A stretch of DNA of 64,000 bases from Niveispirillum cyanobacteriorum (lineage in GTDB: Bacteria > Pseudomonadota > Alphaproteobacteria > Azospirillales > Azospirillaceae): assembly GCF_002868735.1 (NCBI RefSeq), contig NZ_CP025614.1, positions 1-64,000 on the forward strand, written 5' to 3'. The position numbers and the translations under genes were made by a program. Every line of letters begins with the position of its first letter. Within the stretch, counting starts at the first letter, position 1. Positions 1 through 64,000 of this stretch are shown one piece after another. The notes below the pieces were generated by a model. The model was not told where the DNA came from, did no database searches, and saw nothing but the letters and a program-made list of their open reading frames with translations.

Positions 1-834
1 TGGCGACCACACTGGTGAAGGTCCCGTCTGGGATGCGCAGGCACGGCGGCTCTGGTTCGTGGATATCAAGGGTGGCCGGCTGCATTCCCTGACGCCGGAA
101 ACCGGTGCGCGGGAGAGTTTTGAGATCGGCGGCAATCCCAGCTTCGCCCTGCCGTCCGATCAGGGCGGGCTGGTCATTGGCAATCGTGACCGGCTGCTGC
201 ATTGGCGGCGGGACGCAGTGACGGAACTGGCCCGCATCCCGGCATGGTCGCTACCGACCGTACCAATGACGCCACGGTCGATGCCGCGGGCCGCCTGTGG
301 TTCGGGACCATGGACGATCTGGAATCCACGCCCACGGGCCAGGTGCGCGTCTATGACGGGGGAACCATCACGGAGGCGGGCGCAGCCGCATCGTCACCAA
401 CGGTCCTGCCATCAGCGGCGATGGCAGGACCCTTTACCATGTCGACAGCCTGGCCCGCACCATCTGGCGCTTCGATATCAGGGGTGGGGCAACCACCCTG
501 TTCGGCGGCGTGCCGTTTCGCACCTTCAGCGGGATGAAGGCCTGCCCGACGGTGTGGTCGTGGACGCCCAGGATCATCTCTGGGTCGGCTTCTGGGCCGG
601 TGGCTGCGCCCGCCGCTTTGCCCCCGACGGCACGCTGGTAACAGAGGTAAGGCTTCCCTGCGCCAATGTCACCAAGCTGGCCTTGGGCGGCCCCGACCTG
701 CGCACCGCCTATGTCACCACGGCCCGCGCCGGACTGAGTGCTGCGGAACTGGCGGCACAGCCCTGGCCGGTGGCTTGTTCAGCTTCCGCGTGGAGGTGCC
801 GGGACGGGTGCTGCCGCCGGTGAGGGTGGGGTGA
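1..834 (+). pseudogene. SMP-30/gluconolactonase-family sugar lactonase, frameshifted, 5' end outside window
   Basis: The reading frame enters from the left edge with GEGPVWD at about position 17, the usual N-terminal signature of the SMP-30/gluconolactonase/LRE family, so only a few codons lie outside. Recognisable family blocks follow but sit in different frames: TNDATVDAAGRLWFGTMDD (about 265-320), VTNGPAISGDGRTLYHVDSL (about 390-450), DGVVVDAQDHLWVGFWAGG (about 550-610) and GGPDLRTAYVTTARAGLS (about 690-745), ending in a TGA at 832-834. Frame changes are needed near 240, 385, 535 and 765; the last looks like one missing C compared with the QPLAGGLF block of the intact paralogue at 62204-63085. 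Such enzymes hydrolyse aldonolactones in oxidative sugar pathways. Either a decayed gene or sequence errors; see findings. Confidence 0.75.
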
Positions 835-838
835 GGGA

Positions 839-1165
839 TCATCCCGCATGCACAGCGATAGCCGCGAAGCCCCCGATATTCTCGCGCTTGGCGGCATAGG
901 AGATGATGGGTGCCAGCGTGTCGAGCTGGGGGTTTCCGCCGGGACCCAGTGAGCGCATCAAGCCCTTGACGGACTTTCCTGCAACCTTGGCAACAGCCTC
1001 GAAACCGTCAGTTGCGTTGATATAGTCACGCAGAAGGACCTTCATCGTCGCAATGTCCCCCTCCACAAGACAGCTCACAGCTTCAGCGACCAGTGCCTGA
1101 CGAAACGCGGGATCGCGGTCGGCGCGGGCCTTTACCGTGTCTTTGAATTCGCGTGTCAGACTCAT
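839..1165 (-). CDS. HigA-like addiction-module antidote (HI1420-type antitoxin)
   Basis: A 108-residue protein with the LRDYINATDGFEAVAKV, GKSVKGLMRSLG and GGNPQLDTL blocks typical of the putative addiction-module antidote family (HI1420-like, helix-turn-helix fold related to HigA). It would bind DNA at its own promoter and neutralise the RelE/ParE-superfamily toxin encoded just upstream. Its ATG overlaps the toxin stop codon (ATGA), the usual toxin-first order of this family. The reading frame is intact, unlike its three neighbours in the first 3 kb. Function is assigned from family resemblance only. Confidence 0.8.
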   Translation of the reverse strand: MSLTREFKDTVKARADRDPAFRQALVAEAVSCLVEGDIATMKVLLRDYINATDGFEAVAKVAGKSVKGLMRSLGPGGNPQLDTLAPIISYAAKRENIGGFAAIAVHAG

Positions 1166-1492
1166 CGCTTGCTCCTGTTTTTTCGCTGCTTGTAGTCATC
1201 CCAGCAGGCCTTGGCGTCTTTGATGTCCTGTTCTTGGGTGCTTTTGTCACCCCCGGCCCAACAGGATCACCAGCGTCAGACCATCTTGACCAAAATACAC
1301 CCGGTATCCCGGACCCCAGTCGATCCTGATCTCCAAAACACCTTCGCCAACCGGCTTTATGTCCCCTATCCCGTTCTGCAAGCTTGGATTTCGCTGTCAC
1401 GACCTTAGCCGCCGCAACGGGATGAAGCCATCAAACCACTGTCCGAACGGGCTGGTACCATCTGCTCGCCGATATTCTTTGATGGATTTCAT
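1162..1492 (-). pseudogene. RelE/ParE-superfamily (HigB/Gp49-like) toxin, frameshifted
   Basis: Translation from the ATG at 1490-1492 gives MKSIKEYRRADGTSPFGQWF, then the family blocks continue in other frames: PVAAAKVVTAKSKL, then NGIGDIKPVGEGVLEIRID, WGPGYRVYFGQDGLTLVILL, and finally GDKSTQEQDIKDAKACWDDY before the stop that overlaps the antitoxin start. Three one-base indels break it: a missing A near 1430, and an extra C near 1378 and near 1254. Repaired, it would be a roughly 100-residue mRNA-interferase-type toxin matching the adjacent antidote. As it stands the toxin should be inactive, if the sequence is correct. Confidence 0.75.
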
Positions 1493-1652
1493 ATGGTATC
1501 CTATAGATTACCAGTCAAGCTTTCTCTGTAACCGCCACGACCAGCTCCCTCCAGCCCACCTGTTTCAGCCTATTGATCCGCATCTTTGTTACAACTCCAA
1601 AACGAAAAAGGGGGCTTTTCGGCCCCCCTTTCACATAAGCCCCAACCCCGCC

Positions 1653-3078
1653 TCACCGTGAAAGGATAAAGGTCGCCTTGCGCCCGAACACCACGCGGTT
1701 GACCGTCAGTGCGAAGCCAACGGTCAGCCACAGGGTGATGAACATCAGGTGGATGTAATGCAGCGGCGTCCACACGAAGGTGAAGATGGCATACAGCCCC
1801 ACACCGAACAGGACACCCAGCACCGCCGCCCGCGCATCGACATTGCGGAACAGCAGGCCGACGATGAAGGCCGACAGGATCGGCATCGACGTCAGGCCAT
1901 TCAATTGCTGCACCAGATTGATGATGCTTTCCGCATCCGAATAGACGGGCCACCAGCAGGATGGCGATGACCACGAAAATGGCGCTGACCATGCCGCCCA
2001 GCCGGGGCACATTGGGGTTGGGATTGAAGTATTTTTCGTGGATATCGCAGACATACAGCGTCGCCGTGCTGTTCAGCACGCTGGCGAAATGGCCAGCACG
2101 GCGGTGACCAGGGCGGCTGCGAAGATGCCGGTCAGGAATTCCGGCAAGACGGCACCGGCGATGGTGCCATAGGCCGCATCATTGATATCGCCATACAGTT
2201 TGTACGACACGATACCCGGCAGCACCACCATGGGCGGGATGATCAGGAACCGCACCGTGGCGGCGGCCAGCACGCCCTTCTGCGCCTCACGCAGGGTAGG
2301 GGCGGCCATGGCGCGCTGGGTGATGGTCTGGTTGGTGGACCAATAGAAGATCTGGATGAAGATCATGCCGGTCAGCAGCGTATGCCATGGAATGGGGCTG
2401 TCATTGCCGCCGATCATGGTCAGGCGTTCCGCCGGAATGCCGCTGAAATCCCAGTTGATGGCCGCCAGGGCCAGGAACACGATGGCCGTGCCCATGGTCA
2501 GCAGCAACACGCCGGAATAGGTGTCGGCCACCGCCACGGCGCGCAGCCCCCCCAGAATGGCGAACAGCGACCCCGCCATCGCCAGGATAATGGCGATGAC
2601 CCAGCAACGGTACCTGCAGACCGAACATGCTCTTCAGGAACAAGGCGCTGCTGTACAGCATGATGGGCATGGAAATGAAGACGTTGGCGAAGGTGAACAG
2701 CCCGCCAATCAGGCTGCGGATCGACTTCGCCCCGTACTTCTTTTCCAGAAGCTCGGTGGTGGTGGTGCAGTTATAGCGGTAATAGATGGGCAGGAAGACC
2801 AGGGCCAGGATACCCAGCCCCACCACGGCCGCCAGTTCCCACCAGGCCAGCAATGCCATCTGATTGCCATTCATGCCCACCAGCTGTTCGGTGGACAGGT
2901 TGGTGATGGTGATGGAGCCGGCGATGAAGAACCAGCTCAACCCTCGGCCCGCCAGGAAATATTCCTGGTGGGCGTCGGTGCTGTGTACGCTGGCGCGGCG
3001 GCATTTCCACACGGTCAACCCGGCGACCAGCGCCGTCAGGGCCGCCGCGATGGCCACCTGGAGCAAGGGTAATTGCAT
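1653..3078 (-). pseudogene. Sodium:solute symporter, SGLT-type sugar transporter, frameshifted
   Basis: Family SSS (SLC5/vSGLT-like) symporter. The N-terminal part (3078 to about 2612) reads well, including the EYFLAGRGLSWFFIAGSITI and NLSTEQLVGMNG blocks that mark sugar-type members. Then one missing base moves the frame: MAGSLFAILGGLRAVAVADT to about 2085, a second shift to VLNSTATLYVCDIHEKYFNP, and a third near 1945 before SDAESIINLVQQLNG. The protein ends in ILSR with a stop at 1653-1655. Repaired length is about 475 residues with some twelve membrane helices. A GGAGG-like ribosome site precedes the start and the gene follows the hydrolase at 3109-4515 by 30 bp, so it is the last gene of the beta-galactosidase operon and would bring in galactose or a galactoside with Na+. 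Confidence 0.8.
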
Positions 3079-3108
3079 ATCCTCCCATCCTTCTCGGTTT
3101 TTATTGAG

Positions 3109-4515
3109 TCACTGTGCCGTTGTTGCGGCGGTATGGTGCATTTCCAGGCCCAATGCCCAGCGGCGCTGGAAGCCGGGCCAATAGCCTGCTGTCGCGGGAT
3201 CGGCTGGCACGGCCATGGCAGCACCCACCGGCTTGTCCGCATTCCATACGCCGTCACCGGCCTTCGGGGTTGGGACCTGCAAATAGGCGCCGGCATTGGC
3301 CGAGCCCTTCAGATGCGTGTCCAGGAAGGCGGTGATGAAATGGGTATTGATGGCCAGGATACGGTCACGCCGCCACACCGGTTCTTCATACCGTTCCACG
3401 AACTGGAAATAATGGGACAGTTGCGGCGGGGTCGGGTCGCCCGCCACATTATGGCGCGCGCCTTGATAGATGAGCAGGCGGCGGTCGCTGCCCGTCATCT
3501 GGTCATGCACCCATTTCACCCCATCGGCAAAGCCCGACACATCATCCTGATCCCCCACGATGAACAGCGACGGTACCGTGACCGCCGCCAGCCCTTCGGG
3601 CGACCAGGCGCGCAAGCGGCTGCCACCACCCCAGGGGGCAAAGGCCACCAGCGCCTTCACACCCGCAGGTATGGCGGCGCGCAAACTGTCGCTGCCAGCC
3701 ACATCCTTGTCCAGCAGGCCACCGGGCACCAGCGGGTAAAGCGGCCCCTTGGGGTCAAACCCCGCGCCCATGGTGACCAGCGCGCCGAACCCGCCCATGG
3801 AATAGCCCATCAGGCCGATGCGGGTGGGGTCCAGCAGACCCGACAGCGGGTCGCCCGCCGCACCGGCACGGCGCGACAGTTCGGCAATGACAAAACGCTG
3901 ATCGGCGGCGCGCGTGGCCACCGTGTTGCCGAACGACAGTTCCAGCGGCATCAGCGGCCCCGTCTCGGCATCGCGATGTTCGATGGACACCACGACATAG
4001 CCTTTGGAGGCCAGGTTTTCCGCCATCTGGGTATAGCCGGCGGCGAAATTCCGGAATCCATGGCTGAACACCACCAGCGGCCAGGGACCGCCCTGCCGGT
4101 CGGGTGTGGCATCGCGCGCCGCGCGCCCGTCCACCGACAGGGTGGGGGGCAGGTTGCCGGTGGGGATATCGGCCACGACGGGGGTCGTGAAACTGTACTG
4201 CGTCTTTTCTTCCTGCCCCGGTGACAGGCTGGCCGGATACCAGACCAGCAGGTCCAGTTTCCGGTCGGCGCGCGGAATGCTGCGCGTGACGGGGTTGATG
4301 CCCAGCAGGTTGGGCTGATCCGGGTTGATCAGCGAAACGTCCATCACCCCCACCTTGTGAGGGCCACGGGCGGCCAGTGCCGGCGCATCGGACAGGGCCG
4401 ACGCCGCAAAGGGCGGGGCCAGCGGGGCCGCCGGTTTGGGCGACAGGTACCAGCCGGCCCCGGCCGCGACGGCCAGGGCCAGGATCAGGGCGACAGCCCT
4501 TCCCACCCGCCTCAT
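3109..4515 (-). CDS. Exported alpha/beta hydrolase (dienelactone hydrolase / acetylhydrolase-like)
   Basis: A 468-residue protein whose N-terminus (MRRVGRAVALILALAVAAGA) is a signal peptide or membrane anchor. The alpha/beta hydrolase core shows the oxyanion stretch VVFSHGFRN, the nucleophile elbow GYSMGG (Ser near residue 238), an acid in VGDQDD (near 322) and the catalytic His in GARHN (near 353). It most resembles platelet-activating-factor acetylhydrolase/dienelactone hydrolase-type esterases. The ATG at 4515 overlaps the stop of the beta-galactosidase gene (ATGA), so I prefer it to an upstream start at 4530. The operon position suggests removal of ester substituents from galactoside substrates in the periplasm; that role is inference. 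Confidence 0.75.
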   Translation of the reverse strand: MRRVGRAVALILALAVAAGAGWYLSPKPAAPLAPPFAASALSDAPALAARGPHKVGVMDVSLINPDQPNLLGINPVTRSIPRADRKLDLLVWYPASLSPGQEEKTQYSFTTPVVADIPTGNLPPTLSVDGRAARDATPDRQGGPWPLVVFSHGFRNFAAGYTQMAENLASKGYVVVSIEHRDAETGPLMPLELSFGNTVATRAADQRFVIAELSRRAGAAGDPLSGLLDPTRIGLMGYSMGGFGALVTMGAGFDPKGPLYPLVPGGLLDKDVAGSDSLRAAIPAGVKALVAFAPWGGGSRLRAWSPEGLAAVTVPSLFIVGDQDDVSGFADGVKWVHDQMTGSDRRLLIYQGARHNVAGDPTPPQLSHYFQFVERYEEPVWRRDRILAINTHFITAFLDTHLKGSANAGAYLQVPTPKAGDGVWNADKPVGAAMAVPADPATAGYWPGFQRRWALGLEMHHTAATTAQ

Positions 4516-6476
4516 GACGGCACCCGCCACACGGCCAGATCACGCGGGCCCACGTTGCGGCTGCCCAACAGGAATTGGGCATTGGCGGGGGCCGGGGCCT
4601 CGCGCGCCACAGCGGCATAGTTGAAGGCAAAGGTCAGGTCGCCGCGCCGACGGATGCGCAGATCATCGGGCAGGCGCACAGTGGGCACACCACGTTCGGC
4701 GCACAGCGTTTCCAGCAGGTCGGCGATGAAATCCTGTTCCGGCAGGGTCGCCATGTAGAGCGCGTTATCCTTGCGCACCAGGGCCGGCGAACCATCGGCC
4801 AGCGTTGCCTGTACCTCTGCCTCACCCAGCAGTTCCAGCGCTTCAAACCACGTGAACGCCTGATAGGTGTGGTTGCGCCAGACCATTTCTTCCGGGCAAT
4901 CGGGCCGGGCCGTGCCGACCGCATTGACGCGAATGGGCAGCAACTGGCGCAACTCTCCGGGCGGCAGGCCCTGCGGCAGGTTCACATCCTTGGCCTTGGC
5001 CCCCGACCGCGCCGCAAACAGCAGCAAGGCCCCGCTGTCACCCAGCCGCTTGACCGTGGCGGCATCCGGCATGGCCAGACCGGGGATCAGGACGATGTCA
5101 TAGCCGTCGGGATCGCCATCGGCAGGAATGAAATCGACATCCAGGCCCAGGCGGCGGGCCGCCATGTACCAGTTCACCATGATGTCGGGATGGCTGTAGC
5201 TTTCGGCCTGCCTTTCCGTCTCGCCCAGCCATTGCGCCTCGTGATCATACAGGATCGCAACGCGGGCCTCGGCACCCGGCACCGGCGGCAGATTCAGGGC
5301 CTTCAATTCGCGCAGGGCCTGCTCCACCTCCGGCCAGGCCTCCGACGGGGTGCAGTCGGGGCGCAGAAGGCCGGCATGCATCTGTTCCTGGGCGAACGGG
5401 GCCTGACGCCAGCGGAAGTAACTGACCACTTCGGCCCCATGCGCGAACGCCTCCAGCGTCCACAGCCGGATCATGCCGGGCAGGGGGCGCGGGTTGTGCC
5501 CGGCCCAGTTCACCGGACCCGGCTGCTGTTCCATGATCCAGAACTTGCCGCCGGCCAGGCTGCGCGTCTGGTCAAACAGGAAGGTGCAGTAATCGGGATG
5601 GCCCGTGCGCATATAGGGCCGGAATTCCGACGCCGGGCGCTTGGCCATCCAGACATCGGTGCGGCCCAGCGGGTAATTGTCGAAGCTGGCAAAATCCAAA
5701 TCCCGGCACATGGTGTAATTGTCGATGCCGGTATCGGTGGGCGGAATGAAATTATGGGTAATGAAGCGGCCCGGCGAATGGGCGCGCAGAATATCCACCT
5801 GCGCCTTGTGATACAGCGCCACCCGGTCCGACGTGAAGCGGCGGAAGGCCATGCGGTGGGCCGGGCTGGTTTCTGTCACGGCCAGGAAGGGAACCTCGAT
5901 CTCCTCAAACGACCGATATTCCATGGACCAGAAGATATTGCCCCAGGCCTTGTTCAAGGTGGCGATATCGCCATACTTGGTCCGGCACCAATCCTGAAAC
6001 GCGCGGCGCGCGGCGGGGGAGGCCGACAGGGCCGTGTCGTGGCAGGCAATCTCGTTATCGGTCTGCCAGCCGACGATGGCATCATGCTTGCCATACCGTT
6101 CGGCCAGGGCCGTAGTGATACGGATGCTTTCGCGCAGATAGGTCTCTGACGAGAAATCATAATGCCGGCGCGACCCGAACCCGCGCACATGGCCCGTGAT
6201 CGGGTCCACGGGCAGGATGTCGGGATACCGATCAATCAGCCATTTCGGCGGCGTCGCGGTGGGCGTGCAGGCCACCACCTTCAGCCCGGCCTTGCCCAAC
6301 GTATCAAGCGCGCGGTCATACCAGCCGAAATCATAGACACCCGGCTCCGGCTCATACCGCGACCAGGCGAATTCGCCGACGCGGACATAGGTCAGGCCCA
6401 GGTCCTTCATACGCCGCGCATCATCGGCCCACCATTCTTCCGGCCAATGTTCGGGATAGTAGCAAACGCCCAGCAT
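4512..6476 (-). CDS. GH42 beta-galactosidase
   Basis: A 654-residue glycoside hydrolase family 42 enzyme that cleaves terminal beta-galactosides. Visible are the GVCYYPEHWPEEWW start, the acid/base Glu in WQTDNEIACHD (near residue 140) and the nucleophile Glu in FWIMEQQPGPVNW (near 315), followed by the trimerisation and C-terminal beta domains. Length is normal for the family. No signal peptide is seen, so the enzyme is cytoplasmic. First gene of a minus-strand operon with the exported hydrolase and the sodium/sugar symporter, and divergent from the alpha-galactosidase gene across 123 bp. Confidence 0.92.
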   Translation of the reverse strand: MLGVCYYPEHWPEEWWADDARRMKDLGLTYVRVGEFAWSRYEPEPGVYDFGWYDRALDTLGKAGLKVVACTPTATPPKWLIDRYPDILPVDPITGHVRGFGSRRHYDFSSETYLRESIRITTALAERYGKHDAIVGWQTDNEIACHDTALSASPAARRAFQDWCRTKYGDIATLNKAWGNIFWSMEYRSFEEIEVPFLAVTETSPAHRMAFRRFTSDRVALYHKAQVDILRAHSPGRFITHNFIPPTDTGIDNYTMCRDLDFASFDNYPLGRTDVWMAKRPASEFRPYMRTGHPDYCTFLFDQTRSLAGGKFWIMEQQPGPVNWAGHNPRPLPGMIRLWTLEAFAHGAEVVSYFRWRQAPFAQEQMHAGLLRPDCTPSEAWPEVEQALRELKALNLPPVPGAEARVAILYDHEAQWLGETERQAESYSHPDIMVNWYMAARRLGLDVDFIPADGDPDGYDIVLIPGLAMPDAATVKRLGDSGALLLFAARSGAKAKDVNLPQGLPPGELRQLLPIRVNAVGTARPDCPEEMVWRNHTYQAFTWFEALELLGEAEVQATLADGSPALVRKDNALYMATLPEQDFIADLLETLCAERGVPTVRLPDDLRIRRRGDLTFAFNYAAVAREAPAPANAQFLLGSRNVGPRDLAVWRVPS

Positions 6477-6599
6477 GATAAGGTCCGTCTCCTCGCCGCC
6501 CGTCCCACAGGGTGGGCTGGGTCTCTTGTGCTAATATTATTTATACGATAAAAGGGGCGCGTTCAACGGAGAACGAAAAAGCCCTGAAAGGTTCCGCGC
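6477..6599. promoter_or_regulatory. Divergent promoter region between beta- and alpha-galactosidase genes
   Basis: The 123-bp gap between two divergent start codons contains an A+T-rich block at about 6531-6554, unlike the surrounding G+C-rich DNA. Within it TTAT-ACG-ATAA (6540-6550) is a perfect short inverted repeat and could be an operator half or core. No regulator gene is adjacent, so the factor is unknown. Confidence 0.45.
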
Positions 6600-8741
6600 A
6601 TGTCGCCCGTCAGCGTCCCTGATTTTGTACGCCTGGATGGCGGCAACGTCTCGCTTGTCCTGGATTGCCGTGGGCCGTCGCCGGTGGCGCTGTATTGGGG
6701 ACCGGGGCTGGATGCGGGGGCCGATGGTTCCATGCTGGACCTGCTGGCCGCACGCGAAGATGCGCCCTGTTCGCCCCTGGTGGCGGCACCCTTGGCCTTG
6801 ACACCGCTGGCTGGGCAGGGCTTTCCGGGCCGCCCCGGTCTTCTGGCCCATGGCGACGGGCGGCGGTGGGCGAGCTATACGCGCATCTCCGGGGTTCGCC
6901 GGCCGGATGGGGCCAGCGTGGAAATTGACAGTGTCGATGATGCCAACGCCCTGACCCTGACCCATCATCTGCGCCTGGACCGCCATGGTATGCTGACCGG
7001 CTGGACCCAGATCCGCAATGACGGGCCGGGCCTGCTGGATGTGGAATGGCTGTCGGCCCCTGTCCTGCCGCTGCCGCCCGATATGGCGGATTGGGTCACG
7101 TTTGAAGGGCGGTGGGCCGGGGAATACCGCCAACGGACCCAGGCCCGCGTGATGGGTGCCGTGGTGAAGGAAAACCGCCGGGGCCGCACATCGCACGATG
7201 CCTATCCGGGTATCCTGGCACAAGCGGCCGGGGCAGGGGATCAGGCGGGCGATGTGTACGCCCTGCATCTGGGGTGGAGCGGTAACCATCGTCTTTACGC
7301 CGATACCTTGTCCGATGGCCGCGCCTATGTGCAGATGGGTGAATTGTTCATGCCTGGCGAAATGCGTCTGGCGGAAGGCACCACCTATCGCACACCCACC
7401 CTTTACGCCGCCTGCTCCGCGACGGGGCGCAACGGCATTTCCGCCTGTTTCCACGATCATGTGCGCGACCGGCCCGACCATGCCCGCCTACGCGCCAAGC
7501 CGCGGCCCGTGCATTATAATACCTGGGAAGCCGTCTATTTCGACCATGACCCGGCCTTGCTGCTGAAACTGGTGGATGAAGCCGCAGCGGTTGGCGTGGA
7601 ACGGTTCGTTCTGGATGATGGCTGGTTCAAGGGCCGGCGCAATGACCGCGCGGGGCTTGGCGACTGGTATGTCGATGAAGCGATCTATCCCGAGGGGTTG
7701 CATCCGATTGTGGCGCGGGTCCGCGAACGCGGCATGGAATTCGGCCTGTGGGTCGAGCCGGAAATGGTCAATCCCGACAGCGACCTGTACCGCGCCCATC
7801 CTGATTGGGTGCTGGGCACGCCGCCGGCCCCGCAACTGATCTTCCGCAATCAGCTGGTCCTGGATGCCAGCCGCGCCGATGTGCAGGACTATCTGTTTGC
7901 GCGGCTGGATGCGTTGCTGCGCGACTACCCCATCTCCTACCTGAAATGGGATATGAACCGCGATATCAGCCATCCCGGCGGGGCCGATGGTCAGGCCGCC
8001 GCGCATGCACATGTGCAGGGGCTTTACGCCCTGCTGCGCCGCCTGCGCGATGCCTATCCGGGGGTGGAGATTGAAAGCTGTTCGGCCGGTGGCGGCCGCG
8101 CCGACCTGGGCGTGCTGGCGCTGACCGACCGCGTCTGGGCGTCCGACAGCAATGATGCGCTGGATCGGCTGACGATTCAGCGCGGCCTCTCCACCTTCCT
8201 GCCACCGGAACTGATCGGGTCGCATGTCGGCCCCACCGATTGCCATATTACGGGCCGCCGCGTCGCCATGGCCACCCGCGTGGCGACCGCCCTGTTCTTC
8301 CATATGGGGCTGGAGGTGGACCTGCTGGGCCTCACCGACACTGAACGCACCGAACTGTCCGCCGGCATTGCCCTGCACAAGCAGTACCGCCCGCTGCTGC
8401 ATGAAGGCCGCCTGATCCGTCTGGACCGGCCCGCCAATGAAGAAGCATTCGGCATCATCGCCCCTGACGGGTCACGGGCACTGTACAGCTACACGCTGCT
8501 CAGCGAACAGGCTGGCTACTTCCCCGGTCGCCTGCGCCTGGCCGGTCTGGACCCGGACGCCCATTATCGCCTGCGCCTGATCTGGCCCGACGTCGCCCAG
8601 AAATCACCCCTGTTCAGCGCCTTGCGCGACGGCGCCATCTTCACCGGTTCCACCCTGATCAATGCCGGCCCGCAGCTTCCCCGCCTGCACCCGCAATCCG
8701 CCATGATCCTGGAGCTGGTGCGCGTATCCCCGCCGATCTGA
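6600..8741 (+). CDS. GH36 alpha-galactosidase
   Basis: A 713-residue family GH36 enzyme that releases galactose from alpha-galactosides such as melibiose and raffinose. The central TIM barrel shows HYNTWEAVYFD, the VLDDGWFKGR strand, the nucleophile Asp in YLKWDMNRDI (near residue 450) and the SCSAGGGRAD / VWASDSNDALDRL acid/base block (near 515). Length and order of the N-terminal beta-sandwich, barrel and C-terminal domain are normal. No export signal is visible. Together with the divergent GH42 gene it makes this a locus for both alpha- and beta-linked galactosides. Confidence 0.93.
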   Translation: MSPVSVPDFVRLDGGNVSLVLDCRGPSPVALYWGPGLDAGADGSMLDLLAAREDAPCSPLVAAPLALTPLAGQGFPGRPGLLAHGDGRRWASYTRISGVRRPDGASVEIDSVDDANALTLTHHLRLDRHGMLTGWTQIRNDGPGLLDVEWLSAPVLPLPPDMADWVTFEGRWAGEYRQRTQARVMGAVVKENRRGRTSHDAYPGILAQAAGAGDQAGDVYALHLGWSGNHRLYADTLSDGRAYVQMGELFMPGEMRLAEGTTYRTPTLYAACSATGRNGISACFHDHVRDRPDHARLRAKPRPVHYNTWEAVYFDHDPALLLKLVDEAAAVGVERFVLDDGWFKGRRNDRAGLGDWYVDEAIYPEGLHPIVARVRERGMEFGLWVEPEMVNPDSDLYRAHPDWVLGTPPAPQLIFRNQLVLDASRADVQDYLFARLDALLRDYPISYLKWDMNRDISHPGGADGQAAAHAHVQGLYALLRRLRDAYPGVEIESCSAGGGRADLGVLALTDRVWASDSNDALDRLTIQRGLSTFLPPELIGSHVGPTDCHITGRRVAMATRVATALFFHMGLEVDLLGLTDTERTELSAGIALHKQYRPLLHEGRLIRLDRPANEEAFGIIAPDGSRALYSYTLLSEQAGYFPGRLRLAGLDPDAHYRLRLIWPDVAQKSPLFSALRDGAIFTGSTLINAGPQLPRLHPQSAMILELVRVSPPI

Positions 8742-8772
8742 GGGCCAAAAGCCAAGAGGAGGGAGGGCACAA

Positions 8773-9144
8773 TTACGATCCGCCCCCCTCCCGCAGCCGG
8801 TCGATGGCGGCCCAGATTTCCTGACCGCCCTTTTCATGCCGATCCGAGAGTTTCTGAAGGTCGGCAGCAAGGTGGCCGATGTCGGAGGAGATTTTGCTGA
8901 CCATCATCTCCACCGCCGCGAAGGCGCGCCGGCCCGCCTTGTCATTGGCGATATCGGCCTCCGCCCGGTCCAAGCGGGCCGTTATACGCACCAGCTCCAT
9001 CTGTATCTGATGCATCAGCGTGGGCAGCCCATCCAACTGTTTCGCCTTGGACGCGGCCAGCCACCGCAGACCCGCCACGGCCCCCGCCGCCGCCAGCGCC
9101 AAACCCCCGCCGGTCAGCGCGTCGGTTGAAAGCAAATCCGCCAT
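8773..9144 (-). CDS. Small membrane-anchored coiled-coil protein, phage-like
   Basis: A 123-residue protein. Residues 10-30 (GGGLALAAAGAVAGLRWL) form one membrane segment; residues 40-118 are heptad-rich and charged (MELVRITARLDRAEADI, IGHLAADLQKLSDRHEKG), suggesting a coiled coil. The layout resembles small phage membrane proteins such as the DUF2730 type, but I cannot assign a family. It lies downstream of the initiator gene behind a terminator, on the same strand. Compare the orphan holin at 23231-23803, which also starts just after a strong hairpin. Confidence 0.55.
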   Translation of the reverse strand: MADLLSTDALTGGGLALAAAGAVAGLRWLAASKAKQLDGLPTLMHQIQMELVRITARLDRAEADIANDKAGRRAFAAVEMMVSKISSDIGHLAADLQKLSDRHEKGGQEIWAAIDRLREGGGS

Positions 9145-9170
9145 CCTTCATGCCCTTGCTGTTTGAAACC

Positions 9171-9213
9171 AGATGAAAAGAAAAGGCCCCGGCATGCCAA
9201 TGCAGCCAGGGCC
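9171..9213 (-). terminator. Rho-independent terminator after the initiator gene
   Basis: On the minus strand a 9-bp stem (9205-9213 with 9185-9193, one wobble) closes an 11-base loop and is followed by a T-rich tract (9171-9184, CTTTTCTTTT). It lies 130 bp beyond the end of the rep gene and before the small membrane gene. Confidence 0.7.
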
Positions 9214-9295
9214 CAATGGGTCGATTGATAACATCAGCTTCCGTCAGGGACAGTGCGTCGTCAAGAATTAATTCCTATATCGTTCATCGGACGGG

Positions 9296-9311
9296 CGTTG
9301 AAAAAGTCCGA
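9296..9311 (-). repeat. Outlying iteron, inverted, downstream of rep
   Basis: CGTTGAAAAAGTCCGA is the reverse complement of an iteron unit (TCGGACTTTTTCAACG) and matches the consensus of the array at 10583-10951 in 14 of the 15 defined positions. It sits 31 bp past the rep stop codon, opposite in orientation to the main array. Confidence 0.75.
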
Positions 9312-9341
9312 TTAAAGAGTGTCGGGCATGATATGCCGGGA

Positions 9342-10412
9342 TCAAACCTGCAGCTTTTCCTCCGCCACCACCGTATCAGCGATGGTGGGCACCCATTTCT
9401 TCAGGTTGGTGGGGGCGGTGGCGGCGGCGGGCAGGGTGACGCCCAGCTGTGCCGCCCGTTCGGCCCAGGCCTTGCGGGTGTTGAAGTCGGCGGCCTCCAG
9501 CCAGCGCAGGGCCGCGATGACGCTGCGCTGCTTGATCTGCCGGGCCTCGGCAGCGGCGGCCATCTTTTCCGCCGCTTCGCCCTGGCGTTGGACCTTGGGC
9601 TTGGCAGCGGTCTTCACGGCCTTTTCCAGCTCGCCCACATCCTTGCCCCGCACCCGGAAAACCAGCCCCACGACGCGCCCGCCATTCCCGCCGCGCCCTT
9701 GCCGGACCTCGTCCATCTCGACGCTGAACTCGGCCAGTTCGTTGATCTCCTGGATGGCGGGGTCGAGGGCCTTTTTGCGCAGGTCCTTGAAATCTTTCAG
9801 CTTGTCACGGCAGCCCAGAACGTCGCGCACCTCATCGATCTTGGCGCTCCAGTACGGCTCCGTCGCCTTGCGGTCGGCGTAGCGCTTCAGGATTTCATAG
9901 AGGGTGAGGGCATATTTGCTGGTGAACTGATAGATCACCGACAAGGACAGGGCCGAATACAGCGCCGGCTCCACCAACCGCTGCGCCACCTCCTCCGGGA
10001 ATTCGAAGGTAAGTTCGCCCGTCACCTCATTGATGGTGACGCGGCCCAGCAGATGGTCCGACACCCAGGTGCGGCCATCGGACCCCAGCACATCATATTG
10101 CACCAAGACCTTCTGCAACCGGGTCAGACTTTCCTTGAGCCAGAAGTTGGTGTCGCCATGCGACGCGGCGTCCCGCGCCTCTGCGGCAAAGCGCCGGATG
10201 TCCGATAGATGCGTGTTATGGCGGGTTGTCTTGCCGATATTGGGAGCGGCGATGGCCAGCAGATGGTTGAACAGCTTGCGATCAGAAAGGCGCAGATCCT
10301 CATTGCCGGTCGCCCGCACCTCCACAAGGGCGGTGGCCTTGATCAAGGTCCCACTCAATTTCTTGCGGCGGGCGGTCTGCGTCGCCACAATCGATAGTGA
10401 TGGTTCCGACAC
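9342..10412 (-). CDS. Plasmid replication initiator, Rep_3 / RepB iteron-binding family
   Basis: A 356-residue initiator of the Rep_3 (two winged-helix) family that binds iterons and opens a plasmid origin. Diagnostic parts are KLSGTLIKATALVEV and LRLSDRKLFNHLLAIA near the N-terminus (first winged helix, to about residue 150), and LSVIYQFTSKYALTLYEILK with the following WSAKIDEVRDVLGCRDKLKD (second winged helix, about 150-260). A basic, Ala-rich extension (about 260-356) follows. The start is a GTG at 10412 behind an AGG; inverted iterons lie 70-90 bp upstream and probably mediate autorepression. Ten direct iterons lie beyond them. This is the strongest evidence that the window belongs to a plasmid or chromid. 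Confidence 0.9.
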   Translation of the reverse strand: MSEPSLSIVATQTARRKKLSGTLIKATALVEVRATGNEDLRLSDRKLFNHLLAIAAPNIGKTTRHNTHLSDIRRFAAEARDAASHGDTNFWLKESLTRLQKVLVQYDVLGSDGRTWVSDHLLGRVTINEVTGELTFEFPEEVAQRLVEPALYSALSLSVIYQFTSKYALTLYEILKRYADRKATEPYWSAKIDEVRDVLGCRDKLKDFKDLRKKALDPAIQEINELAEFSVEMDEVRQGRGGNGGRVVGLVFRVRGKDVGELEKAVKTAAKPKVQRQGEAAEKMAAAAEARQIKQRSVIAALRWLEAADFNTRKAWAERAAQLGVTLPAAATAPTNLKKWVPTIADTVVAEEKLQV

Positions 10413-10453
10413 GAAACCTGCCCCCGTTTCCAGTGAGGGCAGTTAGGCATAAC

Positions 10454-10502
10454 CCGGACCAGATGAAAAGAATTGAGTCCGTTGAAAATGTCCGTTGAAA
10501 AG
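10454..10502 (-). promoter_or_regulatory. rep promoter/operator with inverted iterons
   Basis: Upstream of rep, 10480-10495 (CGTTGAAAATGTCCGT) is a full iteron in inverted orientation, and 10493-10501 repeats its CGTTGAAAA half. A CCGGAC half-site occurs at 10454-10459. Inverted iterons at the promoter are the usual operator through which Rep_3 dimers repress their own gene; here the location, not an experiment, is the evidence. Confidence 0.65.
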
Positions 10503-10509
10503 CCCTGCT

Positions 10510-10541
10510 TTCCTTAATTCCTAGATTCCTAAAGTTCCTAG
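10510..10541. repeat. A+T-richer TTCCT tandem repeat, candidate DNA unwinding element
   Basis: TTCCT recurs at 10510, 10518, 10526 and 10535, spaced 8, 8 and 9 bp, within the most A+T-rich part of the origin region. Repeated short motifs next to iterons are typical of the segment melted by plasmid initiators. No clear DnaA box was found by eye. Confidence 0.5.
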
Positions 10542-10582
10542 GGCCGGATCATGACGGTTTTTCAAAGGGTTGTTGGGTTTAC

Positions 10583-10951
10583 CCGGACAAATTCAACGCT
10601 CCCCCGGACTTTCACAACGTTTCAGAGGGAGGTTCCCAACGCCCCCCGGACACGAACCCGGACCTTTTCAACGGTGCCCTTTGATATCAGCGCTTTATGC
10701 CGCGCTACCGGACTTTTCCTACGCTTATCCGGACCTTATCAACGGCCCGCCGCTTCCGGCTTTTACCGGACAATCCCAACGGGGGCGGCGAAAGTGGCGC
10801 GAATCAAAGGCTTGTGATTCGGATTCAGCGGACTTTTTCAACGGGTTCACCGGACTTCTTCAACGCCCCTGAGAAGCCTGATGTGAATGCTGAGGCGCAT
10901 TCACCGGACATTCCAAACGGGGGTGATGGGTTTACCCGGACCTTTTCAACG
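10583..10951 (+). repeat. Iteron array of the replication origin (ten direct 16-bp units)
   Basis: Ten copies of CCGGACNTTTTCAACG start at 10583, 10604, 10658, 10708, 10729, 10766, 10828, 10850, 10904 and 10936. The CCGGAC and (C)AACG ends are nearly invariant and the middle varies. Start-to-start distances are 21, 54, 50, 21, 37, 62, 22, 54 and 32 bp, many near whole helical turns. A degenerate unit (about 10625-10641) and a CCGGAC half-site (10646) also fit a 21-bp step. An apparent open frame across this stretch is not a gene. The array ends 160 bp before the aldehyde dehydrogenase start. Confidence 0.88.
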
Positions 10952-11110
10952 GGTGGAATCGGTGGGGCGATGAAGGCCCGCGTGGCCGGCAATCCGGCCA
11001 TGACCTGCCCGGGCTTGGCGGAACCGCAAACTTTGCCCAGCTTGGGTTGTGAAGCCGGGGATGGAACCGGCACCTGCGGAAAACAGAAAAACAGGCATAA
11101 GGTGAGAGAG

Positions 11111-12583
11111 ATGGACCAGATGCAGCACCCGATGGGGCTTTCCGATACCGACCTGCTGCGCACCAAGGGTGTGATCGGCGGGGCCTGGGTGGGTGCCGAT
11201 GCCGGCGGGTTGCTGGATGTGCGCAACCCGGCCACGGGTGTCCTGCTGGCACAGGTGCCCATGATGGGGGCGGCGGAGACGGGCCGCGCCATCGATGCCG
11301 CCGCCGCCGCCCTGCCGTCCTGGCGGGTCCTGACAGCGCAGGAACGGGCAAAGCTGCTGATGGGCTGGCACGATCTGATGCTGGACGCCGCCGATGATCT
11401 GGCCCTGCTGCTGACCCTGGAGCAGGGCAAGTCGCTCGCCGAGGCGAAGGGCGAAATCATCTATGGCGCCAGCTTCATCCGCTGGTTTGCGGAAGAGGCC
11501 CGCCGGTCCTATGGCGATGTCATCCCCACGCATAAGCGCGGGTCGCGCCTGATCACCATCAAGCAGCCGGTGGGCGTGGTCGGGGCCATCACCCCCTGGA
11601 ACTTCCCCAATGCCATGATCACGCGCAAGCTGGGGCCGGCCCTTGCGGCGGGCTGTACGGTCGTGCTGAAGCCGGCAGAGGCCACACCCCTGTCGGCGCT
11701 GGCGCTGGCGGTGCTGGCCGAGCGGGCGGGCATTCCGGCGGGCGTGATCAACATTGTTACGGGCGATCCGGTGGCCATCGGTGGCGCGCTGACCGCCTCG
11801 CCTGTCGTGCGGAAGATCAGCTTCACCGGCTCCACCCGTGTGGGCCGGTTGCTGATGGCGCAGAGTGCGCCGACGGTCAAGCGCCTGTCACTGGAACTGG
11901 GCGGCAATGCGCCCTTCATCGTGTTCGATGATGCTGATCTGGGGCCGGCGGTGGCCGGTGCCATGGCGTCCAAGTACCGCAACTCCGGCCAGACCTGTGT
12001 GTGCGCCAACCGCCTGTTTGTCGAAGACGGCATCCATGATGCCTTTGTCGCCAAGCTGACAGAGGAAGTTGGCAAGCTGAAGGTCGGCAATGGCTGTGAC
12101 CTGGGCGTCAACCAGGGCCCGCTGATCAATAAGGCCGCCGTGGAGAAGGTGGAAGAGCTGGTGGCTGACGCCCTGGAGAAGGGGGCGACCTTGGTCACGG
12201 GCGGCAAGCGTCATGAACTGGGCGGCTGCTTCTATGAGCCGACGATCCTGACCGGCATCACCGGCGACATGCGCATCGCGCATGAGGAAATCTTCGGCCC
12301 CGTCGCCGCCATTCAGCGCTTCCGGGGTGAGGAGGAGGTGCTGCGTCTGGCCAACGATACCGAATTCGGGCTTGCCGCCTATTTCTACAGCCGCGACCTG
12401 GGCCGGATCTGGCGTGTGGCCGAAGGTTTGGAAAGCGGCATGGTCGGTGTGAATGAGGGCCTGATCTCCACCGAGATCGCGCCTTTCGGTGGCGTCAAGC
12501 AGTCCGGCCTGGGCCGGGAAGGCAGCAGCCTGGGCCTGGATGAGTATCTGGAGGTGAAATATATCTCCATGGCCGTGGGCTGA
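11111..12583 (+). CDS. gabD: NAD(P)-dependent succinate-semialdehyde dehydrogenase (or alpha-ketoglutarate-semialdehyde dehydrogenase)
   Basis: A 490-residue aldehyde dehydrogenase of the GabD group, oxidising succinate semialdehyde to succinate. It shows PWNFP for cofactor binding, FTGSTRVGR, the general base in LELGGNAPF, the catalytic Cys in NSGQTCVCANR, and the GabD-like C-terminal IAPFGGVKQSGLGREGS. The open frame extends further upstream through the iterons, but the ATG at 11111 matches the normal length. The alternative is alpha-ketoglutarate-semialdehyde dehydrogenase type I, a GabD relative known from Azospirillum arabinose metabolism, which would complete the Weimberg pathway encoded at the other end of the window. 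Sequence by eye cannot separate the two. Confidence 0.85.
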   Translation: MDQMQHPMGLSDTDLLRTKGVIGGAWVGADAGGLLDVRNPATGVLLAQVPMMGAAETGRAIDAAAAALPSWRVLTAQERAKLLMGWHDLMLDAADDLALLLTLEQGKSLAEAKGEIIYGASFIRWFAEEARRSYGDVIPTHKRGSRLITIKQPVGVVGAITPWNFPNAMITRKLGPALAAGCTVVLKPAEATPLSALALAVLAERAGIPAGVINIVTGDPVAIGGALTASPVVRKISFTGSTRVGRLLMAQSAPTVKRLSLELGGNAPFIVFDDADLGPAVAGAMASKYRNSGQTCVCANRLFVEDGIHDAFVAKLTEEVGKLKVGNGCDLGVNQGPLINKAAVEKVEELVADALEKGATLVTGGKRHELGGCFYEPTILTGITGDMRIAHEEIFGPVAAIQRFRGEEEVLRLANDTEFGLAAYFYSRDLGRIWRVAEGLESGMVGVNEGLISTEIAPFGGVKQSGLGREGSSLGLDEYLEVKYISMAVG

Positions 12584-12598
12584 GGGGCGGCGGGGATG

Positions 12599-12682
12599 TT
12601 CCGCGGATTACGCTTCGCTAATCCGCGCTACGCTGGCGCATCTCCCGTAGCGCGGATTAGGCGTAAGCCGTAATCCGCGGAA
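12599..12682. repeat. Composite palindromic repeat, copy A (REP/BIME-like)
   Basis: Two related imperfect palindromic units of about 35 bp (12599-12632 and 12647-12682) face each other across 14 bp, so the whole element folds on itself. Each unit contains CCGCGGATTACG and TAATCCGCGCTACG blocks. The same units occur at 30048-30134 and 46321-46408. Copy A lies between convergent gabD and cysG, overlaps the last 26 bases of cysG, and could act as a bidirectional terminator. Confidence 0.85.
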
Positions 12683-14081
12683 CATTGGTCGCGTTCTCCA
12701 CTGCCCACCCCGGCGCATGCGCCACCGCATCCCCCACCAGGATCAGCGACGGCGCGCCGGGGTTGGTCAGGGCAGGGGCGTGGGGCAGGGCAGCGATGGT
12801 TGCGAACCGCACCTCCGCGTCGGGGCGGCAGGCATTGGCGATCAGGGCGGCGGGCGTGTCGGGCGGCAGGCCCGCCTTGATCAGGCTGGAAGCAATATCG
12901 CCCAGCCGATCACGGCCCATATACAGCGCCAGCGTGGTTCCGGGATCGGCCAGCTTCGTCCAGTCGATGGACTCTGTTTCACCAGAGGTCCGGCAATGGG
13001 CGGTGACGACGCGCATGGACCGCGCCACGCCGCGATGGGTCAGCGGCAGGCCCAGCTGTGCCGCCGCCCCCATCGCTGCCGTGATACCGGGGATCACGGT
13101 CACCGCCACGCCCTGGCCGCGCAGGAATTCCGCTTCTTCGCCGGCGCGGCCAAAGATGAAGGGGTCGCCGCCCTTCAACCGCACCACGCGCAGCCCCTTC
13201 CTGGCGCAGGTGGCCATCAGGCGGTTGGTGAATTCCTGCGGGACGGAGCGGCAGCCTGCGCGTTTGCCCACCGACACCAGCCGCGTTTCCCGCCGCGCCA
13301 GCGCCAGGATGCTGTCAGGCACCAACGCGTCATGCAGGATGATATCGGCGGACCCGATGGCGCGGGCCGCACTCAGGGTCAGCAGGCCCGGATCGCCGGG
13401 ACCGGCACCGACCAGGGTCACGGCCCCGCCCTCATCCCGCCCGCCGGCGATGAAGTGCTTCAGTTCAGCCATGATCTCCTCCACGGCCCCGTCCTCCTCC
13501 ATCGTCATCAACCGGTCGGCCAGGGTGCCGGACAGGACGCGGTCCCAGAAACGCTGCCGGTCGCGGGTGGTGGACAGGGCGTCGCGCACGCTGGCCCGTG
13601 CCCGCTGTGCCGCCCGCGCCAAACCGGCATAGCCGGCGGGGATCGCCGCCTCCAGCCGTTGCCGGATATTGCGGGAGAGCGCCGGGGCACCGCCGCCGGT
13701 GGAGACAGCAACGATGACGGGTGAGCGGTCCAGGATGGCCGGCACCGTGAAATCACACTGTTCGGGCACATCCACGACATTGACGGGGACGTTGCGGGTG
13801 AATGCGGCAGAGCGGATACGGTCGGTCAGGTCGGGGTCGCCCGATCCGTCGATGGCGATGACGGCCCCGTCCAGCAATTCCGGTCGGAATTCCGTCTCCC
13901 GCCGCCGGATCACCCCGCCTTCCAGCAGCTCCAGCATCTCCTCCCCCACTTCCCTAGCCAGAAGCAGGATATCCGCCCCGGCGCGGGCCAGCAGGCGGGC
14001 CTTGGACGCCGCCGCATCGCCGCCGCCGGCCAGCAGGACGGATCGGCCCCGCAGGTCGAGGAACACGGGGAAATAGGGCAT
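12657..14081 (-). CDS. cysG: Siroheme synthase
   Basis: A 474-residue bifunctional or trifunctional CysG: an N-terminal precorrin-2 dehydrogenase/ferrochelatase (MPYFPVFLDLRGRSVLLAGG, Rossmann glycines, to about residue 205) and a C-terminal uroporphyrinogen-III methyltransferase (VTLVGAGPGDPGLLTLSA, then RLKGGDPFIFGRAGEEAEFL, about 220-465). It makes the siroheme required by the nitrite reductase upstream. The start chosen (14081) gives the family-typical N-terminus. Oddity: the last codons (PRITAYA) and the stop lie inside palindromic repeat A, so the natural C-terminus has been replaced or extended. Last gene of the nirB-nirD-nasA-cysG cluster, 13 bp after nasA. Confidence 0.93.
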   Translation of the reverse strand: MPYFPVFLDLRGRSVLLAGGGDAAASKARLLARAGADILLLAREVGEEMLELLEGGVIRRRETEFRPELLDGAVIAIDGSGDPDLTDRIRSAAFTRNVPVNVVDVPEQCDFTVPAILDRSPVIVAVSTGGGAPALSRNIRQRLEAAIPAGYAGLARAAQRARASVRDALSTTRDRQRFWDRVLSGTLADRLMTMEEDGAVEEIMAELKHFIAGGRDEGGAVTLVGAGPGDPGLLTLSAARAIGSADIILHDALVPDSILALARRETRLVSVGKRAGCRSVPQEFTNRLMATCARKGLRVVRLKGGDPFIFGRAGEEAEFLRGQGVAVTVIPGITAAMGAAAQLGLPLTHRGVARSMRVVTAHCRTSGETESIDWTKLADPGTTLALYMGRDRLGDIASSLIKAGLPPDTPAALIANACRPDAEVRFATIAALPHAPALTNPGAPSLILVGDAVAHAPGWAVENATNVPRITAYA

Positions 14082-14094
14082 GGGGCTTGCCGGA

Positions 14095-16740
14095 TCAGGC
14101 CGCGACGACAGGTGCAGCATGGCGCAGGATCTCCTTGATCTCGGGAAGGCAGGAACCGCAGCCGGTGCCGGCCCCGGTCAATTTGCCGATATCGGCAACA
14201 GAACAGGCCGGGCGTGAGGCGGCGGTCTTCATGATGCGGTTGCGGCCCACCGCGTGGCAGGAACAGACGATGGGGCCATCATCCGCCGCCTCGGTCTCTG
14301 GCGCGCGACCCGCCAGCAGGCGGGCGCGGTCCAGCGGCGTCAGGGTGGGCTTGGCGAACAGGGCCGACAGCCAATCGCGCGAAATCTCCGGCCGTTCGGG
14401 GGCCAGGAACAGGGCGGCGACCAGCTTTCCCTCCTTCACCCAGGCCCGGCGCGTGATGTCCCGCGCGGGGTCGGTGAAGTCCAAAACCTCGCAATCCGAC
14501 AGGCCGGACAGGGCAGGGGCGTCATCCCCGGCCAGTTCATAAATCCGACAGGCCCCCGCCTCCTGCCGCACCCAATAGGGGATGGCGGACAGGTCGTGCT
14601 GGCGGGTGGTGAAGAACAGACCGGCCCAGGCGGTGATGAACCGTTCCACCCGCACAGGCACATGCTTGCTTTCCGGCTGTCCCGATACCGGGTCGGTATG
14701 CGGCGCGATCAGGCGACCGATCCCGCCCCTGGCCGACAGCGTGTCGGACCAGTGCATGGGGATAAAGACCTGTCCGGGGCGCTGTGCGTCGGTGATCGCC
14801 ACGCGCAGCACCGCCTCCCCCTGCAAGCTGATGACGCGGGCCAGCTCGCCCTCCAGAAGGTCGGCGGTCTGGGCGTCGCTCGGGTGGATTTCCAGCAGCG
14901 GTTCCGGGCGATGGGCCGACAGGCGGGCGGACAGGCCCGTGCGCGTCATCGTGTGCCATTGATCCCGATACCGCCCCGTATTGGCGATCAGGGGGAAGCG
15001 CAGGGAGGCACGTTCGACGGGCGGGATGTGCCGCACCGCCAGCATGCGGGCGCGGCCATTGGTGTGGGTGAAGCGGCCATCGGCATACATCCGCTCCGTC
15101 CCGCGTGTGGCACCCGCCGGCATCGGCCATTGGAAGGGCTGCATAGCGGCATAATCGGCTTCGCGCTTGCGGCCCCAGGTCGCGATGTCGAAGGCGCGTA
15201 AGCCATCATTCTCAAACCCGGACAGGATGGCATGTTCGCGGAAAATCTCGCCGGCGGTGCGCCAGGCAAAGGCGGCGCCATAACCCATGACAGCGGCCAC
15301 CTTCGACATGATCCACCAATCGGCCCTGGCCTCTCCTGGCCCCGCGCGGAACGGGCGTTGGCGGGAAATGCGGCGTTCGGAATTGGTGACGGTGCCGTCC
15401 TTCTCGCCCCAGCCCAGGGCCGGCAGGCGGATATGGGCGTAATCCAGGCTGTCGGTGCTGCCGACAATGTCGGACACGATGATTGTGGGGCAGATTTTCA
15501 GGGCCTCGCGGACAAGGGTCGCTTCCGGCAGGCTGACTGCCGGGTTGGTGGCCATGATCCACAGGGCCTTGATGCGGCCTTCCCGGATGGCGCGGAACAT
15601 GTCCACAGCCTTCAGCCCCTGCCCGCCCTTCAGCGCCGGCGCGTTCCAGAAGCGGCGCAATCGATCCACATCCGCCGGGTCATCGGGGTTCATATGGGCG
15701 GCCAGCTGATTGGCAAGGCCGCCAACCTCGCGCCCGCCCATGGCATTGGGCTGCCCGGTGACGGAGAAGGGGCTGGAACCCGGCTTGCCCACCCGGCCCG
15801 TGGCGAGGTGACAATTGATGATGGCGTTGACCTTGTCGGTGCCGCGTGACGACTGGTTCACCCCCTGGCTGAACACCGTCACGGTACGCGGGGTGGTGGT
15901 GAACCAGTCATAGAAGGTGGCGATGTCGGCGGGGTCCAGGCCGCATGTCTGTGCAACATCGCCCGCATCCTCACGGGCGGTTTCCAATGCCGCCTCCAGC
16001 CCCGTGACATGGCGCAACACATAGGCGCGGTCGATGGCATCGGCGCTGTCCAGATGCGCCAGCAGACCGTTGAACAGGGCGACATCGCTGCCCGGCTTCA
16101 AGGCCAGATGCAGATCGGCCAGATCGGAACTGGCCGTGCCGCGCGGGTCGATCAGGACGACGCGCGTGCCCCGGTCGCGCTTGGCGGTGCGCAGGCGCTG
16201 TGCCAGGACGGGGTGACACCAGGCGAGGTTCGACCCGACCAGGATGACCAGATCGGCAATCTCCAGATCCTCATAACAGGCCGGCACCACATCGGCCCCG
16301 AAGGCGCGTTTATGGCCGGCGACGGTGGAGGCCATGCAGAGCCGGGAATTGGTGTCGATATGCGGGCTGCCGATGAAACCCTTCAGCAGCTTGTTGGCGA
16401 CATAATAATCCTCCGTCAGTAGCTGACCGGAGACATAGAAGGCGATGGCGTCGGGGCCATGTTCGGCCAGGGTCGCGGACAGCCGGCCCGCCACCTCTGC
16501 AATCGCCTTGTCCCAGGTGACGCGCTGGCCCGCCACTTCCGGGTACAGAAGGCGGACATCACCCGAAGCCTCGGCATTGACCGTGTCGATCAGGGCCGCC
16601 CCCTTGGAACAGAGGCGGCCCTTGTTGGCCGGGTGGTCGGGATCACCCCCCACCACCCAGCCATCCCGCGCCCGGCTGACAACCAGCCCGCAGCCGACAC
16701 CGCAATAGGGGCAGGTGGTGCGGATTTCGGTGGTGGACAT
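14095..16740 (-). CDS. nasA: Assimilatory nitrate reductase, molybdopterin catalytic subunit
   Basis: An 881-residue cytoplasmic molybdenum bis-MGD nitrate reductase. The N-terminus carries the 4Fe-4S motif CPYCGVGCGLVV (about residues 9-20), followed by the molybdopterin oxidoreductase core (for example QGVNQSSRGTDKVNAI and NPAVSLPEATLVREAL) and the molydopterin dinucleotide-binding domain (IANTGRYRDQWHTMTRTG). A C-terminal BFD-like [2Fe-2S] domain follows (CSCHAVGRN and GAGTGCGSC), as in many proteobacterial NasA proteins. The ATG at 16740 has a GGAGGAG ribosome site and removes ten extra residues of the longest frame. It reduces nitrate to nitrite for NirBD. Confidence 0.94.
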   Translation of the reverse strand: MSTTEIRTTCPYCGVGCGLVVSRARDGWVVGGDPDHPANKGRLCSKGAALIDTVNAEASGDVRLLYPEVAGQRVTWDKAIAEVAGRLSATLAEHGPDAIAFYVSGQLLTEDYYVANKLLKGFIGSPHIDTNSRLCMASTVAGHKRAFGADVVPACYEDLEIADLVILVGSNLAWCHPVLAQRLRTAKRDRGTRVVLIDPRGTASSDLADLHLALKPGSDVALFNGLLAHLDSADAIDRAYVLRHVTGLEAALETAREDAGDVAQTCGLDPADIATFYDWFTTTPRTVTVFSQGVNQSSRGTDKVNAIINCHLATGRVGKPGSSPFSVTGQPNAMGGREVGGLANQLAAHMNPDDPADVDRLRRFWNAPALKGGQGLKAVDMFRAIREGRIKALWIMATNPAVSLPEATLVREALKICPTIIVSDIVGSTDSLDYAHIRLPALGWGEKDGTVTNSERRISRQRPFRAGPGEARADWWIMSKVAAVMGYGAAFAWRTAGEIFREHAILSGFENDGLRAFDIATWGRKREADYAAMQPFQWPMPAGATRGTERMYADGRFTHTNGRARMLAVRHIPPVERASLRFPLIANTGRYRDQWHTMTRTGLSARLSAHRPEPLLEIHPSDAQTADLLEGELARVISLQGEAVLRVAITDAQRPGQVFIPMHWSDTLSARGGIGRLIAPHTDPVSGQPESKHVPVRVERFITAWAGLFFTTRQHDLSAIPYWVRQEAGACRIYELAGDDAPALSGLSDCEVLDFTDPARDITRRAWVKEGKLVAALFLAPERPEISRDWLSALFAKPTLTPLDRARLLAGRAPETEAADDGPIVCSCHAVGRNRIMKTAASRPACSVADIGKLTGAGTGCGSCLPEIKEILRHAAPVVAA

Positions 16741-16764
16741 GGGGGCTCCTCCGAACGCTTTTCT

Positions 16765-16884
16765 CGTCATCCCGGCGAAAGCCGGGACCCAGAGGCCCCA
16801 GGCTCAGGCCTCTCGGCAGCGTCCATGAACAGGGTGTAAAGGTCGGGCTTTTGGCCCCTGGGTCCCGGCTTTCGCCGGGATGAC
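16765..16884. repeat. Long-armed inverted repeat between nirD and nasA
   Basis: Two arms of about 27 bp (16765-16791 and 16858-16884) are perfect inverted copies, each itself containing a short stem (CCCGGCGAAAGCCGGG). They bracket about 66 bp. Elements with this core are widespread bacterial intergenic repeats. Within the nirBD-nasA transcript it would fold into a cruciform-like RNA structure and could attenuate or stabilise the mRNA. Confidence 0.8.
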
Positions 16885-16906
16885 GAAAGTTGCGCGCCAG
16901 AGTTGT

Positions 16907-17230
16907 TCAGACCACCAGCCCCAGCTCCACCCGCCCATCGACCAGCCGCGCGGGGATACGGCCCGTGCAGCCTTCGTCGGGTCCCTGGGCAAAGCCGGTG
17001 GCAAGGTCGATAACCCAGTTATGCAGGGGGCAGGTCACGGCATGGCCATGCACGATGCCTTCTGACAAGGGCCCCTTCTTGTGCGGGCATTCATCACGCA
17101 GGGCGAAGACCTGATCGTCGATGGTGCGGAACACCGCGATGCGGCCTTCCCGATGGTCCACACGGCGGGCACCCTGGACCGGAATGTCCGTGAGGGGGCC
17201 GATATCCTTCCATTCAAGCGGGCGGTGCAT
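16907..17230 (-). CDS. nirD: Nitrite reductase small subunit (Rieske-type)
   Basis: A 107-residue NirD. It has the Rieske-like ligand motifs CPHKKGPL and CPLHNWVIDL, here in the full Cys-x-His / Cys-x2-His form, with the preceding VFRTIDDQVFALRDE strand. It pairs with NirB to reduce nitrite to ammonium with NADH. It follows nirB by 6 bp and is separated from nasA by the inverted repeat at 16765-16884. Confidence 0.93.
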   Translation of the reverse strand: MHRPLEWKDIGPLTDIPVQGARRVDHREGRIAVFRTIDDQVFALRDECPHKKGPLSEGIVHGHAVTCPLHNWVIDLATGFAQGPDEGCTGRIPARLVDGRVELGLVV

Positions 17231-17236
17231 GGCGGC

Positions 17237-19711
17237 TCACTCCACGGTGGCAAGGGTTTGGAAATCACGGGCAGCGGGGGCACCGGGTGCCCGTTCAGCC
17301 CAGGGATCGACCTGGGCATGGCGCTGGCTGGCCAGGAACCGGGCATGCAGGGCGCGGCGGTTGTCGGCATCGTCAACCACGCGGGTCTTCACGAAATCCA
17401 GGCCCACACGCTCAATCCAGGGGGCGGTGCGTTCCAGGTAATGCGCCTCTTCGCGGTAGAGCTGCATGAAGGCACCGCAATATTCCTGCACCTCTTCTTC
17501 CGTGGTCACCTTGGTCAGAAGGTCGGTGCCGCGCAGCTTGATGCCGCCATTGCCGCCGACCAGCAGGTCGAAGCCGCCATCGGTGGCGATGACGCCGAAA
17601 TCCTTGATGGTGGCTTCCGCGCAGTTGCGGGGGCAGCCGGACACCGCCATCTTGAACTTGTGCGGGGTCCAGGAACCCCAGGTCATCCGTTCCAGATTGA
17701 CCCCGACCTCCATGGATTTCTGCGTGCCGAACCGGCACCATTCCGACCCGACACAGGTCTTCACGGTGCGCAGCGCCTTGCCATAGGCATGGCCCGACAC
17801 CATCCCGGCCCCGTTCAGGTCAGCCCAGACGGCAGGCAAATCTTCCTTCTTCACACCCAGAAGGTCGATGCGCTGACCCCCCGTCACTTTCACGGTGGGG
17901 ATATCAAACTTGTCCACCACATCGGCGATGGCGCGCAGTTCCTTGGCATTGGTCAGCCCGCCCCACATGCGCGGCACGACGGAATAGGTGCCGTCCTTCT
18001 GAATGTTGGCGTGAACCCGCTCATTCACGAAGCGGCTGGCCCCATGATCGACATATTCACCGGGCCAGGTGGCGAGCAGGTAATAGTTCAGCGCCGGACG
18101 GCAGGTGTGGCAGCCATCAGGCGTCTTCCATTCCAACGCCTGCATGACGGCGGGGATGGATTTCAGTTCCTGTACGCGGATCAGGCGGCGGATCGTATCA
18201 TGGTCATGGTCGCTGCATTTGCAGATCGGCTTGACCCCCGCCGCCTCATACGCCCCGCCCAGCGCGTGGGCCAGCAGCCCCTCCACCAACCCGGTACAGG
18301 ACCCGCAGGAGGCCGATGCCTTGGTGGTGGCTTTCACCTGATCCAGGGTCGTCAGGCCCTTTTCGCTGATGGCCTTGACGATGGTGCCCTTGCAGACGCC
18401 GTTGCAGCCGCAGATTTCCGCCGTATCAGGCAGCGCCGCAACGGCGGCGGTAGGGTTTGCGGCACCGCCTTCCCGGGATGCGAAACCCTGGCCGAAGATC
18501 AGCGTGTCGCGCAACCCGCTGACATCCTCCCCCGCCTTCAGAAGCTGGAAGTACCACGCCCCATCGGCGGTGTCGCCATACATGACGGCCCCCTTGATGC
18601 GGCCATCCTGCAGCACGATGCGCTTATAGACGCCGCGTCCGGCATCGCGGAACACGATGTCTTCCGTCCCCGGCCCGCCGCTGAAATCGCCGGCGGAGAA
18701 GACATCGACGCCCGTCACCTTCAGCTTGGTGGAGGTGACGGAGCCGGGATAGCCCGCCGCCTGCTTGCCGGCCAGATGATCGGCCAGGACCTTCGCCATC
18801 TCAAACAGCGGCTGCACCAGCCCGTAGCAGGCCCCGCGATGCTGTACGCATTCACCGACGGCACTGATGGCGGGGTCGTTGGTCACCATATGGTCATCGA
18901 CCATGATACCGCGCCCGACTTCCAGACCGGCAGCGGCGGCCAGACGCGTGTCGGGACGGATGCCGACGGCCATCACCACCAGATCGGCGGGAAGGTTTGT
19001 GCCGTCCTTCAGCGCCACGCCCGTCACATGGGCATCACCCAGGATGGCGGCGGTATCGGCACTGGTCAGGACCGTCAGGCCCCGCCGCTCCAGCTCCTTG
19101 GCCAACAGATGCCCGGCGGATGCGTCCAGCTGCCGTTCCATCAAGTGGCCTGCCAAGTGCAGGACGGTCACTTCCATGCCTCGCGCCTTCAGGCCGACGG
19201 CGGCTTCCAGACCCAGCAACCCACCACCGATGACCACGGCCTTGCCGCCCTTGGCGCTGGCGGCCAGCATGGCATCGACATCGTCGACATCGCGGAAGGT
19301 GACAACGCCGGGCAACCGCGCGCCGGGGATGGGGATGACGATGGGCATGGAGCCGGTGGCGATCAGCAGCCGGTCATAGGGGACGGACAGGCCCGACTTG
19401 GTGATCACAACCTGATCATCGCGGTCGATCTCCTCCACCGGGTCGCCGGCATGCAGCTTGATATGGTTCTTCAGATACCAGTCCAGATCATTGATCACGA
19501 TCTGGTCAAAGGTCTTCTCCCCCGACAGCAGGGGCGACAGCATGATGCGGTTATAATTCACGCGCGGCTCCGCGCCGAACACCGTGATGTCGTAAAGGTC
19601 GGGCGCGCGTTCCAGCAATTCTTCGACGGCGCGGATGCCGGCCATGCCATTGCCGATAACGACCAGCCGGGGGCGTGAACTGGTGGCCGGGGGGGCGGAG
19701 AAGGGGGTCAT
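17237..19711 (-). CDS. nirB: NADH-dependent nitrite reductase large subunit
   Basis: An 824-residue NirB. In order: FAD-binding LVVIGNGMAGIRAVEELL, NADH-binding AVVIGGGLLGLEAAVGL, a BFD-like [2Fe-2S] domain (CGCNGVCKGT and SCGSCTGLVEG), and the siroheme/4Fe-4S domain with CVGSEWCRFG and VSGCPRNCAEATIKDFG near the C-terminus. Two starts are possible, 19723 (MEPDMTPF) and 19711 (MTPF); I chose 19711 because GGAG stands seven bases before it. First gene of the minus-strand assimilation cluster. Its 185-nt leader holds structures expected for NasT antitermination and a sigma-54 promoter. Confidence 0.94.
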   Translation of the reverse strand: MTPFSAPPATSSRPRLVVIGNGMAGIRAVEELLERAPDLYDITVFGAEPRVNYNRIMLSPLLSGEKTFDQIVINDLDWYLKNHIKLHAGDPVEEIDRDDQVVITKSGLSVPYDRLLIATGSMPIVIPIPGARLPGVVTFRDVDDVDAMLAASAKGGKAVVIGGGLLGLEAAVGLKARGMEVTVLHLAGHLMERQLDASAGHLLAKELERRGLTVLTSADTAAILGDAHVTGVALKDGTNLPADLVVMAVGIRPDTRLAAAAGLEVGRGIMVDDHMVTNDPAISAVGECVQHRGACYGLVQPLFEMAKVLADHLAGKQAAGYPGSVTSTKLKVTGVDVFSAGDFSGGPGTEDIVFRDAGRGVYKRIVLQDGRIKGAVMYGDTADGAWYFQLLKAGEDVSGLRDTLIFGQGFASREGGAANPTAAVAALPDTAEICGCNGVCKGTIVKAISEKGLTTLDQVKATTKASASCGSCTGLVEGLLAHALGGAYEAAGVKPICKCSDHDHDTIRRLIRVQELKSIPAVMQALEWKTPDGCHTCRPALNYYLLATWPGEYVDHGASRFVNERVHANIQKDGTYSVVPRMWGGLTNAKELRAIADVVDKFDIPTVKVTGGQRIDLLGVKKEDLPAVWADLNGAGMVSGHAYGKALRTVKTCVGSEWCRFGTQKSMEVGVNLERMTWGSWTPHKFKMAVSGCPRNCAEATIKDFGVIATDGGFDLLVGGNGGIKLRGTDLLTKVTTEEEVQEYCGAFMQLYREEAHYLERTAPWIERVGLDFVKTRVVDDADNRRALHARFLASQRHAQVDPWAERAPGAPAARDFQTLATVE

Positions 19712-19730
19712 GTCTGGCTCCATCCATCTC

Positions 19731-19749
19731 TTGCGCAAAAAATGCGCAA
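19731..19749 (-). promoter_or_regulatory. Short perfect hairpin before the nirB ribosome site
   Basis: TTGCGCA and TGCGCAA (7 bp) enclose a five-base loop, about 20-40 bases before the nirB start. It follows the U6 tract of the leader terminator and could modulate access of ribosomes. Confidence 0.5.
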
Positions 19750-19750
19750 T

Positions 19751-19785
19751 AAAAAAGGCGCCCGACCGTGCATCGCCCCCCGCCT
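19751..19785 (-). terminator. Leader terminator/attenuator of nirB
   Basis: In the nirB leader RNA a G+C-rich hairpin (arms in about 19774-19785 and 19755-19760) is followed directly by six U residues (A6 at 19751-19756 on the plus strand). A terminator between promoter and first gene is what an antitermination protein such as NasT would act on. Confidence 0.6.
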
Positions 19786-19820
19786 GGGGACAGTTACACG
19801 TTCGGACGCCATTATCCGGT

Positions 19821-19840
19821 GGGGCCCGGCCTTGGACCCC
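19821..19840 (-). promoter_or_regulatory. ANTAR-type hexaloop hairpin in the nirB leader
   Basis: A 7-bp stem (one G-U) closes the hexaloop AAGGCC, which has A at position 1 and G at position 4, the conserved pair recognised by ANTAR antiterminators. An 8-bp hairpin lies just upstream in the RNA (19848-19867), giving the two-hairpin layout known for NasR/NasT targets, although the upstream loop does not show A1/G4. Confidence 0.65.
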
Positions 19841-19905
19841 TATATCTGCCCTCCCGTCTGGAAGGGCCGTCGCAACGCTGCATCGCCTTGCGCCGCTTCT
19901 CCATT

Positions 19906-19922
19906 TGCGAATGGCGTGCCAA
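19906..19922 (-). promoter_or_regulatory. Sigma-54 promoter of nirB
   Basis: TTGGCACGCCATTCGCA matches the RpoN consensus (TGGCACG-N4-TTGCW) at all but one position, with the GG and GC dinucleotides correctly spaced. The predicted transcription start is about 19895, giving a leader of about 185 nt before nirB. Confidence 0.7.
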
Positions 19923-20018
19923 GGCGGCAACCTGTTGGAATCGCAGGATTCTGGGGTCTTGCGGCGAACCAAGTGGACCACCATGTTGCTAAAATTTCAG
20001 GCAGCGCCCAAACCGTGA

Positions 20019-20032
20019 TGCATTTTTGTGCA
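20019..20032. promoter_or_regulatory. Possible NtrC half-palindrome between the divergent promoters
   Basis: TGCATTTTTGTGCA resembles the NtrC site (GCAC-N5-7-GTGC) with one weak half. It lies about 80 bp upstream of the predicted narK start and 125 bp from that of nirB, a usual enhancer distance. Weak by itself. Confidence 0.3.
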
Positions 20033-20085
20033 GTTGCGAAGCGACGCGACCGCGCAAAGTCACGGAATCCCGTGCCTGCGCCCAC

Positions 20086-20101
20086 TGGCACGGCCATTGC
20101 T
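20086..20101 (+). promoter_or_regulatory. Sigma-54 promoter of narK
   Basis: TGGCACGGCCATTGCT fits the RpoN consensus TGGCACG-N4-TTGCW at every defined base. Transcription should begin near 20112, giving a leader of about 130 nt to the narK ATG. Confidence 0.8.
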
Positions 20102-20134
20102 GAATAAGGCTCGTCCCGAGGCAGGGATATTCCA

Positions 20135-20152
20135 TCGTCCAACGGCGGACGA
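20135..20152 (+). promoter_or_regulatory. ANTAR-type hexaloop hairpin in the narK leader
   Basis: TCGTCC and GGACGA form a perfect 6-bp stem around the hexaloop AACGGC (A1, G4). It is the counterpart of the hairpin in the nirB leader. A weaker TCCC/GGGA hairpin (about 20113-20126) precedes it and may be the first hairpin of the pair. Confidence 0.68.
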
Positions 20153-20195
20153 CCAGGCAGGGGTGGAGAAAGCATCTTCACCGCAACGCATGGCC

Positions 20196-20228
20196 GTCGA
20201 CCGGGAACGGGCAAGCGGCCCGGACGAC
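20196..20228 (+). terminator. Leader terminator-like hairpin of narK
   Basis: A 10-position stem with one A-A mismatch (20196-20205 with 20219-20228) is followed by AAGGGCTTT, so the U tract is short. It lies after the ANTAR hairpin and 13 bp before the narK start; AAGGG just behind it is the likely ribosome site. Confidence 0.55.
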
Positions 20229-20241
20229 AAGGGCTTTAACG

Positions 20242-21570
20242 ATGGATATCCGCAACAAGGCCACACGCATCGACCTGTTCACGCTGAAAAGCGTGCAGAT
20301 GCGGGCCTTTCACATGACCTGGTTCGCCTTCTTCCTGTGTTTCTTCGGCTGGTTCGGCATCGCCCCGCTGATGGCCGTGGTGCGCGATGATCTGGGCCTG
20401 ACCAAGGGGCAGATCGGCAATATCATGATTGCGTCGGTTGCCATCACGGTTGCCGTGCGCCTGATCATCGGGCCGATGTGCGACCGGTTCGGGCCGCGCC
20501 GCACCTATACGGGCCTGCTGGCCTTCGGCGCGATCCCCGTCATGTGCGTGGGTCTGGCCGACAGTTACGAGACGTTCCTGCTGGCGCGCCTTGCCATCGG
20601 TGCCATTGGTGCCGCCTTCGTCATCACCCAATATCATACCTCGGTGATGTTCGCGCCCAATGTCGTGGGCACGGCCAATGCCACCACGGCGGGGTGGGGC
20701 AATCTGGGTGGCGGCATCACGCAGATGGTGATGCCCCTGGTCCTGACCGGCATCCTGTTCTTAGGCGTGGACAAGACCCATGCCTGGCGGCTGGCCATGG
20801 TGGTGCCGGGTCTGGTGCTGCTGGTGGCGGCCCTTGCCTATTGGCGCTTTACGCAGGATTGCCCGGACGGGGATTTCAAAGAACTGCGCGAAGCTGGCCG
20901 CCTGCCGCTCGCCAATGGGGGCAAGGATGGAGGGAAGGGCAGAGGCGGGTTTCTGACGGCCCTGTCCGATATCCGCGTCTGGGCCTTGTTCATCGCTTAT
21001 GGTGCCTGCTTTGGCGTGGAACTGACCCTGCACAATATTGCGGCCATCTATTTCTTCGATACTTTCAAGCTGGACCTCGCCACCGCCGGCATCATCGCGG
21101 GCCTGTTCGGATCGATGAGCCTGTTCGCCCGCACCCTGGGCGGTTGGCTCTCCGACCGCTGGGCAGGACAGGCGGGCTTGCAGGCGCGCGTGCGGTTGCT
21201 GTTCCTGGTGCTGTTCGCCGAAGGGCTGGCGCTGCTGCTGTTCTCGCAGATGACAGTCCTGTGGGTAGCGGTCACGGCCATGCTGTTCTTTTCGCTGTTC
21301 GTGCAGATGGGCTGCGGTGCCACCTTCGGCATCGTGCCCTTCGTGAACCGCAAGGCGCTGGGGTCCGTGTCGGGCATTGTCGGGGCGGGCGGCAATATGG
21401 GGGCGGTGGCCGCCGGCTTTCTGTTCAAGGCGGAAGGCATCACCTATCAGCAAGGTCTGATGTATCTGGGTGTCGCGGTGACCCTGGCGTCGCTGCCGAC
21501 CCTGCTGATCCGGTTCAATGAGGGTGCGGTGGCAGAGGTAAGGGGCGTGGTTCCCGTCCCGGCGGAGTGA
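20242..21570 (+). CDS. narK: Nitrate/nitrite transporter, MFS NNP family
   Basis: A 442-residue, twelve-helix transporter of the NarK/NrtP (NNP) family. Signature segments are GWGNLGGGITQMVMP in the middle (nitrate signature 1) and GIVGAGGNMGAVAAGFLF near residue 390 (nitrate signature 2), plus the MFS A-motif-like GPMCDRFGPRRTYTG. It imports nitrate for the divergent NasA-NirBD enzymes. First gene of the narK-nasT-nasS set, behind a sigma-54 promoter and a structured leader. Confidence 0.93.
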   Translation: MDIRNKATRIDLFTLKSVQMRAFHMTWFAFFLCFFGWFGIAPLMAVVRDDLGLTKGQIGNIMIASVAITVAVRLIIGPMCDRFGPRRTYTGLLAFGAIPVMCVGLADSYETFLLARLAIGAIGAAFVITQYHTSVMFAPNVVGTANATTAGWGNLGGGITQMVMPLVLTGILFLGVDKTHAWRLAMVVPGLVLLVAALAYWRFTQDCPDGDFKELREAGRLPLANGGKDGGKGRGGFLTALSDIRVWALFIAYGACFGVELTLHNIAAIYFFDTFKLDLATAGIIAGLFGSMSLFARTLGGWLSDRWAGQAGLQARVRLLFLVLFAEGLALLLFSQMTVLWVAVTAMLFFSLFVQMGCGATFGIVPFVNRKALGSVSGIVGAGGNMGAVAAGFLFKAEGITYQQGLMYLGVAVTLASLPTLLIRFNEGAVAEVRGVVPVPAE

Positions 21571-21587
21571 GGGCAACGGACAAAAGC

Positions 21588-22175
21588 ATGGCCAATCCTG
21601 AACCCAATATCCTGATCATTGACGGCAATCCCGACCGCGCTTCGGTGGTGGAGCGCGGGCTGGTGGAATCCGGCTGGGTCCGGGTCAGCACGATCGGCCC
21701 CTCGGTCAATCTGCTGGCCCGCATCCAGGCGCTGGCCCCCGATGTCATCATCATCGATCTGGAGAACCCCGACCGTGACACGCTGGAACAGATGTTCCAG
21801 GTCAGCCGCGTGGTGCAGCGGCCCATCGCCATGTTCGTGGATCAAAGCGACAGCCAGATGATCCATGCCGCCATTGAGGCGGGGGTCAGCGCCTATGTCG
21901 TCGATGGGCTGCGTCAGGACCGGATCAAGCCGATTGTGGAAACGGCCATCACCCGCTTCAACGCCTTTGACCGGCTGCGCCGCGAACGGGACGAGGCGCA
22001 GTCCAAGTTGCAGGATCGAAAACAGGTGGAGAAGGCCAAGGGCCTTCTGATGAAGCATCGCGGCCTGTCGGAGGAGGATGCCTATACCCTGATGCGCCGC
22101 ACCGCCATGAAGCAGAACCGCAAATTGTCCGACATCGCGCAGAGCGTGATCACCGCCTTCGAGATGGAGATTTAA
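21588..22175 (+). CDS. nasT: NasT-type ANTAR response-regulator antiterminator
   Basis: A 195-residue protein with an N-terminal receiver-like domain (NILIIDGNPDRASVVERGLV, to about residue 120) and a C-terminal ANTAR RNA-binding domain (QVEKAKGLLMKHRGLSEEDA, then YTLMRRTAMKQNRKLSDIAQ). NasT binds hairpin pairs in the leaders of nitrate-assimilation transcripts and prevents termination; it is held inactive by NasS without nitrate. I prefer the ATG at 21588 over a GTG at 21567. The gene ends two bases before nasS. Confidence 0.92.
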   Translation: MANPEPNILIIDGNPDRASVVERGLVESGWVRVSTIGPSVNLLARIQALAPDVIIIDLENPDRDTLEQMFQVSRVVQRPIAMFVDQSDSQMIHAAIEAGVSAYVVDGLRQDRIKPIVETAITRFNAFDRLRRERDEAQSKLQDRKQVEKAKGLLMKHRGLSEEDAYTLMRRTAMKQNRKLSDIAQSVITAFEMEI

Positions 22176-22177
22176 GA

Positions 22178-23185
22178 ATGGCCGAGATCGTCAAGCTGGG
22201 CTTCGCGCCCCTGGTGGATTGCGCCATTCCCGTCGCGGCGGCGGAAGGTGGCTTCGCGGCGGCGGAAGGGATCGACCTGATGCTGGACCGTGCGCCGTCC
22301 TGGGCGGCGCTGCGCGATAAGCTGGCCTTCGGACGGGTGGAGGGGGCGCATATCCTGGCGCCCCTGGCGCTGGCCATTCATCAGGGCATTGCCGGGGTGC
22401 CGGCCACGCCGCTGGTGGTGCCCGTGTCCCTGGGGTTGGCCAATAATGCCATCACCCTGTCCATGGAGCTTTACGAACGCATGGTGGCGGCGGCACCCGA
22501 GGTGATGGCGGGGCCGCCCGCCCTGCGCGCCCGCGCCCTGCGGCCCGTCATCGATGCCGACCGCGCGGCGGGCAAGCCGTTTCTGTCCTTCGTCACCGTC
22601 TTCCATTTCTCCTGCCACCATTACGAGCTGCTGAAATGGCTGGCCGATGGCGGGATCGATGGCCGGTCGGAAGTGAATATCGGCGTCATCGCCCCGCCGC
22701 GCATGGTGGAAAGCCTGGCCGCCGGCTGGATCGACGGTTATTGCGCGGGCGAACCCTGGAACCTGCGCGCCGTACAGCGTGGGGTGGGCAAGGTGGTGGT
22801 GACCAAGGCCGATATCAGGCCCGATGGGTTGGAAAAGGTGCTGGGCCTGCGCGCCGATTGGGCCGATGCCGACCCCGCCCGCACATCCGCCCTGATCCGG
22901 GCTGTGGTAAAGGCCGCCGACTGGTGCGCCGATCCGGCCAACCGCGGCGATCTGGCCCGGCTGCTGGCCGAACCGCGCCATGTCGGTCTGGCGGCGGATC
23001 TGATTGCGGAGACCCTGGCCGGGGCCATGCCCGCCCCCAACCGTAACCGCCCCGATCCGGCGGATGTGGGCCGGCTGCTGGCAGAGATGGCGGCGGCGGG
23101 ACAGTTGGAAGTGTCGGTGGACCGGGGTGCGGGTCTGGCGGCGGCGGTCTGGCGGTCTGATCTTTATGATGCGGCGATGGTGTAA
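22178..23185 (+). CDS. nasS: NasS-type nitrate sensor (NrtA-like binding protein)
   Basis: A 335-residue protein of the NrtA/CmpA-like periplasmic-binding fold but with no signal peptide (MAEIVKLGFAPLVDCAIPVA), as expected for the cytoplasmic sensor NasS. Characteristic stretches are FGRVEGAHILAPLALAIHQG and AGWIDGYCAGEPWNLRAVQ. Without nitrate it sequesters NasT; nitrate binding releases it. Translationally close to nasT (2-bp gap). Confidence 0.92.
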   Translation: MAEIVKLGFAPLVDCAIPVAAAEGGFAAAEGIDLMLDRAPSWAALRDKLAFGRVEGAHILAPLALAIHQGIAGVPATPLVVPVSLGLANNAITLSMELYERMVAAAPEVMAGPPALRARALRPVIDADRAAGKPFLSFVTVFHFSCHHYELLKWLADGGIDGRSEVNIGVIAPPRMVESLAAGWIDGYCAGEPWNLRAVQRGVGKVVVTKADIRPDGLEKVLGLRADWADADPARTSALIRAVVKAADWCADPANRGDLARLLAEPRHVGLAADLIAETLAGAMPAPNRNRPDPADVGRLLAEMAAAGQLEVSVDRGAGLAAAVWRSDLYDAAMV

Positions 23186-23230
23186 CGCCGATCCGGGCAG
23201 GAGCCGCGGCAGTTCATGCCGTGACATGCA

Positions 23231-23803
23231 TCAGCCCTTGGTGCCTGCGCCATTGCGGCGGTTCCACTCGCGGATGGCCTCCTCCGACAGGGGGGTGCCG
23301 GCATCGGCCATTTCTGCCTTGTATCGGTTCGGCTCCAGGGGGGCGGGGGGCTTTGCCGCCGCCATCTGTGCCTGTGTCGCCAGGACGGCCTGCACCTGCT
23401 CCAGGCTGGGTCCCTTGGCGCGGCGGGCCGACAGCAGGGTGCGGTCGCCGAAGAAAAAGGCGATGATGGCCCCCAGCACCACCCACATTTCATCGGGGAT
23501 CAGGGCCCAGGCCTGCGCCGCCGCCGCAAAGCCCACAGGATCGGCGGATGCCCAGACGAATATGCCGATCACTCCCAACGCCATGGCTGGCCGGGGCAGA
23601 CGGTTCAGCCCATCGATGAAACTGTCCCACCATGTGCGGCCCTGGCGGTCGGCGAATTCGGCCCCGAACTGCTGAAACCGGGCCAGCATCTCAGCATGGC
23701 GGCTGGTCTCGTCCTGGGTTTTGTCGCCAGTAAAGGGCGTGATGGCACCGGCCAATGCCTGCGCCCCGCCGCCGACCAGCGCCTGTAACAGCTTGTTCAG
23801 CAT
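23231..23803 (-). CDS. Holin-like protein, GTA_holin_3TM type, orphan
   Basis: A 190-residue protein starting MLNKLLQALVGGGAQALAG, with WWDSFIDGLNRLPRPAMALG, a membrane helix around GVIGIFVWASADPVGF and another at EMWVVLGAIIAFFFGDRTL. This is the pattern of the 'holin of 3TMs, for gene-transfer release' family. I chose the ATG at 23803, with AAGGA about 10 bases upstream, over a longer frame. No capsid, tail or lysin genes are near, so it is an orphan; role in lysis is unknown. A perfect 12-bp hairpin lies immediately upstream. Confidence 0.75.
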   Translation of the reverse strand: MLNKLLQALVGGGAQALAGAITPFTGDKTQDETSRHAEMLARFQQFGAEFADRQGRTWWDSFIDGLNRLPRPAMALGVIGIFVWASADPVGFAAAAQAWALIPDEMWVVLGAIIAFFFGDRTLLSARRAKGPSLEQVQAVLATQAQMAAAKPPAPLEPNRYKAEMADAGTPLSEEAIREWNRRNGAGTKG

Positions 23804-23826
23804 GGATTTCGATCCTTCAAATGCAC

Positions 23827-23864
23827 AAAGGCGGTGGCAGCCGATCAGGGCCGCCACCGCCTTT
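23827..23864 (-). terminator. Strong hairpin between ccdB and the holin gene
   Basis: A perfect 12-bp stem (23827-23838 with 23853-23864) and 14-base loop. It should end the ccdAB transcript; the following tract is only weakly U-rich (TTTGTGCATTT). Confidence 0.65.
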
Positions 23865-23929
23865 GCCGGGATTCCGGGTGGGTGTGGGAAATGAGATTAT
23901 AGGAATAAAGTCATTTTACCAAGGGATGA

Positions 23930-24247
23930 TCAGTCTGGATATCCGCGTGCCAGAACCTGATCCAGGGCGCGGATCATAATGTCGCCATGGTTGGCGACGT
24001 TGCCGACAAGACGGCCCAGGGACGACTGGGGAATGTTGGTGATCTCAAGGGCTTGGAAATGTAACGGCGCGCCCTCAATCATGACGATAGGTGCCATGGT
24101 AAGGTCGCGGGAAAAGCCAGGGTCGGGAGAAAGCGGAACCACGATACGCCGTTCCCAGCGGCGCAGAAGTCCAGCTTGCACAATGACAAAATAAGGAAAC
24201 AGATTCTTAGACCGCCCGTTGTTCGTATGAACATCGAACTGCGGCAT
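23930..24247 (-). CDS. ccdB: CcdB-family toxin
   Basis: A 105-residue CcdB homologue, a gyrase-poisoning toxin. Family features are MPQFDVHTNNGRSKNLFPYF at the start, VVPLSPDPGF, and the C-terminal run with SSLGRLVGNVANHGDIMIRA. Its ATG overlaps the ccdA stop (ATGA), as usual for ccdAB. On a plasmid or chromid this pair would favour segregational stability. Confidence 0.9.
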   Translation of the reverse strand: MPQFDVHTNNGRSKNLFPYFVIVQAGLLRRWERRIVVPLSPDPGFSRDLTMAPIVMIEGAPLHFQALEITNIPQSSLGRLVGNVANHGDIMIRALDQVLARGYPD

Positions 24248-24483
24248 CAGAGCGTGCCATATTCGTCGGCAACCGAGATACCCTGCGCAGACCAGGCGTT
24301 GTAGCGCTCCATTTCCTCGTCCATGCGGGTCTGAAGCTTCGCTCTCTCGCCACGTGCTACAGCGTCGGCAATGGCGCGGTCGGCCACGTCGGACAGGTTA
24401 ATCCCCAGGTCCTTTGCCAAGGCCACGTTCCGCGCTGTCAAAGATAGGTTCACGGGGCGTTTTAGAGCGGTAGCGCTGCTCAT
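24247..24483 (-). CDS. ccdA: CcdA-family antitoxin
   Basis: A 78-residue CcdA: an N-terminal ribbon-helix-helix (KRPVNLSLTARNVALAKDLG, then INLSDVADRAI) and a C-terminal toxin-binding tail (MERYNAWSAQGISVADEYG). I use the ATG at 24483, nine bases after AGAAGG, rather than the one at 24492, which directly abuts that site. It neutralises CcdB and should repress the operon. Confidence 0.9.
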   Translation of the reverse strand: MSSATALKRPVNLSLTARNVALAKDLGINLSDVADRAIADAVARGERAKLQTRMDEEMERYNAWSAQGISVADEYGTL

Positions 24484-24545
24484 CCTGCGCATCCTTCTGC
24501 CAAATCATGCGCAGGATAGCATCAATCTATCACCCTTGGCGATCC

Positions 24546-25547
24546 CTATGCATGCCCCGTCAGGGCCAGCAGGGCGAAGGTGGCCAGCCAATGTTCGCCC
24601 ATATAATCGCCGGCCACATGCGGCAGGCTGGCGGTCAGGTGAGCCGCCGCCGCTTGCTCCGCCCATCCCCGCGCGTCGTCGGGCAGGGCGGGGGCGATGG
24701 CGCGCCAGCACCAGGCGCGCGACAGGTTCAACCCGTCCAGATGCGCGATCTTGCCGTCCGTCCGGTCGCTGGGGGTGGCGGGCTGGAACAGGGTGGCGGG
24801 CTCTCCCGTCGCGACGCGCGGCAGGAAGGATGACAGCCAGGGGGCATACTCACCCGCTGGCAGCGCATGGCGCATCAGTTCCGCCACCATCAGGGTGGGG
24901 GACAGGAAATCATCCTGCGACGGTTCCCAGGCCTGCGCATCGCGGTCGCCGCCATGCCAGACCCGCGCCCGGTCGCGGCACAGGTCGGCCAGGGCCTTGT
25001 CGCCCACCAGATCGGCGTAATCCAGCGCCAGGGTCAGGGCGAAGGCCGTGTTACCATGGGTGCCGGCCCGCACCGGATATGTGGCCAGCGGCAGGAACGC
25101 CTTGAACCTGTCGGCAAAATCCCCGGCCAGCGGGGCCAGGGCCGCCGCCCATCGCCGCCCGTCATCGTCTTCCGCACGGTTCAGTTCGGCGGCCAGGGCC
25201 AGCAGCCAGCCCCAGCCATAGGGCCGTTCAAACCCGCGTGCCGTGGGCCGGGTCAGGTAATCCCGCTCGCCCGCGATCTTCACCGCTGTCAGATGGGCAT
25301 CGAACAGCGCCTTGATGGCGGCACCCGCGCCCAAGTCGGGGAACAGCCGGCGCAGGCGGGCCAGCAGCCAGTAGCCATGGACGCAGGAATGCCAGTCGTA
25401 ACTGCCATAGAAAACCGGGTGGAGGCCGCGCGGGTCGCCGACATCATCGGGTCCGGCCAGGACATGATCCAGCTTGTTGGGATATTCGCGGGTCACATGG
25501 CCCAGGGCCAGGGCCGCGAACTTCTCTGCCAGGGCTTGATCCAGCAT
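24546..25547 (-). CDS. DUF2891 family protein
   Basis: A 333-residue protein of the DUF2891 family, with HPVFYGSYDWHSCVHGYWLL near residue 45 and the alpha-barrel-like repeats expected of a six-hairpin glycosidase/terpenoid-cyclase-type fold (for example TYPVRAGTHGNTAFALTLAL). Soluble, no signal peptide. It follows the DUF979 gene by 13 bp on the same strand, so it is the third gene of a DUF969-DUF979-DUF2891 operon. Catalytic function is unknown to me. Confidence 0.85.
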   Translation of the reverse strand: MLDQALAEKFAALALGHVTREYPNKLDHVLAGPDDVGDPRGLHPVFYGSYDWHSCVHGYWLLARLRRLFPDLGAGAAIKALFDAHLTAVKIAGERDYLTRPTARGFERPYGWGWLLALAAELNRAEDDDGRRWAAALAPLAGDFADRFKAFLPLATYPVRAGTHGNTAFALTLALDYADLVGDKALADLCRDRARVWHGGDRDAQAWEPSQDDFLSPTLMVAELMRHALPAGEYAPWLSSFLPRVATGEPATLFQPATPSDRTDGKIAHLDGLNLSRAWCWRAIAPALPDDARGWAEQAAAAHLTASLPHVAGDYMGEHWLATFALLALTGHA

Positions 25548-25560
25548 TGGTCCCTCTCCC

Positions 25561-26511
25561 TCACCGGAAGGCCAGCAGATACATCAGGGCGATATTGATG
25601 CCCAGCAGCGGCAGGGCCGTGGGGATCTGCGCCTTGATGACGCCGTTGCGGTCTTTCAACTCCAGCAGCACCGCCGGCACCACGTTGAAATTGGCCGCCA
25701 TCGGCGTCATCAGGGTGCCGCAGAAGCCCGACAGCATGCCGATGGCCCCCATCACCGCCGGATCGCCGCCGAATTTCAGCACCACCAGCGGCAGGCCCAC
25801 CGCCGCCGTCATCACCGGAAACGCCGCAAAGGCATTGCCCATGATGATGGTGAACAGCGCCATGCCGATGCAATAGGCCAGCACAGCCGCGAACGGCCCG
25901 TTCAGCGGCAGGTAATCGCCGATCAGGCTGCCCACCGCCTGACCCACCCCACCCAGCGCGAAGACCGCCCCCAGCGAGGCCAGCATCTGCGGCAGGATGG
26001 CGGCCCAGCCGACAGAATCCAGCAAGCGCCGCCCCTCCTGCACCGCCGCCACGGGGCCGGGCCGCAGCCAGACCAGACAGAGCGACAAGGCCAGCAGCAC
26101 GCCCAGGGTCAGGGACACCAGCGTCGCATGCCGGCTTTCCACCAGCGCCTCCCCCCCGATGGTCAGATGCTTGAACAGCAGGGTGCCGACCAGAACCGTG
26201 GCCGGGATGACCAGGGCGGGGATCAGCAGCTTGCCCCCTCGCCGGGCCGCCCGTTCGCGCCGTTCCTCCACGCTGGTGGTCCGGGCCGTGCCCTTGCCCA
26301 GGCCGATGGCACCAACGGCCACCAGCCCCAGCACCAGCAGGCCATTGCCGACATCGCCCAGATGATCACCGGCCAGGAAGGAGGTGGAAAGCCCGCCCCA
26401 GAACAGGAAATTCAGCCAGCGGCGGGGATTGCCGCGGTCCAGCAGGCCATAGATGGCGCAGGCCCCGAAGAACAGGCCGCCGATGATATAAATCTCGTGC
26501 AGCCCGATCAT
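25561..26511 (-). CDS. DUF979 family membrane protein
   Basis: A 316-residue membrane protein with about nine helices, of the DUF979 family (EIYIIGGLFFGACAIYGLLD at the N-terminus, GNAFAAFPVMTAAVGLPLVV and SGFCGTLMTPMAANFNVVPA towards the end). Such proteins occur as a pair with DUF969 and together resemble a split ion-transporter-superfamily carrier. Its ATG overlaps the DUF969 stop (ATGA). A 5-oxoproline or small-peptide substrate has been suggested for the pair elsewhere, as I recall, but nothing here proves it. Confidence 0.85.
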   Translation of the reverse strand: MIGLHEIYIIGGLFFGACAIYGLLDRGNPRRWLNFLFWGGLSTSFLAGDHLGDVGNGLLVLGLVAVGAIGLGKGTARTTSVEERRERAARRGGKLLIPALVIPATVLVGTLLFKHLTIGGEALVESRHATLVSLTLGVLLALSLCLVWLRPGPVAAVQEGRRLLDSVGWAAILPQMLASLGAVFALGGVGQAVGSLIGDYLPLNGPFAAVLAYCIGMALFTIIMGNAFAAFPVMTAAVGLPLVVLKFGGDPAVMGAIGMLSGFCGTLMTPMAANFNVVPAVLLELKDRNGVIKAQIPTALPLLGINIALMYLLAFR

Positions 26512-27179
26512 GCCACGGCCCCCTTCATGCCCAGACGCCGGTCCAGCGCGCGCAACCGGACGGCATGCACGCCCAGGGCGGCAATGGCCGACGGGATGGC
26601 CCAGATCGACAGCTGCAACGGTTCCACCATCACCCCGTTCTGTTCCAGGAACCCCTTGATCAGCAGGATCGACGCAATGGCCAGGAAGATATCCTCGCCG
26701 AAGAACAGGGCGATATTGTCCACCGCCGCCGCATGGGCGCGGACCAGATTGCGGGTATCGTCATCCAGGGGTCCATGCCGCTGCTCCGCCGCCGCCTCCG
26801 TCATGGGGGCCAGCAAGGGGCGCACCGTCTGTGCATGCCCGCCGACGGAGGTCAGGCCGACAGCGGCCAGCGCCTGGCGCACCATGAAATAACCCAGCAG
26901 CAGCCGGCCCGGTGTGGCCGCCTTCACCCGCGTGATCAGGCCGCGCGCCAGTTCCTGCAACCCTTCGCGTTCCAGCAGGCCGATGACCGGCAGCACGATC
27001 CAGATCAGGCTGACATAGCGATTGTCATTGAACGCTTTGCCCAGGGCCGCAACCAGGGCCAGCGGCTCCATCCCGGCCGCCAGCCCCGTGGTGATGGCCG
27101 CCGCCGCGATGACCAGCAAAGGGTTGATCCGGGCCACAAACCCGATAACGACAACCCCCACACCCAACAAAACCCACAT
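26508..27179 (-). CDS. DUF969 family membrane protein
   Basis: A 223-residue, multi-helix DUF969 protein (GVVVIGFVARINPLLVIAAA, SVGGHAQTVRPLLAPMTEAA, GEDIFLAIASILLIKGFLEQ). It is the partner of DUF979 and first gene of the operon. The start at 27179 (MWVLLGVGVVV) is preferred, since the longer frame adds an unrelated charged stretch; the ribosome site is weak. The toxin gene at 27345 is divergent from it. Confidence 0.85.
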   Translation of the reverse strand: MWVLLGVGVVVIGFVARINPLLVIAAAAITTGLAAGMEPLALVAALGKAFNDNRYVSLIWIVLPVIGLLEREGLQELARGLITRVKAATPGRLLLGYFMVRQALAAVGLTSVGGHAQTVRPLLAPMTEAAAEQRHGPLDDDTRNLVRAHAAAVDNIALFFGEDIFLAIASILLIKGFLEQNGVMVEPLQLSIWAIPSAIAALGVHAVRLRALDRRLGMKGAVA

Positions 27180-27344
27180 GGCGCCCCCGAACCCGGCAAT
27201 GAAGCCGACAGGGTGCCGATGACGATCCCCCTTGCCAAGGGGAAATGCCGGGGAAGGCCGGCGTCGCAAAATATGCATTTGAAATCATATGCCATTGGCA
27301 TCATGTTTCATCGTGCCAATGGTTTCATGGATCCGCCGCGTGTG

Positions 27345-27716
27345 ATGGCTTGGGATGTTCAGCTTGACCGGGATTTTGCCGTGGAGGCGGCGGATTTTCC
27401 ATCGACGGTGAGGGTGGAAATTGCTGCCCTTGCCGGCCTGCTGCGGGAGTTCGGCCCACAGCTTCGGCGGCCACATTGCGATACGTTGAACGGATCGGCG
27501 CATGCCAACATGAAGGAACTGCGTTTCACCGTTGCGGACGGTGAGTGGCGCATCGCTTTCGCATTCGATCCAAAGCGTTCCGCAATTCTTCTGGTGGGCG
27601 CAAGCAAGTCCGGCAAGGCGGAGCGGCAATTCTATCGCGACCTGATCCGTATTGCCGACAAGCGGTTTGGGGAACATCTGGCACGATTGTCTAAGAAGGA
27701 CGGGGAGAGGAAATGA
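27345..27716 (+). CDS. HigB-like RelE/ParE-superfamily toxin
   Basis: A 123-residue toxin of the Gp49/HigB-type RelE group: MAWDVQLDRDFAVEAADF, then GPQLRRPHCDTLNGSAHANM, KELRFTVADGEWRIAFAFDP and KRSAILLVGASKSGK, the strand-rich core of this family. It should cleave mRNA on the ribosome when freed from its partner. In-frame ATGs at 27303 and 27327 also exist; 27345 gives the family-typical start. Its stop overlaps the antitoxin start (ATGA). Confidence 0.88.
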   Translation: MAWDVQLDRDFAVEAADFPSTVRVEIAALAGLLREFGPQLRRPHCDTLNGSAHANMKELRFTVADGEWRIAFAFDPKRSAILLVGASKSGKAERQFYRDLIRIADKRFGEHLARLSKKDGERK

Positions 27717-28102
27717 CCGTCAGCCTCGAAAGCTTCATGCAGGGTTTCACGCCTGAGGAGCGGGAAGCGATTGCCGCCCGGACCCAGGCGCTGATCGCGG
27801 AGGAATTGACCCTGCGTGATCTGCGGCAGGCACAGAACCTGACGCAGGAGCGGATGGCCGCGTTGATGGGGATCGAGCAGGAGAGCGTGTCGCGGTTGGA
27901 ACGCCGTGCCGACCTGCTTCTGTCTACCCTCAGCAGCTATGTCGCGGCCATGGGGGGGCGGCTGCGGCTGGTGGCGGAATTTCCAGATCGTCAGCCGGTA
28001 GAGGTCGCCCTGGCGGATATCACGGGTGAGACATCGCCGCCGCCGAAGAAGCGTCGGCGCAAGCTGCGAACGGGCAGCGGTCCAGACGGCGTGGCGGCAT
28101 GA
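27713..28102 (+). CDS. XRE-family antitoxin (HigA-like)
   Basis: A 129-residue antitoxin with an XRE helix-turn-helix (LRDLRQAQNLTQERMAALMG, then IEQESVSRLERRADLLLSTL, residues about 35-75). The C-terminus is basic (PKKRRRKLR). It binds the operon promoter and neutralises the preceding toxin. Confidence 0.9.
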   Translation: MTVSLESFMQGFTPEEREAIAARTQALIAEELTLRDLRQAQNLTQERMAALMGIEQESVSRLERRADLLLSTLSSYVAAMGGRLRLVAEFPDRQPVEVALADITGETSPPPKKRRRKLRTGSGPDGVAA

Positions 28103-28282
28103 TCCATGGCGGTAACGGTGCCACTCACAAAAAATCACCACCCTTACCCTTGAACCCCCGGCCCACCCCCCTTATCTCAGCGACATCCTGGGTCCGGGCC
28201 CCTCTGGCGTGATGGCGCTTGCCGCACGCGATGTCGGACTCCTTGGGCGAAGCTATGGCTTGGTCGTGAAGGAGCCTGTCTT

Positions 28283-28741
28283 ATGTCGAACCTGGAACGT
28301 TATTCCCCCCGTTACGATGATCCCCGCGCCGATGCGCATATGGACAGTCACTGGCGTGTGCGCCGGCGTTTGGACCGTGTGGCGCGGGTGCTGGACAGCG
28401 CCATCAAGCTGCCTGTCATCGGGCGGGTGGGTCTGGACGCGCCATTGAACCTGATCCCCGGTGCCGGTCTGGCGCTGTCCACGGGCGTTGCTGGCTGGCT
28501 GGTCTGGGAAAGCGCCCGGCTGGGTGCGCCCAAACGGCTGGTGACAAAGATGGCGGGCAATGTCGTCATCGACAGTCTGATCAGCGCCATCCCCGTCGTG
28601 GGTTGGTTCGGTGATCTGTTCTTCCGTGCCAATGATCGCAATGTCGATCTGCTGCGCCGTCACCTTGACGGTCAGCACCCATTCCGCCGGCCTTATGAAG
28701 GGCCCGGCGGGGTTATCGACGGGAACTACACCCGTCTCTAA
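28283..28741 (+). CDS. DUF4112 family membrane protein
   Basis: A 152-residue DUF4112 protein: LDRVARVLDSAIKLPVIGR, GLDAPLNLIPGAGLALSTGV and VVIDSLISAIPVVGWFGDLF, followed by FRANDRNVDLLRRHL, the most conserved block. Two hydrophobic segments (about 60-80 and 95-115) suggest membrane association. Function unknown. A 180-bp gap without recognisable signals separates it from the TA pair, and terB follows 41 bp later on the same strand. Confidence 0.85.
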   Translation: MSNLERYSPRYDDPRADAHMDSHWRVRRRLDRVARVLDSAIKLPVIGRVGLDAPLNLIPGAGLALSTGVAGWLVWESARLGAPKRLVTKMAGNVVIDSLISAIPVVGWFGDLFFRANDRNVDLLRRHLDGQHPFRRPYEGPGGVIDGNYTRL

Positions 28742-28782
28742 AATACCAAATAAAACAACATCTTGGCAGATGAGGTCCTGAT

Positions 28783-29295
28783 ATGAGCCTGTTCAACATG
28801 TTCAAGAGCGACAAGGGCGAGGCGATGACGGCCCACAAGGCCTTCGCCATCGCCCTTCTCTATACCATGGCCGCCGATGGCGAGATGGATGCCGAGGAGG
28901 TGGGTCACCTTCTGGCCGTCATCGGCGGGGAGAAGTCGGGCGGCACCATCGGTGTCGGCGCCAACAACCAGGCGCTTTTGAATTCCGCCATGAAATATGT
29001 GCGCAGCCACAGCCATGAACAGTTCCTGGCCGAGGCCACGCCCGTCCTGACCACGGCGCAGCGTCTGTGCATCCTGATGAACCTCGTCGACAGTGCCCTG
29101 TCGGATGGCGAGGCGGAGCAGGAAGAGCGCGAATTCTTCGACAAGGCGCAGAAGGCCTTCGGCATCACCGATGAGCAGTTCAGCCCTTATTTCGAAGTCA
29201 TCATGATGAAGAATGACCGGTCGGTGTTCGTGGACAAGAACCATCCCATGAACCAGCCCGGTTTCCAGGTCGGCATGCCGGGGCAAGCGGCATGA
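28783..29295 (+). CDS. TerB-like family protein
   Basis: A 170-residue protein of the TerB-like superfamily (tellurite-resistance fold): AHKAFAIALLYTMAADGEMD near residue 20 and CILMNLVDSALSDGEAEQEE near 100 are the paired acidic helices that may bind metal in this fold. It is shorter than a full TerB operon product and no other ter genes are present. Role in envelope or metal stress is plausible but unproven. Confidence 0.8.
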   Translation: MSLFNMFKSDKGEAMTAHKAFAIALLYTMAADGEMDAEEVGHLLAVIGGEKSGGTIGVGANNQALLNSAMKYVRSHSHEQFLAEATPVLTTAQRLCILMNLVDSALSDGEAEQEEREFFDKAQKAFGITDEQFSPYFEVIMMKNDRSVFVDKNHPMNQPGFQVGMPGQAA

Positions 29296-29394
29296 CCGTT
29301 GCGGCCGCGGGCAACACGTCCCGCGGGCCGGCTCCCCTGTCCTGGTCCGCGCGCCCGCGGCTGCCTTTTTATGCGGCCTGATGGCCTGATCCTG

Positions 29395-29429
29395 ATCCCC
29401 CTTGGTCGTGACTGATCAAGGGGGATTTT
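29395..29429 (+). terminator. Rho-independent terminator downstream of terB
   Basis: A perfect 10-bp stem (29395-29404 with 29417-29426) ends in a run of four T residues. Well formed and about 100 bp after the terB stop. Confidence 0.85.
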
Positions 29430-29485
29430 GCGTTTGCCGACATTGAAGGTCCCATGCGCGTCAAATGCTGAAAATGCATAGCATA

Positions 29486-29530
29486 CGATATAATCGCACA
29501 CGATAAAATAGATTGCACACGATCTAATCG
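29486..29530. promoter_or_regulatory. Palindromic operator array upstream of ohr
   Basis: CGATATAATCG (29486-29496) and CGATCTAATCG (29520-29530) are two copies of an 11-bp palindromic motif (CGAT-N3-ATCG) centred 34 bp apart; GCACACGAT occurs twice between them and another GCGAT follows at about 29533. The block is very A+T-rich and 90-130 bp before ohr. A MarR/OhrR-type repressor is the natural candidate, but no regulator gene is adjacent and the motif is not the TACAATT type reported for OhrR elsewhere. Confidence 0.55.
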
Positions 29531-29617
29531 CGAGCGATATTGACCTCACGAGATCGACGGTGCCAACCGGCCCCGCCAGACACCCGGCAGAAAAGCCGAT
29601 AGACAGGAGTGATGATC

Positions 29618-30034
29618 ATGAAGGTTCTCTACACCGCCAATGTGACCTCCACCGGTGGCCGCGATGGCCGCGCCACGTCCGATGATGGCTTGCTGGATGT
29701 GAAGCTGGCCCTGCCGAAGGAACTGGGCGGTGCCGGTGGTGCCACCAACCCGGAACAGCTGTTCGCCGCCGGCTATACAGCCTGCTTCATCGGTGCCATG
29801 AAGTTCGTGGGTGGCCGCGACAAGATCGCCGTGCCGGCCAATGTCTCCGTCACCGCCAATGTCAGCATCGGCCCGCGTGAGGATGAAGGTTTCGGTCTGG
29901 CCGTGAAGCTGAATGTCAGCCTGCCGGGCCTGGACGCCGCGACGGCCCAGGATCTGGTGGCCCGCGCCCACAAGGTCTGCCCCTACAGCCACGCCACTAA
30001 GGGCAATATCAGCGTGGAGACGGTGATCGTTTGA
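29618..30034 (+). CDS. ohr: Organic hydroperoxide resistance protein (Ohr subfamily of OsmC)
   Basis: A 138-residue Ohr thiol peroxidase that reduces organic hydroperoxides. The first catalytic Cys lies in FAAGYTACFIGAM (near residue 55) and the second in HKVCPYSHATKGN (near 121); the ALPKELGGAGGATNPEQLFA block separates Ohr from OsmC proper. ACAGGAG at 29603-29609 selects the ATG at 29618. Monocistronic, with the operator array upstream and repeat copy B downstream. Confidence 0.93.
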   Translation: MKVLYTANVTSTGGRDGRATSDDGLLDVKLALPKELGGAGGATNPEQLFAAGYTACFIGAMKFVGGRDKIAVPANVSVTANVSIGPREDEGFGLAVKLNVSLPGLDAATAQDLVARAHKVCPYSHATKGNISVETVIV

Positions 30035-30047
30035 TTGGAGCCGGGCT

Positions 30048-30134
30048 TTCCGCGGATTACGGCTGGCGCCTAATCCGCGCTACGGATCAGGCCAATCCGT
30101 CGTAGCGTGGATTAGCGAAGCGTAATCCGCGGAA
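30048..30134. repeat. Composite palindromic repeat, copy B
   Basis: Same two-unit element as 12599-12682 and 46321-46408, arranged as in copy A (unit, short spacer, inverted unit), with a few substitutions. It lies between the convergent ohr and DUF417 genes, so it may serve as a shared terminator. Confidence 0.8.
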
Positions 30135-30161
30135 ACCACGTCACCGAACAGGGCGTCGCGC

Positions 30162-30647
30162 TTATGCGGCGCCCTTTTTCGTTTGCGCCAAGCGGTGACC
30201 GGCATCCAGCGCCAGCGCAAAGCACGCGGCCAGCAGCACCACATCCTTGAAAAGGAACTGCGCCAGCGACCCCATGAAGGGGAAGCCGTAATCCTTTTGC
30301 CAAAGGTTCGCGCCGATGGAAAAGCTGAGCGTGACCAGGAAGGTGGCGATGCCCATTACCCCGCCCAACAGGCCGGCGCGGTGCGACCAGGCCCCCAGCG
30401 CGATGAAGACCCCCGCCGACAGTTCCAGTACGCCGATGGCGTTGCTGGCCCCCTGTACCCCCCAGAGCGGGTACATCCAGGCGAACAGCCAGTAATGTTC
30501 GGCGATGCGGGCCACGCCCTCGGCTTCATAGGCCGCAAACTTGGCGATGCCGAACATGGCGAAGATGAAGACCATGGACCAGCGCAGTGCCTGGATGGCG
30601 GCGGATGGCCCCGGAAGGCGGTTCAGTGCGGTATCGATGGCGGTCAT
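30162..30647 (-). CDS. DUF417 / YkgB family membrane protein (RclC-like)
   Basis: A 161-residue, four-helix protein of the DUF417 (YkgB/RclC) family, related to DoxX: WSMVFIFAMFGIAKFAAYEA, EHYWLFAWMYPLWGVQGASN, IGVLELSAGVFIALG. E. coli RclC contributes to reactive-chlorine resistance. Convergence with ohr suggests an oxidant-stress neighbourhood. The ATG at 30647 with GGGGAG upstream is preferred over the much longer frame. Confidence 0.8.
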   Translation of the reverse strand: MTAIDTALNRLPGPSAAIQALRWSMVFIFAMFGIAKFAAYEAEGVARIAEHYWLFAWMYPLWGVQGASNAIGVLELSAGVFIALGAWSHRAGLLGGVMGIATFLVTLSFSIGANLWQKDYGFPFMGSLAQFLFKDVVLLAACFALALDAGHRLAQTKKGAA

Positions 30648-30721
30648 GGCGGCTCCCCCTGGGCGTGCGACATCCACCATCATTCGCGCCAAGGGCGGAT
30701 AGGTTACGGGGGATGCGAAAA

Positions 30722-31618
30722 TTACTTTCCCAACCCCCGGCTGGCCACCACGGCCCCGCCCACGATCAGCAGGCAGGCCCCGACAACCGGCCAGGTGAAT
30801 CCCGCCCGTCCCGCCACGATCAGCAGACCGGTGGACAGAAGCGGCGTGGCGTAGGACAGCGCCCCCAAGGTCTGGATGTCCCCGCGCTTCACCCCATGGT
30901 CCCAAACGAAAAAGGCCAGACCCACGGGGCCGATGCCCATGGCCGCGATGATGGACCAGCCCCAGACGCCCTGCGGCCACACGGTCTGTTCAAACAGCAG
31001 GTGACAGGGAATGGCCAGAAGGGATGTGGCCAGACAGAAAAACGCCACCGTTTCGGTGGGCACGGCCCCGAACCGCCGCGACAGCACCGAATAGCCCGAC
31101 CATGTCACCGAGCAGGCCAGCGCCGCCAGATAGCCCGGCAGATATTGGGCATCGACGCTGATGCCCTTGCCGCCCGTGATCAGCAGCAAGGTGCCGGCCA
31201 GCCCTGCCGCCGCCCCCAGCAACTGTGGCCGCCCCAGCCTTTCCCCCGGCAACAGGCCCGCGAACAGCACGATCAGCAGCGGCCACAGATAATTGATCAG
31301 GTTGGCTTCTGCCGCCGGTGCCGTCTGCAACGCCAGGAAATACAGGAAATGGTAACCGAACAGCCCACCAATACCCAGCAGCCAGACCGGCAATGGCTGC
31401 CGCACAGCCGCCTTCACAGGCCGCCCCGTCGCCGCGATGATGCCCAGGCTGACCAGCCCGCCCAGCCCGAAGGACAAAGCCACCAGCAGGAAGGGTGGCA
31501 CCGGCCCCGCCAGGGCGGTCAGCAGGGCCAGCGTCGACCACATCAGGATGGCGGTGCCCCCAACCAGGGTGGCACGACGGACGGCACCGGGGGTGGCGGT
31601 GGCGGCAACAGCACTCAT
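30722..31618 (-). CDS. EamA-family (DMT superfamily) exporter
   Basis: A 298-residue, ten-helix drug/metabolite transporter with two EamA repeats (GGTAILMWSTLALLTALAGP and TWSGYSVLSRRFGAVPTETV). The general appearance resembles the YddG aromatic amino acid exporter group. Its ATG overlaps the stop of the Lrp regulator (ATGA), so regulator and exporter are co-translated, which suggests amino-acid-responsive efflux. Confidence 0.82.
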   Translation of the reverse strand: MSAVAATATPGAVRRATLVGGTAILMWSTLALLTALAGPVPPFLLVALSFGLGGLVSLGIIAATGRPVKAAVRQPLPVWLLGIGGLFGYHFLYFLALQTAPAAEANLINYLWPLLIVLFAGLLPGERLGRPQLLGAAAGLAGTLLLITGGKGISVDAQYLPGYLAALACSVTWSGYSVLSRRFGAVPTETVAFFCLATSLLAIPCHLLFEQTVWPQGVWGWSIIAAMGIGPVGLAFFVWDHGVKRGDIQTLGALSYATPLLSTGLLIVAGRAGFTWPVVGACLLIVGGAVVASRGLGK

Positions 31619-32085
31619 GCAAACGGCTCCAGCACGCGAGAGGCAATTTTGGTGGTCAGGACCATGGTGGAATGGGTGGCACCGAAGCCGGAAATGGTGG
31701 TCAGCAGCCGGTCCAGATGCTGCACATCCGTGGCCGCGACCTTCAGGAGATAGCTTTCCTCCCCCGCCACCTCATGACATTCCAGCACTTCCCGCTGTTC
31801 GGCGGCAAACCGTTCCAGGTCGCCGTCGCGGCCATGGTTGGTGCGCAGGCGGATAAAGGCCGTCAGCTTCAGACCCAGGGCGGCGCGGTTGACCTCCGCC
31901 CGGTAGCCCTGTATCAGGCCCATGGCTTCCATCCGGCGCACGCGTTCGGCGACGGCGGGGGCCGTCAGCCCCACCTGGCGGGCCAGATCGGCGAAGGAAA
32001 GCCGTGCATCCCGCTGCAATTCGCGCAGCAGATGCAGGCCGATATCGTCAAGCAGGTCGAGGGGGGAGGGGGCGCGGTCGGGCAT
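31615..32085 (-). CDS. Lrp/AsnC-family transcriptional regulator
   Basis: A 156-residue Lrp/AsnC protein with an N-terminal helix-turn-helix (LLRELQRDARLSFADLARQV, then GLTAPAVAERVRRMEAMGLI) and the C-terminal RAM ligand-binding domain (ECHEVAGEESYLLKVAATD). It probably controls the co-translated EamA exporter and perhaps the divergent LysE exporter in response to an amino acid. Confidence 0.9.
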   Translation of the reverse strand: MPDRAPSPLDLLDDIGLHLLRELQRDARLSFADLARQVGLTAPAVAERVRRMEAMGLIQGYRAEVNRAALGLKLTAFIRLRTNHGRDGDLERFAAEQREVLECHEVAGEESYLLKVAATDVQHLDRLLTTISGFGATHSTMVLTTKIASRVLEPFA

Positions 32086-32105
32086 GATGGCACCATCCTA
32101 AACGG

Positions 32106-32765
32106 ATGTCGGTGCCCGCGCCAACGGGTTCACGCTGGAAGGTACTGGATTTGCTGGACGATATTGGGATTTTCTGGCGCGGTGTGGTTCTGGGCGTGAT
32201 TATCGCCGCACCTGTGGGACCTATCGGCCTGCTCTGTATCCGCCGTTCGCTGGAACGCGGGCTGGCCACGGGGCTGGCCACCGGCCTGGGCGCGGCGCTC
32301 GCCGACGCGTTTTTCAGCGGCATCGCCGCCTTCGGCATCACCGCCGTTTTGAATGTGATCACCCAGAACATGCCGTTGTTGCAGGTGGTAGGCGGGCTGT
32401 TCCTGCTGATCGTCGCGGGCCACAGCCTGACGCGTGAACCCAAGCCCCTGGCCGCCGAACCCGTGGCCGGCAACCTGCCGGCGGCAGTGTTTTCGGGCCT
32501 GTTCCTGACCGCCACCAACCCCGTCACCATCCTGGGCATGAGTACACTGGTCGTCGGCTTCGGCAATACGAAGGGACCGGTGGAGGATGGCACGCTGGTT
32601 GCGGGCATCTTCATCGGTTCCCTGCTCTGGTGGATGTTCCTGTGCGGCGGCGTCACCCTGCTGCGCAGCCGCGTCACGGGCCGGACGGTGCATTGGATCA
32701 ATATCGGCACCGGCCTGATCCTGGGCGCGCTCGGGCTTTACACGCTGGGCACTGCGCTGGTCTAG
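32106..32765 (+). CDS. LysE/RhtB-family amino acid exporter
   Basis: A membrane exporter of the LysE superfamily with six helices (FWRGVVLGVIIAAPVGPIGL, GLGAALADAFFSGIAAFGIT, FLTATNPVTILGMSTLVVGF). The ATG at 32106 gives 219 residues but lies only 20 bp from the divergent Lrp start and lacks a ribosome site. The conserved part begins near FWRGVVLG, so a TTG or GTG around 32151-32184 may be the true start. Confidence 0.8.
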   Translation: MSVPAPTGSRWKVLDLLDDIGIFWRGVVLGVIIAAPVGPIGLLCIRRSLERGLATGLATGLGAALADAFFSGIAAFGITAVLNVITQNMPLLQVVGGLFLLIVAGHSLTREPKPLAAEPVAGNLPAAVFSGLFLTATNPVTILGMSTLVVGFGNTKGPVEDGTLVAGIFIGSLLWWMFLCGGVTLLRSRVTGRTVHWINIGTGLILGALGLYTLGTALV

Positions 32766-32812
32766 TATGCACTTATTGATGGAAATCTGATAGAAAAACA
32801 CCCATCATCCGT

Positions 32813-33271
32813 ATGGGCCTTGTTGGTGCAGGGTCAGCATGCGGGGAGATGGTCTTGTCCGAACCGTCAGAGATTCCATCTATGCCAGTAGAGGCCTGCG
32901 TGCGTATGGTGGAGACGACGGCCAGGGCCTGCACGCCCCCCACCGCACCGCCGGTTACCTCCAGCGCCCCCAACTGGGACGCCATGGCGACGTCGCTGTC
33001 GAGCCTGTCCGCGGCCTTGGCCTACGGGTCGGTTCTGCTGGGCGTTCTGGCCCTCTTTACGGCGATTGGCTGGGGTGTTTTCATCACCCGCCGGGCCGAG
33101 AAAGAGGCGCGGGAAGAGGCAGAACGCTGCGCCAGGAAGTTGATTGAGGAGTGGCTGGCCAAGGAAGCTCCGGTGATGATCCGCAGGAAGGTGGAAATGC
33201 TTCAGGATGCTTCAATGGACCGTGGCGACGACGGGCAGGCCGCGGAACAGATGGGGAGTGCTGCTGGATGA
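32813..33271 (+). CDS. Hypothetical membrane/coiled-coil protein coupled to ImmA/IrrE protease
   Basis: Up to 152 residues. A single membrane helix (LAYGSVLLGVLALFTAIGWG, about residues 68-90) is followed by a charged helical stretch (RRAEKEAREEAERCARKLIE). The N-terminal 50 residues are low in conserved character, and starts at 32849 or 32882 are possible. The stop overlaps the start of the metallopeptidase gene (ATGA), so the two are made together. I do not recognise the family. It could anchor or be the substrate of the protease. Confidence 0.65.
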   Translation: MGLVGAGSACGEMVLSEPSEIPSMPVEACVRMVETTARACTPPTAPPVTSSAPNWDAMATSLSSLSAALAYGSVLLGVLALFTAIGWGVFITRRAEKEAREEAERCARKLIEEWLAKEAPVMIRRKVEMLQDASMDRGDDGQAAEQMGSAAG

Positions 33272-33765
33272 GGATCATTGACCCCATGACTGTCATTGAC
33301 CGGTACGCGGCACAGACGCCCGTGCCGATTTATGACATTCTGCAGGACTTGGGCCTGGGGCCGGAGTTTCGGGCCTTGGACAGCGACATCTCGGGCTGGA
33401 TTGAACGCAGAGATGATGACCGCTACGCCATCGTGATCAATGCGAACCATGCAGAGACGCGTAAGCGCTTCACGGCGGCGCACGAACTGGCGCACTTTAT
33501 CTTTCATCGCGATCTTCTGGGGGACGGCGTTGGCGATAACAGGGCCTATCGCGCCGTAAACACCCCCTTCGCCAACAACCAGATCCTGCCGGTGCATGAG
33601 CGGCAAGCCAACAGCGTTGCGGCCAACATCCTGATGCCGAAGGAGGCTGTGTATCGTTTGCAGGCATCTGGCATCACGGACCCAAAGGAGTTGGCGGCCC
33701 GCTTCCGTGTTTCGGAAGAGGCGATGCGTATCCGCCTCGGCGTGCCCCGCGTCGCGGCGGAGTAG
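33268..33765 (+). CDS. ImmA/IrrE-family metallopeptidase
   Basis: A 165-residue protein with the zinc-protease motif HELAH in RKRFTAAHELAHFIFHRD (near residue 72) and the third-ligand region HERQANSVAANILMPKEAV, the standard pattern of the ImmA/IrrE (DUF955) family. Such proteases cleave repressors or antitoxins upon a signal. Usually they are linked to an XRE regulator; here the partner is a membrane protein instead. Confidence 0.88.
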   Translation: MRIIDPMTVIDRYAAQTPVPIYDILQDLGLGPEFRALDSDISGWIERRDDDRYAIVINANHAETRKRFTAAHELAHFIFHRDLLGDGVGDNRAYRAVNTPFANNQILPVHERQANSVAANILMPKEAVYRLQASGITDPKELAARFRVSEEAMRIRLGVPRVAAE

Positions 33766-33771
33766 CGGCCA

Positions 33772-36700
33772 TCACCCCTTCGCCAGCTCCGTAATCGGCG
33801 CGAAAAGCCGTTCGATATCATCCTCGGTCAACGCGCCGGGGCTGTCGCCGCCGCCATCGTGCAGGGCGGCGGCAAGCTGGCGTTTGCGGGCCTGGAGGTC
33901 CAGCATGCGGTCTTCGACCGTACCGTCGGCGACAAGGCGATAGACGAAGACGGGCTTGTCCTGGCCGATGCGGTGGGCGCGGTCGGTGGCCTGATCCTCC
34001 ACGGCGGGGTTCCACCAGGGATCGTAATGGATGACCGTATCGGCGGCGGTCAGGGTCAGGCCTGTGCCGCCGGCCTTCAGGCTGATCAGGAAGACATCGG
34101 CCTCACCCGCCTGGAACCGGTCCACGGGCGTGGTGCGGTCCTTGGTGTCGCCGGTCAGGCTGACATGGCGCAGGCCCAACTCGTCCAGATCGGCCCGGAT
34201 CAGGTCCAGCATGGAGGTGAACTGCGAGAACAGCAGGATACGCCGCCCCTCCTGCACCAGTTCGGGCAGCATCTGCATCAGATGCGCGCGCTTGGCGCTG
34301 GATACCGCCTTGGTCAGGGCCGTCACCGGCAGCAGGGCCGGGTCGCAGCAGGCCTGACGCAGGCGCAGCAGCGCCTCCAGGATCAGGATATGCGACCGGC
34401 CCAACCCCATTTCGGCAATCGCCTGACGCACCTTGGCATCCATGGTCAGGCGCAGCGTTTCATACAGGTCGCGCTGATCATCGGGCAGGGTGATGCGCTC
34501 CACGATCTCCGTCTTGGGCGGCAGGTCGGCCGCCACCTCCGCCTTGTTCCGGCGCAGGATGAAGGGGCGCAGGCGACCTGTGAGAAGCTGCTGGCGTTCG
34601 CCATCGCCCCGCTTTTCAATGGGGCTGCGGAACAGGCGGGTAAAGCTGCGGCTGTCGGACAGCAGGCCCGGCATCACGAAATCCATCTGCGTCCACAGCT
34701 CGCCCAGATGGTTCTCCAGCGGCGTGCCGGTCACGCATAGCCGATGTTCGGCGGGCAGGTCGCGGACCAGACCCGCCAGCTTGCCCGCCTGGTTCTTTAC
34801 CATCTGCGCCTCGTCCAGGATCAGGACGGACCAGGGTTTCTGCTTCAACAGCGCATGATCGCGGTGCAGCAGCGGGTAGGAGGTGACGACGATATCCGCC
34901 TTCTGCGCCAAGGCCCAGCCATCGGCCCGGTCCGGCCCGTGATGCAGGTGGACCGTCAGGCCCGGTGCATGCCGGGCCGCCTCGCGCGGCCAGTTGGGGG
35001 CGACACTGGTCGGTGCCACGACCAGGGCGGGGCGCAGCAGGCGGCCCTGCTGTTTCAGGGCCAGAATGAAGGCGATGACCTGCAAGGTCTTTCCCAGGCC
35101 CATATCGTCGGCCAGGATGCCGCCGGCCCCCGCCTCTGCCAGGGCCAGCAGCCAGCCCAGGCCCTGTCGCTGATAGGGGCGAAGCGTCGTGGACAGGCCC
35201 GCGGGTTCCGCCACTTCGGTGGCCGGTTCCAGCAGGCGGCGCAGCTTGTCCCGCTGTCCGGGGCGCAGCAGGTCGGGCATGCCGCGCATCCCGTCCAGCA
35301 GGGCCGTCTGACCCAGGTCGATGCGCAACCGCCCGGCCCCGTCCAGTGCGCCCGCCCCGTGAAACAGGTCCAGCAGCACCTTTGTCAGCGGTGCCACGCG
35401 CGCCACCGGCAGGGCCACATGCCCGCCGCGCGGCAGCGGGGCATAGAGCATGGCGTCGGGATCGGCGGCCAGCAGCGCTTCCGGGTCGCCATTCTTGCCC
35501 AGCCGTTTCAGCACGGCCAGAAGCAGGGGCAGCAGCGGCACCCGCTGCCCGTCGATACGGATGCCCAGATCCAGGTCGAACCAGCCGCCGCCGGCGGCCT
35601 CCACCTCGCCTTCCCATTCCTCAATCCGGGTCAGGTGCCAGCGGAAATCCGGGCTGATCTCCACCTGCCAGCCATCGGCGCGCAGGCCCGGCACCACCCG
35701 GTCCAGGAAGCTCAGCCACGCCGCCTCCGGCGGGCCGAACAGGGTGTAGGCGGCACCAACCGGCAGGGCCGGTGCCTTGCTCCCCATCTGAACCGACAGG
35801 GCATAGGCCGGCAGCAGGTTGGCATTGGCCAGCCGGCGGCGGGCCTGTTCCTCCACATCGCGGCGGCGATGGCGGATGGTGACCTTGGACCCATGCACCT
35901 GCCGGAACTCGTCCGGCCCGCCCTGGTCCTTCACAATGGTGCCGCCATAATCGAAGGACAGATAGGCGCGGTCGCTCGGCTCCATCACGGGTTGCCAGCG
36001 GTTGGGCTGTCCGGCGGGTCGGTGCGTGGTCAGGATCAGGCGGATCAGGGGCGGGCTGTCATCGCCCGTCACGGCGGCGGTCGATTGCGGCAGGGCCACT
36101 GCACCACCGCTCAGCGTGGCCTGTGGCAGCAAGGTCGGCAATTGCCGCGCCACCTTTGCCGCCGCCATCGGGTCCAGCGGCGGGGCGCGCAGCACCTGCA
36201 ACAGCAGGGGCCGTGCTGCGGGAAGCTCTACAGGACCCAGCAATCCCTGGTCTGTGTCCAGGTACCAAAGCGCCGCCGCCGCCCGGCCCAGGGGCATTCC
36301 CCCACCCTTTGGCCGTGTCACGGGCATCTGCCGCCCCTGTGCATCCAGGACCCAGTCGATACTGGCGGGCCGCGCGGGACCCAGGCGCAAAGGTGCATTC
36401 TCAAACGACAGCCAATGCAGCCGCCCCGTGGCCAGAAAGCGCGGCAGCAGTTCGGCCAGCAGGCCATCATCATCGGGCAGGTGGTGATGCACGCCCAGAA
36501 CCGGGCCGAACAGATGGGCCAGCCGCCGATCTTCCTCCGTCACGCCCGCGCCGTGGGGGGATTGCAGGTTGAAGAAGGCAATCGTGCGCCCCTTGGTCGG
36601 CACACCCTTCTGTGTCATCCGCGACATATGCGGCGACAGGGTCGGCAGCTGGTGTTCATCCCTGGGAGGGGTCAGCAGATAGCGGATATGTTCCGGCTTC

Positions 36701-37122
36701 TCCGCCACACGCCCCGGCGGCGGCCCGTCGCGCAGCCCGATCAGACCGTTGATCCAGGCATCCAGGGCCCGGCTGTCGGTCGGCGGGATAGCGGACTTGC
36801 CCGCCCCGGCGGCGGTCCTGTGCCGCTGCTGATCGCGCGCGGCGTAAAGGACGGCGGCCACATGCTTGCAGTCATGGCCGACGGGGCAGGTGCAATCGCT
36901 TTCCAGCGCATAGCCAAAGCGGGTCTTGCGGAACAGGATGGTGACGTCATAGGGCTCCGCCTCGGACCCCTGCACCTGCCCGAAGATGGAGTCCAGGTCG
37001 GGCTCCAGCTCCACCCCGTGCACGCGGCCATTGCGGAAATAGGTCGCCCCGCGTTGCTGGTGCAGGTCGGCGATTTGCGCGATACCGACCGCCGCCAGTT
37101 CGATCAGGTCCTTTTCCCGCAT
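33772..37122 (-). CDS. SWIM zinc-finger SNF2-family helicase
   Basis: A 1,116-residue helicase. The N-terminus carries a SWIM zinc finger (CTCPVGHDCKHVAAVL, near residue 78). The C-terminal half is a SNF2 ATPase: GILADDMGLGKTLQVIAFIL (Walker A, near 675), LILDEAQMVKN (DEAQ box), TGTPLENHLGELW, and helicase motifs V-VI in SLKAGGTGLTLTAADTVIHY / QATDRAHRIGQDKPV. Bacterial members act as dsDNA translocases near RNA polymerase or repair complexes; the exact role is unknown. It lies 66 bp after the RNase gene and may be co-transcribed with it. Confidence 0.92.
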   Translation of the reverse strand: MREKDLIELAAVGIAQIADLHQQRGATYFRNGRVHGVELEPDLDSIFGQVQGSEAEPYDVTILFRKTRFGYALESDCTCPVGHDCKHVAAVLYAARDQQRHRTAAGAGKSAIPPTDSRALDAWINGLIGLRDGPPPGRVAEKPEHIRYLLTPPRDEHQLPTLSPHMSRMTQKGVPTKGRTIAFFNLQSPHGAGVTEEDRRLAHLFGPVLGVHHHLPDDDGLLAELLPRFLATGRLHWLSFENAPLRLGPARPASIDWVLDAQGRQMPVTRPKGGGMPLGRAAAALWYLDTDQGLLGPVELPAARPLLLQVLRAPPLDPMAAAKVARQLPTLLPQATLSGGAVALPQSTAAVTGDDSPPLIRLILTTHRPAGQPNRWQPVMEPSDRAYLSFDYGGTIVKDQGGPDEFRQVHGSKVTIRHRRRDVEEQARRRLANANLLPAYALSVQMGSKAPALPVGAAYTLFGPPEAAWLSFLDRVVPGLRADGWQVEISPDFRWHLTRIEEWEGEVEAAGGGWFDLDLGIRIDGQRVPLLPLLLAVLKRLGKNGDPEALLAADPDAMLYAPLPRGGHVALPVARVAPLTKVLLDLFHGAGALDGAGRLRIDLGQTALLDGMRGMPDLLRPGQRDKLRRLLEPATEVAEPAGLSTTLRPYQRQGLGWLLALAEAGAGGILADDMGLGKTLQVIAFILALKQQGRLLRPALVVAPTSVAPNWPREAARHAPGLTVHLHHGPDRADGWALAQKADIVVTSYPLLHRDHALLKQKPWSVLILDEAQMVKNQAGKLAGLVRDLPAEHRLCVTGTPLENHLGELWTQMDFVMPGLLSDSRSFTRLFRSPIEKRGDGERQQLLTGRLRPFILRRNKAEVAADLPPKTEIVERITLPDDQRDLYETLRLTMDAKVRQAIAEMGLGRSHILILEALLRLRQACCDPALLPVTALTKAVSSAKRAHLMQMLPELVQEGRRILLFSQFTSMLDLIRADLDELGLRHVSLTGDTKDRTTPVDRFQAGEADVFLISLKAGGTGLTLTAADTVIHYDPWWNPAVEDQATDRAHRIGQDKPVFVYRLVADGTVEDRMLDLQARKRQLAAALHDGGGDSPGALTEDDIERLFAPITELAKG

Positions 37123-37188
37123 ACTGCCCGCAATCCCCGCCGCTCACTCCTGCGCACCATGGACCAGCCGGGGCGGTGGATGCAACCC

Positions 37189-38769
37189 TCACCCCAGGCC
37201 AAGGGCCGCCCGCACCTTGGCCAGAAGGGCGGCCCGGCTCGCGTCATCCTTCTCACCGCGCACCTTCTCCGACAAGGCCAGCATGGTGGCGGCATAGTCA
37301 TTGTGCCAGTCCTTGGCCACGGTGACGGCGCGCGGGGCCGTGCTGGCTGCCACCTCCCGTCCACCCAGGCTGGTCAGGGACCATTGGCTGTCCAGCGCCG
37401 GGATGTGGATTTTGCCCCCGTCGATCCCGGCCTCCACCAGCCCGCCTTTCATTGTCTGGCGCTCCTGCTCCTCCCCATGCACCACGAAGATGCCGCCCGA
37501 TACCGGCAGCCGGTCCAGGGTCCAGCGCAGCAGGTGGGCGTGGTCGGCATGGCCGGAATAGGTGTCGAGCGTGCGGATCTGCGCACGGACCTCCACCTCT
37601 TCCCCATGGATGCGCACGCGTTTGACCCCTTCCTGCAACAGCCGGCCCAGGGTGGCGGGTGCCTGATATCCCACCAGCAGAACCGTGGCCGATTGCCGCC
37701 AGAGATTATTCTTCAGATGGTGGCGGATGCGGCCCGCTTCGCACATGCCGCTGGCGGCGATGATGATGGCGTCGCCATTGACACGGTTCAGGCGTTTGCT
37801 GGCCTCCACATCCTCGGTCAGGTGCAGGTTGCGGCGGGTGAAGGGGGCGGGTGTTCCGGCCTGATTGATCTCCGGCAGGTGGCGGTCGAAAACCTGGGTG
37901 ACATGGATGGCCAGCGGGCTGTCCAGGAAGACATTGACCGGCGGCAGTACGCCCTGATCGAACAGCAGGTCCAGGTCGAACAGCAGTTCCTGGGTGCGTT
38001 CCACGGCAAAGGCGGGGATCAGCACCGGCCCGCCGCGCGCGAATGCGGCCTTCAGTTCGGCACCCAGGACGGCGCGCCGTTCATCCGCTGTGATCAGGGG
38101 CCGGTCGCGCCCGCCATAGGTACTTTCCACGACCAGCCAGTCGGGCCGCGCCGGCCCGTGCGGATCGGGGTGAAACGGCTTGTCCCCCGGCCCGATATCG
38201 CCGGAAAACAGGATGCGCACGGGGCCATTTTCGCCGGGCAGTTCCAACTCAATCGAGGCCGACCCCAATATATGGCCCGCATCCCAGAATCGGGCGCGCA
38301 CGCCGGGTTCAACGTCGATCCAGACATCGCGGTCCACGGGCCGGATGCGCGACAGTACGCGTTGGGCATCCGCCTGGGTATAGATCGGCTCCACCTCTCT
38401 GGCCCCGCGCTGGCGGTTGCGGCGGTTCAGGTGGCGCACCTCGCTTTCCTGGATGAAGCCGCTGTCGGGCAGCATGAAGGTCAGAAGATCGGCGGTGCCG
38501 CGCGTGGTGATGATCCGCCCGCCGAACCCATGCCGGTACAGTTTCGGGATCAGGCCGCTATGGTCGATATGGGCGTGGGTCAGCAGCAGGACCGACGGTT
38601 CCGTCACATCGAACGGAAAGTCGCGATAATTCAGCTCCTGCACACTCTTGGACCCCTGGAACATGCCGCAATCGACCAGCAGCACGCCGCCGGCGTGGCG
38701 GACCAGGAAACAGGAACCGGTGACGCCGCCGGCAGCCCCGTGGAAACTGATGGTGGGGGTCATGCTCAT
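37189..38769 (-). CDS. MBL-fold RNA metallo-hydrolase (beta-CASP, CPSF-like)
   Basis: A 526-residue metallo-beta-lactamase-fold nuclease with beta-CASP insert and RNA-specificity C-terminus: LLTHAHIDHSGLIPKLYRHG (metal motif), LFSGDIGPGDKPFHPDPHGP, ESTYGGRDR, IIAASGMCEAGRIRHHLKNN and TYSGHADHAHLLRW. It probably degrades or processes RNA. The ATG at 38769 overlaps the phosphorylase stop (TGATG), so the two are translationally coupled. Confidence 0.9.
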   Translation of the reverse strand: MSMTPTISFHGAAGGVTGSCFLVRHAGGVLLVDCGMFQGSKSVQELNYRDFPFDVTEPSVLLLTHAHIDHSGLIPKLYRHGFGGRIITTRGTADLLTFMLPDSGFIQESEVRHLNRRNRQRGAREVEPIYTQADAQRVLSRIRPVDRDVWIDVEPGVRARFWDAGHILGSASIELELPGENGPVRILFSGDIGPGDKPFHPDPHGPARPDWLVVESTYGGRDRPLITADERRAVLGAELKAAFARGGPVLIPAFAVERTQELLFDLDLLFDQGVLPPVNVFLDSPLAIHVTQVFDRHLPEINQAGTPAPFTRRNLHLTEDVEASKRLNRVNGDAIIIAASGMCEAGRIRHHLKNNLWRQSATVLLVGYQAPATLGRLLQEGVKRVRIHGEEVEVRAQIRTLDTYSGHADHAHLLRWTLDRLPVSGGIFVVHGEEQERQTMKGGLVEAGIDGGKIHIPALDSQWSLTSLGGREVAASTAPRAVTVAKDWHNDYAATMLALSEKVRGEKDDASRAALLAKVRAALGLG

Positions 38770-40277
38770 CACAGCGGCTCCTTGCCATTGCCATTCACGG
38801 TATATCCCGACGCTTCCGCCGCCAGACCGCAGGCGAAGCGGAACTCCACCTCGCGTTCGGCATGGATACGGTAGAGCGGTTCGCCGGCCTGCACCGGGTC
38901 GCCCACCTTCCTCAGAAGGTCGATGCCGGCACCGGGATCAAAGGGCGCACCGGCCAGTCGCGCGATGCGCGCGAGACGGTAGCAATCGATGGACATGACC
39001 CGCCCGTCATGATCGGCCACGACCTCCCGCGACAGGCTGCCCAGCGTGGCGACACGCGGCGGCGGGCCTTGCAGTTCCATGATGCGGTGCATCTGGCGCA
39101 GGGCCGCCCCGCTATCCAGCAACTCCCGCGCCCGCGCCATGCCGGCCCCGCCGCGCAAGGCTGGATCGAATTCCAGGATACGGCCCGCCAGCGCCAGGGA
39201 ACGTTCGCGCAGGTCGGGCGGCGCATCGGCCCGGTTCTCCAGAACCGCCATCACGTCGCGCGCCTCCAGCACGGGGCCGATGCCCCGGCCCACGGGCTGC
39301 GACCCGTCGCTGATGGTGACACGCAGGGTCAAGCCGATGGCGTCGCCCACATATTCAAACAGCTTGCGCAGGCGTGCTGCGTCTTCGGCGCTGCGCACCT
39401 TGGCGCTGGGGCCGACCGGCATGTCGATGACCAGATGCGTGGACCCCGCCGCCTTCTTCTTGGACAGGATGGAGGCGACCATCTGTTCGCGCGTGTCGAT
39501 ATTCAGCGGCCGTTCGACGGAGATCAGGACATCGTCGGCGGGCGACAGTTTCACATGCCCGCCCCAGACCAGACAACCCTTGGCCTCTGCCACGATCTCC
39601 CGCATGCGGTTCAGATCGACCTCGACATTGGCCAGCACCTCCATCGTGTCGGCGGTGCCGGCGGGCGATGTGATGGCGCGCGACGATGTCTTGGGCATGG
39701 GCAGGCCATGGGCCGCCACGATGGGCACCACGATCATGGAGGTGCGGTTGCCGGGAATGCCGCCGATACAATGCTTGTCCACCACCACGGGCGCGTCGGG
39801 CCAATGCAGCCCTTCGCCCGCATCCGCCATGGCGCGGGTCAGGGCCAGGGTTTCCGCCGTGGTCATGAAGGACCCGCAGGCCACCAGGAAGGCCGCCACC
39901 TCCACCTTGCTGTAACGGTGATGGGCGATGTCGTCGATGATGGCGCGAAAACAGGCCTCGTCCAGCTCGCGACCCGCGATCTTGGCATGCAGCCCTTCCC
40001 GGCTTTTCGGCGGATGGGGATGGTCCAGGCGGGTGTCGCTGCCTTCAACCTGTCCGAACCGCGCGAAGGTTTCCTCTGACAGGCCCAGACAGTCGGGCGG
40101 CAGGATGGCGGGATCATCGACAAGGTCCAGCGTGGCGACCAGCCGTTTGGACCCGGCCAGCACTTCCACCTTACCCTGGCCTTCAAAGGCGGCGGCGCGA
40201 TAGGTGGGGCAGGCCCGCGACAGGAAGGCCACATTCTCCCGGCCCGTCGAAATGCCGATCCGTTTCAACCGCAACAT
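38769..40277 (-). CDS. Thymidine phosphorylase / AMP phosphorylase family protein
   Basis: A 502-residue member of the long (archaeal AMP-phosphorylase-like) branch of thymidine phosphorylases: an N-terminal 85-residue extension, the alpha domain with DIAHHRYSKVEVAAFLVACG, VVDKHCIGGIPGNRTSMIVV and SSRAITSPAGTADTMEVLAN, then VWGGHVKLSPADD. Classical DeoA is about 440 residues. It may phosphorolyse nucleosides or, like the archaeal enzyme, NMPs released from RNA by the coupled RNase. An FNR/FixK-like box is about 90 bp upstream. Confidence 0.85.
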   Translation of the reverse strand: MLRLKRIGISTGRENVAFLSRACPTYRAAAFEGQGKVEVLAGSKRLVATLDLVDDPAILPPDCLGLSEETFARFGQVEGSDTRLDHPHPPKSREGLHAKIAGRELDEACFRAIIDDIAHHRYSKVEVAAFLVACGSFMTTAETLALTRAMADAGEGLHWPDAPVVVDKHCIGGIPGNRTSMIVVPIVAAHGLPMPKTSSRAITSPAGTADTMEVLANVEVDLNRMREIVAEAKGCLVWGGHVKLSPADDVLISVERPLNIDTREQMVASILSKKKAAGSTHLVIDMPVGPSAKVRSAEDAARLRKLFEYVGDAIGLTLRVTISDGSQPVGRGIGPVLEARDVMAVLENRADAPPDLRERSLALAGRILEFDPALRGGAGMARARELLDSGAALRQMHRIMELQGPPPRVATLGSLSREVVADHDGRVMSIDCYRLARIARLAGAPFDPGAGIDLLRKVGDPVQAGEPLYRIHAEREVEFRFACGLAAEASGYTVNGNGKEPL

Positions 40278-40606
40278 GAGGTTTCCTCAATGACCGACCC
40301 ATTGCCGGGCCGGTGTTGTTTGCCTGGAAAACCATGATAGGGCCGCACCAAACGCTGACCATGACATGGATCAAGAAAGCGAGGAACCCGCCAGACAACC
40401 TTTAGGAGGCGAAGCCCCCTTTGCGACCGTTTGTTATTACGCGGTTAAAACAACTTTCCTCATCATGACAGCACCACGAACCATTCTTGCAGATGTGGCA
40501 TTCAACCTGTCCTTGAGATGTATCGGGTTCGGTGGGATACATTCATATGTCATGCAGACTGGCGGGGTAGGGGCGCGTGCGGAACAGCCAGGGCGGCAAG
40601 GGGCCG
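40278..40606. promoter_or_regulatory. Divergent intergenic region, 329 bp
   Basis: Between the minus-strand phosphorylase and the plus-strand sensor cyclase. It contains the FNR/FixK-like box at 40361-40374 and a relatively A+T-rich stretch (about 40430-40510). No open frame with family resemblance and no clear hairpin was found. Confidence 0.55.
40361..40374 (-). promoter_or_regulatory. FNR/FixK-like binding site
   Basis: On the minus strand TTGATCCATGTCAT matches the FNR/FixK pattern TTGAT-N4-ATCAA with a perfect left half and three of five bases in the right half. It lies about 90 bp before the phosphorylase start, on the side expected for activation of the phosphorylase-RNase genes under low oxygen. 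Confidence 0.5.
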
Positions 40607-43600
40607 ATGGCCGGTTTGACTTCCTTTATCCTGGCGGTGGGCCGCCGGGCAGGACTGGTTCTGCTTGCGCTGATCTTTGGTTTCATTGCTGCAACGGCCC
40701 CCGCCGCTGAACCTTCCGTTACCCTGTCGGAACGGGCGGAGGTGGGGTTCGAGTCGCTGTCCACCGCTGACGGGCTGGCCAATAACTCGTTGATGGCCCT
40801 GGCACAGGATGCCACCGGCTTCATCTGGATCGGCACGCTGGGGGGGTTGAACCGTTTCGACGGTTATGCCGTGCGCAGTTTCCATCATGATCCCCATGAT
40901 CCGGGATCGCTGCCCAACGGCTTTGTCCGCGCGCTGCATCCGGCGCGTGATGGCGGCATGTGGCTGGGCACGCATACGGCGGGTGTCGCCTATTACGACC
41001 CGCGCTTTGATCGCTTTACCACCCTGGGTGCCGGCCCGGACGGGCTGGGCCATGTCCAGGTCTATGGTCTGACCGATGATGATGGCGACGGTGTGTGGGT
41101 GGCGACCGTGGCGGGCCTGGATCATGTCAGCCGTGATCTGAAGGTTCTGGAACGCGTGCGCCCCGGCCAGGATGGGTTCCCCACTGGCTATGTTTTTTCC
41201 GTCTTCCGTGACAGCACGGGCACGCTGTGGGCCGGGACGGAAAAGGCCGTGGCCCGCCGGCCTCCGGGCGAGACGCAGTGGCAGGTTCTGGACACGGGCG
41301 ACGCGGACAGCGCCTTTGCCCTGTCCACCGGCACCTGGAGCTTTTTTGAAGATCCGCAGGGCCGCCTCTGGATCGGCACCAATGGCGGCGGCATCGTTTC
41401 CCTGGCCAGGGGTGACACGATGGCGACGGCGCATCCGCGCCTGACGGGTCGCGATACAATCCTGGGCCGATCCACAGTTCGCGGGATGGTAGAGGTGCGG
41501 CCCGGTGTCCTCTGGATGGCGCTGTTCGGCGGCGGGGTCGGTGAATATGACATCGGTCAGGACCGCCTGCGGCTGTTCCGGGCCGATCCCAATGTCGCGG
41601 GTGCCCTGCCGGGCAATTTCACCCGTGGCATCATGAAGGACCGGGGCGGGATCGTCTGGGTCGCCACCAATCTGGGGCTGGCATGGCATAACAGCGTGCC
41701 ATCCGGGGTGGTCAGTGTGGCTTTGGGCCAATCGCGGGGCTTTTCCGGCCGGGATGCGTGGAGCCTGTGGACCGACTGGCGCAACGGCCTGTGGGTCGGG
41801 ATGGATGATGGCGGTCTGGACCGGATTGATCTGGCCACGGGCCATATCACGCCCTTTGACCGGACGATGACGCCGGGGGCCCTGGTCGGCACGCCCATCT
41901 ATGCGATCCGGGGTGATCGCTCGGGCGATATCTGGATCGGCTCGGCCGGGCTTTCCCGCCTGCGCCCCGCACTGGGGGAGCGCACGCCGCAATTGATGTC
42001 GGCACCGCTGGTCACACGGCGCGATGTCACCGCCCTGCATGTGACCGACACGGACCTGTGGATCGGTTCCTATTACGGGCTGATCCGGCAATCATTGTCC
42101 GATGGGCGGACCGTTTCCTATACGGCGGACCCGGCACAGCCGGGCAGCCTGTCCAATAACGAGGTCTGGAACGTGCTGCCGCGCCCGGACGGGCTGGTCT
42201 GGGTCGGGACGGCCAATGGCCTCAACCTGCTGGGTCCCGATGGACGGTTCCGGCATTTCCACCGCGATGCCGACCGATCCGACAGCCTGCCCCATGATTA
42301 TGTCGCGGCCCTGGTCCATGACCGGCAGGGGCGGTTGTGGGTGGGGACGGTCGGCGGCGGTGTCGCCATGATGCTGGACGGGGTCGGTCCCGATGGACAG
42401 CCCACCTTCCGCACCGTCGCGCGTCAGCATGGCATGCCGTCCAATACCGTCGCCAGTCTGATGCTGGGGTCCGACGGGCGCATCTGGGCCTCCACCGATA
42501 ATGGTCTGGCCGCCATTGATCCCACGGATTTCAGCGTGTCGCGGGTGGAACCGTCGTCGGCGACCAGCGTTTCCTCCTACCTGCCGGGCTCGGTGGCGAC
42601 CCTGCCCGATGGCGGGCTGGTGTTCGGTGGCACCAATGGCGTGACCCTGGTCCAGCCCTCGCAGATCCGGCCCCATGCCTATCTGGATGCGCTGGCCGTG
42701 ACGCGCGTACAGGCCGGCGGACAGATCGCCAATGCCAGCGCCCTGAACCTGCCCGACGGGCCGCGCACTATCCGGGTGCCCTCCGATAATCGCCGCCTGA
42801 CGGTGGGGTTCGCCTTGCTGGATTATGCCGTCAGGGCCGGCGTGCATTATGCCTACCGGCTGGACGGGTTTGACACCGACTGGGTGGAAGCCGGCAATGA
42901 CCGGCGCAACGCCGCCTATACCAACCTGCCGCCCGGCCAATATACGCTGCGCCTGCGCGCCCTTGACCCCAATGGCATGGTGGTGGCCGAACGCGGCCTG
43001 ATCGTGGCGGTTCCCCATCTCTGGTACGAATGGCCCTGGGTGCGGTTCCTGGGCGTGGTGCTGGCCCTGTCGGCGGGGGCCGGCATCGTCATGATGCTGG
43101 AACGGGCCCGCATCGAAAAGCTGAACGAGACCAAGCGGGAACTGGAAGCCAAGGTGGCCGAGCGTACCGCCAGCCTGCGTGAGGCCAATGACCGGCTGGC
43201 CGAGCTGGCGACGCGCGACCCGCTGACCGGCATCCATAACCGCCGCGCCTTCATGGACCGGCTGGATCAGGAATGGACGGCGGCGCTGCGGCATGGCCAT
43301 CCATTCTGCATCCTGATGATGGATCTGGACCACTTCAAGGAAGTGAATGACACCTACGGCCATCTGGTCGGCGACACCGTCCTGCGCGAGGTGGCCCGTC
43401 GCGCCGCCGGCGCCCTGCGGGAAGTGGATTTCCTGGCCCGCTATGGCGGGGAGGAATTTGTGGTCCTGACCTCCCATACCGAAGCGACCCAGGCCCTGAT
43501 CGCCGCCGACCGCATCCGGCACGCCGTGGGCGGCACGCCCATTGCCCTGGAAGGTGTATCGATCCAGGTCACCATCTCCATCGGTCTGGCCCAGGCCGAC

Positions 43601-43699
43601 CCCACACGGGAAACCCAGACCAGCCTGTTCAACCGTACTGACGGCGCACTATATGCCGCCAAGGCGAGCGGTCGTAACCGGGTGGTGGTGGCGGGGTAG
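40607..43699 (+). CDS. Periplasmic-propeller sensor diguanylate cyclase (Reg_prop, Y_Y_Y, GGDEF)
   Basis: A 1,030-residue one-pass sensor. After an N-terminal signal/anchor (RAGLVLLALIFGFIAATAPA) come about a dozen Reg_prop beta-propeller repeats (for example IWIGTLGGLNRFDGY, LWVGMDDGGLDRIDL, VWVGTANGLNLLGPDG), a Y_Y_Y domain (about 725-795), a membrane helix (about 805-830), a short coiled coil, and a GGDEF domain with DPLTGIHNRRAF and an active RYGGEEF motif. It should bind an extracellular ligand (often a glycan) and make cyclic di-GMP. No RxxD inhibitory site is obvious. I chose the ATG at 40607 behind AAGGGG rather than a GTG at 40577. Confidence 0.92.
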   Translation: MAGLTSFILAVGRRAGLVLLALIFGFIAATAPAAEPSVTLSERAEVGFESLSTADGLANNSLMALAQDATGFIWIGTLGGLNRFDGYAVRSFHHDPHDPGSLPNGFVRALHPARDGGMWLGTHTAGVAYYDPRFDRFTTLGAGPDGLGHVQVYGLTDDDGDGVWVATVAGLDHVSRDLKVLERVRPGQDGFPTGYVFSVFRDSTGTLWAGTEKAVARRPPGETQWQVLDTGDADSAFALSTGTWSFFEDPQGRLWIGTNGGGIVSLARGDTMATAHPRLTGRDTILGRSTVRGMVEVRPGVLWMALFGGGVGEYDIGQDRLRLFRADPNVAGALPGNFTRGIMKDRGGIVWVATNLGLAWHNSVPSGVVSVALGQSRGFSGRDAWSLWTDWRNGLWVGMDDGGLDRIDLATGHITPFDRTMTPGALVGTPIYAIRGDRSGDIWIGSAGLSRLRPALGERTPQLMSAPLVTRRDVTALHVTDTDLWIGSYYGLIRQSLSDGRTVSYTADPAQPGSLSNNEVWNVLPRPDGLVWVGTANGLNLLGPDGRFRHFHRDADRSDSLPHDYVAALVHDRQGRLWVGTVGGGVAMMLDGVGPDGQPTFRTVARQHGMPSNTVASLMLGSDGRIWASTDNGLAAIDPTDFSVSRVEPSSATSVSSYLPGSVATLPDGGLVFGGTNGVTLVQPSQIRPHAYLDALAVTRVQAGGQIANASALNLPDGPRTIRVPSDNRRLTVGFALLDYAVRAGVHYAYRLDGFDTDWVEAGNDRRNAAYTNLPPGQYTLRLRALDPNGMVVAERGLIVAVPHLWYEWPWVRFLGVVLALSAGAGIVMMLERARIEKLNETKRELEAKVAERTASLREANDRLAELATRDPLTGIHNRRAFMDRLDQEWTAALRHGHPFCILMMDLDHFKEVNDTYGHLVGDTVLREVARRAAGALREVDFLARYGGEEFVVLTSHTEATQALIAADRIRHAVGGTPIALEGVSIQVTISIGLAQADPTRETQTSLFNRTDGALYAAKASGRNRVVVAG

Positions 43700-43897
43700 G
43701 GGACAGCGTCCCCCGACCGTTCTCTTTCCCCCCGGATTCTGATATGATGATGCCCGTCACGCCCTTTCTGCGCCTATCCTTGTCGGCAGCCGCCGGCTGT
43801 CGATCCTGGAATGGCGTGAACGGTGAAACACCCCCTCATTTTCTGTTTCACTTGGTTGCATTTGGTGGTTGGGGGGCCTGTCTGCCCCCCCCCGAAT
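43697..43897. terminator. Convergent terminator region with several hairpins
   Basis: Three stem-loops fill the gap between the cyclase gene and dabA: GGGGAC/GTCCCC at about 43699-43713, directly after the cyclase stop; GTGAAACA/TGTTTCAC at about 43821-43849; and GGGGGGC/GCCCCCC at about 43874-43894. The last lies just beyond the dabA stop and probably ends that transcript. None has a long U tract. Confidence 0.5.
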
Positions 43898-46276
43898 TCA
43901 GGCGGCCCTGGCCATGCCGGCGCTGTCCCAGCCGGCACCGGGACGCCAGCGGGATTTGATGCGGCCCTGGTCCAGGGTGAACAGCGACAGCCAACCATTG
44001 TCGAACAGGGCCTTTACGCCCGGATGACGGTTCAGGATGTCGGCGATGGCCTGTTCGGGCGCTTCCACCATCACCGACAGGCGCAGGGGGGCATGGGCCA
44101 GACCCTCGCCATCATGCACCGCCTGCCAGGGCAGGCCGGCGCGCAGGCGGCCGCCATTGCCTTCCACCACGCCGATCCCGGCCGTGACATTGTGGATCAG
44201 CTTGTCGCCGCCGCCGAACAGGTCCGGTGCCACGGCGGACCCGTAATATTGCAGGCTGATCCAGCTGGCCACGACCACCGGGGCCGTCAGGATCAGTTCC
44301 AGCGTGCCGAAGCCCGCATCCTCCTGCCAGTTATAGGAATGCAGGAAGGCGCGGCCCTTCAGGTCGCTGCGGGCCGTGACGGCGCGCGGGGCGGCGATGA
44401 AGGCGGCGCAGCCGGCCAGACCCCATTCCGGCCGCACCTCCGCCCAGTTGCGGGCGCGTGCGGCCAGATTGGTGCCCGTGGCACCGGGCAGGCGGGCGGC
44501 GCGTTCGATCCGGTTCTGGCGGGCGGCCCGGTCCAGCATGTCGCGGGCCTTGGCGATATCGGCCTCATGGCTGCGGCGCGGGGCGTCATTATACAGGGTC
44601 ACACCGTCGGTGACGGTGTCATGCAGACCGGCCAGGAACAGCGTGTCGGCGGGCAGCTCGACACCATGGGCCGGCAGCCCGGCCCGCGCCTCCGCATCGT
44701 TCAACAGTGCCGCCAGCAACCGGGCCGAGACATCGCCCTTATGCCCGCCGCAGGCCCCGCAATGGTAGGCGCTTTCATGCGGGTTATTGGTGACATGGGC
44801 ACCATGGCCCAACAGCAGGACCAGCCGCCCATGCCCCCTGGTCAGGGACATGGCCTTCAACACGGTGGCCGCCGTCGCCGCCTTGTCCGCCGCCGACAGG
44901 CCAGGTGTCAGGACGGGGGCGGCGTCGGGGCCGTTGCTGCGACCCAGACCCAGGGCGTCACGCAGCAGCTTGGCCCCGTAGAAGGGACCGGCGGCCTCCA
45001 CAAACGCGAAGGAGGAGACGGCGGCCTGCCGGAACCGGCCAAAGGCGCGCACGGCCCGCGCCGCGATGCGCTGGCGGGTGTCCTTGTGCGGGGCGGTGCA
45101 GGCATGGGAATGCATGCGCGGCGACAGCAGGACGGGCAACCGGGCCTCGATCAGGTCGGACGCCGTACCCCGGTGCGCCACGGGCAGGCCGAAGAAGCCG
45201 GCAAAGCCCAGGGTGGAAATGCCGGGGTCCAGGCTTTCCAGGGCACGGCGGAACGGTTCGGACCGCACATCGATGCAGAAGGCAGCCTGCAGCCAGGGCC
45301 GCTCCGCCGCCTGTGTCGGCTCGATACCGGGCAGCAGGGTCGCCAGCCCCCGCTGATGTGCGCGTTCGGCGGCTTGTTGCAGGATGCAGTCGATCACCAT
45401 GTCGGCATCGGGTTCGACGGGCCGTGCATGGGCGGCCACCACACCCTCCCATTCCGCGCGCAGCGACGGCAGCTGGGTCAGCAGCGCCTCTTCCCAGATC
45501 AGGCGGATGGACAGAAGATCGGTCAGGGTGCCGTCGCTGCCGCCCGACAGTTCGGCCTGCCACAGCAGCCAGCGCGCATGCTGGGCCCAGCCGCCCAGAT
45601 CGACCAGCAGCCGATGGAAGGCCGTCCCGGCGGCGGCACCGTCCAGACCCAGGCTGTCGGCGGCCCGCAGCAAGGCGCGCTCCGGCGTGTCCGGACTGGC
45701 CGCCACATGCCGGCAGAAGCCGGACAGGCCCGCCAGTTCCGGCGTAAGGTCATGCGTCGCCCATTCCCGCCAGGCGGCAAAGGCCGAGGCACCGGGGGCC
45801 GGCGTCCACAGCGCCTGCCCCCGGTCGAAATAGCCGGCGGCCCACAGGCCGACACAGCGCGCGATGATGGCGGGCCAGTCGGTGCCGGTGGCCCGCGCCG
45901 CCAGATCGGCAACGGTGGGCAGCAGGCGCGGGCTGTTCCCGTCCAACCGCAAGGCCACGTTCAGCGCCGACAGGCTGGCTGGCTTCAGCGGGTGGGTGCA
46001 GTCGTCCAGGGCCGCCTGAAGGTCGGCCTCAATGATCTCGCCCTTATCAACCATGGCCGCATAGGCGGGGCGGGCCTGGGTCAGCCTCACCCCGCCGACC
46101 CGTGCCAGCCGCGCACTGGCCTGGGCCAGATCCTCGCCCGTCTGGCCCAGGAAGGGGTTGACGGCGACGGTGGCGTCCAGGGGGAAGGATGGCGGGATGG
46201 CCCGCACGGCCCCATTGGCGGCGGCGAACAGCGCCTTGGCCGGTGCTGGGGAGATGTCGGGCAGTTGCTGGAACAT
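43898..46276 (-). CDS. dabA: DabA, inorganic carbon accumulation subunit (DUF2309/UPF0753)
   Basis: A 792-residue DUF2309 protein. DabA is a beta-carbonic-anhydrase-like subunit whose zinc ligands are recognisable here: AAFCIDVRSEPFRRAL (Cys and Asp, near residue 335) and SAYHCGACGGHKGDV (His/Cys, near 505). With the membrane subunit DabB it couples an ion gradient to conversion of CO2 into bicarbonate. GGAGAAG precedes the start. It lies downstream of dabB on the same strand, but 149 bp containing palindromic repeat C intervene. Confidence 0.92.
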   Translation of the reverse strand: MFQQLPDISPAPAKALFAAANGAVRAIPPSFPLDATVAVNPFLGQTGEDLAQASARLARVGGVRLTQARPAYAAMVDKGEIIEADLQAALDDCTHPLKPASLSALNVALRLDGNSPRLLPTVADLAARATGTDWPAIIARCVGLWAAGYFDRGQALWTPAPGASAFAAWREWATHDLTPELAGLSGFCRHVAASPDTPERALLRAADSLGLDGAAAGTAFHRLLVDLGGWAQHARWLLWQAELSGGSDGTLTDLLSIRLIWEEALLTQLPSLRAEWEGVVAAHARPVEPDADMVIDCILQQAAERAHQRGLATLLPGIEPTQAAERPWLQAAFCIDVRSEPFRRALESLDPGISTLGFAGFFGLPVAHRGTASDLIEARLPVLLSPRMHSHACTAPHKDTRQRIAARAVRAFGRFRQAAVSSFAFVEAAGPFYGAKLLRDALGLGRSNGPDAAPVLTPGLSAADKAATAATVLKAMSLTRGHGRLVLLLGHGAHVTNNPHESAYHCGACGGHKGDVSARLLAALLNDAEARAGLPAHGVELPADTLFLAGLHDTVTDGVTLYNDAPRRSHEADIAKARDMLDRAARQNRIERAARLPGATGTNLAARARNWAEVRPEWGLAGCAAFIAAPRAVTARSDLKGRAFLHSYNWQEDAGFGTLELILTAPVVVASWISLQYYGSAVAPDLFGGGDKLIHNVTAGIGVVEGNGGRLRAGLPWQAVHDGEGLAHAPLRLSVMVEAPEQAIADILNRHPGVKALFDNGWLSLFTLDQGRIKSRWRPGAGWDSAGMARAA

Positions 46277-46320
46277 GGCTCTTCTCCAGGTGATACTGGC
46301 GGTCTCTTGGTGGCGATTTG

Positions 46321-46408
46321 GTAGCGCGGATTAGGCGTCAGCCGTAATCCGCGGGAACCCCGTCTTCGGCGTCGCTCCGCGGATTACGCTTCGCTAATCC
46401 GCGCTACG
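46321..46408. repeat. Composite palindromic repeat, copy C
   Basis: The same two units as copies A and B but in the opposite order: the GTAGCGCGG...-type unit comes first (46321-46357) and the CCGCGGATTACG...-type unit second (about 46375-46408), separated by 17-19 bp. It is inside the dabB-dabA operon, where a folded RNA could lower dabA expression relative to dabB. Confidence 0.83.
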
Positions 46409-46425
46409 ATCGCCCCTTGCCCAGT

Positions 46426-47943
46426 TCAGGCGCGGAACCCGCCGATCAGGCGGTCAAAGGCGGCGTTGAGGTAGAAGCCGTTGGCGACATGCACCCGCAG
46501 GCCGGCGGCGGCCGGATGGTGTGCCCAGTGGGGGAACAGGGCCTGCGCCACGGCCACCACACCGAAGGACAGGACCGTCAGGGCAATCAGCGCCCATTCC
46601 AGGGGGCCAGCGTCGGGCACGCCAGGCAGAGCGCCATTGACCACCAGGATCGCCAGCGACTGGAACCCGAAATAGGCCAGCGTGGCGGCGGCAGAGGCCG
46701 TCAGGGTGCGCCGGGTCAGGGCGCGCGGGGCCGCATCGGCCAGACCTTGAGCCACGAGATAGGCGACACCGAACACCAGGATCGCCCCCAGCGCCAGGGC
46801 CTGCGGCGATTTCGGTCCCCAGATCAGGGTGAAGCCGACAGCGACCATGCCATAAAGCGCCAGGGCCAGCAGGAAGGCACGCGCCACCGCAGCAAGTCCC
46901 GGCGTCGCTACCGCGCCGGGCCGCCGAACCTCCTTCACCGCCGCCACGGCACCGCCCGACGACAGGAAGGCATGTGCCTTATAGAGAGAGTGGGCCACGA
47001 TATGCAGCAGGGCCAGCGGCCACAGGCCCAGGCCGCATTGCAGCAGCATGAAGCCCATCTGCGCCACCGTGGACCAGGCCAGCGCCGTCTTCACCGCACT
47101 CTGCGTCAGCATGACCAGCGCACCAAACAGCGAGGTCAGCCCGCCCAGCAGCACCAGGGCCGCCATCGACCCGGTGCTGCCCTGCACCACCCAGGCAAAG
47201 GTGATCAGCAGGAACCCGCCGGAATTGATGATGCCGGCATGCAGCAGGGCCGACACGGGCGTCGGGGCCTCCATCACCTCTGTCAGCCAGCCATGCAGCG
47301 GGAAGGACGCCGTCTTCAGCAGGGCCGCCAGGACCAGGAAGCCGACGGCGGCCCCCGCCAGGGCCGGGGTGCTGCCGGCCTTCGCCGCGTCATTGATGGC
47401 GGTGATGCTGTCTGTGCCGAACGCGACCCACAGCAGTCCCGCCGCGATGGCGAGTGCCACGTCACCGGCGGCCCAGACCCGCGTGAATTTCGCCGCTGCG
47501 CGCTGTGCCGGGGCGCGGTCCGGGTAGAACAGCAGCAACTGACGCAGGACCAGACCGATGGCGATCATGCAGGCGGCCAGCAGCCACAGACTGCCGGCCT
47601 GCACCAGCAGCAGCACCAGCGCCAGCACCATCAGCATCAAACCATGAAACCGCCCCTCGCGGTCGGCCCCGTCCAGATAGGTGCGGCTGTAGCGCAGCAC
47701 AATCCAGCCGATGAAACCGACCAGCGGTGCCATCACCGCCCCGATCATCGACAGGCGCAGCGGTCCCTCGGTGACGGGACCGTCCAGGGCGAACTGTACA
47801 GTCCCGGCGATGCACAGGGCAAAGGCCAGCAAGGCCGCGATCTCGGCCAGGGCGGGGATGGGTTTCGGGCGGCGGCCAGGGCGCAACAAGGCAGCAGCCG
47901 CCACGACCGCCAAAGCAGCCGGGGCAAGGCTCGACAGGATCAT
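46426..47943 (-). CDS. dabB: DabB, membrane subunit related to NADH dehydrogenase subunit 5
   Basis: A 505-residue membrane protein of the proton-pumping NADH dehydrogenase (NuoL/Mrp) family, as in DAB systems: STPALAGAAVGFLVLAALLK, FPLHGWLTEVMEAPTPVSAL, LHAGIINSGGFLLITFAWVV, and KTALAWSTVAQMGFMLLQCG. It provides the ion path that energises DabA. The ATG at 47943 has TGGAGAGG upstream. No other nuo or mrp genes are nearby, which supports DabB rather than complex I. Confidence 0.92.
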   Translation of the reverse strand: MILSSLAPAALAVVAAAALLRPGRRPKPIPALAEIAALLAFALCIAGTVQFALDGPVTEGPLRLSMIGAVMAPLVGFIGWIVLRYSRTYLDGADREGRFHGLMLMVLALVLLLVQAGSLWLLAACMIAIGLVLRQLLLFYPDRAPAQRAAAKFTRVWAAGDVALAIAAGLLWVAFGTDSITAINDAAKAGSTPALAGAAVGFLVLAALLKTASFPLHGWLTEVMEAPTPVSALLHAGIINSGGFLLITFAWVVQGSTGSMAALVLLGGLTSLFGALVMLTQSAVKTALAWSTVAQMGFMLLQCGLGLWPLALLHIVAHSLYKAHAFLSSGGAVAAVKEVRRPGAVATPGLAAVARAFLLALALYGMVAVGFTLIWGPKSPQALALGAILVFGVAYLVAQGLADAAPRALTRRTLTASAAATLAYFGFQSLAILVVNGALPGVPDAGPLEWALIALTVLSFGVVAVAQALFPHWAHHPAAAGLRVHVANGFYLNAAFDRLIGGFRA

Positions 47944-48029
47944 CGACCTCTCCAGGGGGGTATGTGAATTTCCCGACGGTAATAGCCGCTTCATGACTTC
48001 CAGAAAATTACATCTTTTGATCGTTAGCG

Positions 48030-48044
48030 TTCTATTTTATAGAA
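48030..48044. promoter_or_regulatory. LysR-type operator between dabB and the LysR gene
   Basis: TTCTAT-TTT-ATAGAA is a perfect 6-bp inverted repeat of the T-N11-A class, seven bases before the LysR start and about 90 bp before dabB, in an A+T-rich gap. Likely the activator/autorepression site. Confidence 0.6.
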
Positions 48045-48051
48045 ATAGCCC

Positions 48052-48930
48052 ATGGCTATCCTTAATCTTCACCATCTGCGCCTGTTCCGGGCGGTGGCGC
48101 GCAACGGCACCCTGACGGGGGCGGCGCGGCAACTGAACCTGTCGCCATCGGCCCTGTCGACGCAGCTGCGCACCCTGGAGGAGCATCTGGGCCATGACCT
48201 GTTCGAACGGCAGGGCAGGGGCCTGATCCTGACGGAGGCGGGGCGCATTGCGCTGGACCATGCGGAAGCGATTTTCCGCACGGCAGAGGATTTGAGCGCC
48301 ACCCTGCGCAATGCCGCCGGTGGCCGCCGGGCGCTGCGCATCGGCGCGCTGGCGACCTTGTCCCGCAACTTCCAGATCGGGTTTCTGCGCCCGTTGCTGG
48401 CCCGCCCGGATGTGGAGATTGTGCTGCGGTCGGGATCGCAGGGGGAGCTGCTGCGCGGGCTGGACGCGCTGGCCCTGGATGTGGTGTTGACCAATCTGGC
48501 CCCGCCGCGCGATGCGGCCAGCCCCTATCTGATTTACCCGCTGGATGAACAGCCGGTCAGCCTGATCGCCACACCGGCCCGGCTGGGTCCGGGGCGGGTG
48601 GCGCTGGCGGAGCTGTTGACCAGCCACCCGCTGATCCTGCCCACGCCGGAAACGGCGCTGCGGGCGGCCTTTGATGCGCTGGTGGCGCGGCTGGGCGTGA
48701 CCGTGCGCATCGCGGCGGAGGTGGATGACATGGCCATGATCCGTCTGATGGTGCGCGAAGATGCCGGCATCGCCGTCATCCCTGCCATCGTCGTGCAGGA
48801 TGAGCTGAGCACCGGCCTGTTGCGCGAGGCGACGACCCTTCCCGGTATGGCCGAAAGCTTCCTCGCCGTTACGCTCGACCGGCGCTTCCCCAACCCGCTG
48901 CTGCGGGACCTTCTGGCGCAGCGACGTTAA
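48052..48930 (+). CDS. LysR-family regulator, probably of dabBA
   Basis: A 292-residue LysR protein: N-terminal helix-turn-helix (HHLRLFRAVARNGTLTGAAR, then QLNLSPSALSTQLRTLEEHL) and the periplasmic-binding-like effector domain. It is divergent from dabB across 108 bp, as LysR/CbbR-type activators of carbon-uptake genes often are. Its stop (TAA) shares four bases with the stop of the convergent ABC permease. Confidence 0.88.
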   Translation: MAILNLHHLRLFRAVARNGTLTGAARQLNLSPSALSTQLRTLEEHLGHDLFERQGRGLILTEAGRIALDHAEAIFRTAEDLSATLRNAAGGRRALRIGALATLSRNFQIGFLRPLLARPDVEIVLRSGSQGELLRGLDALALDVVLTNLAPPRDAASPYLIYPLDEQPVSLIATPARLGPGRVALAELLTSHPLILPTPETALRAAFDALVARLGVTVRIAAEVDDMAMIRLMVREDAGIAVIPAIVVQDELSTGLLREATTLPGMAESFLAVTLDRRFPNPLLRDLLAQRR

Positions 48931-50072
48931 TCTAGCGTCTGCCGATAGCGCTTCACAGCCAGCACAGATACCGCCAGCAGGAAGACCAGCATGGGCCACA
49001 GGTCGGGCCAGACCTGTGGAAAGCCGCTGGCCTTCAGCATAACACCGCGCACCACGCGCAGGAAATGCGTCAGGGGCAACCCCTCCCCGATCACCTGCGC
49101 CCAGGCGGGCATGCCCCGGAAGGGGAACATGAAGCCGGACATCAGGATCGACGGCAGGAAGAAAAAGAAACTCATCTGCATGGCCTGCAACTGATTACGG
49201 GCCAGCGTGGAGAACAGGAAGCCGACAGCCAGGTTGGCCGTGATGAAGATGATCATGCCGCAGATCAGGGCCAGCGGATTGCCCAGCATGGGCACCCCGA
49301 ACAGCAGGCGTGCTGCCCCCATGATCACCATCACCTGCACAGCGCCCACCAGGATAAAGGGGGCCAGCTTGCCCAGCATCACCTCTGTCGGGCGCACGGG
49401 CATGGCCAGCAGGTTCTCCATGGTCCCGCGCTCCCGCTCCCGCGTCACGGCAAGGGCGGTCATGATGATCATGGTCATGGTCAGGATGGTGCCCATCAGG
49501 CCCGGCACGATATTATGCTGCGTCAGCCCCTCCGGGTTGTAGCGGCGATGCACGCGCAGCTCCACCGGCCCCGGCGTGGGGGCCAGGGTGGATAGCGGCC
49601 CCGTCAGGGTGCCGGCCGTGACGCTGTCCAGAATGCGTTGCAGGGCACCGACGGCGTTACCCGTGGCGGCGGGGTCGGTGGCGTCGGCCATGACCAGCAG
49701 GGCCGGGCGTTCGCCGCGCATCAGGTCGGTGCCGAAGCCGGTGGGGATTTCCACGGCGAACTGCACCTTGCCCTGATCCAGCAGCAGGTCCAGCTGTTCC
49801 GGGCTGTCGGCGGTCAGGGTCAGTTCGAAATAATTGCTGGTCTGCAAGGCGCTGATGATGGCCCGGCTGAATTCGCTGTTGTCATGGTTCAGCACGGCGG
49901 TGGGCAGATGTTTGGGGTCCGCATTGATGGCAAAACCAAACAGCATCAGCTGGATCAACGGGATGCCGACCATCATGGCGAAGGTCAGGCGGTCGCGCTT
50001 CATCTGGATAAACTCCTTGATGATGATCGCGACCAGCCGGGCGGGGGAGAAGCGGGGGGACAGGCTGTTCAT
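48927..50072 (-). CDS. ABC-2 type permease
   Basis: A 381-residue ABC-2 permease (YhhJ/YbhR-like): one N-terminal helix, a large periplasmic domain (about 45-175), then five helices with GLMGTILTMTMIIMTALAVT and RERERGTMENLLAMPVRPTE, the coupling helix typical of this group. Final gene of the tetR-hlyD-ATPase-permease operon; its ATG overlaps the ATPase stop (ATGA). Exports hydrophobic toxicants or drugs with the HlyD subunit; substrate unknown. Confidence 0.9.
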   Translation of the reverse strand: MNSLSPRFSPARLVAIIIKEFIQMKRDRLTFAMMVGIPLIQLMLFGFAINADPKHLPTAVLNHDNSEFSRAIISALQTSNYFELTLTADSPEQLDLLLDQGKVQFAVEIPTGFGTDLMRGERPALLVMADATDPAATGNAVGALQRILDSVTAGTLTGPLSTLAPTPGPVELRVHRRYNPEGLTQHNIVPGLMGTILTMTMIIMTALAVTRERERGTMENLLAMPVRPTEVMLGKLAPFILVGAVQVMVIMGAARLLFGVPMLGNPLALICGMIIFITANLAVGFLFSTLARNQLQAMQMSFFFFLPSILMSGFMFPFRGMPAWAQVIGEGLPLTHFLRVVRGVMLKASGFPQVWPDLWPMLVFLLAVSVLAVKRYRQTLD

Positions 50073-51040
50073 GCCGCTTGCCCTCCCTTGGGGGCCTTGG
50101 CCTGGAAATTGTCCGGTACCGATCCCATCAGATGGATAAAGGCATCCTCCAGCGTGGGATCGCCGCGCCGCCAGTCCAGCCCCGCCTGATCCCGGAAGCG
50201 CGCGACGGTGGCGTTCAGGGTAGCGGCATCCGGCCCGCTGACATGCAGGGTATTGCCAAACGGGGCGATCATGCTGACGCCCTTCTGTCCGCGCAGCGCC
50301 CGGTCCAGGGCGGCGATATGGTCGGGCGGGCCGGAGACATGCCAGGTGGAGAGGCCGGAGCCGGCCACTACCTCCTCCACCGTTCCATCGGCCAGCAACC
50401 TTCCATAGGCAAGGTAAGCGATGCGGTGACAGCGCTCCGCCTCGTCCATGTAATGGGTGCTGACCAGGACGGTCATGCCGTCGGCGGCCAGGGCATGAAT
50501 CTCGTCCCAGAATTCGCGCCGCGCCTTTGGGTCCACGCCCGCCGTCGGTTCATCCAGCAGCAGCAGCGACGGTTCATGCAGGATACAGGCGGCCAGCGCC
50601 AGACGCTGTTTCCAGCCGCCCGACAGGGTGCCCGCCAGTTGATCCTTGCGGTGCGACAGGCCCAACCGGTCCAGCGCCGCCGTCACCCGCCGGGGCCGGT
50701 CGGCCAAGGCATAGAGGCGGGCCACGAAATCCAGGTTCTCCTTGATGGTCAGGTCTTCATAGAGGCTGAATTTCTGGGTCATATAGCCGACCCGCTGCTT
50801 GATGGCCCAGGCATCGCGGCGGATATCAAAGCCCAGGCAGGTCCCCTCACCGGCATCGGGGACCAGCAGGCCGCACAGCATGCGGATGGTGGTGGTCTTG
50901 CCGCTGCCATTGGGCCCCAGGAAGCCGTGGATACGGCCCTTGCCCACGCGCAGGCAGACATTGTCCACCACGGTCCGGTCGCCAAACCGCTTGGTCAGGC
51001 CGTGAACATCGATGGCGATGGCGGGGTCTGCGCCTGTCAT
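50069..51040 (-). CDS. ABC transporter ATP-binding protein
   Basis: A 323-residue ATPase with Walker A FLGPNGSGKTTTIRMLCGLL (near residue 45), Q-loop TQKFSLYEDLT, signature LSGGWKQRLALAACIL, Walker B PSLLLLDEPTAGVDP, and H-loop VSTHYMDEAERCHRI. The C-terminal 90 residues are the usual regulatory extension of ABC-2 exporters. The start at 51040 removes an unrelated upstream extension and overlaps the HlyD stop. Confidence 0.92.
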   Translation of the reverse strand: MTGADPAIAIDVHGLTKRFGDRTVVDNVCLRVGKGRIHGFLGPNGSGKTTTIRMLCGLLVPDAGEGTCLGFDIRRDAWAIKQRVGYMTQKFSLYEDLTIKENLDFVARLYALADRPRRVTAALDRLGLSHRKDQLAGTLSGGWKQRLALAACILHEPSLLLLDEPTAGVDPKARREFWDEIHALAADGMTVLVSTHYMDEAERCHRIAYLAYGRLLADGTVEEVVAGSGLSTWHVSGPPDHIAALDRALRGQKGVSMIAPFGNTLHVSGPDAATLNATVARFRDQAGLDWRRGDPTLEDAFIHLMGSVPDNFQAKAPKGGQAA

Positions 51041-51987
51041 GGTGCCGGCTCCGCCGAAACCGGCTGTCCGGGGGACAGGGCGGCGGGGTCGGGGGTCAGG
51101 GCCGCTTCCACCCGATAGACCAGCTTGGCGCGGGTTTCGCGGCTGTAGATGACAGGCGGTGTATATTCGGCCTCTGCCGCGATGCGGGTGATGCGGGCGG
51201 ACAGGCCGGGCTTGCAACCGTCGCAACTGACAGACAGCGTGCCGCCCGGTGTCAGGGCCGCCCGCCGCCCCTCAGGTACGAACAGCACCAGCTTCACATG
51301 GCCGGGCGGCAGCAGGCTGACCACCACGCCGCCGGCGGGCACCCATTCGCCGGGCCGGCGCACGATATCATCGATCAAAGCGTCGGTCGGGCTGTCGATA
51401 TGGCGCTGCGACAGTCGCCATTCGGCCTGGGCCAGGGCTGCGCGGGTGGCGGCCACGGCTGCCTCTGCCGCCGCCACCTGATCAGGGCGGGCGGGCAGGC
51501 GGGCCGTGGCCAGGGCGGCGCTGGCTTGCTCCAGCCTTGCTGCGGCCTGGGTGGCGGTGGATTGCGCCTGCTCAAGCTTGGCGCGGGCAGCGACATTGTC
51601 GGCGGCCAGGGATTTCTGCCGCTCCAGATCCTGGCGGGCCAGCTTCAGGGCGGCGTCGGCCTGTCGGCGTTGCGCCTCCAGCCCCGCGATCTCTTCCGCC
51701 CGCGCCCCCTGGCGGCGGTCGGCCAGCGCCGCTTCGGCCTGGGCCAGCCCGGCCTTCGCCTCTGCCAGCGCTGCCTGCGCGGCGGTGTCTTCCAAGGTGA
51801 AAAGGGGCTGGCCTTTCTTGACCAATGTCCCCTCTGTCACAGGAACCGCGCTGATCCAGGCGGCTTCCGGTGCGGCGATGCGCAGATAGTCACCCTCGAC
51901 ATAGCCCTGGAATGCGCCCGTATCGCTGGACGGGCCGCAGGCGGCGAGGGGGAGCAGCAGGGCGAGGGGAAGCAGGCGGCGGATCAT
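51037..51987 (-). CDS. HlyD-family membrane-fusion lipoprotein
   Basis: A 316-residue periplasmic adaptor. The N-terminus (MIRRLLPLALLLPLAACG) is a lipoprotein signal with Cys near residue 17. The body has the lipoyl-like half (GYVEGDYLRIAAPEAAWISA), a long alpha-hairpin coiled coil (about 65-190) and the beta-barrel strand IDSPTDALIDDIVRRPGEWV. It links the ABC-2 exporter to an outer-membrane channel encoded elsewhere. ATGA overlap with tetR. Confidence 0.9.
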   Translation of the reverse strand: MIRRLLPLALLLPLAACGPSSDTGAFQGYVEGDYLRIAAPEAAWISAVPVTEGTLVKKGQPLFTLEDTAAQAALAEAKAGLAQAEAALADRRQGARAEEIAGLEAQRRQADAALKLARQDLERQKSLAADNVAARAKLEQAQSTATQAAARLEQASAALATARLPARPDQVAAAEAAVAATRAALAQAEWRLSQRHIDSPTDALIDDIVRRPGEWVPAGGVVVSLLPPGHVKLVLFVPEGRRAALTPGGTLSVSCDGCKPGLSARITRIAAEAEYTPPVIYSRETRAKLVYRVEAALTPDPAALSPGQPVSAEPAP

Positions 51988-52658
51988 GAGGCACCTCCGG
52001 TGCGCGCACCCATGGCACCCCCGGTGCCGTTTGGGGCCTTTATAGAATTCAAGAACAGGTCGGCATGGGTGGATAGCAGCCGGTCGATGGGCATCGGCGT
52101 GTCTTCCACCGGCGCGAAGGTGGTCTGCCACAGGGCCGTCAGCACGATGGGACCCAGGAACAGGCGCGCCAGGATTTCCAGGTCGGGCAGGGGCCGGAAC
52201 TCCCCCCTCTCAACCCCTTCGCGAAACAGGGAGGTCAGCAGCGCCTGACCCCGCCCGATGACCTCCCGCCGGTAAAAACGGGCCATGTCGGGGAAGTTCC
52301 CGGCCTCTGCCAGCACCAGTTTTGGGATGGCCACCAGTTTGGGATCGGCCAGCACCTGGCCCAGCATGGACAGGATGGCGCGCAACTTCGCCTCGGCACC
52401 CAGACCGGCCGTGGTGTTCGACAGCTCCACCGCCGCGATACGGGGCAGCAGCGTTTCACGCACCAGCGCCTCGAACACCGCCTCCTTGGAGGGGAAGTAG
52501 AGATAGAAGGTGCCCTTCGCGACGCCGGCCCGGCGGGCGATATCGTCCATGCGCGTGGCGGCGAAGCCCTTCTCCACGAAGCAATCCAGGGCGGCGGACA
52601 GCAGTTCGGCGGGTCGCGCCTGTTTGCGGCGGGTCCGGGGGCGGGGCAGATCGTTCAT
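51984..52658 (-). CDS. TetR-family repressor of the efflux operon
   Basis: A 224-residue TetR protein with the N-terminal helix-turn-helix (RPAELLSAALDCFVEKGFAA, then TRMDDIARRAGVAKGTFYLY, residues about 16-60) and a C-terminal ligand domain resembling AcrR/TetR_C of efflux regulators. First gene of the four-gene operon, so it is autoregulated through the palindrome at 52673-52686. Confidence 0.92.
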   Translation of the reverse strand: MNDLPRPRTRRKQARPAELLSAALDCFVEKGFAATRMDDIARRAGVAKGTFYLYFPSKEAVFEALVRETLLPRIAAVELSNTTAGLGAEAKLRAILSMLGQVLADPKLVAIPKLVLAEAGNFPDMARFYRREVIGRGQALLTSLFREGVERGEFRPLPDLEILARLFLGPIVLTALWQTTFAPVEDTPMPIDRLLSTHADLFLNSIKAPNGTGGAMGARTGGAS

Positions 52659-52672
52659 TCACCAACCTAATT

Positions 52673-52686
52673 ACTGAACGGTCAGT
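52673..52686. promoter_or_regulatory. TetR operator upstream of the efflux operon
   Basis: ACTGA-ACGG-TCAGT is a perfect inverted repeat 15 bp before the tetR start and resembles the GACCGTTCAGT operators of AcrR-type repressors. The rest of the 227-bp gap up to the chemoreceptor gene shows no other clear signal. Confidence 0.72.
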
Positions 52687-52885
52687 CATTATTGACGCCA
52701 ATCGGCGGCAGAGTCAAGGGCGCCCCCAATGCTATCGATATCGTGAAAAAATCGGGCTTGAATGTTTCGACTTTGGTCGTGTATGCCACGATTTGTTGCA
52801 TCAACCATTTGCTATTAAATGTATTTTAGCATTTCCTTAACCTTCGCCCGGCAAATGGATGCCAAGCCAACTGATGGAGCCGCCC

Positions 52886-54241
52886 ATGGAAAATACCATC
52901 GCTGAGCGAGAAGAACGTCTGGCCTTTGTGGGTATTGATGCCGGGGTGCGGGCTTCACTGGCCGCAGTGCGACCCCAAATCGCGGCGGTGCTGCCAGGGA
53001 TCATCGACGCGTTCTATGCCGATCTCCGACGCTGGCCGGAGATGATGAAGATGTTCCGCAATGATGCAGCACTGCGCCATGCGCGCGACCGTCAGTTGGA
53101 ACATTGGCTGAACCTGTTCACGGGCCGTTTCGACGAGGGCTATTTCAGCAGCGTGAAGGCCATCGGGCGCGTGCATTCCGTACTGGGGTTGGAGCCGCGC
53201 TGGTATATGGGCGCTTACGCCACGACCCTGTCGCGGCTGTATAAGGCGCTGGTGACGGGGTCCAGCAGCCGCTGGCAACCGGCCCAGGCTGAGGCGAAAC
53301 TGGCAGAGACCATGCGCGCCATCAATCTGGCCGTGATGCTGGACATGGATATGGTCATCTCAGTCTATCTGGACGAGAACGCAGCCCGCCATGCCCGGCA
53401 GCTGGATGAAATCTCCGGCCGCCTGGATGCCCATGTCCGCCATATGGTGGATGGCGTGGCGCAGGCGGCGACGCAGTTGGATGGCAGCGCCCGGCAGATG
53501 CGGCAATCAGTGACGGAAACCACCGATCTGGCCCGTGCCGCGCAGACGGCTGCCGATCGCGCCACCGACAATGTCAGCACGGTCGCCTCGGCGTCGGAGG
53601 AACTGTCCGCCTCCATCGGGGAGATCGTGAACCAGGTGTCGCGGTCGACCAGCGTGGCGCGTGAGGCGGTGGTGGAGGCCGGCAATGCCGACGCCACCAT
53701 CGGCGCTCTGGCCGAGGCGGCGGGACGCATCAATCAGGTCGTGGACCTGATCGCGGACATTGCCGAACAGACCAACCTTCTGGCCCTCAACGCCACCATT
53801 GAGGCAGCGCGGGCGGGCGAGGCGGGCAAGGGTTTCGCCGTGGTCGCGGGTGAGGTCAAGCAACTGGCCAGTCAGACGGCCCGCGCGACAGAGGATATTG
53901 CGCGGCAGGTCGCGGAGATGCAGGGCCGCATGGGCAAGGCGGTGGACGCCATCGCCGCCATCGACCGCACCATCCGCGAGATGGACCAGATTTCTGGCAC
54001 CATCGCCGCTGCCATGGAACAGCAAGGGGCCGCCACCAAGGAAATCGCCCGCAATGTGCAGATGGCGGCCATGGCGACGGCTGAGGTGGGTGAGAATGTG
54101 TCCGGCGTGTCGGGTGCCGCCGATGCCGTTGGTACGGCTGCGGGCGAGGTGGGCCATGCCTCGGCCATCCTGTCGCAGGAGGCCGAGGGGCTGCGCCATG
54201 GGTTTGACAGTTTCATTGCGGAACTGCGTGGGGCAAAATAA
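52886..54241 (+). CDS. Globin-coupled sensor chemoreceptor (HemAT-like)
   Basis: A 451-residue soluble protein: an N-terminal protoglobin-like sensor domain (about 1-165) with the presumptive proximal His in [20 protein letters not shown], and a C-terminal methyl-accepting signalling domain with the hairpin tip [20 protein letters not shown] and [20 protein letters not shown]. No membrane helices. It should sense O2 and steer motility through CheA. Three in-frame ATGs exist; 52886 has GGAG six bases upstream. Confidence 0.92.
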
Positions 54242-54378
54242 GAATAAGCTGATGTTCTAACCCACTGTCGGAAACTGATAATTTCCCGCCGCCCGCGCGA
54301 TGCCGCTTCTGGTTTCTCACGCTTGGCTGTATGATTGTGCCGGGAAGGGGTTGCCCGTCGTGGCAACAGGAGGGCGCG

Positions 54379-55341
54379 ATGGATCGACAGGCCCGTACCG
54401 GCTATGGCGTGGCGGCGTTGCTGCTGCTGTCGGGTTGCGCCCTGTTGGCCGGCGGCATCTTCAAGGTTATTCCGCAGCCGGAACGACCCTTGCAGATCGG
54501 TACCAATCTCTGGCTGGGCTATGAGCCGTTCCATCTGGCCCGTGCCGCCGGGCACCTGCCGGAAGATGTGACGCTGGTGGAGGCGCGGTCGTCGCCGGCC
54601 CTGATGGAGGCCCTGTCGTCCGGCAGCCTGGATGGTGCGGCCCTGACCATGGATGAGGTGATGCGGCTGGAGGCGGCGGGACGGCCCATGGCGATCCTGG
54701 CCGTCCTGGACATCTCACGCGGGGCCGATGTCGTTCTGGCCCGGTCGGGTGACGTGGCGCAGGCGTCCCTTGCCGGAAAACGCATCGGGGTGGAAACCGA
54801 AGGGGTCGGTGCCTTTGTCCTGCACCGGTTCCTGGAACGCCGTGGCGTGTTGCCGGCACAGGTGCAGGTGGTGCAGGTGGCGGCGGGCGACCACGAAGAG
54901 GCGTTCGCCAAGCACAAGCTTGATTATCTGGTCAGCTATGAACCGCTGGTCGGTCGGCTGGAAGGGCGTGGGGCCGTTCGCGTCTTCGACAGCGCCGCCA
55001 TCGCGGGTGAAGTGGTGGATGTGCTGGCCCTGCGCCGGGACCGGTTGGCGGGGCGTGACGAAGCGCTGCGACGGCTCTTGTCTGCCTGGTACCGCGGTGT
55101 CGGTATGTTGACGGGTGGGCAACCGGAATGGCTGGACCGGGTCGCACAGCGGCAGGGCATGACGCGCGAACAGCTGGCCCGTGTGCTGTCGGGCCTGGAT
55201 TTCCCCGACAGCACCGGCAGCCAGGCCCTGCTGGCACCGGGTACGCGGGCGCTGGAGCCGGTGCGCCGCTGGCTGATGGCGGCGGGGCAGACGCAAGGAC
55301 CGGTCGATCCCCTTCTCGACCCGACATATCTGCCGCGATAG
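54379..55341 (+). CDS. SsuA/THI5-like substrate-binding lipoprotein
   Basis: A 320-residue protein with a lipoprotein signal (VAALLLLSGCALLAG, Cys near residue 17) and an NMT1/SsuA-type binding fold (LQIGTNLWLGYEPFHLARAA, LSSGSLDGAALTMDEVMRLE, IGVETEGVGAFVLHRFLERR). AACAGGAGGG precedes the ATG at 54379. No ABC permease or ATPase follows; instead the next gene, 9 bp on, is a membrane PAS-EAL protein. The lipoprotein may therefore be a ligand sensor rather than a transporter part. Confidence 0.85.
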   Translation: MDRQARTGYGVAALLLLSGCALLAGGIFKVIPQPERPLQIGTNLWLGYEPFHLARAAGHLPEDVTLVEARSSPALMEALSSGSLDGAALTMDEVMRLEAAGRPMAILAVLDISRGADVVLARSGDVAQASLAGKRIGVETEGVGAFVLHRFLERRGVLPAQVQVVQVAAGDHEEAFAKHKLDYLVSYEPLVGRLEGRGAVRVFDSAAIAGEVVDVLALRRDRLAGRDEALRRLLSAWYRGVGMLTGGQPEWLDRVAQRQGMTREQLARVLSGLDFPDSTGSQALLAPGTRALEPVRRWLMAAGQTQGPVDPLLDPTYLPR

Positions 55342-55350
55342 GGGGACGCC

Positions 55351-57780
55351 ATGATGCAGCCCACCCTTCTGCGCCTCATGCTGTTCCCGCCGCTGCTGGG
55401 CGTGGTCCTGATCGGGTTGGCGGTCTGGCTTCTGGCCTATCCCGCTATGATCCATGATGTGGTGGAACGCGAAAGGCAGGCCTTTGCCCAGACAGGGGCC
55501 GCCATGGCGTCGGAAATATCGCACCATGTCGAAGGACCGGACGGGATGGATGTCGATGCCATCGACAGGGCCGCCCTGCGCACCCGTGCCGACCATGTCT
55601 TTCTGATCGGCAAGGATGACCGGCTGAGTTTCGCCAACAACATCCTGTTCCAGGATACCAGCCTTTCAACCCTGGATCTGGTGCCGACCCCGTTGCGCAA
55701 GGCGGTTGCCGAACGCGCCTGCGGGCGCGGGCTGGTGCTGGGCGATGGGGAGAAATGGGTGGCGGGCTGCTGGCCCGTGACGGACGGGGTCCGTCTGTCC
55801 GGCGCGTCCAGCCCGCTGGCCGGGTATCTGGTCCTGGTGCGGCGTATCGACTGGGTCATGGCGCAGGCCCGCGCCGACCTGTTGAACCAGAGCCTGATCC
55901 TGGGCGGCGTGCTGCTGGTGCTGGTCGGGCTGCTGCTGTTCCTGTCGGTGCGGCTCATCATTGTGCCGGTTGCCAGCATGGCGACCCGCCTGTCGCGCGT
56001 CGGGGGCGGGGATGAACCGCTGCGCCTGCCCTCCCGCACCGGCATCCGGGAATTGCGCGATTTCACGCTGGTGCTGAACCACGCCCTGTCGGCCCTGCGT
56101 CGGCGGGAGCGGGAATTGCAGTCGATCCTGGATACAGCCGTGGACGGGATCATTACCATCGATGCCAATGGCACCATCCTGCAGGCCAACCGCGCCGTGG
56201 GGCAGCTGTTCGGCCATCCTGTGGAAATGCTGATCGGTCGCAACATCACCATGCTGATGACGGACCATGACAGCGGCAGCCACGACCAATATGTCCGCTC
56301 CTACATGGATACCGGTCAGGCCCGGGTCATCGGCAAGGGACGGGAAGTGGTGGCGAAGCGGGCCGATGGCTCCACCTTTCTGGCCTGGCTGTCGGTGGGG
56401 CGGTTGGAACTGAGCAGCGGTCTGCATTTCACCGCCGTGATGCGCGATGTGACGGCGGAGCGCGAGGCGGAGATCGCCATGCACCGGCTGGCGCATCGCG
56501 ATCTTGACCTTGATCTGCTGAACCGCCGGTCCTGGACAGCGGAACTGCCGGGCCTGCTGGAACAGGGGGCGGATGGGGAAGGGTTCTGGGTGTTGCTGGC
56601 CCATGTCCGCAATCTGGATGATCTGGTGGTAACCTTCGGCCCGCAGGTGGAAACGCCTGTCATGGGCGCCATCAACCGCCGCATCCAGGAATTGCTGAAC
56701 CATTGCGAGCTGTCGGCCCGCCTGACGCGGACACAGTTGGCCTATGCTGTCGCGACACCGGGCGGGGAGGCCGATCCTTATCTGACCGCGACCCTGTCGG
56801 TGGCCTTCCGTGACGGGGTCGATCTGGGCGGGCTGTCCATGCTGCCTGATGTGCATTTCGTCGTCCTGCCCCGCGCCCAGGCCTATGAAAGCCGGGAGGC
56901 GCTGCTGCTGGCCCAGGATGCCGGTGCCAGTTGGGCCACGCAGACGGCGGATCAGCGGGCCAGCCCCGTCGTCACCTATGATGATCAGGTGGCGGGTGCC
57001 ATCCGGGAACGCACGGCAGTGGCCGCCGAACTGCCCGCCGCCATCGCCACCGGCCTGCTGTACCCCGTCTTCCAGCCGCAGGTTCGGTTGCGCGACGGCA
57101 GCGTGCGGGGGGTGGAGACGCTGGTGCGCTGGCGGCGTGCGGACAGCAGGCCGGGGCCTGGGCCAGCCTTGTTCATTCCGGTGGCGGAACGGATTGGGCT
57201 GGTGGGGGATATCGACCGGCTGGTGGCCAAGCGCACTTTGGAGCATCTGTCATCCGGCGGGCTGGGCCTGCCGCGTGATGCCGTCATCTCCATCAATGCC
57301 TCGGTCAAGGAACTGGCCGATCCCATCTGGCTGGATGGGCTGATGGATATCGTGCATCAGGCTGGCGTTCCCACGGGCCGGCTGGAGATCGAGGTGACGG
57401 AAACGGCGGTGATGGAGAATCTGGACCGGACGGCCGGCGTCCTGGCCCGGCTGCGCGCGGCGGGGGTAAAGGTGGCGATCGATGATTTCGGTGCCGGCTA
57501 TGCCTCGCTTTCCTACCTGAAGCATCTGCCCGCCGACCTGATCAAGATCGATCAGGGCTTCATCCGCGATCTGGCCGACAGCCGCCGGTCGCGCCACATT
57601 GTCGGCTCCGTCATCACCCTGGCCCATGATCTGGGCATGGAGGTGGTGGCGGAAGGGGTGGAGAATGAGGAGACCGCCGCCATCCTGACGGAACTTGGCT
57701 GCGATATCGGCCAGGGCTGGCATTTCGGTCGCCCGATGGAGGCCGAAGCACTGGCGGCGTTTGTGGCGGGGCGGACGTGA
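55351..57780 (+). CDS. Membrane PAS-EAL cyclic di-GMP phosphodiesterase with degenerate GGDEF
   Basis: An 809-residue protein: helix (about 8-30), periplasmic domain, second helix (about 183-208), HAMP-like segment, PAS domain (about 250-365, FixL-like GKGREVVAKRADGSTFLAWL but Arg at the heme-His position), a GGDEF-derived domain without GGDEF (about 370-540), and an EAL domain (about 565-805). In the EAL domain the signature is ETL (GVETLVRWRR), with INASVKEL, EVTETAVMENL, IDDFGAGYASLSYLKHLP and EGVENEETAA conserved, so it should hydrolyse c-di-GMP. Coupled to the lipoprotein upstream. Confidence 0.9.
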   Translation: MMQPTLLRLMLFPPLLGVVLIGLAVWLLAYPAMIHDVVERERQAFAQTGAAMASEISHHVEGPDGMDVDAIDRAALRTRADHVFLIGKDDRLSFANNILFQDTSLSTLDLVPTPLRKAVAERACGRGLVLGDGEKWVAGCWPVTDGVRLSGASSPLAGYLVLVRRIDWVMAQARADLLNQSLILGGVLLVLVGLLLFLSVRLIIVPVASMATRLSRVGGGDEPLRLPSRTGIRELRDFTLVLNHALSALRRRERELQSILDTAVDGIITIDANGTILQANRAVGQLFGHPVEMLIGRNITMLMTDHDSGSHDQYVRSYMDTGQARVIGKGREVVAKRADGSTFLAWLSVGRLELSSGLHFTAVMRDVTAEREAEIAMHRLAHRDLDLDLLNRRSWTAELPGLLEQGADGEGFWVLLAHVRNLDDLVVTFGPQVETPVMGAINRRIQELLNHCELSARLTRTQLAYAVATPGGEADPYLTATLSVAFRDGVDLGGLSMLPDVHFVVLPRAQAYESREALLLAQDAGASWATQTADQRASPVVTYDDQVAGAIRERTAVAAELPAAIATGLLYPVFQPQVRLRDGSVRGVETLVRWRRADSRPGPGPALFIPVAERIGLVGDIDRLVAKRTLEHLSSGGLGLPRDAVISINASVKELADPIWLDGLMDIVHQAGVPTGRLEIEVTETAVMENLDRTAGVLARLRAAGVKVAIDDFGAGYASLSYLKHLPADLIKIDQGFIRDLADSRRSRHIVGSVITLAHDLGMEVVAEGVENEETAAILTELGCDIGQGWHFGRPMEAEALAAFVAGRT

Positions 57781-57787
57781 TCCGGTT

Positions 57788-58837
57788 CTATTCCACCGGG
57801 ATCGTGCTTTCCCGCTTTACCAGCTTATAGGCCAGCAGCTTCTGTTCCGGCCCGTCGCTGCTGCGGCCGGGTTGCCATTTGTTGCGCATGGCGTTGGCCA
57901 GGGCGGCCACGGCGGCCTTGCCCATGGCGGCGATGGGCTGACGGATGGTGGTCAGCGGCGGCCAGACGGTGGTGGCGATCAGCGTATCGTCGAAACCGGC
58001 CACCGACAGGTCGCCCGGCACATCCAGATGCAGCCGGTGCGCGACAGAGATCGTGGCGGCGGCCATATCGTCATTAGCGGCGAAGATGGCGGTGGGACGC
58101 GGGTTGCTATCCAGCAGTTTTTCCGCCGCCTCCAGACCTGACGCGTAATCATACTGGCCCTGTTCGACCAGGATGTCGGCGGGTTTCAGCCCGGCCTCGG
58201 TACAGGCATCCATGAAACCATGGTAGCGCATGTCCGACGCCGACTGGTTCTTGTTGCCCTTGATATAGCCCAGGCGGCGATGGCCCAGGCCAATCAGATG
58301 CTCCGTCATCTGCTTGGATGCGGCGTAATTATCGATGCGGATGGTGGGCAGGTGCGGGTTGGGCCGACCCGTCGCCACGGCCACGGCCAGCACATTGGCC
58401 TCTTCCAGCATGGTCAGGATGGGCTTGGACTCGCACAAGGGCGGCGGCAGGATGAAGGCATTGACGCCGCCGGCCAGCAGCTTGGTCACCGAGGCGGTGG
58501 CCTTGGCCGTGCCGGCGCATTTCTCCACCACCAGCTGGTGGCCCTCACGGCTGCTTTCATCCAGCGCGCCGACCAGGAATTCCGACAGATAGGCGCTGGA
58601 CGGGTTGGAATAAAGCAGGCCGATGCGCAACACCTCTGAGCCGGCCAGACGGCGGGCGGCGGGGTTGGGCGTGTAGTTCAGTTCCTTGATCGCCGCTTCG
58701 ACCAGGGCGCGGGTATTCTCGTTGACCTTGTCATCCTTGTTGATGACGCGCGACACCGTCATGGATGAAACACCGGCACGGGCCGCCACCTCACGGATGG
58801 TCACCGCCTGGGTACCGCGCCGCCGTTGTCTTTCCAT
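57788..58837 (-). CDS. xylR: LacI-family regulator of the xylose genes
   Basis: A 349-residue LacI/GalR protein: helix-turn-helix and hinge (TIREVAARAGVSSMTVSRVI, then NYTPNPAARRLAG) and a sugar-binding core (LPTIRIDNYAASKQMTEHLI). It is downstream of xylE on the same strand, as in Caulobacter, where XylR represses the xyl operon. I used the ATG at 58837 with GGGGGT upstream. The symbol rests on context. Confidence 0.85.
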   Translation of the reverse strand: MERQRRRGTQAVTIREVAARAGVSSMTVSRVINKDDKVNENTRALVEAAIKELNYTPNPAARRLAGSEVLRIGLLYSNPSSAYLSEFLVGALDESSREGHQLVVEKCAGTAKATASVTKLLAGGVNAFILPPPLCESKPILTMLEEANVLAVAVATGRPNPHLPTIRIDNYAASKQMTEHLIGLGHRRLGYIKGNKNQSASDMRYHGFMDACTEAGLKPADILVEQGQYDYASGLEAAEKLLDSNPRPTAIFAANDDMAAATISVAHRLHLDVPGDLSVAGFDDTLIATTVWPPLTTIRQPIAAMGKAAVAALANAMRNKWQPGRSSDGPEQKLLAYKLVKRESTIPVE

Positions 58838-58900
58838 GTTACCCCCTGGACCTTGAACCGCCCCTTTATCGGCCCGCCGGGCAGGCGGTGCAACCAATTC

Positions 58901-58936
58901 GTGGGGCGGACAGGGTTGATATCCCGTCCGCCCCAC
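58901..58936 (-). terminator. Strong hairpin after xylE
   Basis: A perfect 11-bp G+C-rich stem (58901-58911 with 58926-58936) lies 10 bp beyond the xylE stop and before xylR. There is no U tract, so it may stabilise mRNA ends or terminate with Rho. Confidence 0.6.
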
Positions 58937-58945
58937 GCCGGCGCA

Positions 58946-60355
58946 TCAACCTTCCATCTTCTCCAGCTCCCGACCCTTCGTCTCATGCACCATGGCGCGG
59001 ACGAAGAAGAAGGAGATGAGCGCGAAGAAGGCGTAGAAGCCGTAGGCACCCGTCAGGCCGATGCTGGTCAGCATGATGGGGAAGGTCATGGTGATGCCGA
59101 AATTGGCCGTCCACTGGGCAAAGCCCGACACGGCCAGACCAGAGCCACGGATCTGGTTGGGGAACATCTCCCCCAGCATGACCCACATGACGGGGCCCCA
59201 GGAGAAGTTGAACAAAACCGCATAGGCATTGGCGCTGATCAGAGCGATCAGGCCGACATTGTCGGACAGGTGCAGCTTGCCATCGACGATGGAACCCGAC
59301 GCGAAGCAGGCGACCATGATGCCCAGGGTGATGGCCATGCCCGCCGACCCGATGGCCAGCAGCGGCTTGCGCCCCAGCTTGTCCACCAGCGCCATGGAGG
59401 CAAGGCAGCCCAGGATGGACAAGGCACCCGACAGGATGTTGATGCGCAGGGCGTCGGCCTCAGAGAAGCCCACAGCCTGCCACAGGACGGCACCGTAATA
59501 GAACACGACATTGATGCCGACCAGCTGCTGGAACACGGCCAGACCGATGCCGACCCAGACGATGGGGCGGACCTTGCCCGACGCCTTGTCGATCAGGTCG
59601 GACAGCTTGGGCTTGTGATGGTCCTGGGCCAGGCTTTCGCGGATTTCGATGACCTTGGCGGCACCGGCGGCGGGGCCGAACAGGCGGGTCAGCACGGCCC
59701 TGGCCTCATCCTCGCGGCCCTTCACCACCAGATAGCGCGGGCTTTCCGGGATGATCAGCAGGGCCAGGAAGAACAGGCTGGCCGGGATGATCTGTGCCCA
59801 GAACATCCAGCGCCAAGCCTCATAACCCAGCCAGAACGGCTCCGTCGAGCCGCCGGCATAATGGGCGATCAGGTAATTGCCCAGAAAGGCCCCGGTCAGA
59901 CCGGAGATGATCATGATCTGCTGCACCGAGGACAGGCGGCCCCGGATGGAGGCCGGGGTCACTTCGGAAATATAGGCCGGCGAAAGGACGGAGGCCGCAC
60001 CCACCGCCAGACCGCCGATCAGGCGGGCCAGGACGAAGACGGTAGAACTGTGGGCGGCACCGGTACCGATGGCGGACAGGATGAACAGCAGGGCCGCGAT
60101 CATCATCATATTGCGGCGGCCCATGATGTCGGCCAGCCGCGCGGCGCTGAACGCACCGGCGGCACAGCCCAGCAGGATCGACGCGACATTGAAGCCGGTA
60201 TCGATACTGTCGGAATTGAAGGCCTTCTTCAGACCTTCCACGGTGCCGTTGATGACGCCACTGTCATAGCCGAACATGAAGCCGCCGATGGTCGCCACCG
60301 CCACAATGGCGGCGACATATCCCATGTTGACCTGTTCCTCCTGGGAACCGCTCAT
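58946..60355 (-). CDS. xylE: MFS sugar porter, xylose/H+ symporter type
   Basis: A 469-residue, twelve-helix sugar porter (SP family): GGFMFGYDSGVINGT in helix 1, DIMGRRNMMMIAALLFI, PAYISEVTPASIRGRLSSVQ, IPESPRYLVVKGR, QQLVGINVVFYYGAVLWQ, VDKLGRKPLLAIG and VMLGEMFPNQIRGSGLAVSG. It should import D-xylose (or galactose/arabinose). AAGGAG sets the ATG at 60355. Between xylD and xylR. Confidence 0.9.
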   Translation of the reverse strand: MSGSQEEQVNMGYVAAIVAVATIGGFMFGYDSGVINGTVEGLKKAFNSDSIDTGFNVASILLGCAAGAFSAARLADIMGRRNMMMIAALLFILSAIGTGAAHSSTVFVLARLIGGLAVGAASVLSPAYISEVTPASIRGRLSSVQQIMIISGLTGAFLGNYLIAHYAGGSTEPFWLGYEAWRWMFWAQIIPASLFFLALLIIPESPRYLVVKGREDEARAVLTRLFGPAAGAAKVIEIRESLAQDHHKPKLSDLIDKASGKVRPIVWVGIGLAVFQQLVGINVVFYYGAVLWQAVGFSEADALRINILSGALSILGCLASMALVDKLGRKPLLAIGSAGMAITLGIMVACFASGSIVDGKLHLSDNVGLIALISANAYAVLFNFSWGPVMWVMLGEMFPNQIRGSGLAVSGFAQWTANFGITMTFPIMLTSIGLTGAYGFYAFFALISFFFVRAMVHETKGRELEKMEG

Positions 60356-60419
60356 CACTGTCTCCTTGTTGTTGTTCGGCCCCGGCGAACCGGGACCTTC
60401 CCCCCGAAACGCACTAATC

Positions 60420-62207
60420 TCAGTGATTGTGGCGCGGCGTTTCATCCGCCACGCCACGGTACTTCAGGGCCATTTCCAGGCAGCCGCCGCTGTCCAGCTG
60501 GCCCACATGATCGCGGTAAAGCTCCTGCCACGGCGTCTTGGAGGCCGGGATGGGCGGGGCGGGGTCTTCGGCCCGTCGGCGCGCCAGCTCGGCCTCAGCC
60601 ACCACCATGTCGCAGGTGCCCTTGTTGATATCGAGCCGGATGATGTCGCCCGTGCGCAGCAGCGCCAGACCACCGCCCGCCGCCGATTCCGGGCTGGCAT
60701 TCAGGATGGACGGGCTGTCGGACGTGCCCGACTGCCGCCCGTCGCCAATGGTGGGCAGGCTTTTGATGCCGCGCTTCAGCAGGGCATCGGGTGGCTGCAT
60801 GTTCACCACTTCTGCCGAGCCAGGGAAGCCCAGGGGGCCGGCCCCGCGCACCACCAGGATGCAGTTCTCGTCGATCGCCAGCGACGGATCATTGATGCGC
60901 TCGTGATAATCGTCCGGCCCGTCAAAGACGATCGCGCGGCCCTCATACACGCCCTCATGACCGGGCCGCGACAGATAGCGCTGACGGAAATCGTCAGAGA
61001 TCACCGACGTCTTCATGATGGCGAAGTCGAACAGATTGCCCTTCAGCACCAGGAAGCCGGCGCGGGTCATAAGCGGCTTGTCATACGGGAAGATGACTTC
61101 CCGGTCGTTCGTTTCCCGGCCTTGGATATTCTCTGCAATGGGTTTGCCAGTGACGGTCAGGCAGGTAGTGTCGATCTTGCCCGCCCCCGCCAGTTCGCAC
61201 AGAACCGCCGGCACGCCGCCGGCGCGGTGGAAGCGTTCGCCCAGGTACTTGCCGGCGGGCTGTAGGTTCACCAGCAGCGGCACGTCATAGCCATAAGTGC
61301 GCCAGTCATCATGCGTGATTTCGATCCCGGCATGGCGGGCCATGGCCACGATATGCGGCTGGGCATTGGTCGATCCGCCGATGGCGGCATTGGCGACGAT
61401 GGCGTTGATGAAGGACTGGCGCGTCAGGATCTTGGACGGGCGCAGGTCCTCATAGGCCATCTCCACGATGCGCACACCGGTCTCATACGCCATCTGGCCG
61501 CGTTCGCGGTAAGGGGCGGGGATGGCGGCACAGCCGGGCAGGGACAGGCCCAGCACCTCGGCAATGGCGTTCATCGTGCTGGCCGTGCCCATGGTGTTGC
61601 AATGCCCGGCGGAGGGGGCCGACGCGGCGGCCAGTTCCAGGAACTCCTCTTCCGTGATCTCACCGGCGGCAAGACGGCGGCGACCGCGCCAGATGACGGT
61701 GCCAGACCCGACCAGATCGCCCTCGAACCAGCCATCCAGCATCGGCCCGCCCGACAGCACAATGGCCGGGATGTCGACCGTACTGGCCGCCATCACGCCC
61801 GACGGCGTGGTCTTGTCACAGCCGGTGGTCAGGACAACCGCATCAATAGGGTAGCCGTGCAGCACCTCCACAAGGCCCAGATAGGCGAGGTTGCGGTCCA
61901 GCGCCGCCGTGGGCCGGCGGCAATTCTCAAAGATCGGGTGGACCGGGAATTCGAACGGAATGCCGCCCGCATCGCGGATGCCGTCGCGCGTGCGTTTGGC
62001 CAGTTCCACATGGATGCGGTTACAGGGGCTAAGGTCCGACCCCGTCTGTGCGATGCCGATGATGGGCTTGCCCGATCGCAATTCCTTGGGCGTCAGGCCG
62101 TAATTCATGAAGCGTTCGAGATACAGCGCTGTCATGTCGGCACGGCCCGGCGCGTCGAACCATTCGCGGGACCGGAAACGGCGGGGGGCGTTGTTATCGC
62201 TGCTCAT
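60420..62207 (-). CDS. xylD: D-xylonate dehydratase (IlvD/Edd family)
   Basis: A 595-residue Fe-S dehydratase closely resembling Caulobacter XylD from start (PRRFRSREWFD, then ALYLERFMNYGLTPKELRSG) to end (TPRHNH). Cluster ligands are in GSDLSPCNRIH, TGCDKTTPSG and SAGHCNTMGTASTMNA. It converts D-xylonate to 2-keto-3-deoxy-D-xylonate. The alternative is L-arabonate dehydratase, a near relative. ATG overlaps the xylC stop; xylE follows after 64 bp. Confidence 0.9.
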   Translation of the reverse strand: MSSDNNAPRRFRSREWFDAPGRADMTALYLERFMNYGLTPKELRSGKPIIGIAQTGSDLSPCNRIHVELAKRTRDGIRDAGGIPFEFPVHPIFENCRRPTAALDRNLAYLGLVEVLHGYPIDAVVLTTGCDKTTPSGVMAASTVDIPAIVLSGGPMLDGWFEGDLVGSGTVIWRGRRRLAAGEITEEEFLELAAASAPSAGHCNTMGTASTMNAIAEVLGLSLPGCAAIPAPYRERGQMAYETGVRIVEMAYEDLRPSKILTRQSFINAIVANAAIGGSTNAQPHIVAMARHAGIEITHDDWRTYGYDVPLLVNLQPAGKYLGERFHRAGGVPAVLCELAGAGKIDTTCLTVTGKPIAENIQGRETNDREVIFPYDKPLMTRAGFLVLKGNLFDFAIMKTSVISDDFRQRYLSRPGHEGVYEGRAIVFDGPDDYHERINDPSLAIDENCILVVRGAGPLGFPGSAEVVNMQPPDALLKRGIKSLPTIGDGRQSGTSDSPSILNASPESAAGGGLALLRTGDIIRLDINKGTCDMVVAEAELARRRAEDPAPPIPASKTPWQELYRDHVGQLDSGGCLEMALKYRGVADETPRHNH

Positions 62208-63085
62208 GCGCGGACCTTTGCGGGCGGAAGTCCCGCCACAGGGCTTTGGAAGGTGAAAAGACCGCCGGCCAGCGGCTGTTCCGCCAGTTGCTGCGCCGAC
62301 AGGCCCTTGTTGGCGGTGGTGGCATAGACTGTCTTCAGGTCCGGGCCGCCAAAGGCCAGCTTGGTGATGCTGGAAACGGGGAAACGCACAAATCCCAGCA
62401 GCGTGCCATCCGGCGCGTAGCGGCGGATGCCCCAGCCGAAGAACAGCCCGGTCCAGACACAGCCCTCGGCATCCACGGCCATGCCGTCGGGATAGCCTTC
62501 ATCCTTGCCGATCTTCGCGAACACGCGGCGGTTGGCGATAGAGCCGTCCGCCTGGATGTCGGCGGCGTACAGCGTCTGACCCAGGGTGTCGGTATGGTAC
62601 AGGATCTTGCCATCCGGGCTGGTCGCCGGGCCGTTGGTGATGCAGATACCGTCCAGCACCCGCACCGGGTCGCCGCCGGTCCAGTGGTAGAAGGCGCCGC
62701 TGTCGGCCTTCTCCCCATCATCCATGCTGCCGAACCAGACACGGCCCGTGGCATCGGTGAAACCGTCATTCAGGCGGTTGCCCACACGGTCGGCCTCGAC
62801 ACTGGTCAGCCTGGTGAAGCTGCCCGTTTCCGGGGCGAAATGGTACAGCCCGAACGGCATCCCCACCACCAGCCCGCCCGAGGCACGGGGCAGGACAAAG
62901 CCCGGCTGGTCCGGCGTGTTCCAGGTGTCGCGCGCACCTGTGGCCGGGTTGAAGCCGTGGATATGCTTCTTCTTGATATCCACAAACCACAGCACGGATG
63001 CCGCCGCATCCCAGCACGCCCCTTCCAGAAGCGTGCCGCCCAGTTCCCAAAGGCATTCCGGCTTGATGAATGAGAGATCGGTCAT
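62204..63085 (-). CDS. xylC: Xylonolactonase (SMP-30/gluconolactonase family)
   Basis: A 293-residue beta-propeller lactonase: LLEGACWDAAASVLWFVDIK, NRLNDGFTDATGRVWFGSMD (metal-binding Asn/Asp), ICITNGPATSPDGKILYHTD and YPDGMAVDAEGCVWTGLFFG. It opens D-xylono-lactone made by XylB. Note Ala-Cys where most relatives have Gly-Pro after the metal Glu (LLEGACWD versus LGEGPVWD). The ATG at 63085 overlaps the xylB stop. It is an intact paralogue of the broken gene at 1-834. Confidence 0.9.
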   Translation of the reverse strand: MTDLSFIKPECLWELGGTLLEGACWDAAASVLWFVDIKKKHIHGFNPATGARDTWNTPDQPGFVLPRASGGLVVGMPFGLYHFAPETGSFTRLTSVEADRVGNRLNDGFTDATGRVWFGSMDDGEKADSGAFYHWTGGDPVRVLDGICITNGPATSPDGKILYHTDTLGQTLYAADIQADGSIANRRVFAKIGKDEGYPDGMAVDAEGCVWTGLFFGWGIRRYAPDGTLLGFVRFPVSSITKLAFGGPDLKTVYATTANKGLSAQQLAEQPLAGGLFTFQSPVAGLPPAKVRA

Positions 63086-63843
63086 CGCCACCCCGCATCG
63101 ACGAAGTAATTATGCGCGGTACAGAGCCGCGCGTCGTCGGACGCCAGGAATAGCACCATTGCCGCGATGTCGCGCGGTTCAACACGCTGCTTCAGGCATT
63201 GCAGGCCCAGCATGCGGGCCTCTTCCTCTGGATTGTGCCAGAGGCGCATCTGGCGCGGGGTCTTCACGCCACCCGGCACGACGCAGGTGACGCGGATATT
63301 ATCCTCGCCCAGATCGCGGGCCAGCGCGCGGGTCATGCCCTCAATCGCGGCCTTGGCTGTCTGGTACAGGGTGATTTCCGGCAAGGCCAGATGCCAGGAG
63401 ATGGAGCCAAGATTGATGATGGCACCGCCGCCATTGGCCTTCATCGATGGGGCCACGGCCTGGGCCGCGAAGAACAGGTGACGCAGGTTCACCGCCATGC
63501 GGTTATCCCAGTATTCCGGCGTCACCTCTTCCACCTTGTGGCGGTCGTCATTGGCGGCATTGTTGACCAGGATATCGATACCACCCTCGACCGCGACAAT
63601 GCCGTCGATGGTGGATTTAACGGCGTCAAGGTCGGTCAGGTCACAGCGCTGGAAACGCGGCGGCACCTCGGCACCAGCCAAGCTGGCCACCAACTCCTCG
63701 CTGTCCTGCACCGCCACGTCGACGAAATGAACGCGCGCCCCCTGTCGGACGAACGCCTCCACCATTCCGGCACCGATGCCGGAACCGCCGCCGGTGATCA
63801 GCACCCGCTTTCCGCGCAGGCTAGGGTAAATCGCATGGGTCAT
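63082..63843 (-). CDS. xylB: D-xylose 1-dehydrogenase (SDR family)
   Basis: A 253-residue short-chain dehydrogenase like Caulobacter XylB: VLITGGGSGIGAGMVEAF (NAD site), ILVNNAANDDRHKVEEVT, catalytic Ser in NLGSISWHLALPEI, YQTAK (Tyr and Lys) and the C-terminal NYFVDAGWR. It oxidises D-xylose to xylonolactone with NAD+. The start (MTHAIYPSLRGKR) is set by the family; the longer frame upstream belongs to no gene. Translationally coupled to xylC. Confidence 0.92.
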   Translation of the reverse strand: MTHAIYPSLRGKRVLITGGGSGIGAGMVEAFVRQGARVHFVDVAVQDSEELVASLAGAEVPPRFQRCDLTDLDAVKSTIDGIVAVEGGIDILVNNAANDDRHKVEEVTPEYWDNRMAVNLRHLFFAAQAVAPSMKANGGGAIINLGSISWHLALPEITLYQTAKAAIEGMTRALARDLGEDNIRVTCVVPGGVKTPRQMRLWHNPEEEARMLGLQCLKQRVEPRDIAAMVLFLASDDARLCTAHNYFVDAGWR

Positions 63844-63899
63844 GATGGGTAATCCGGGGTGGGGCGTTGCATTGACAGATCGGGGAAGGGCATCGGTGA

Positions 63900-64000
63900 T
63901 CAGGCGCGCAGCAGGCCGCGACGGGCCAGATTGCGCATCAGATCGCCGATGCCGAAGGTCCATTCCGGTGCCTCGTGGCAACCGACGACCTTGTTGGACA
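63900..64000 (-). CDS. C-terminal end of a gene continuing beyond the window, possibly xylX
   Basis: Reading leftwards from the right edge, a frame ends in KVVGCHEAPEWTFGIGDLMR, then NLARRGLLRA and a stop at 63900-63902. About 33 residues are visible. Its place directly upstream of xylB, and a faint resemblance to C-termini of fumarylacetoacetate-hydrolase-type 2-keto-3-deoxy-xylonate dehydratases (XylX), make that the best guess; too little is present to be sure. Confidence 0.5.
   Translation of the reverse strand, partial: SNKVVGCHEAPEWTFGIGDLMRNLARRGLLRA

Follow-up and report, generated by a model that had tools for sequence, protein, structure and literature searches.

Introduction

In iteron plasmids, Rep bound to an array of repeats opens the origin, Rep bound to an operator represses rep, and extra Rep sites lower the copy number by looping or pairing. 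In F and in P1, the latter arranged as oriR-repA-incA, the par genes come next in order. The part of the F literature used here (PMC13028717) gives the same account of iteron plasmids and places five iterons (incC) past repE. On chromosome 2 of V. cholerae, ParB2 spreads from parS2-B into the initiator site, which is proposed to relieve inhibition, according to the section of PMC3688505 drawn upon here. At rctA, ParB2 and RctB can be bound at the same time, and RctB also stimulates the transcription of parAB2, as stated in the corresponding section of a review (PMC6399470).

The locus described here lies in a 64,000-nucleotide stretch of DNA from Niveispirillum cyanobacteriorum (the window), which makes up positions 1-64000 of the 237,129-bp contig C4; the genome of 6,048,780 bp is assembled in five contigs with completeness 100. 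Judged by its sequence, the locus has the usual make-up of an iteron origin with a Rep_3 initiator, and is thus of a known kind; the part worth specialist attention is the comparative pattern of Rep units and parS-like sites in its relatives. We consider it likely, on the strength of sequence comparison, that a secondary replicon of 237 kb replicates from this locus and that the Rep unit past rep was left there by a deletion of about 2.0 kb that removed parAB.

Results

Initiator gene and repeat units

The rep gene occupies 9342-10412 on the minus strand, starts with GTG and encodes 356 aa. The WH1 and WH2 domains of Rep_3 initiators were both found over the Pfam cut-off (Rep3_N, PF01051, 1.5e-11; Rep3_C, PF21205, 1.3e-12). 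A solved-structure search with Rep gave nothing better than a release factor at E 0.19, with RepE-type chains at E 0.7. Two of 72,556 plasmid records matched the origin DNA, covering 14% and 5% of the query, and none of the titles listed for Niveispirillum plasmids or Azospirillum iteron replicons pointed to a study of these origins.

The 16-mer CCGGACNTTTTCAACG had 15 matches with up to three mismatches in the 64-kb window, whereas 100 shuffles gave a mean of 1.28 (sd 1.13, largest 4). Twelve of the 15 fall in 9296-10951, ten on the plus strand and two on the minus strand (10480-10495 and 9296-9311), and the remaining matches (25683, 44212 and 50101) are near the chance level. The ten direct iterons occupy 10583-10951 on the plus strand, starting at 10583, 10604, 10658, 10708, 10729, 10766, 10828, 10850, 10904 and 10936. 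Given that two of the twelve units are exact and that five, three and two carry one, two and three mismatches, respectively, the ten-fold repeat in one orientation that the initial annotation had described holds for a loose consensus. Genome-wide, seven of the nine sites with at most one mismatch lie in the origin cluster; allowing two mismatches raises the count to 32, of which 10 belong to the cluster and 22 do not, compared with 24 in all for a reversed control pattern. Since the sites outside the cluster are at the control level, the unit is not spread over the genome, and the array beside rep is specific to this replicon.

The same annotation had placed a full and a half unit, inverted, at the rep promoter and another inverted unit just past the rep stop, in agreement with our search. 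The former compose an operator-like site at 10480-10501 on the minus strand, in which the inverted unit (10480-10495) overlaps the half unit CGTTGAAAA (10493-10501) and TTTTCAACGGAC occurs twice with a period of 13. These inverted partial iterons stand at a predicted promoter and are kept in relatives: G007 and G005 have an identical site and G008 a near-identical one, and that of G002 has diverged (G, C and L numbers designate genomes, contigs and loci). Because rep is read from the minus strand, the unit at 9296-9311 lies beyond its stop, where it is a single putative Rep unit placed as in an F/P1-type inc region. An A+T-rich stretch with repeated TAGGAA at 10510-10541 is a candidate unwinding element, similar in the aligned relatives and weakest in G002.

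A DnaA box is frequent, though not universal, in the origins of Rep_3 iteron replicons. With up to one mismatch, a search that diverged boxes would escape, the box TTATNCACA was not found in 10401-11100 or 9141-9345. Two candidate elements were rejected: a hairpin over the rep ribosome-binding site scored z -1.70 in the window but only -0.77 and -0.85 in two relatives, and a repeated 15-mer, ACCAGATGAAAAGAA (at 9168 and 10458), was taken as chance because the copy at 9168 is not kept in the G005 alignment.

Replicon carrying the origin

The strong DnaA match of the genome (237 bits) is on C1, and weaker matches that still pass the cut-off occur on C1, C2, C3 and C5; the profile matches across the five contigs list none over the cut-off on C4. 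A chromid would join essential core genes to replication of the plasmid type; on C4, ARAGORN lists 0 tRNA genes. The earlier proposal of a secondary replicon is therefore upheld, in that the window maps to C4, which differs from the contig with the strong DnaA match and carries the other genes of the window, among which the initial annotation named nitrate assimilation, DAB and xyl genes. The circularity of C4 is an assumption, a direct overlap of 20-399 bp between the contig ends not having been found.

Relatives of Rep

Rep had matches at E ≤ 0.001 in 11 of 11 genomes of the genus, the weakest at 1.4e-6, and in 55 of 82 in the family. The stronger matches were sorted into groups A, B and C plus the C3 and C2 initiators of the same genome. 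Group A consists of near-orthologues with 85-98% Rep identity (window, G005, G007, G008:C10 and G002). Identity to the window Rep is 53-57% in group B (six loci), 48-53% in group C, which is found in the genus and the family, and 35% and 32% for the C3 and C2 initiators, respectively. Both Rep_3 domains were over the cut-off in the tested C3, B and C proteins, while in the C2 protein the second was over and the first just under it (20.0 vs 22.4 bits). The units of groups A (CCGGACNTTTTCAACG), B (CCTGGCNAAANCTCCG; other strand, CGGAGNTTTNGCCAGG) and C (near TCGGACATTTNGACGG) are of related form, and those of C2 and C3 differ from them. Among named records, near-orthologues of Rep belong to two Niveispirillum MAGs, Aerophototrophica crusticola and alphaproteobacterium AAP38.

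Iteron arrays of 8-13 units (up to three mismatches) are present at matching places in all four group-A relatives. A long palindrome at the distal end of the G002 array (L089, about 2896-2936) contains two units pointing towards each other.

The unit past rep and the missing parAB

In G005 and G008, the order of elements is array, inverted operator unit, rep, unit in array orientation, parA, parB, the palindrome TTCCGACGTCGGAA and an inverted unit. G007 shows this order as far as its contig reaches, which is the start of parB, and G002 as far as the rep-proximal unit, its contig ending about 440 bp past rep. The array-orientation unit just past rep is present in all four near-orthologous loci, at a distance of 13-32 bp from the point where the rep alignment ends, and the inverted unit stands about 2.0 kb further, behind parB, in both loci that are long enough (G005 and G008). 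In the window, parA, parB, the palindromes and the rep-proximal unit are all missing, and a single inverted unit lies 30 bp from the rep stop.

This unit is the core of a palindrome that the initial annotation did not mention. Together with its own inverted half, it covers 9286-9312 on the minus strand, with arms at 9286-9292 and 9306-9312, and the palindromic form is also found in G005 and G008. Window positions 8785-9316 align with the sequence behind parB in G005 (86%, 532 columns), not with its rep-parA gap, and 9284-9312 align with the post-parB place in G008 (29 bp, 93%). By homology, 9286-9312 corresponds to the post-parB site, probably as a leftover, and is putatively bound by Rep. The aligned blocks are collinear (G005 contig 19296-19820 with C4 8785-9316; G005 21812-23423 with C4 9351-10962) and enclose a junction of 34 bp at 9317-9350, the last 9 bp of which are the end of rep. 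At this place, G005 has 1,991 bp comprising parA, parB, two parS-like palindromes and the rep-proximal unit. Exact copies of TTCCGACGTCGGAA number three in the 44-kb G005 contig, two in the 11-kb G008 stretch, one in the 5-kb G007 contig and 0 in C4. An A-type parAB was not found in the genome that carries the window, the best-scoring ParA and ParB being 46% and 45% identical, compared with 90% and 88% between G005 and G008; short partial matches reached 54% (54 residues) for ParA and 46% (150 residues) for ParB.

Behind the leftover site, a G+C hairpin followed by a T-rich tail at 9176-9214 on the minus strand is a likely intrinsic terminator. The fold of 9168-9216 on this strand has -25.2 kcal/mol and z -4.03, and G005 has similar hairpin letters. 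Past the terminator, a 123-aa ORF (8773-9144, minus strand) encodes a protein 97% identical to that of G005 with no Pfam family over the curated cut-off. It belongs to a flank shared with G005, outside the origin, and was rejected as a part of the module as it was not found beside rep in G008. Recombination between the units flanking parAB was also rejected, by inference, as the cause of the proposed deletion, since these units are inverted to each other and simple recombination would invert rather than delete.

An unlinked parAB on C4

Own-genome searches revealed one ParA and one ParB relative on C4, adjacent at 217,242-219,060, with ParB domains found; if C4 is circular, they are about 27 kb from rep. 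The sequence GTGCAACGTTGCAC occurs twice here, once in parB and once before parA, and no further copy with up to two mismatches was found on C4. Compared with G005, C4 has about 48 kb extra next to the 123-aa ORF, and this stretch includes the unlinked parAB. This parAB (G000:C4:214177-223522, L029) is flanked by a gene for an LRR-Roc-COR-TIR protein and by an ORF of 1447 aa for which Pfam gave no match at E 0.001.

G003:C9 and G010:C37 have two GTGCAACGTTGCAC sites at places matching C4. The C4 ParA is 95% identical to those of G003:C9 and G010:C37 and 88% to that of G004:C12, and these three contigs bear group-B reps 21-24 kb from this type of parAB. It is also present in G001, G007, G008 and G009, the pairing with rep being established only on the three group-B contigs. 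The idea that C4 is a group-B replicon with a swapped rep was rejected for the backbone as a whole because C4 shares little beyond the par module with G003:C9 and G010:C37. Alignments of at least 400 bp cover only the par module and one 13.6-kb block in the former and the par module and a few weaker pieces in the latter.

L187, L188, L190 and L134 also contain an aligning par stretch, 1.75-1.95 kb long, and their flanks have little or nothing in common, which gives the unlinked parABS of C4 the appearance of a portable module. Counter to a simple portable picture, the B-type par of G009 (L189, L205) is enclosed by genes that border the A-type locus of G005, a neighbouring stretch in G001 (L186) also matches C4, and G007 has a rep-linked A-type parA in addition to the C4-type par. 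On G009:C359 (L205/L189/L206), the B-type parAB lies between an aldehyde dehydrogenase-like gene and the flank blocks of the G005 A locus, in changed order. Partition of C4 most likely rests on the unlinked parABS (C4:217,242-219,177).

Rep units beside parS-like palindromes

We take the palindromes to be parS from their repetition and their position beside parAB. The gap between Rep unit and palindrome is 9 bp in G005 and 62 bp in G008. It is 4-14 bp in eight of eight loci of the C3 family, three of which have units at three mismatches and three palindromes at one mismatch. In the C2 family, it is 5-10 bp in six of nine loci and 113 bp in one, two having none nearby; over the two families, the gap thus does not exceed 14 bp in 14 of 17 loci. 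The units and palindromes of C2 and C3 are unrelated to each other and to those of A. If palindromes were placed at random, P would be 0.02-0.16 per locus with a gap of at most 14 bp. Because these single-locus values are weak and the loci share ancestry, the case rests on the three unrelated pairs of unit and palindrome. In the window, there is no initiator site within tens of bp of a parS-like site, as C4 has no A-type palindrome and as neither an A nor a B unit lies within 120 bp of its B-type palindromes.

Loci chosen from a longer family list were fetched from two other genera. In genus g11, the gap is 18-19 bp in all four C2-type loci fetched, and a Rep unit within 60 bp of a palindrome was found in none of the four C3-like loci fetched. 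Six C2-type loci from genus g3 showed neither parAB nor repeated palindromes within stretches of 16 kb. A Rep unit (up to three mismatches) lies 15-37 bp past the rep match in five of them (L195, L197, L198, L199 and L200), and L196 has no Rep unit past rep. At the unlinked B-type par, an A or B unit with up to three mismatches was present within 120 bp in 0 of 8 loci.

Several features of the other contigs of the genome were also recorded. On C3 (L014:11164-11244), a Rep unit stands at the parA promoter between two GTGTGACGTCACAC palindromes. On C2, copies of the unit TCCTTACNNNTTGGGG are dispersed across about 15 kb surrounding rep and par (G000:C2:113194-128006, L015); with at most one mismatch, 17 of its 18 sites in the genome fall in this region and the other is also on C2, as against 8 for a control pattern. 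C5 (L017, G000:C5:54000-70000) has a group-C Rep_3 remnant of 94 aa, 88% identical to G005:C9, and a separate RepA_C-type initiator, at about 8141-8419 and 11172-12137, which suggests that the initiator was replaced there too.

Discussion

The initial annotation interpreted the inverted units on either side of rep as a layout that is not the commonest and could serve handcuffing or copy control. As an evolved handcuffing device, this bracket would account for the unit on each side of rep and for the core and palindromic arms that the leftover unit retains, and F also has iterons past repE, deletion of which raises the copy number (part of PMC13028717). The arrangement is nevertheless seen in one of five loci: the four orthologous loci have the array-orientation unit past rep, and the inverted unit of the window maps to the far side of parB, where both sufficiently long relatives have it, so that the arrangement of the window is what a parAB deletion would be expected to leave. 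Nor is a unit past rep unusual, as shown by five of the six C2-type loci picked from genus g3 and by F. The bracket is probably not a designed layout, and its evolution for copy control appears quite improbable, although handcuffing by the leftover unit itself (9296-9311) is possible. It is likewise unlikely that 9286-9312 matters as an RNA or transcription element, either a hairpin at the 3' end of rep or an operator for the gene at 8773-9144, rather than as a replication site. The 7-bp arms do fold as RNA (-9.0 kcal/mol, z -2.85), and the site lies between the rep stop and the likely terminator; however, the core of the unit is kept in the window, G005 and G008 and matches the array unit, and the neighbouring gene was not found beside the site in G008.

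The direction of the change also has to be considered. In favour of an ancestor without parAB, with a gain between two units in the relatives, parA is found behind an A-type rep only in G005, G007 and G008, and about 25 bp at the junction (9317-9341) are matched by neither block. In the rep tree rooted with a group-B rep, (G002,(G008,(window,(G005,G007)))), however, G008 carries parAB and branches outside the group of window, G005 and G007 (support 0.90), so that a single loss in the line of the window is the shorter account. Rep, ParA and ParB are 94%, 90% and 88% identical between G005 and G008, as for a unit inherited together, and G002, the most distant, has a similar rep-proximal unit. 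We therefore regard ancestral absence as very unlikely, the polarity being a matter of parsimony over four or five genomes. That parAB is in the cell and was collapsed out of C4 during assembly is scarcely credible, given that the assembly has five contigs and completeness 100, that A-type parAB was found on no contig and that the junction carries a sequence of its own. Loss of parAB by deletion thus remains our preferred reading.

From these features, we infer Rep binding, origin opening, autoregulation, copy control and the choice of par genes for partition as follows. Rep bound to the ten direct units would open the neighbouring A+T-rich stretch, and Rep bound at its own promoter, to the full and half inverted units, would limit Rep synthesis. 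A deletion of about 2.0 kb would have taken parA, parB, the palindromes and the rep-proximal unit, bringing the post-parB site to within 30 bp of the rep stop. The remaining palindromic site probably retains the ability to bind Rep and to act as a weak inc-type site, by titration or by pairing with the array, its ParB neighbour having gone. By analogy with V. cholerae, the post-parB unit in the relatives may restrain replication under the control of ParB, and the rep-proximal unit may provide a connection to the expression of parAB; both links would be gone in the window.

More broadly, it is conceivable, though we hold it only tentatively, that the Rep_3-related replicons of the genus share a repeatedly evolved or strongly kept element in which an initiator unit stands a few bp from parS, represented by the three unrelated pairs, and in which the loading of ParB would either free Rep or block it, thereby coupling segregation to re-initiation. 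C4 would then have discarded this coupling with parAB and, now served by a portable parABS of a different type, would be a natural uncoupled mutant. With the deletion, a puzzling layout becomes an event that can be placed on the tree, and the comparison suggests that secondary replicons exchange their partition genes separately from their origins. The pairing of Rep unit and parS in two further families and one replicon without it offer a natural comparison for partition feedback on replication timing outside Vibrio.

The closest described systems resemble the locus in different respects. The secondary chromosomes c2 and c3 of Burkholderia cenocepacia have repA-type genes, iterons of 19-21 bp and parABS of their own, but their iteron consensus differs, and the part of the source used here does not report a natural loss of rep-linked par (PMC4948915). 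The Rep of A. brasilense Sp7 p4 (NZ_CP012918) is 48% identical to that of the window, a ParA-family gene lies 43 bp behind the p4 rep, and the upstream unit TCGGACATnTnGnCAG has CGGAC and a T-rich middle in common with the A unit. The p4 unit differs in its distal half, an A-type unit is absent from the first few hundred bp behind the p4 rep, and the A-type parAB query gave no match there. As in rctA of V. cholerae chromosome 2, a 39-mer beside parS2-B, the relatives of the window have an initiator unit beside a parS-like site; here, however, the unit is iteron-like, the initiator is Rep_3 rather than RctB, binding is putative and the pairing is lost in the window. The likeness to F is drawn without alignment of unit sequences, and the window differs in having one leftover palindromic unit instead of five iterons and in missing rep-linked par. 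It nonetheless shares with F oriS-repE-incC a Rep_3-type initiator, direct iterons upstream, inverted repeats at the promoter and Rep sites past rep (in the portion of PMC13028717 used here), and its relatives have, in addition, par genes next in order as in F and P1.
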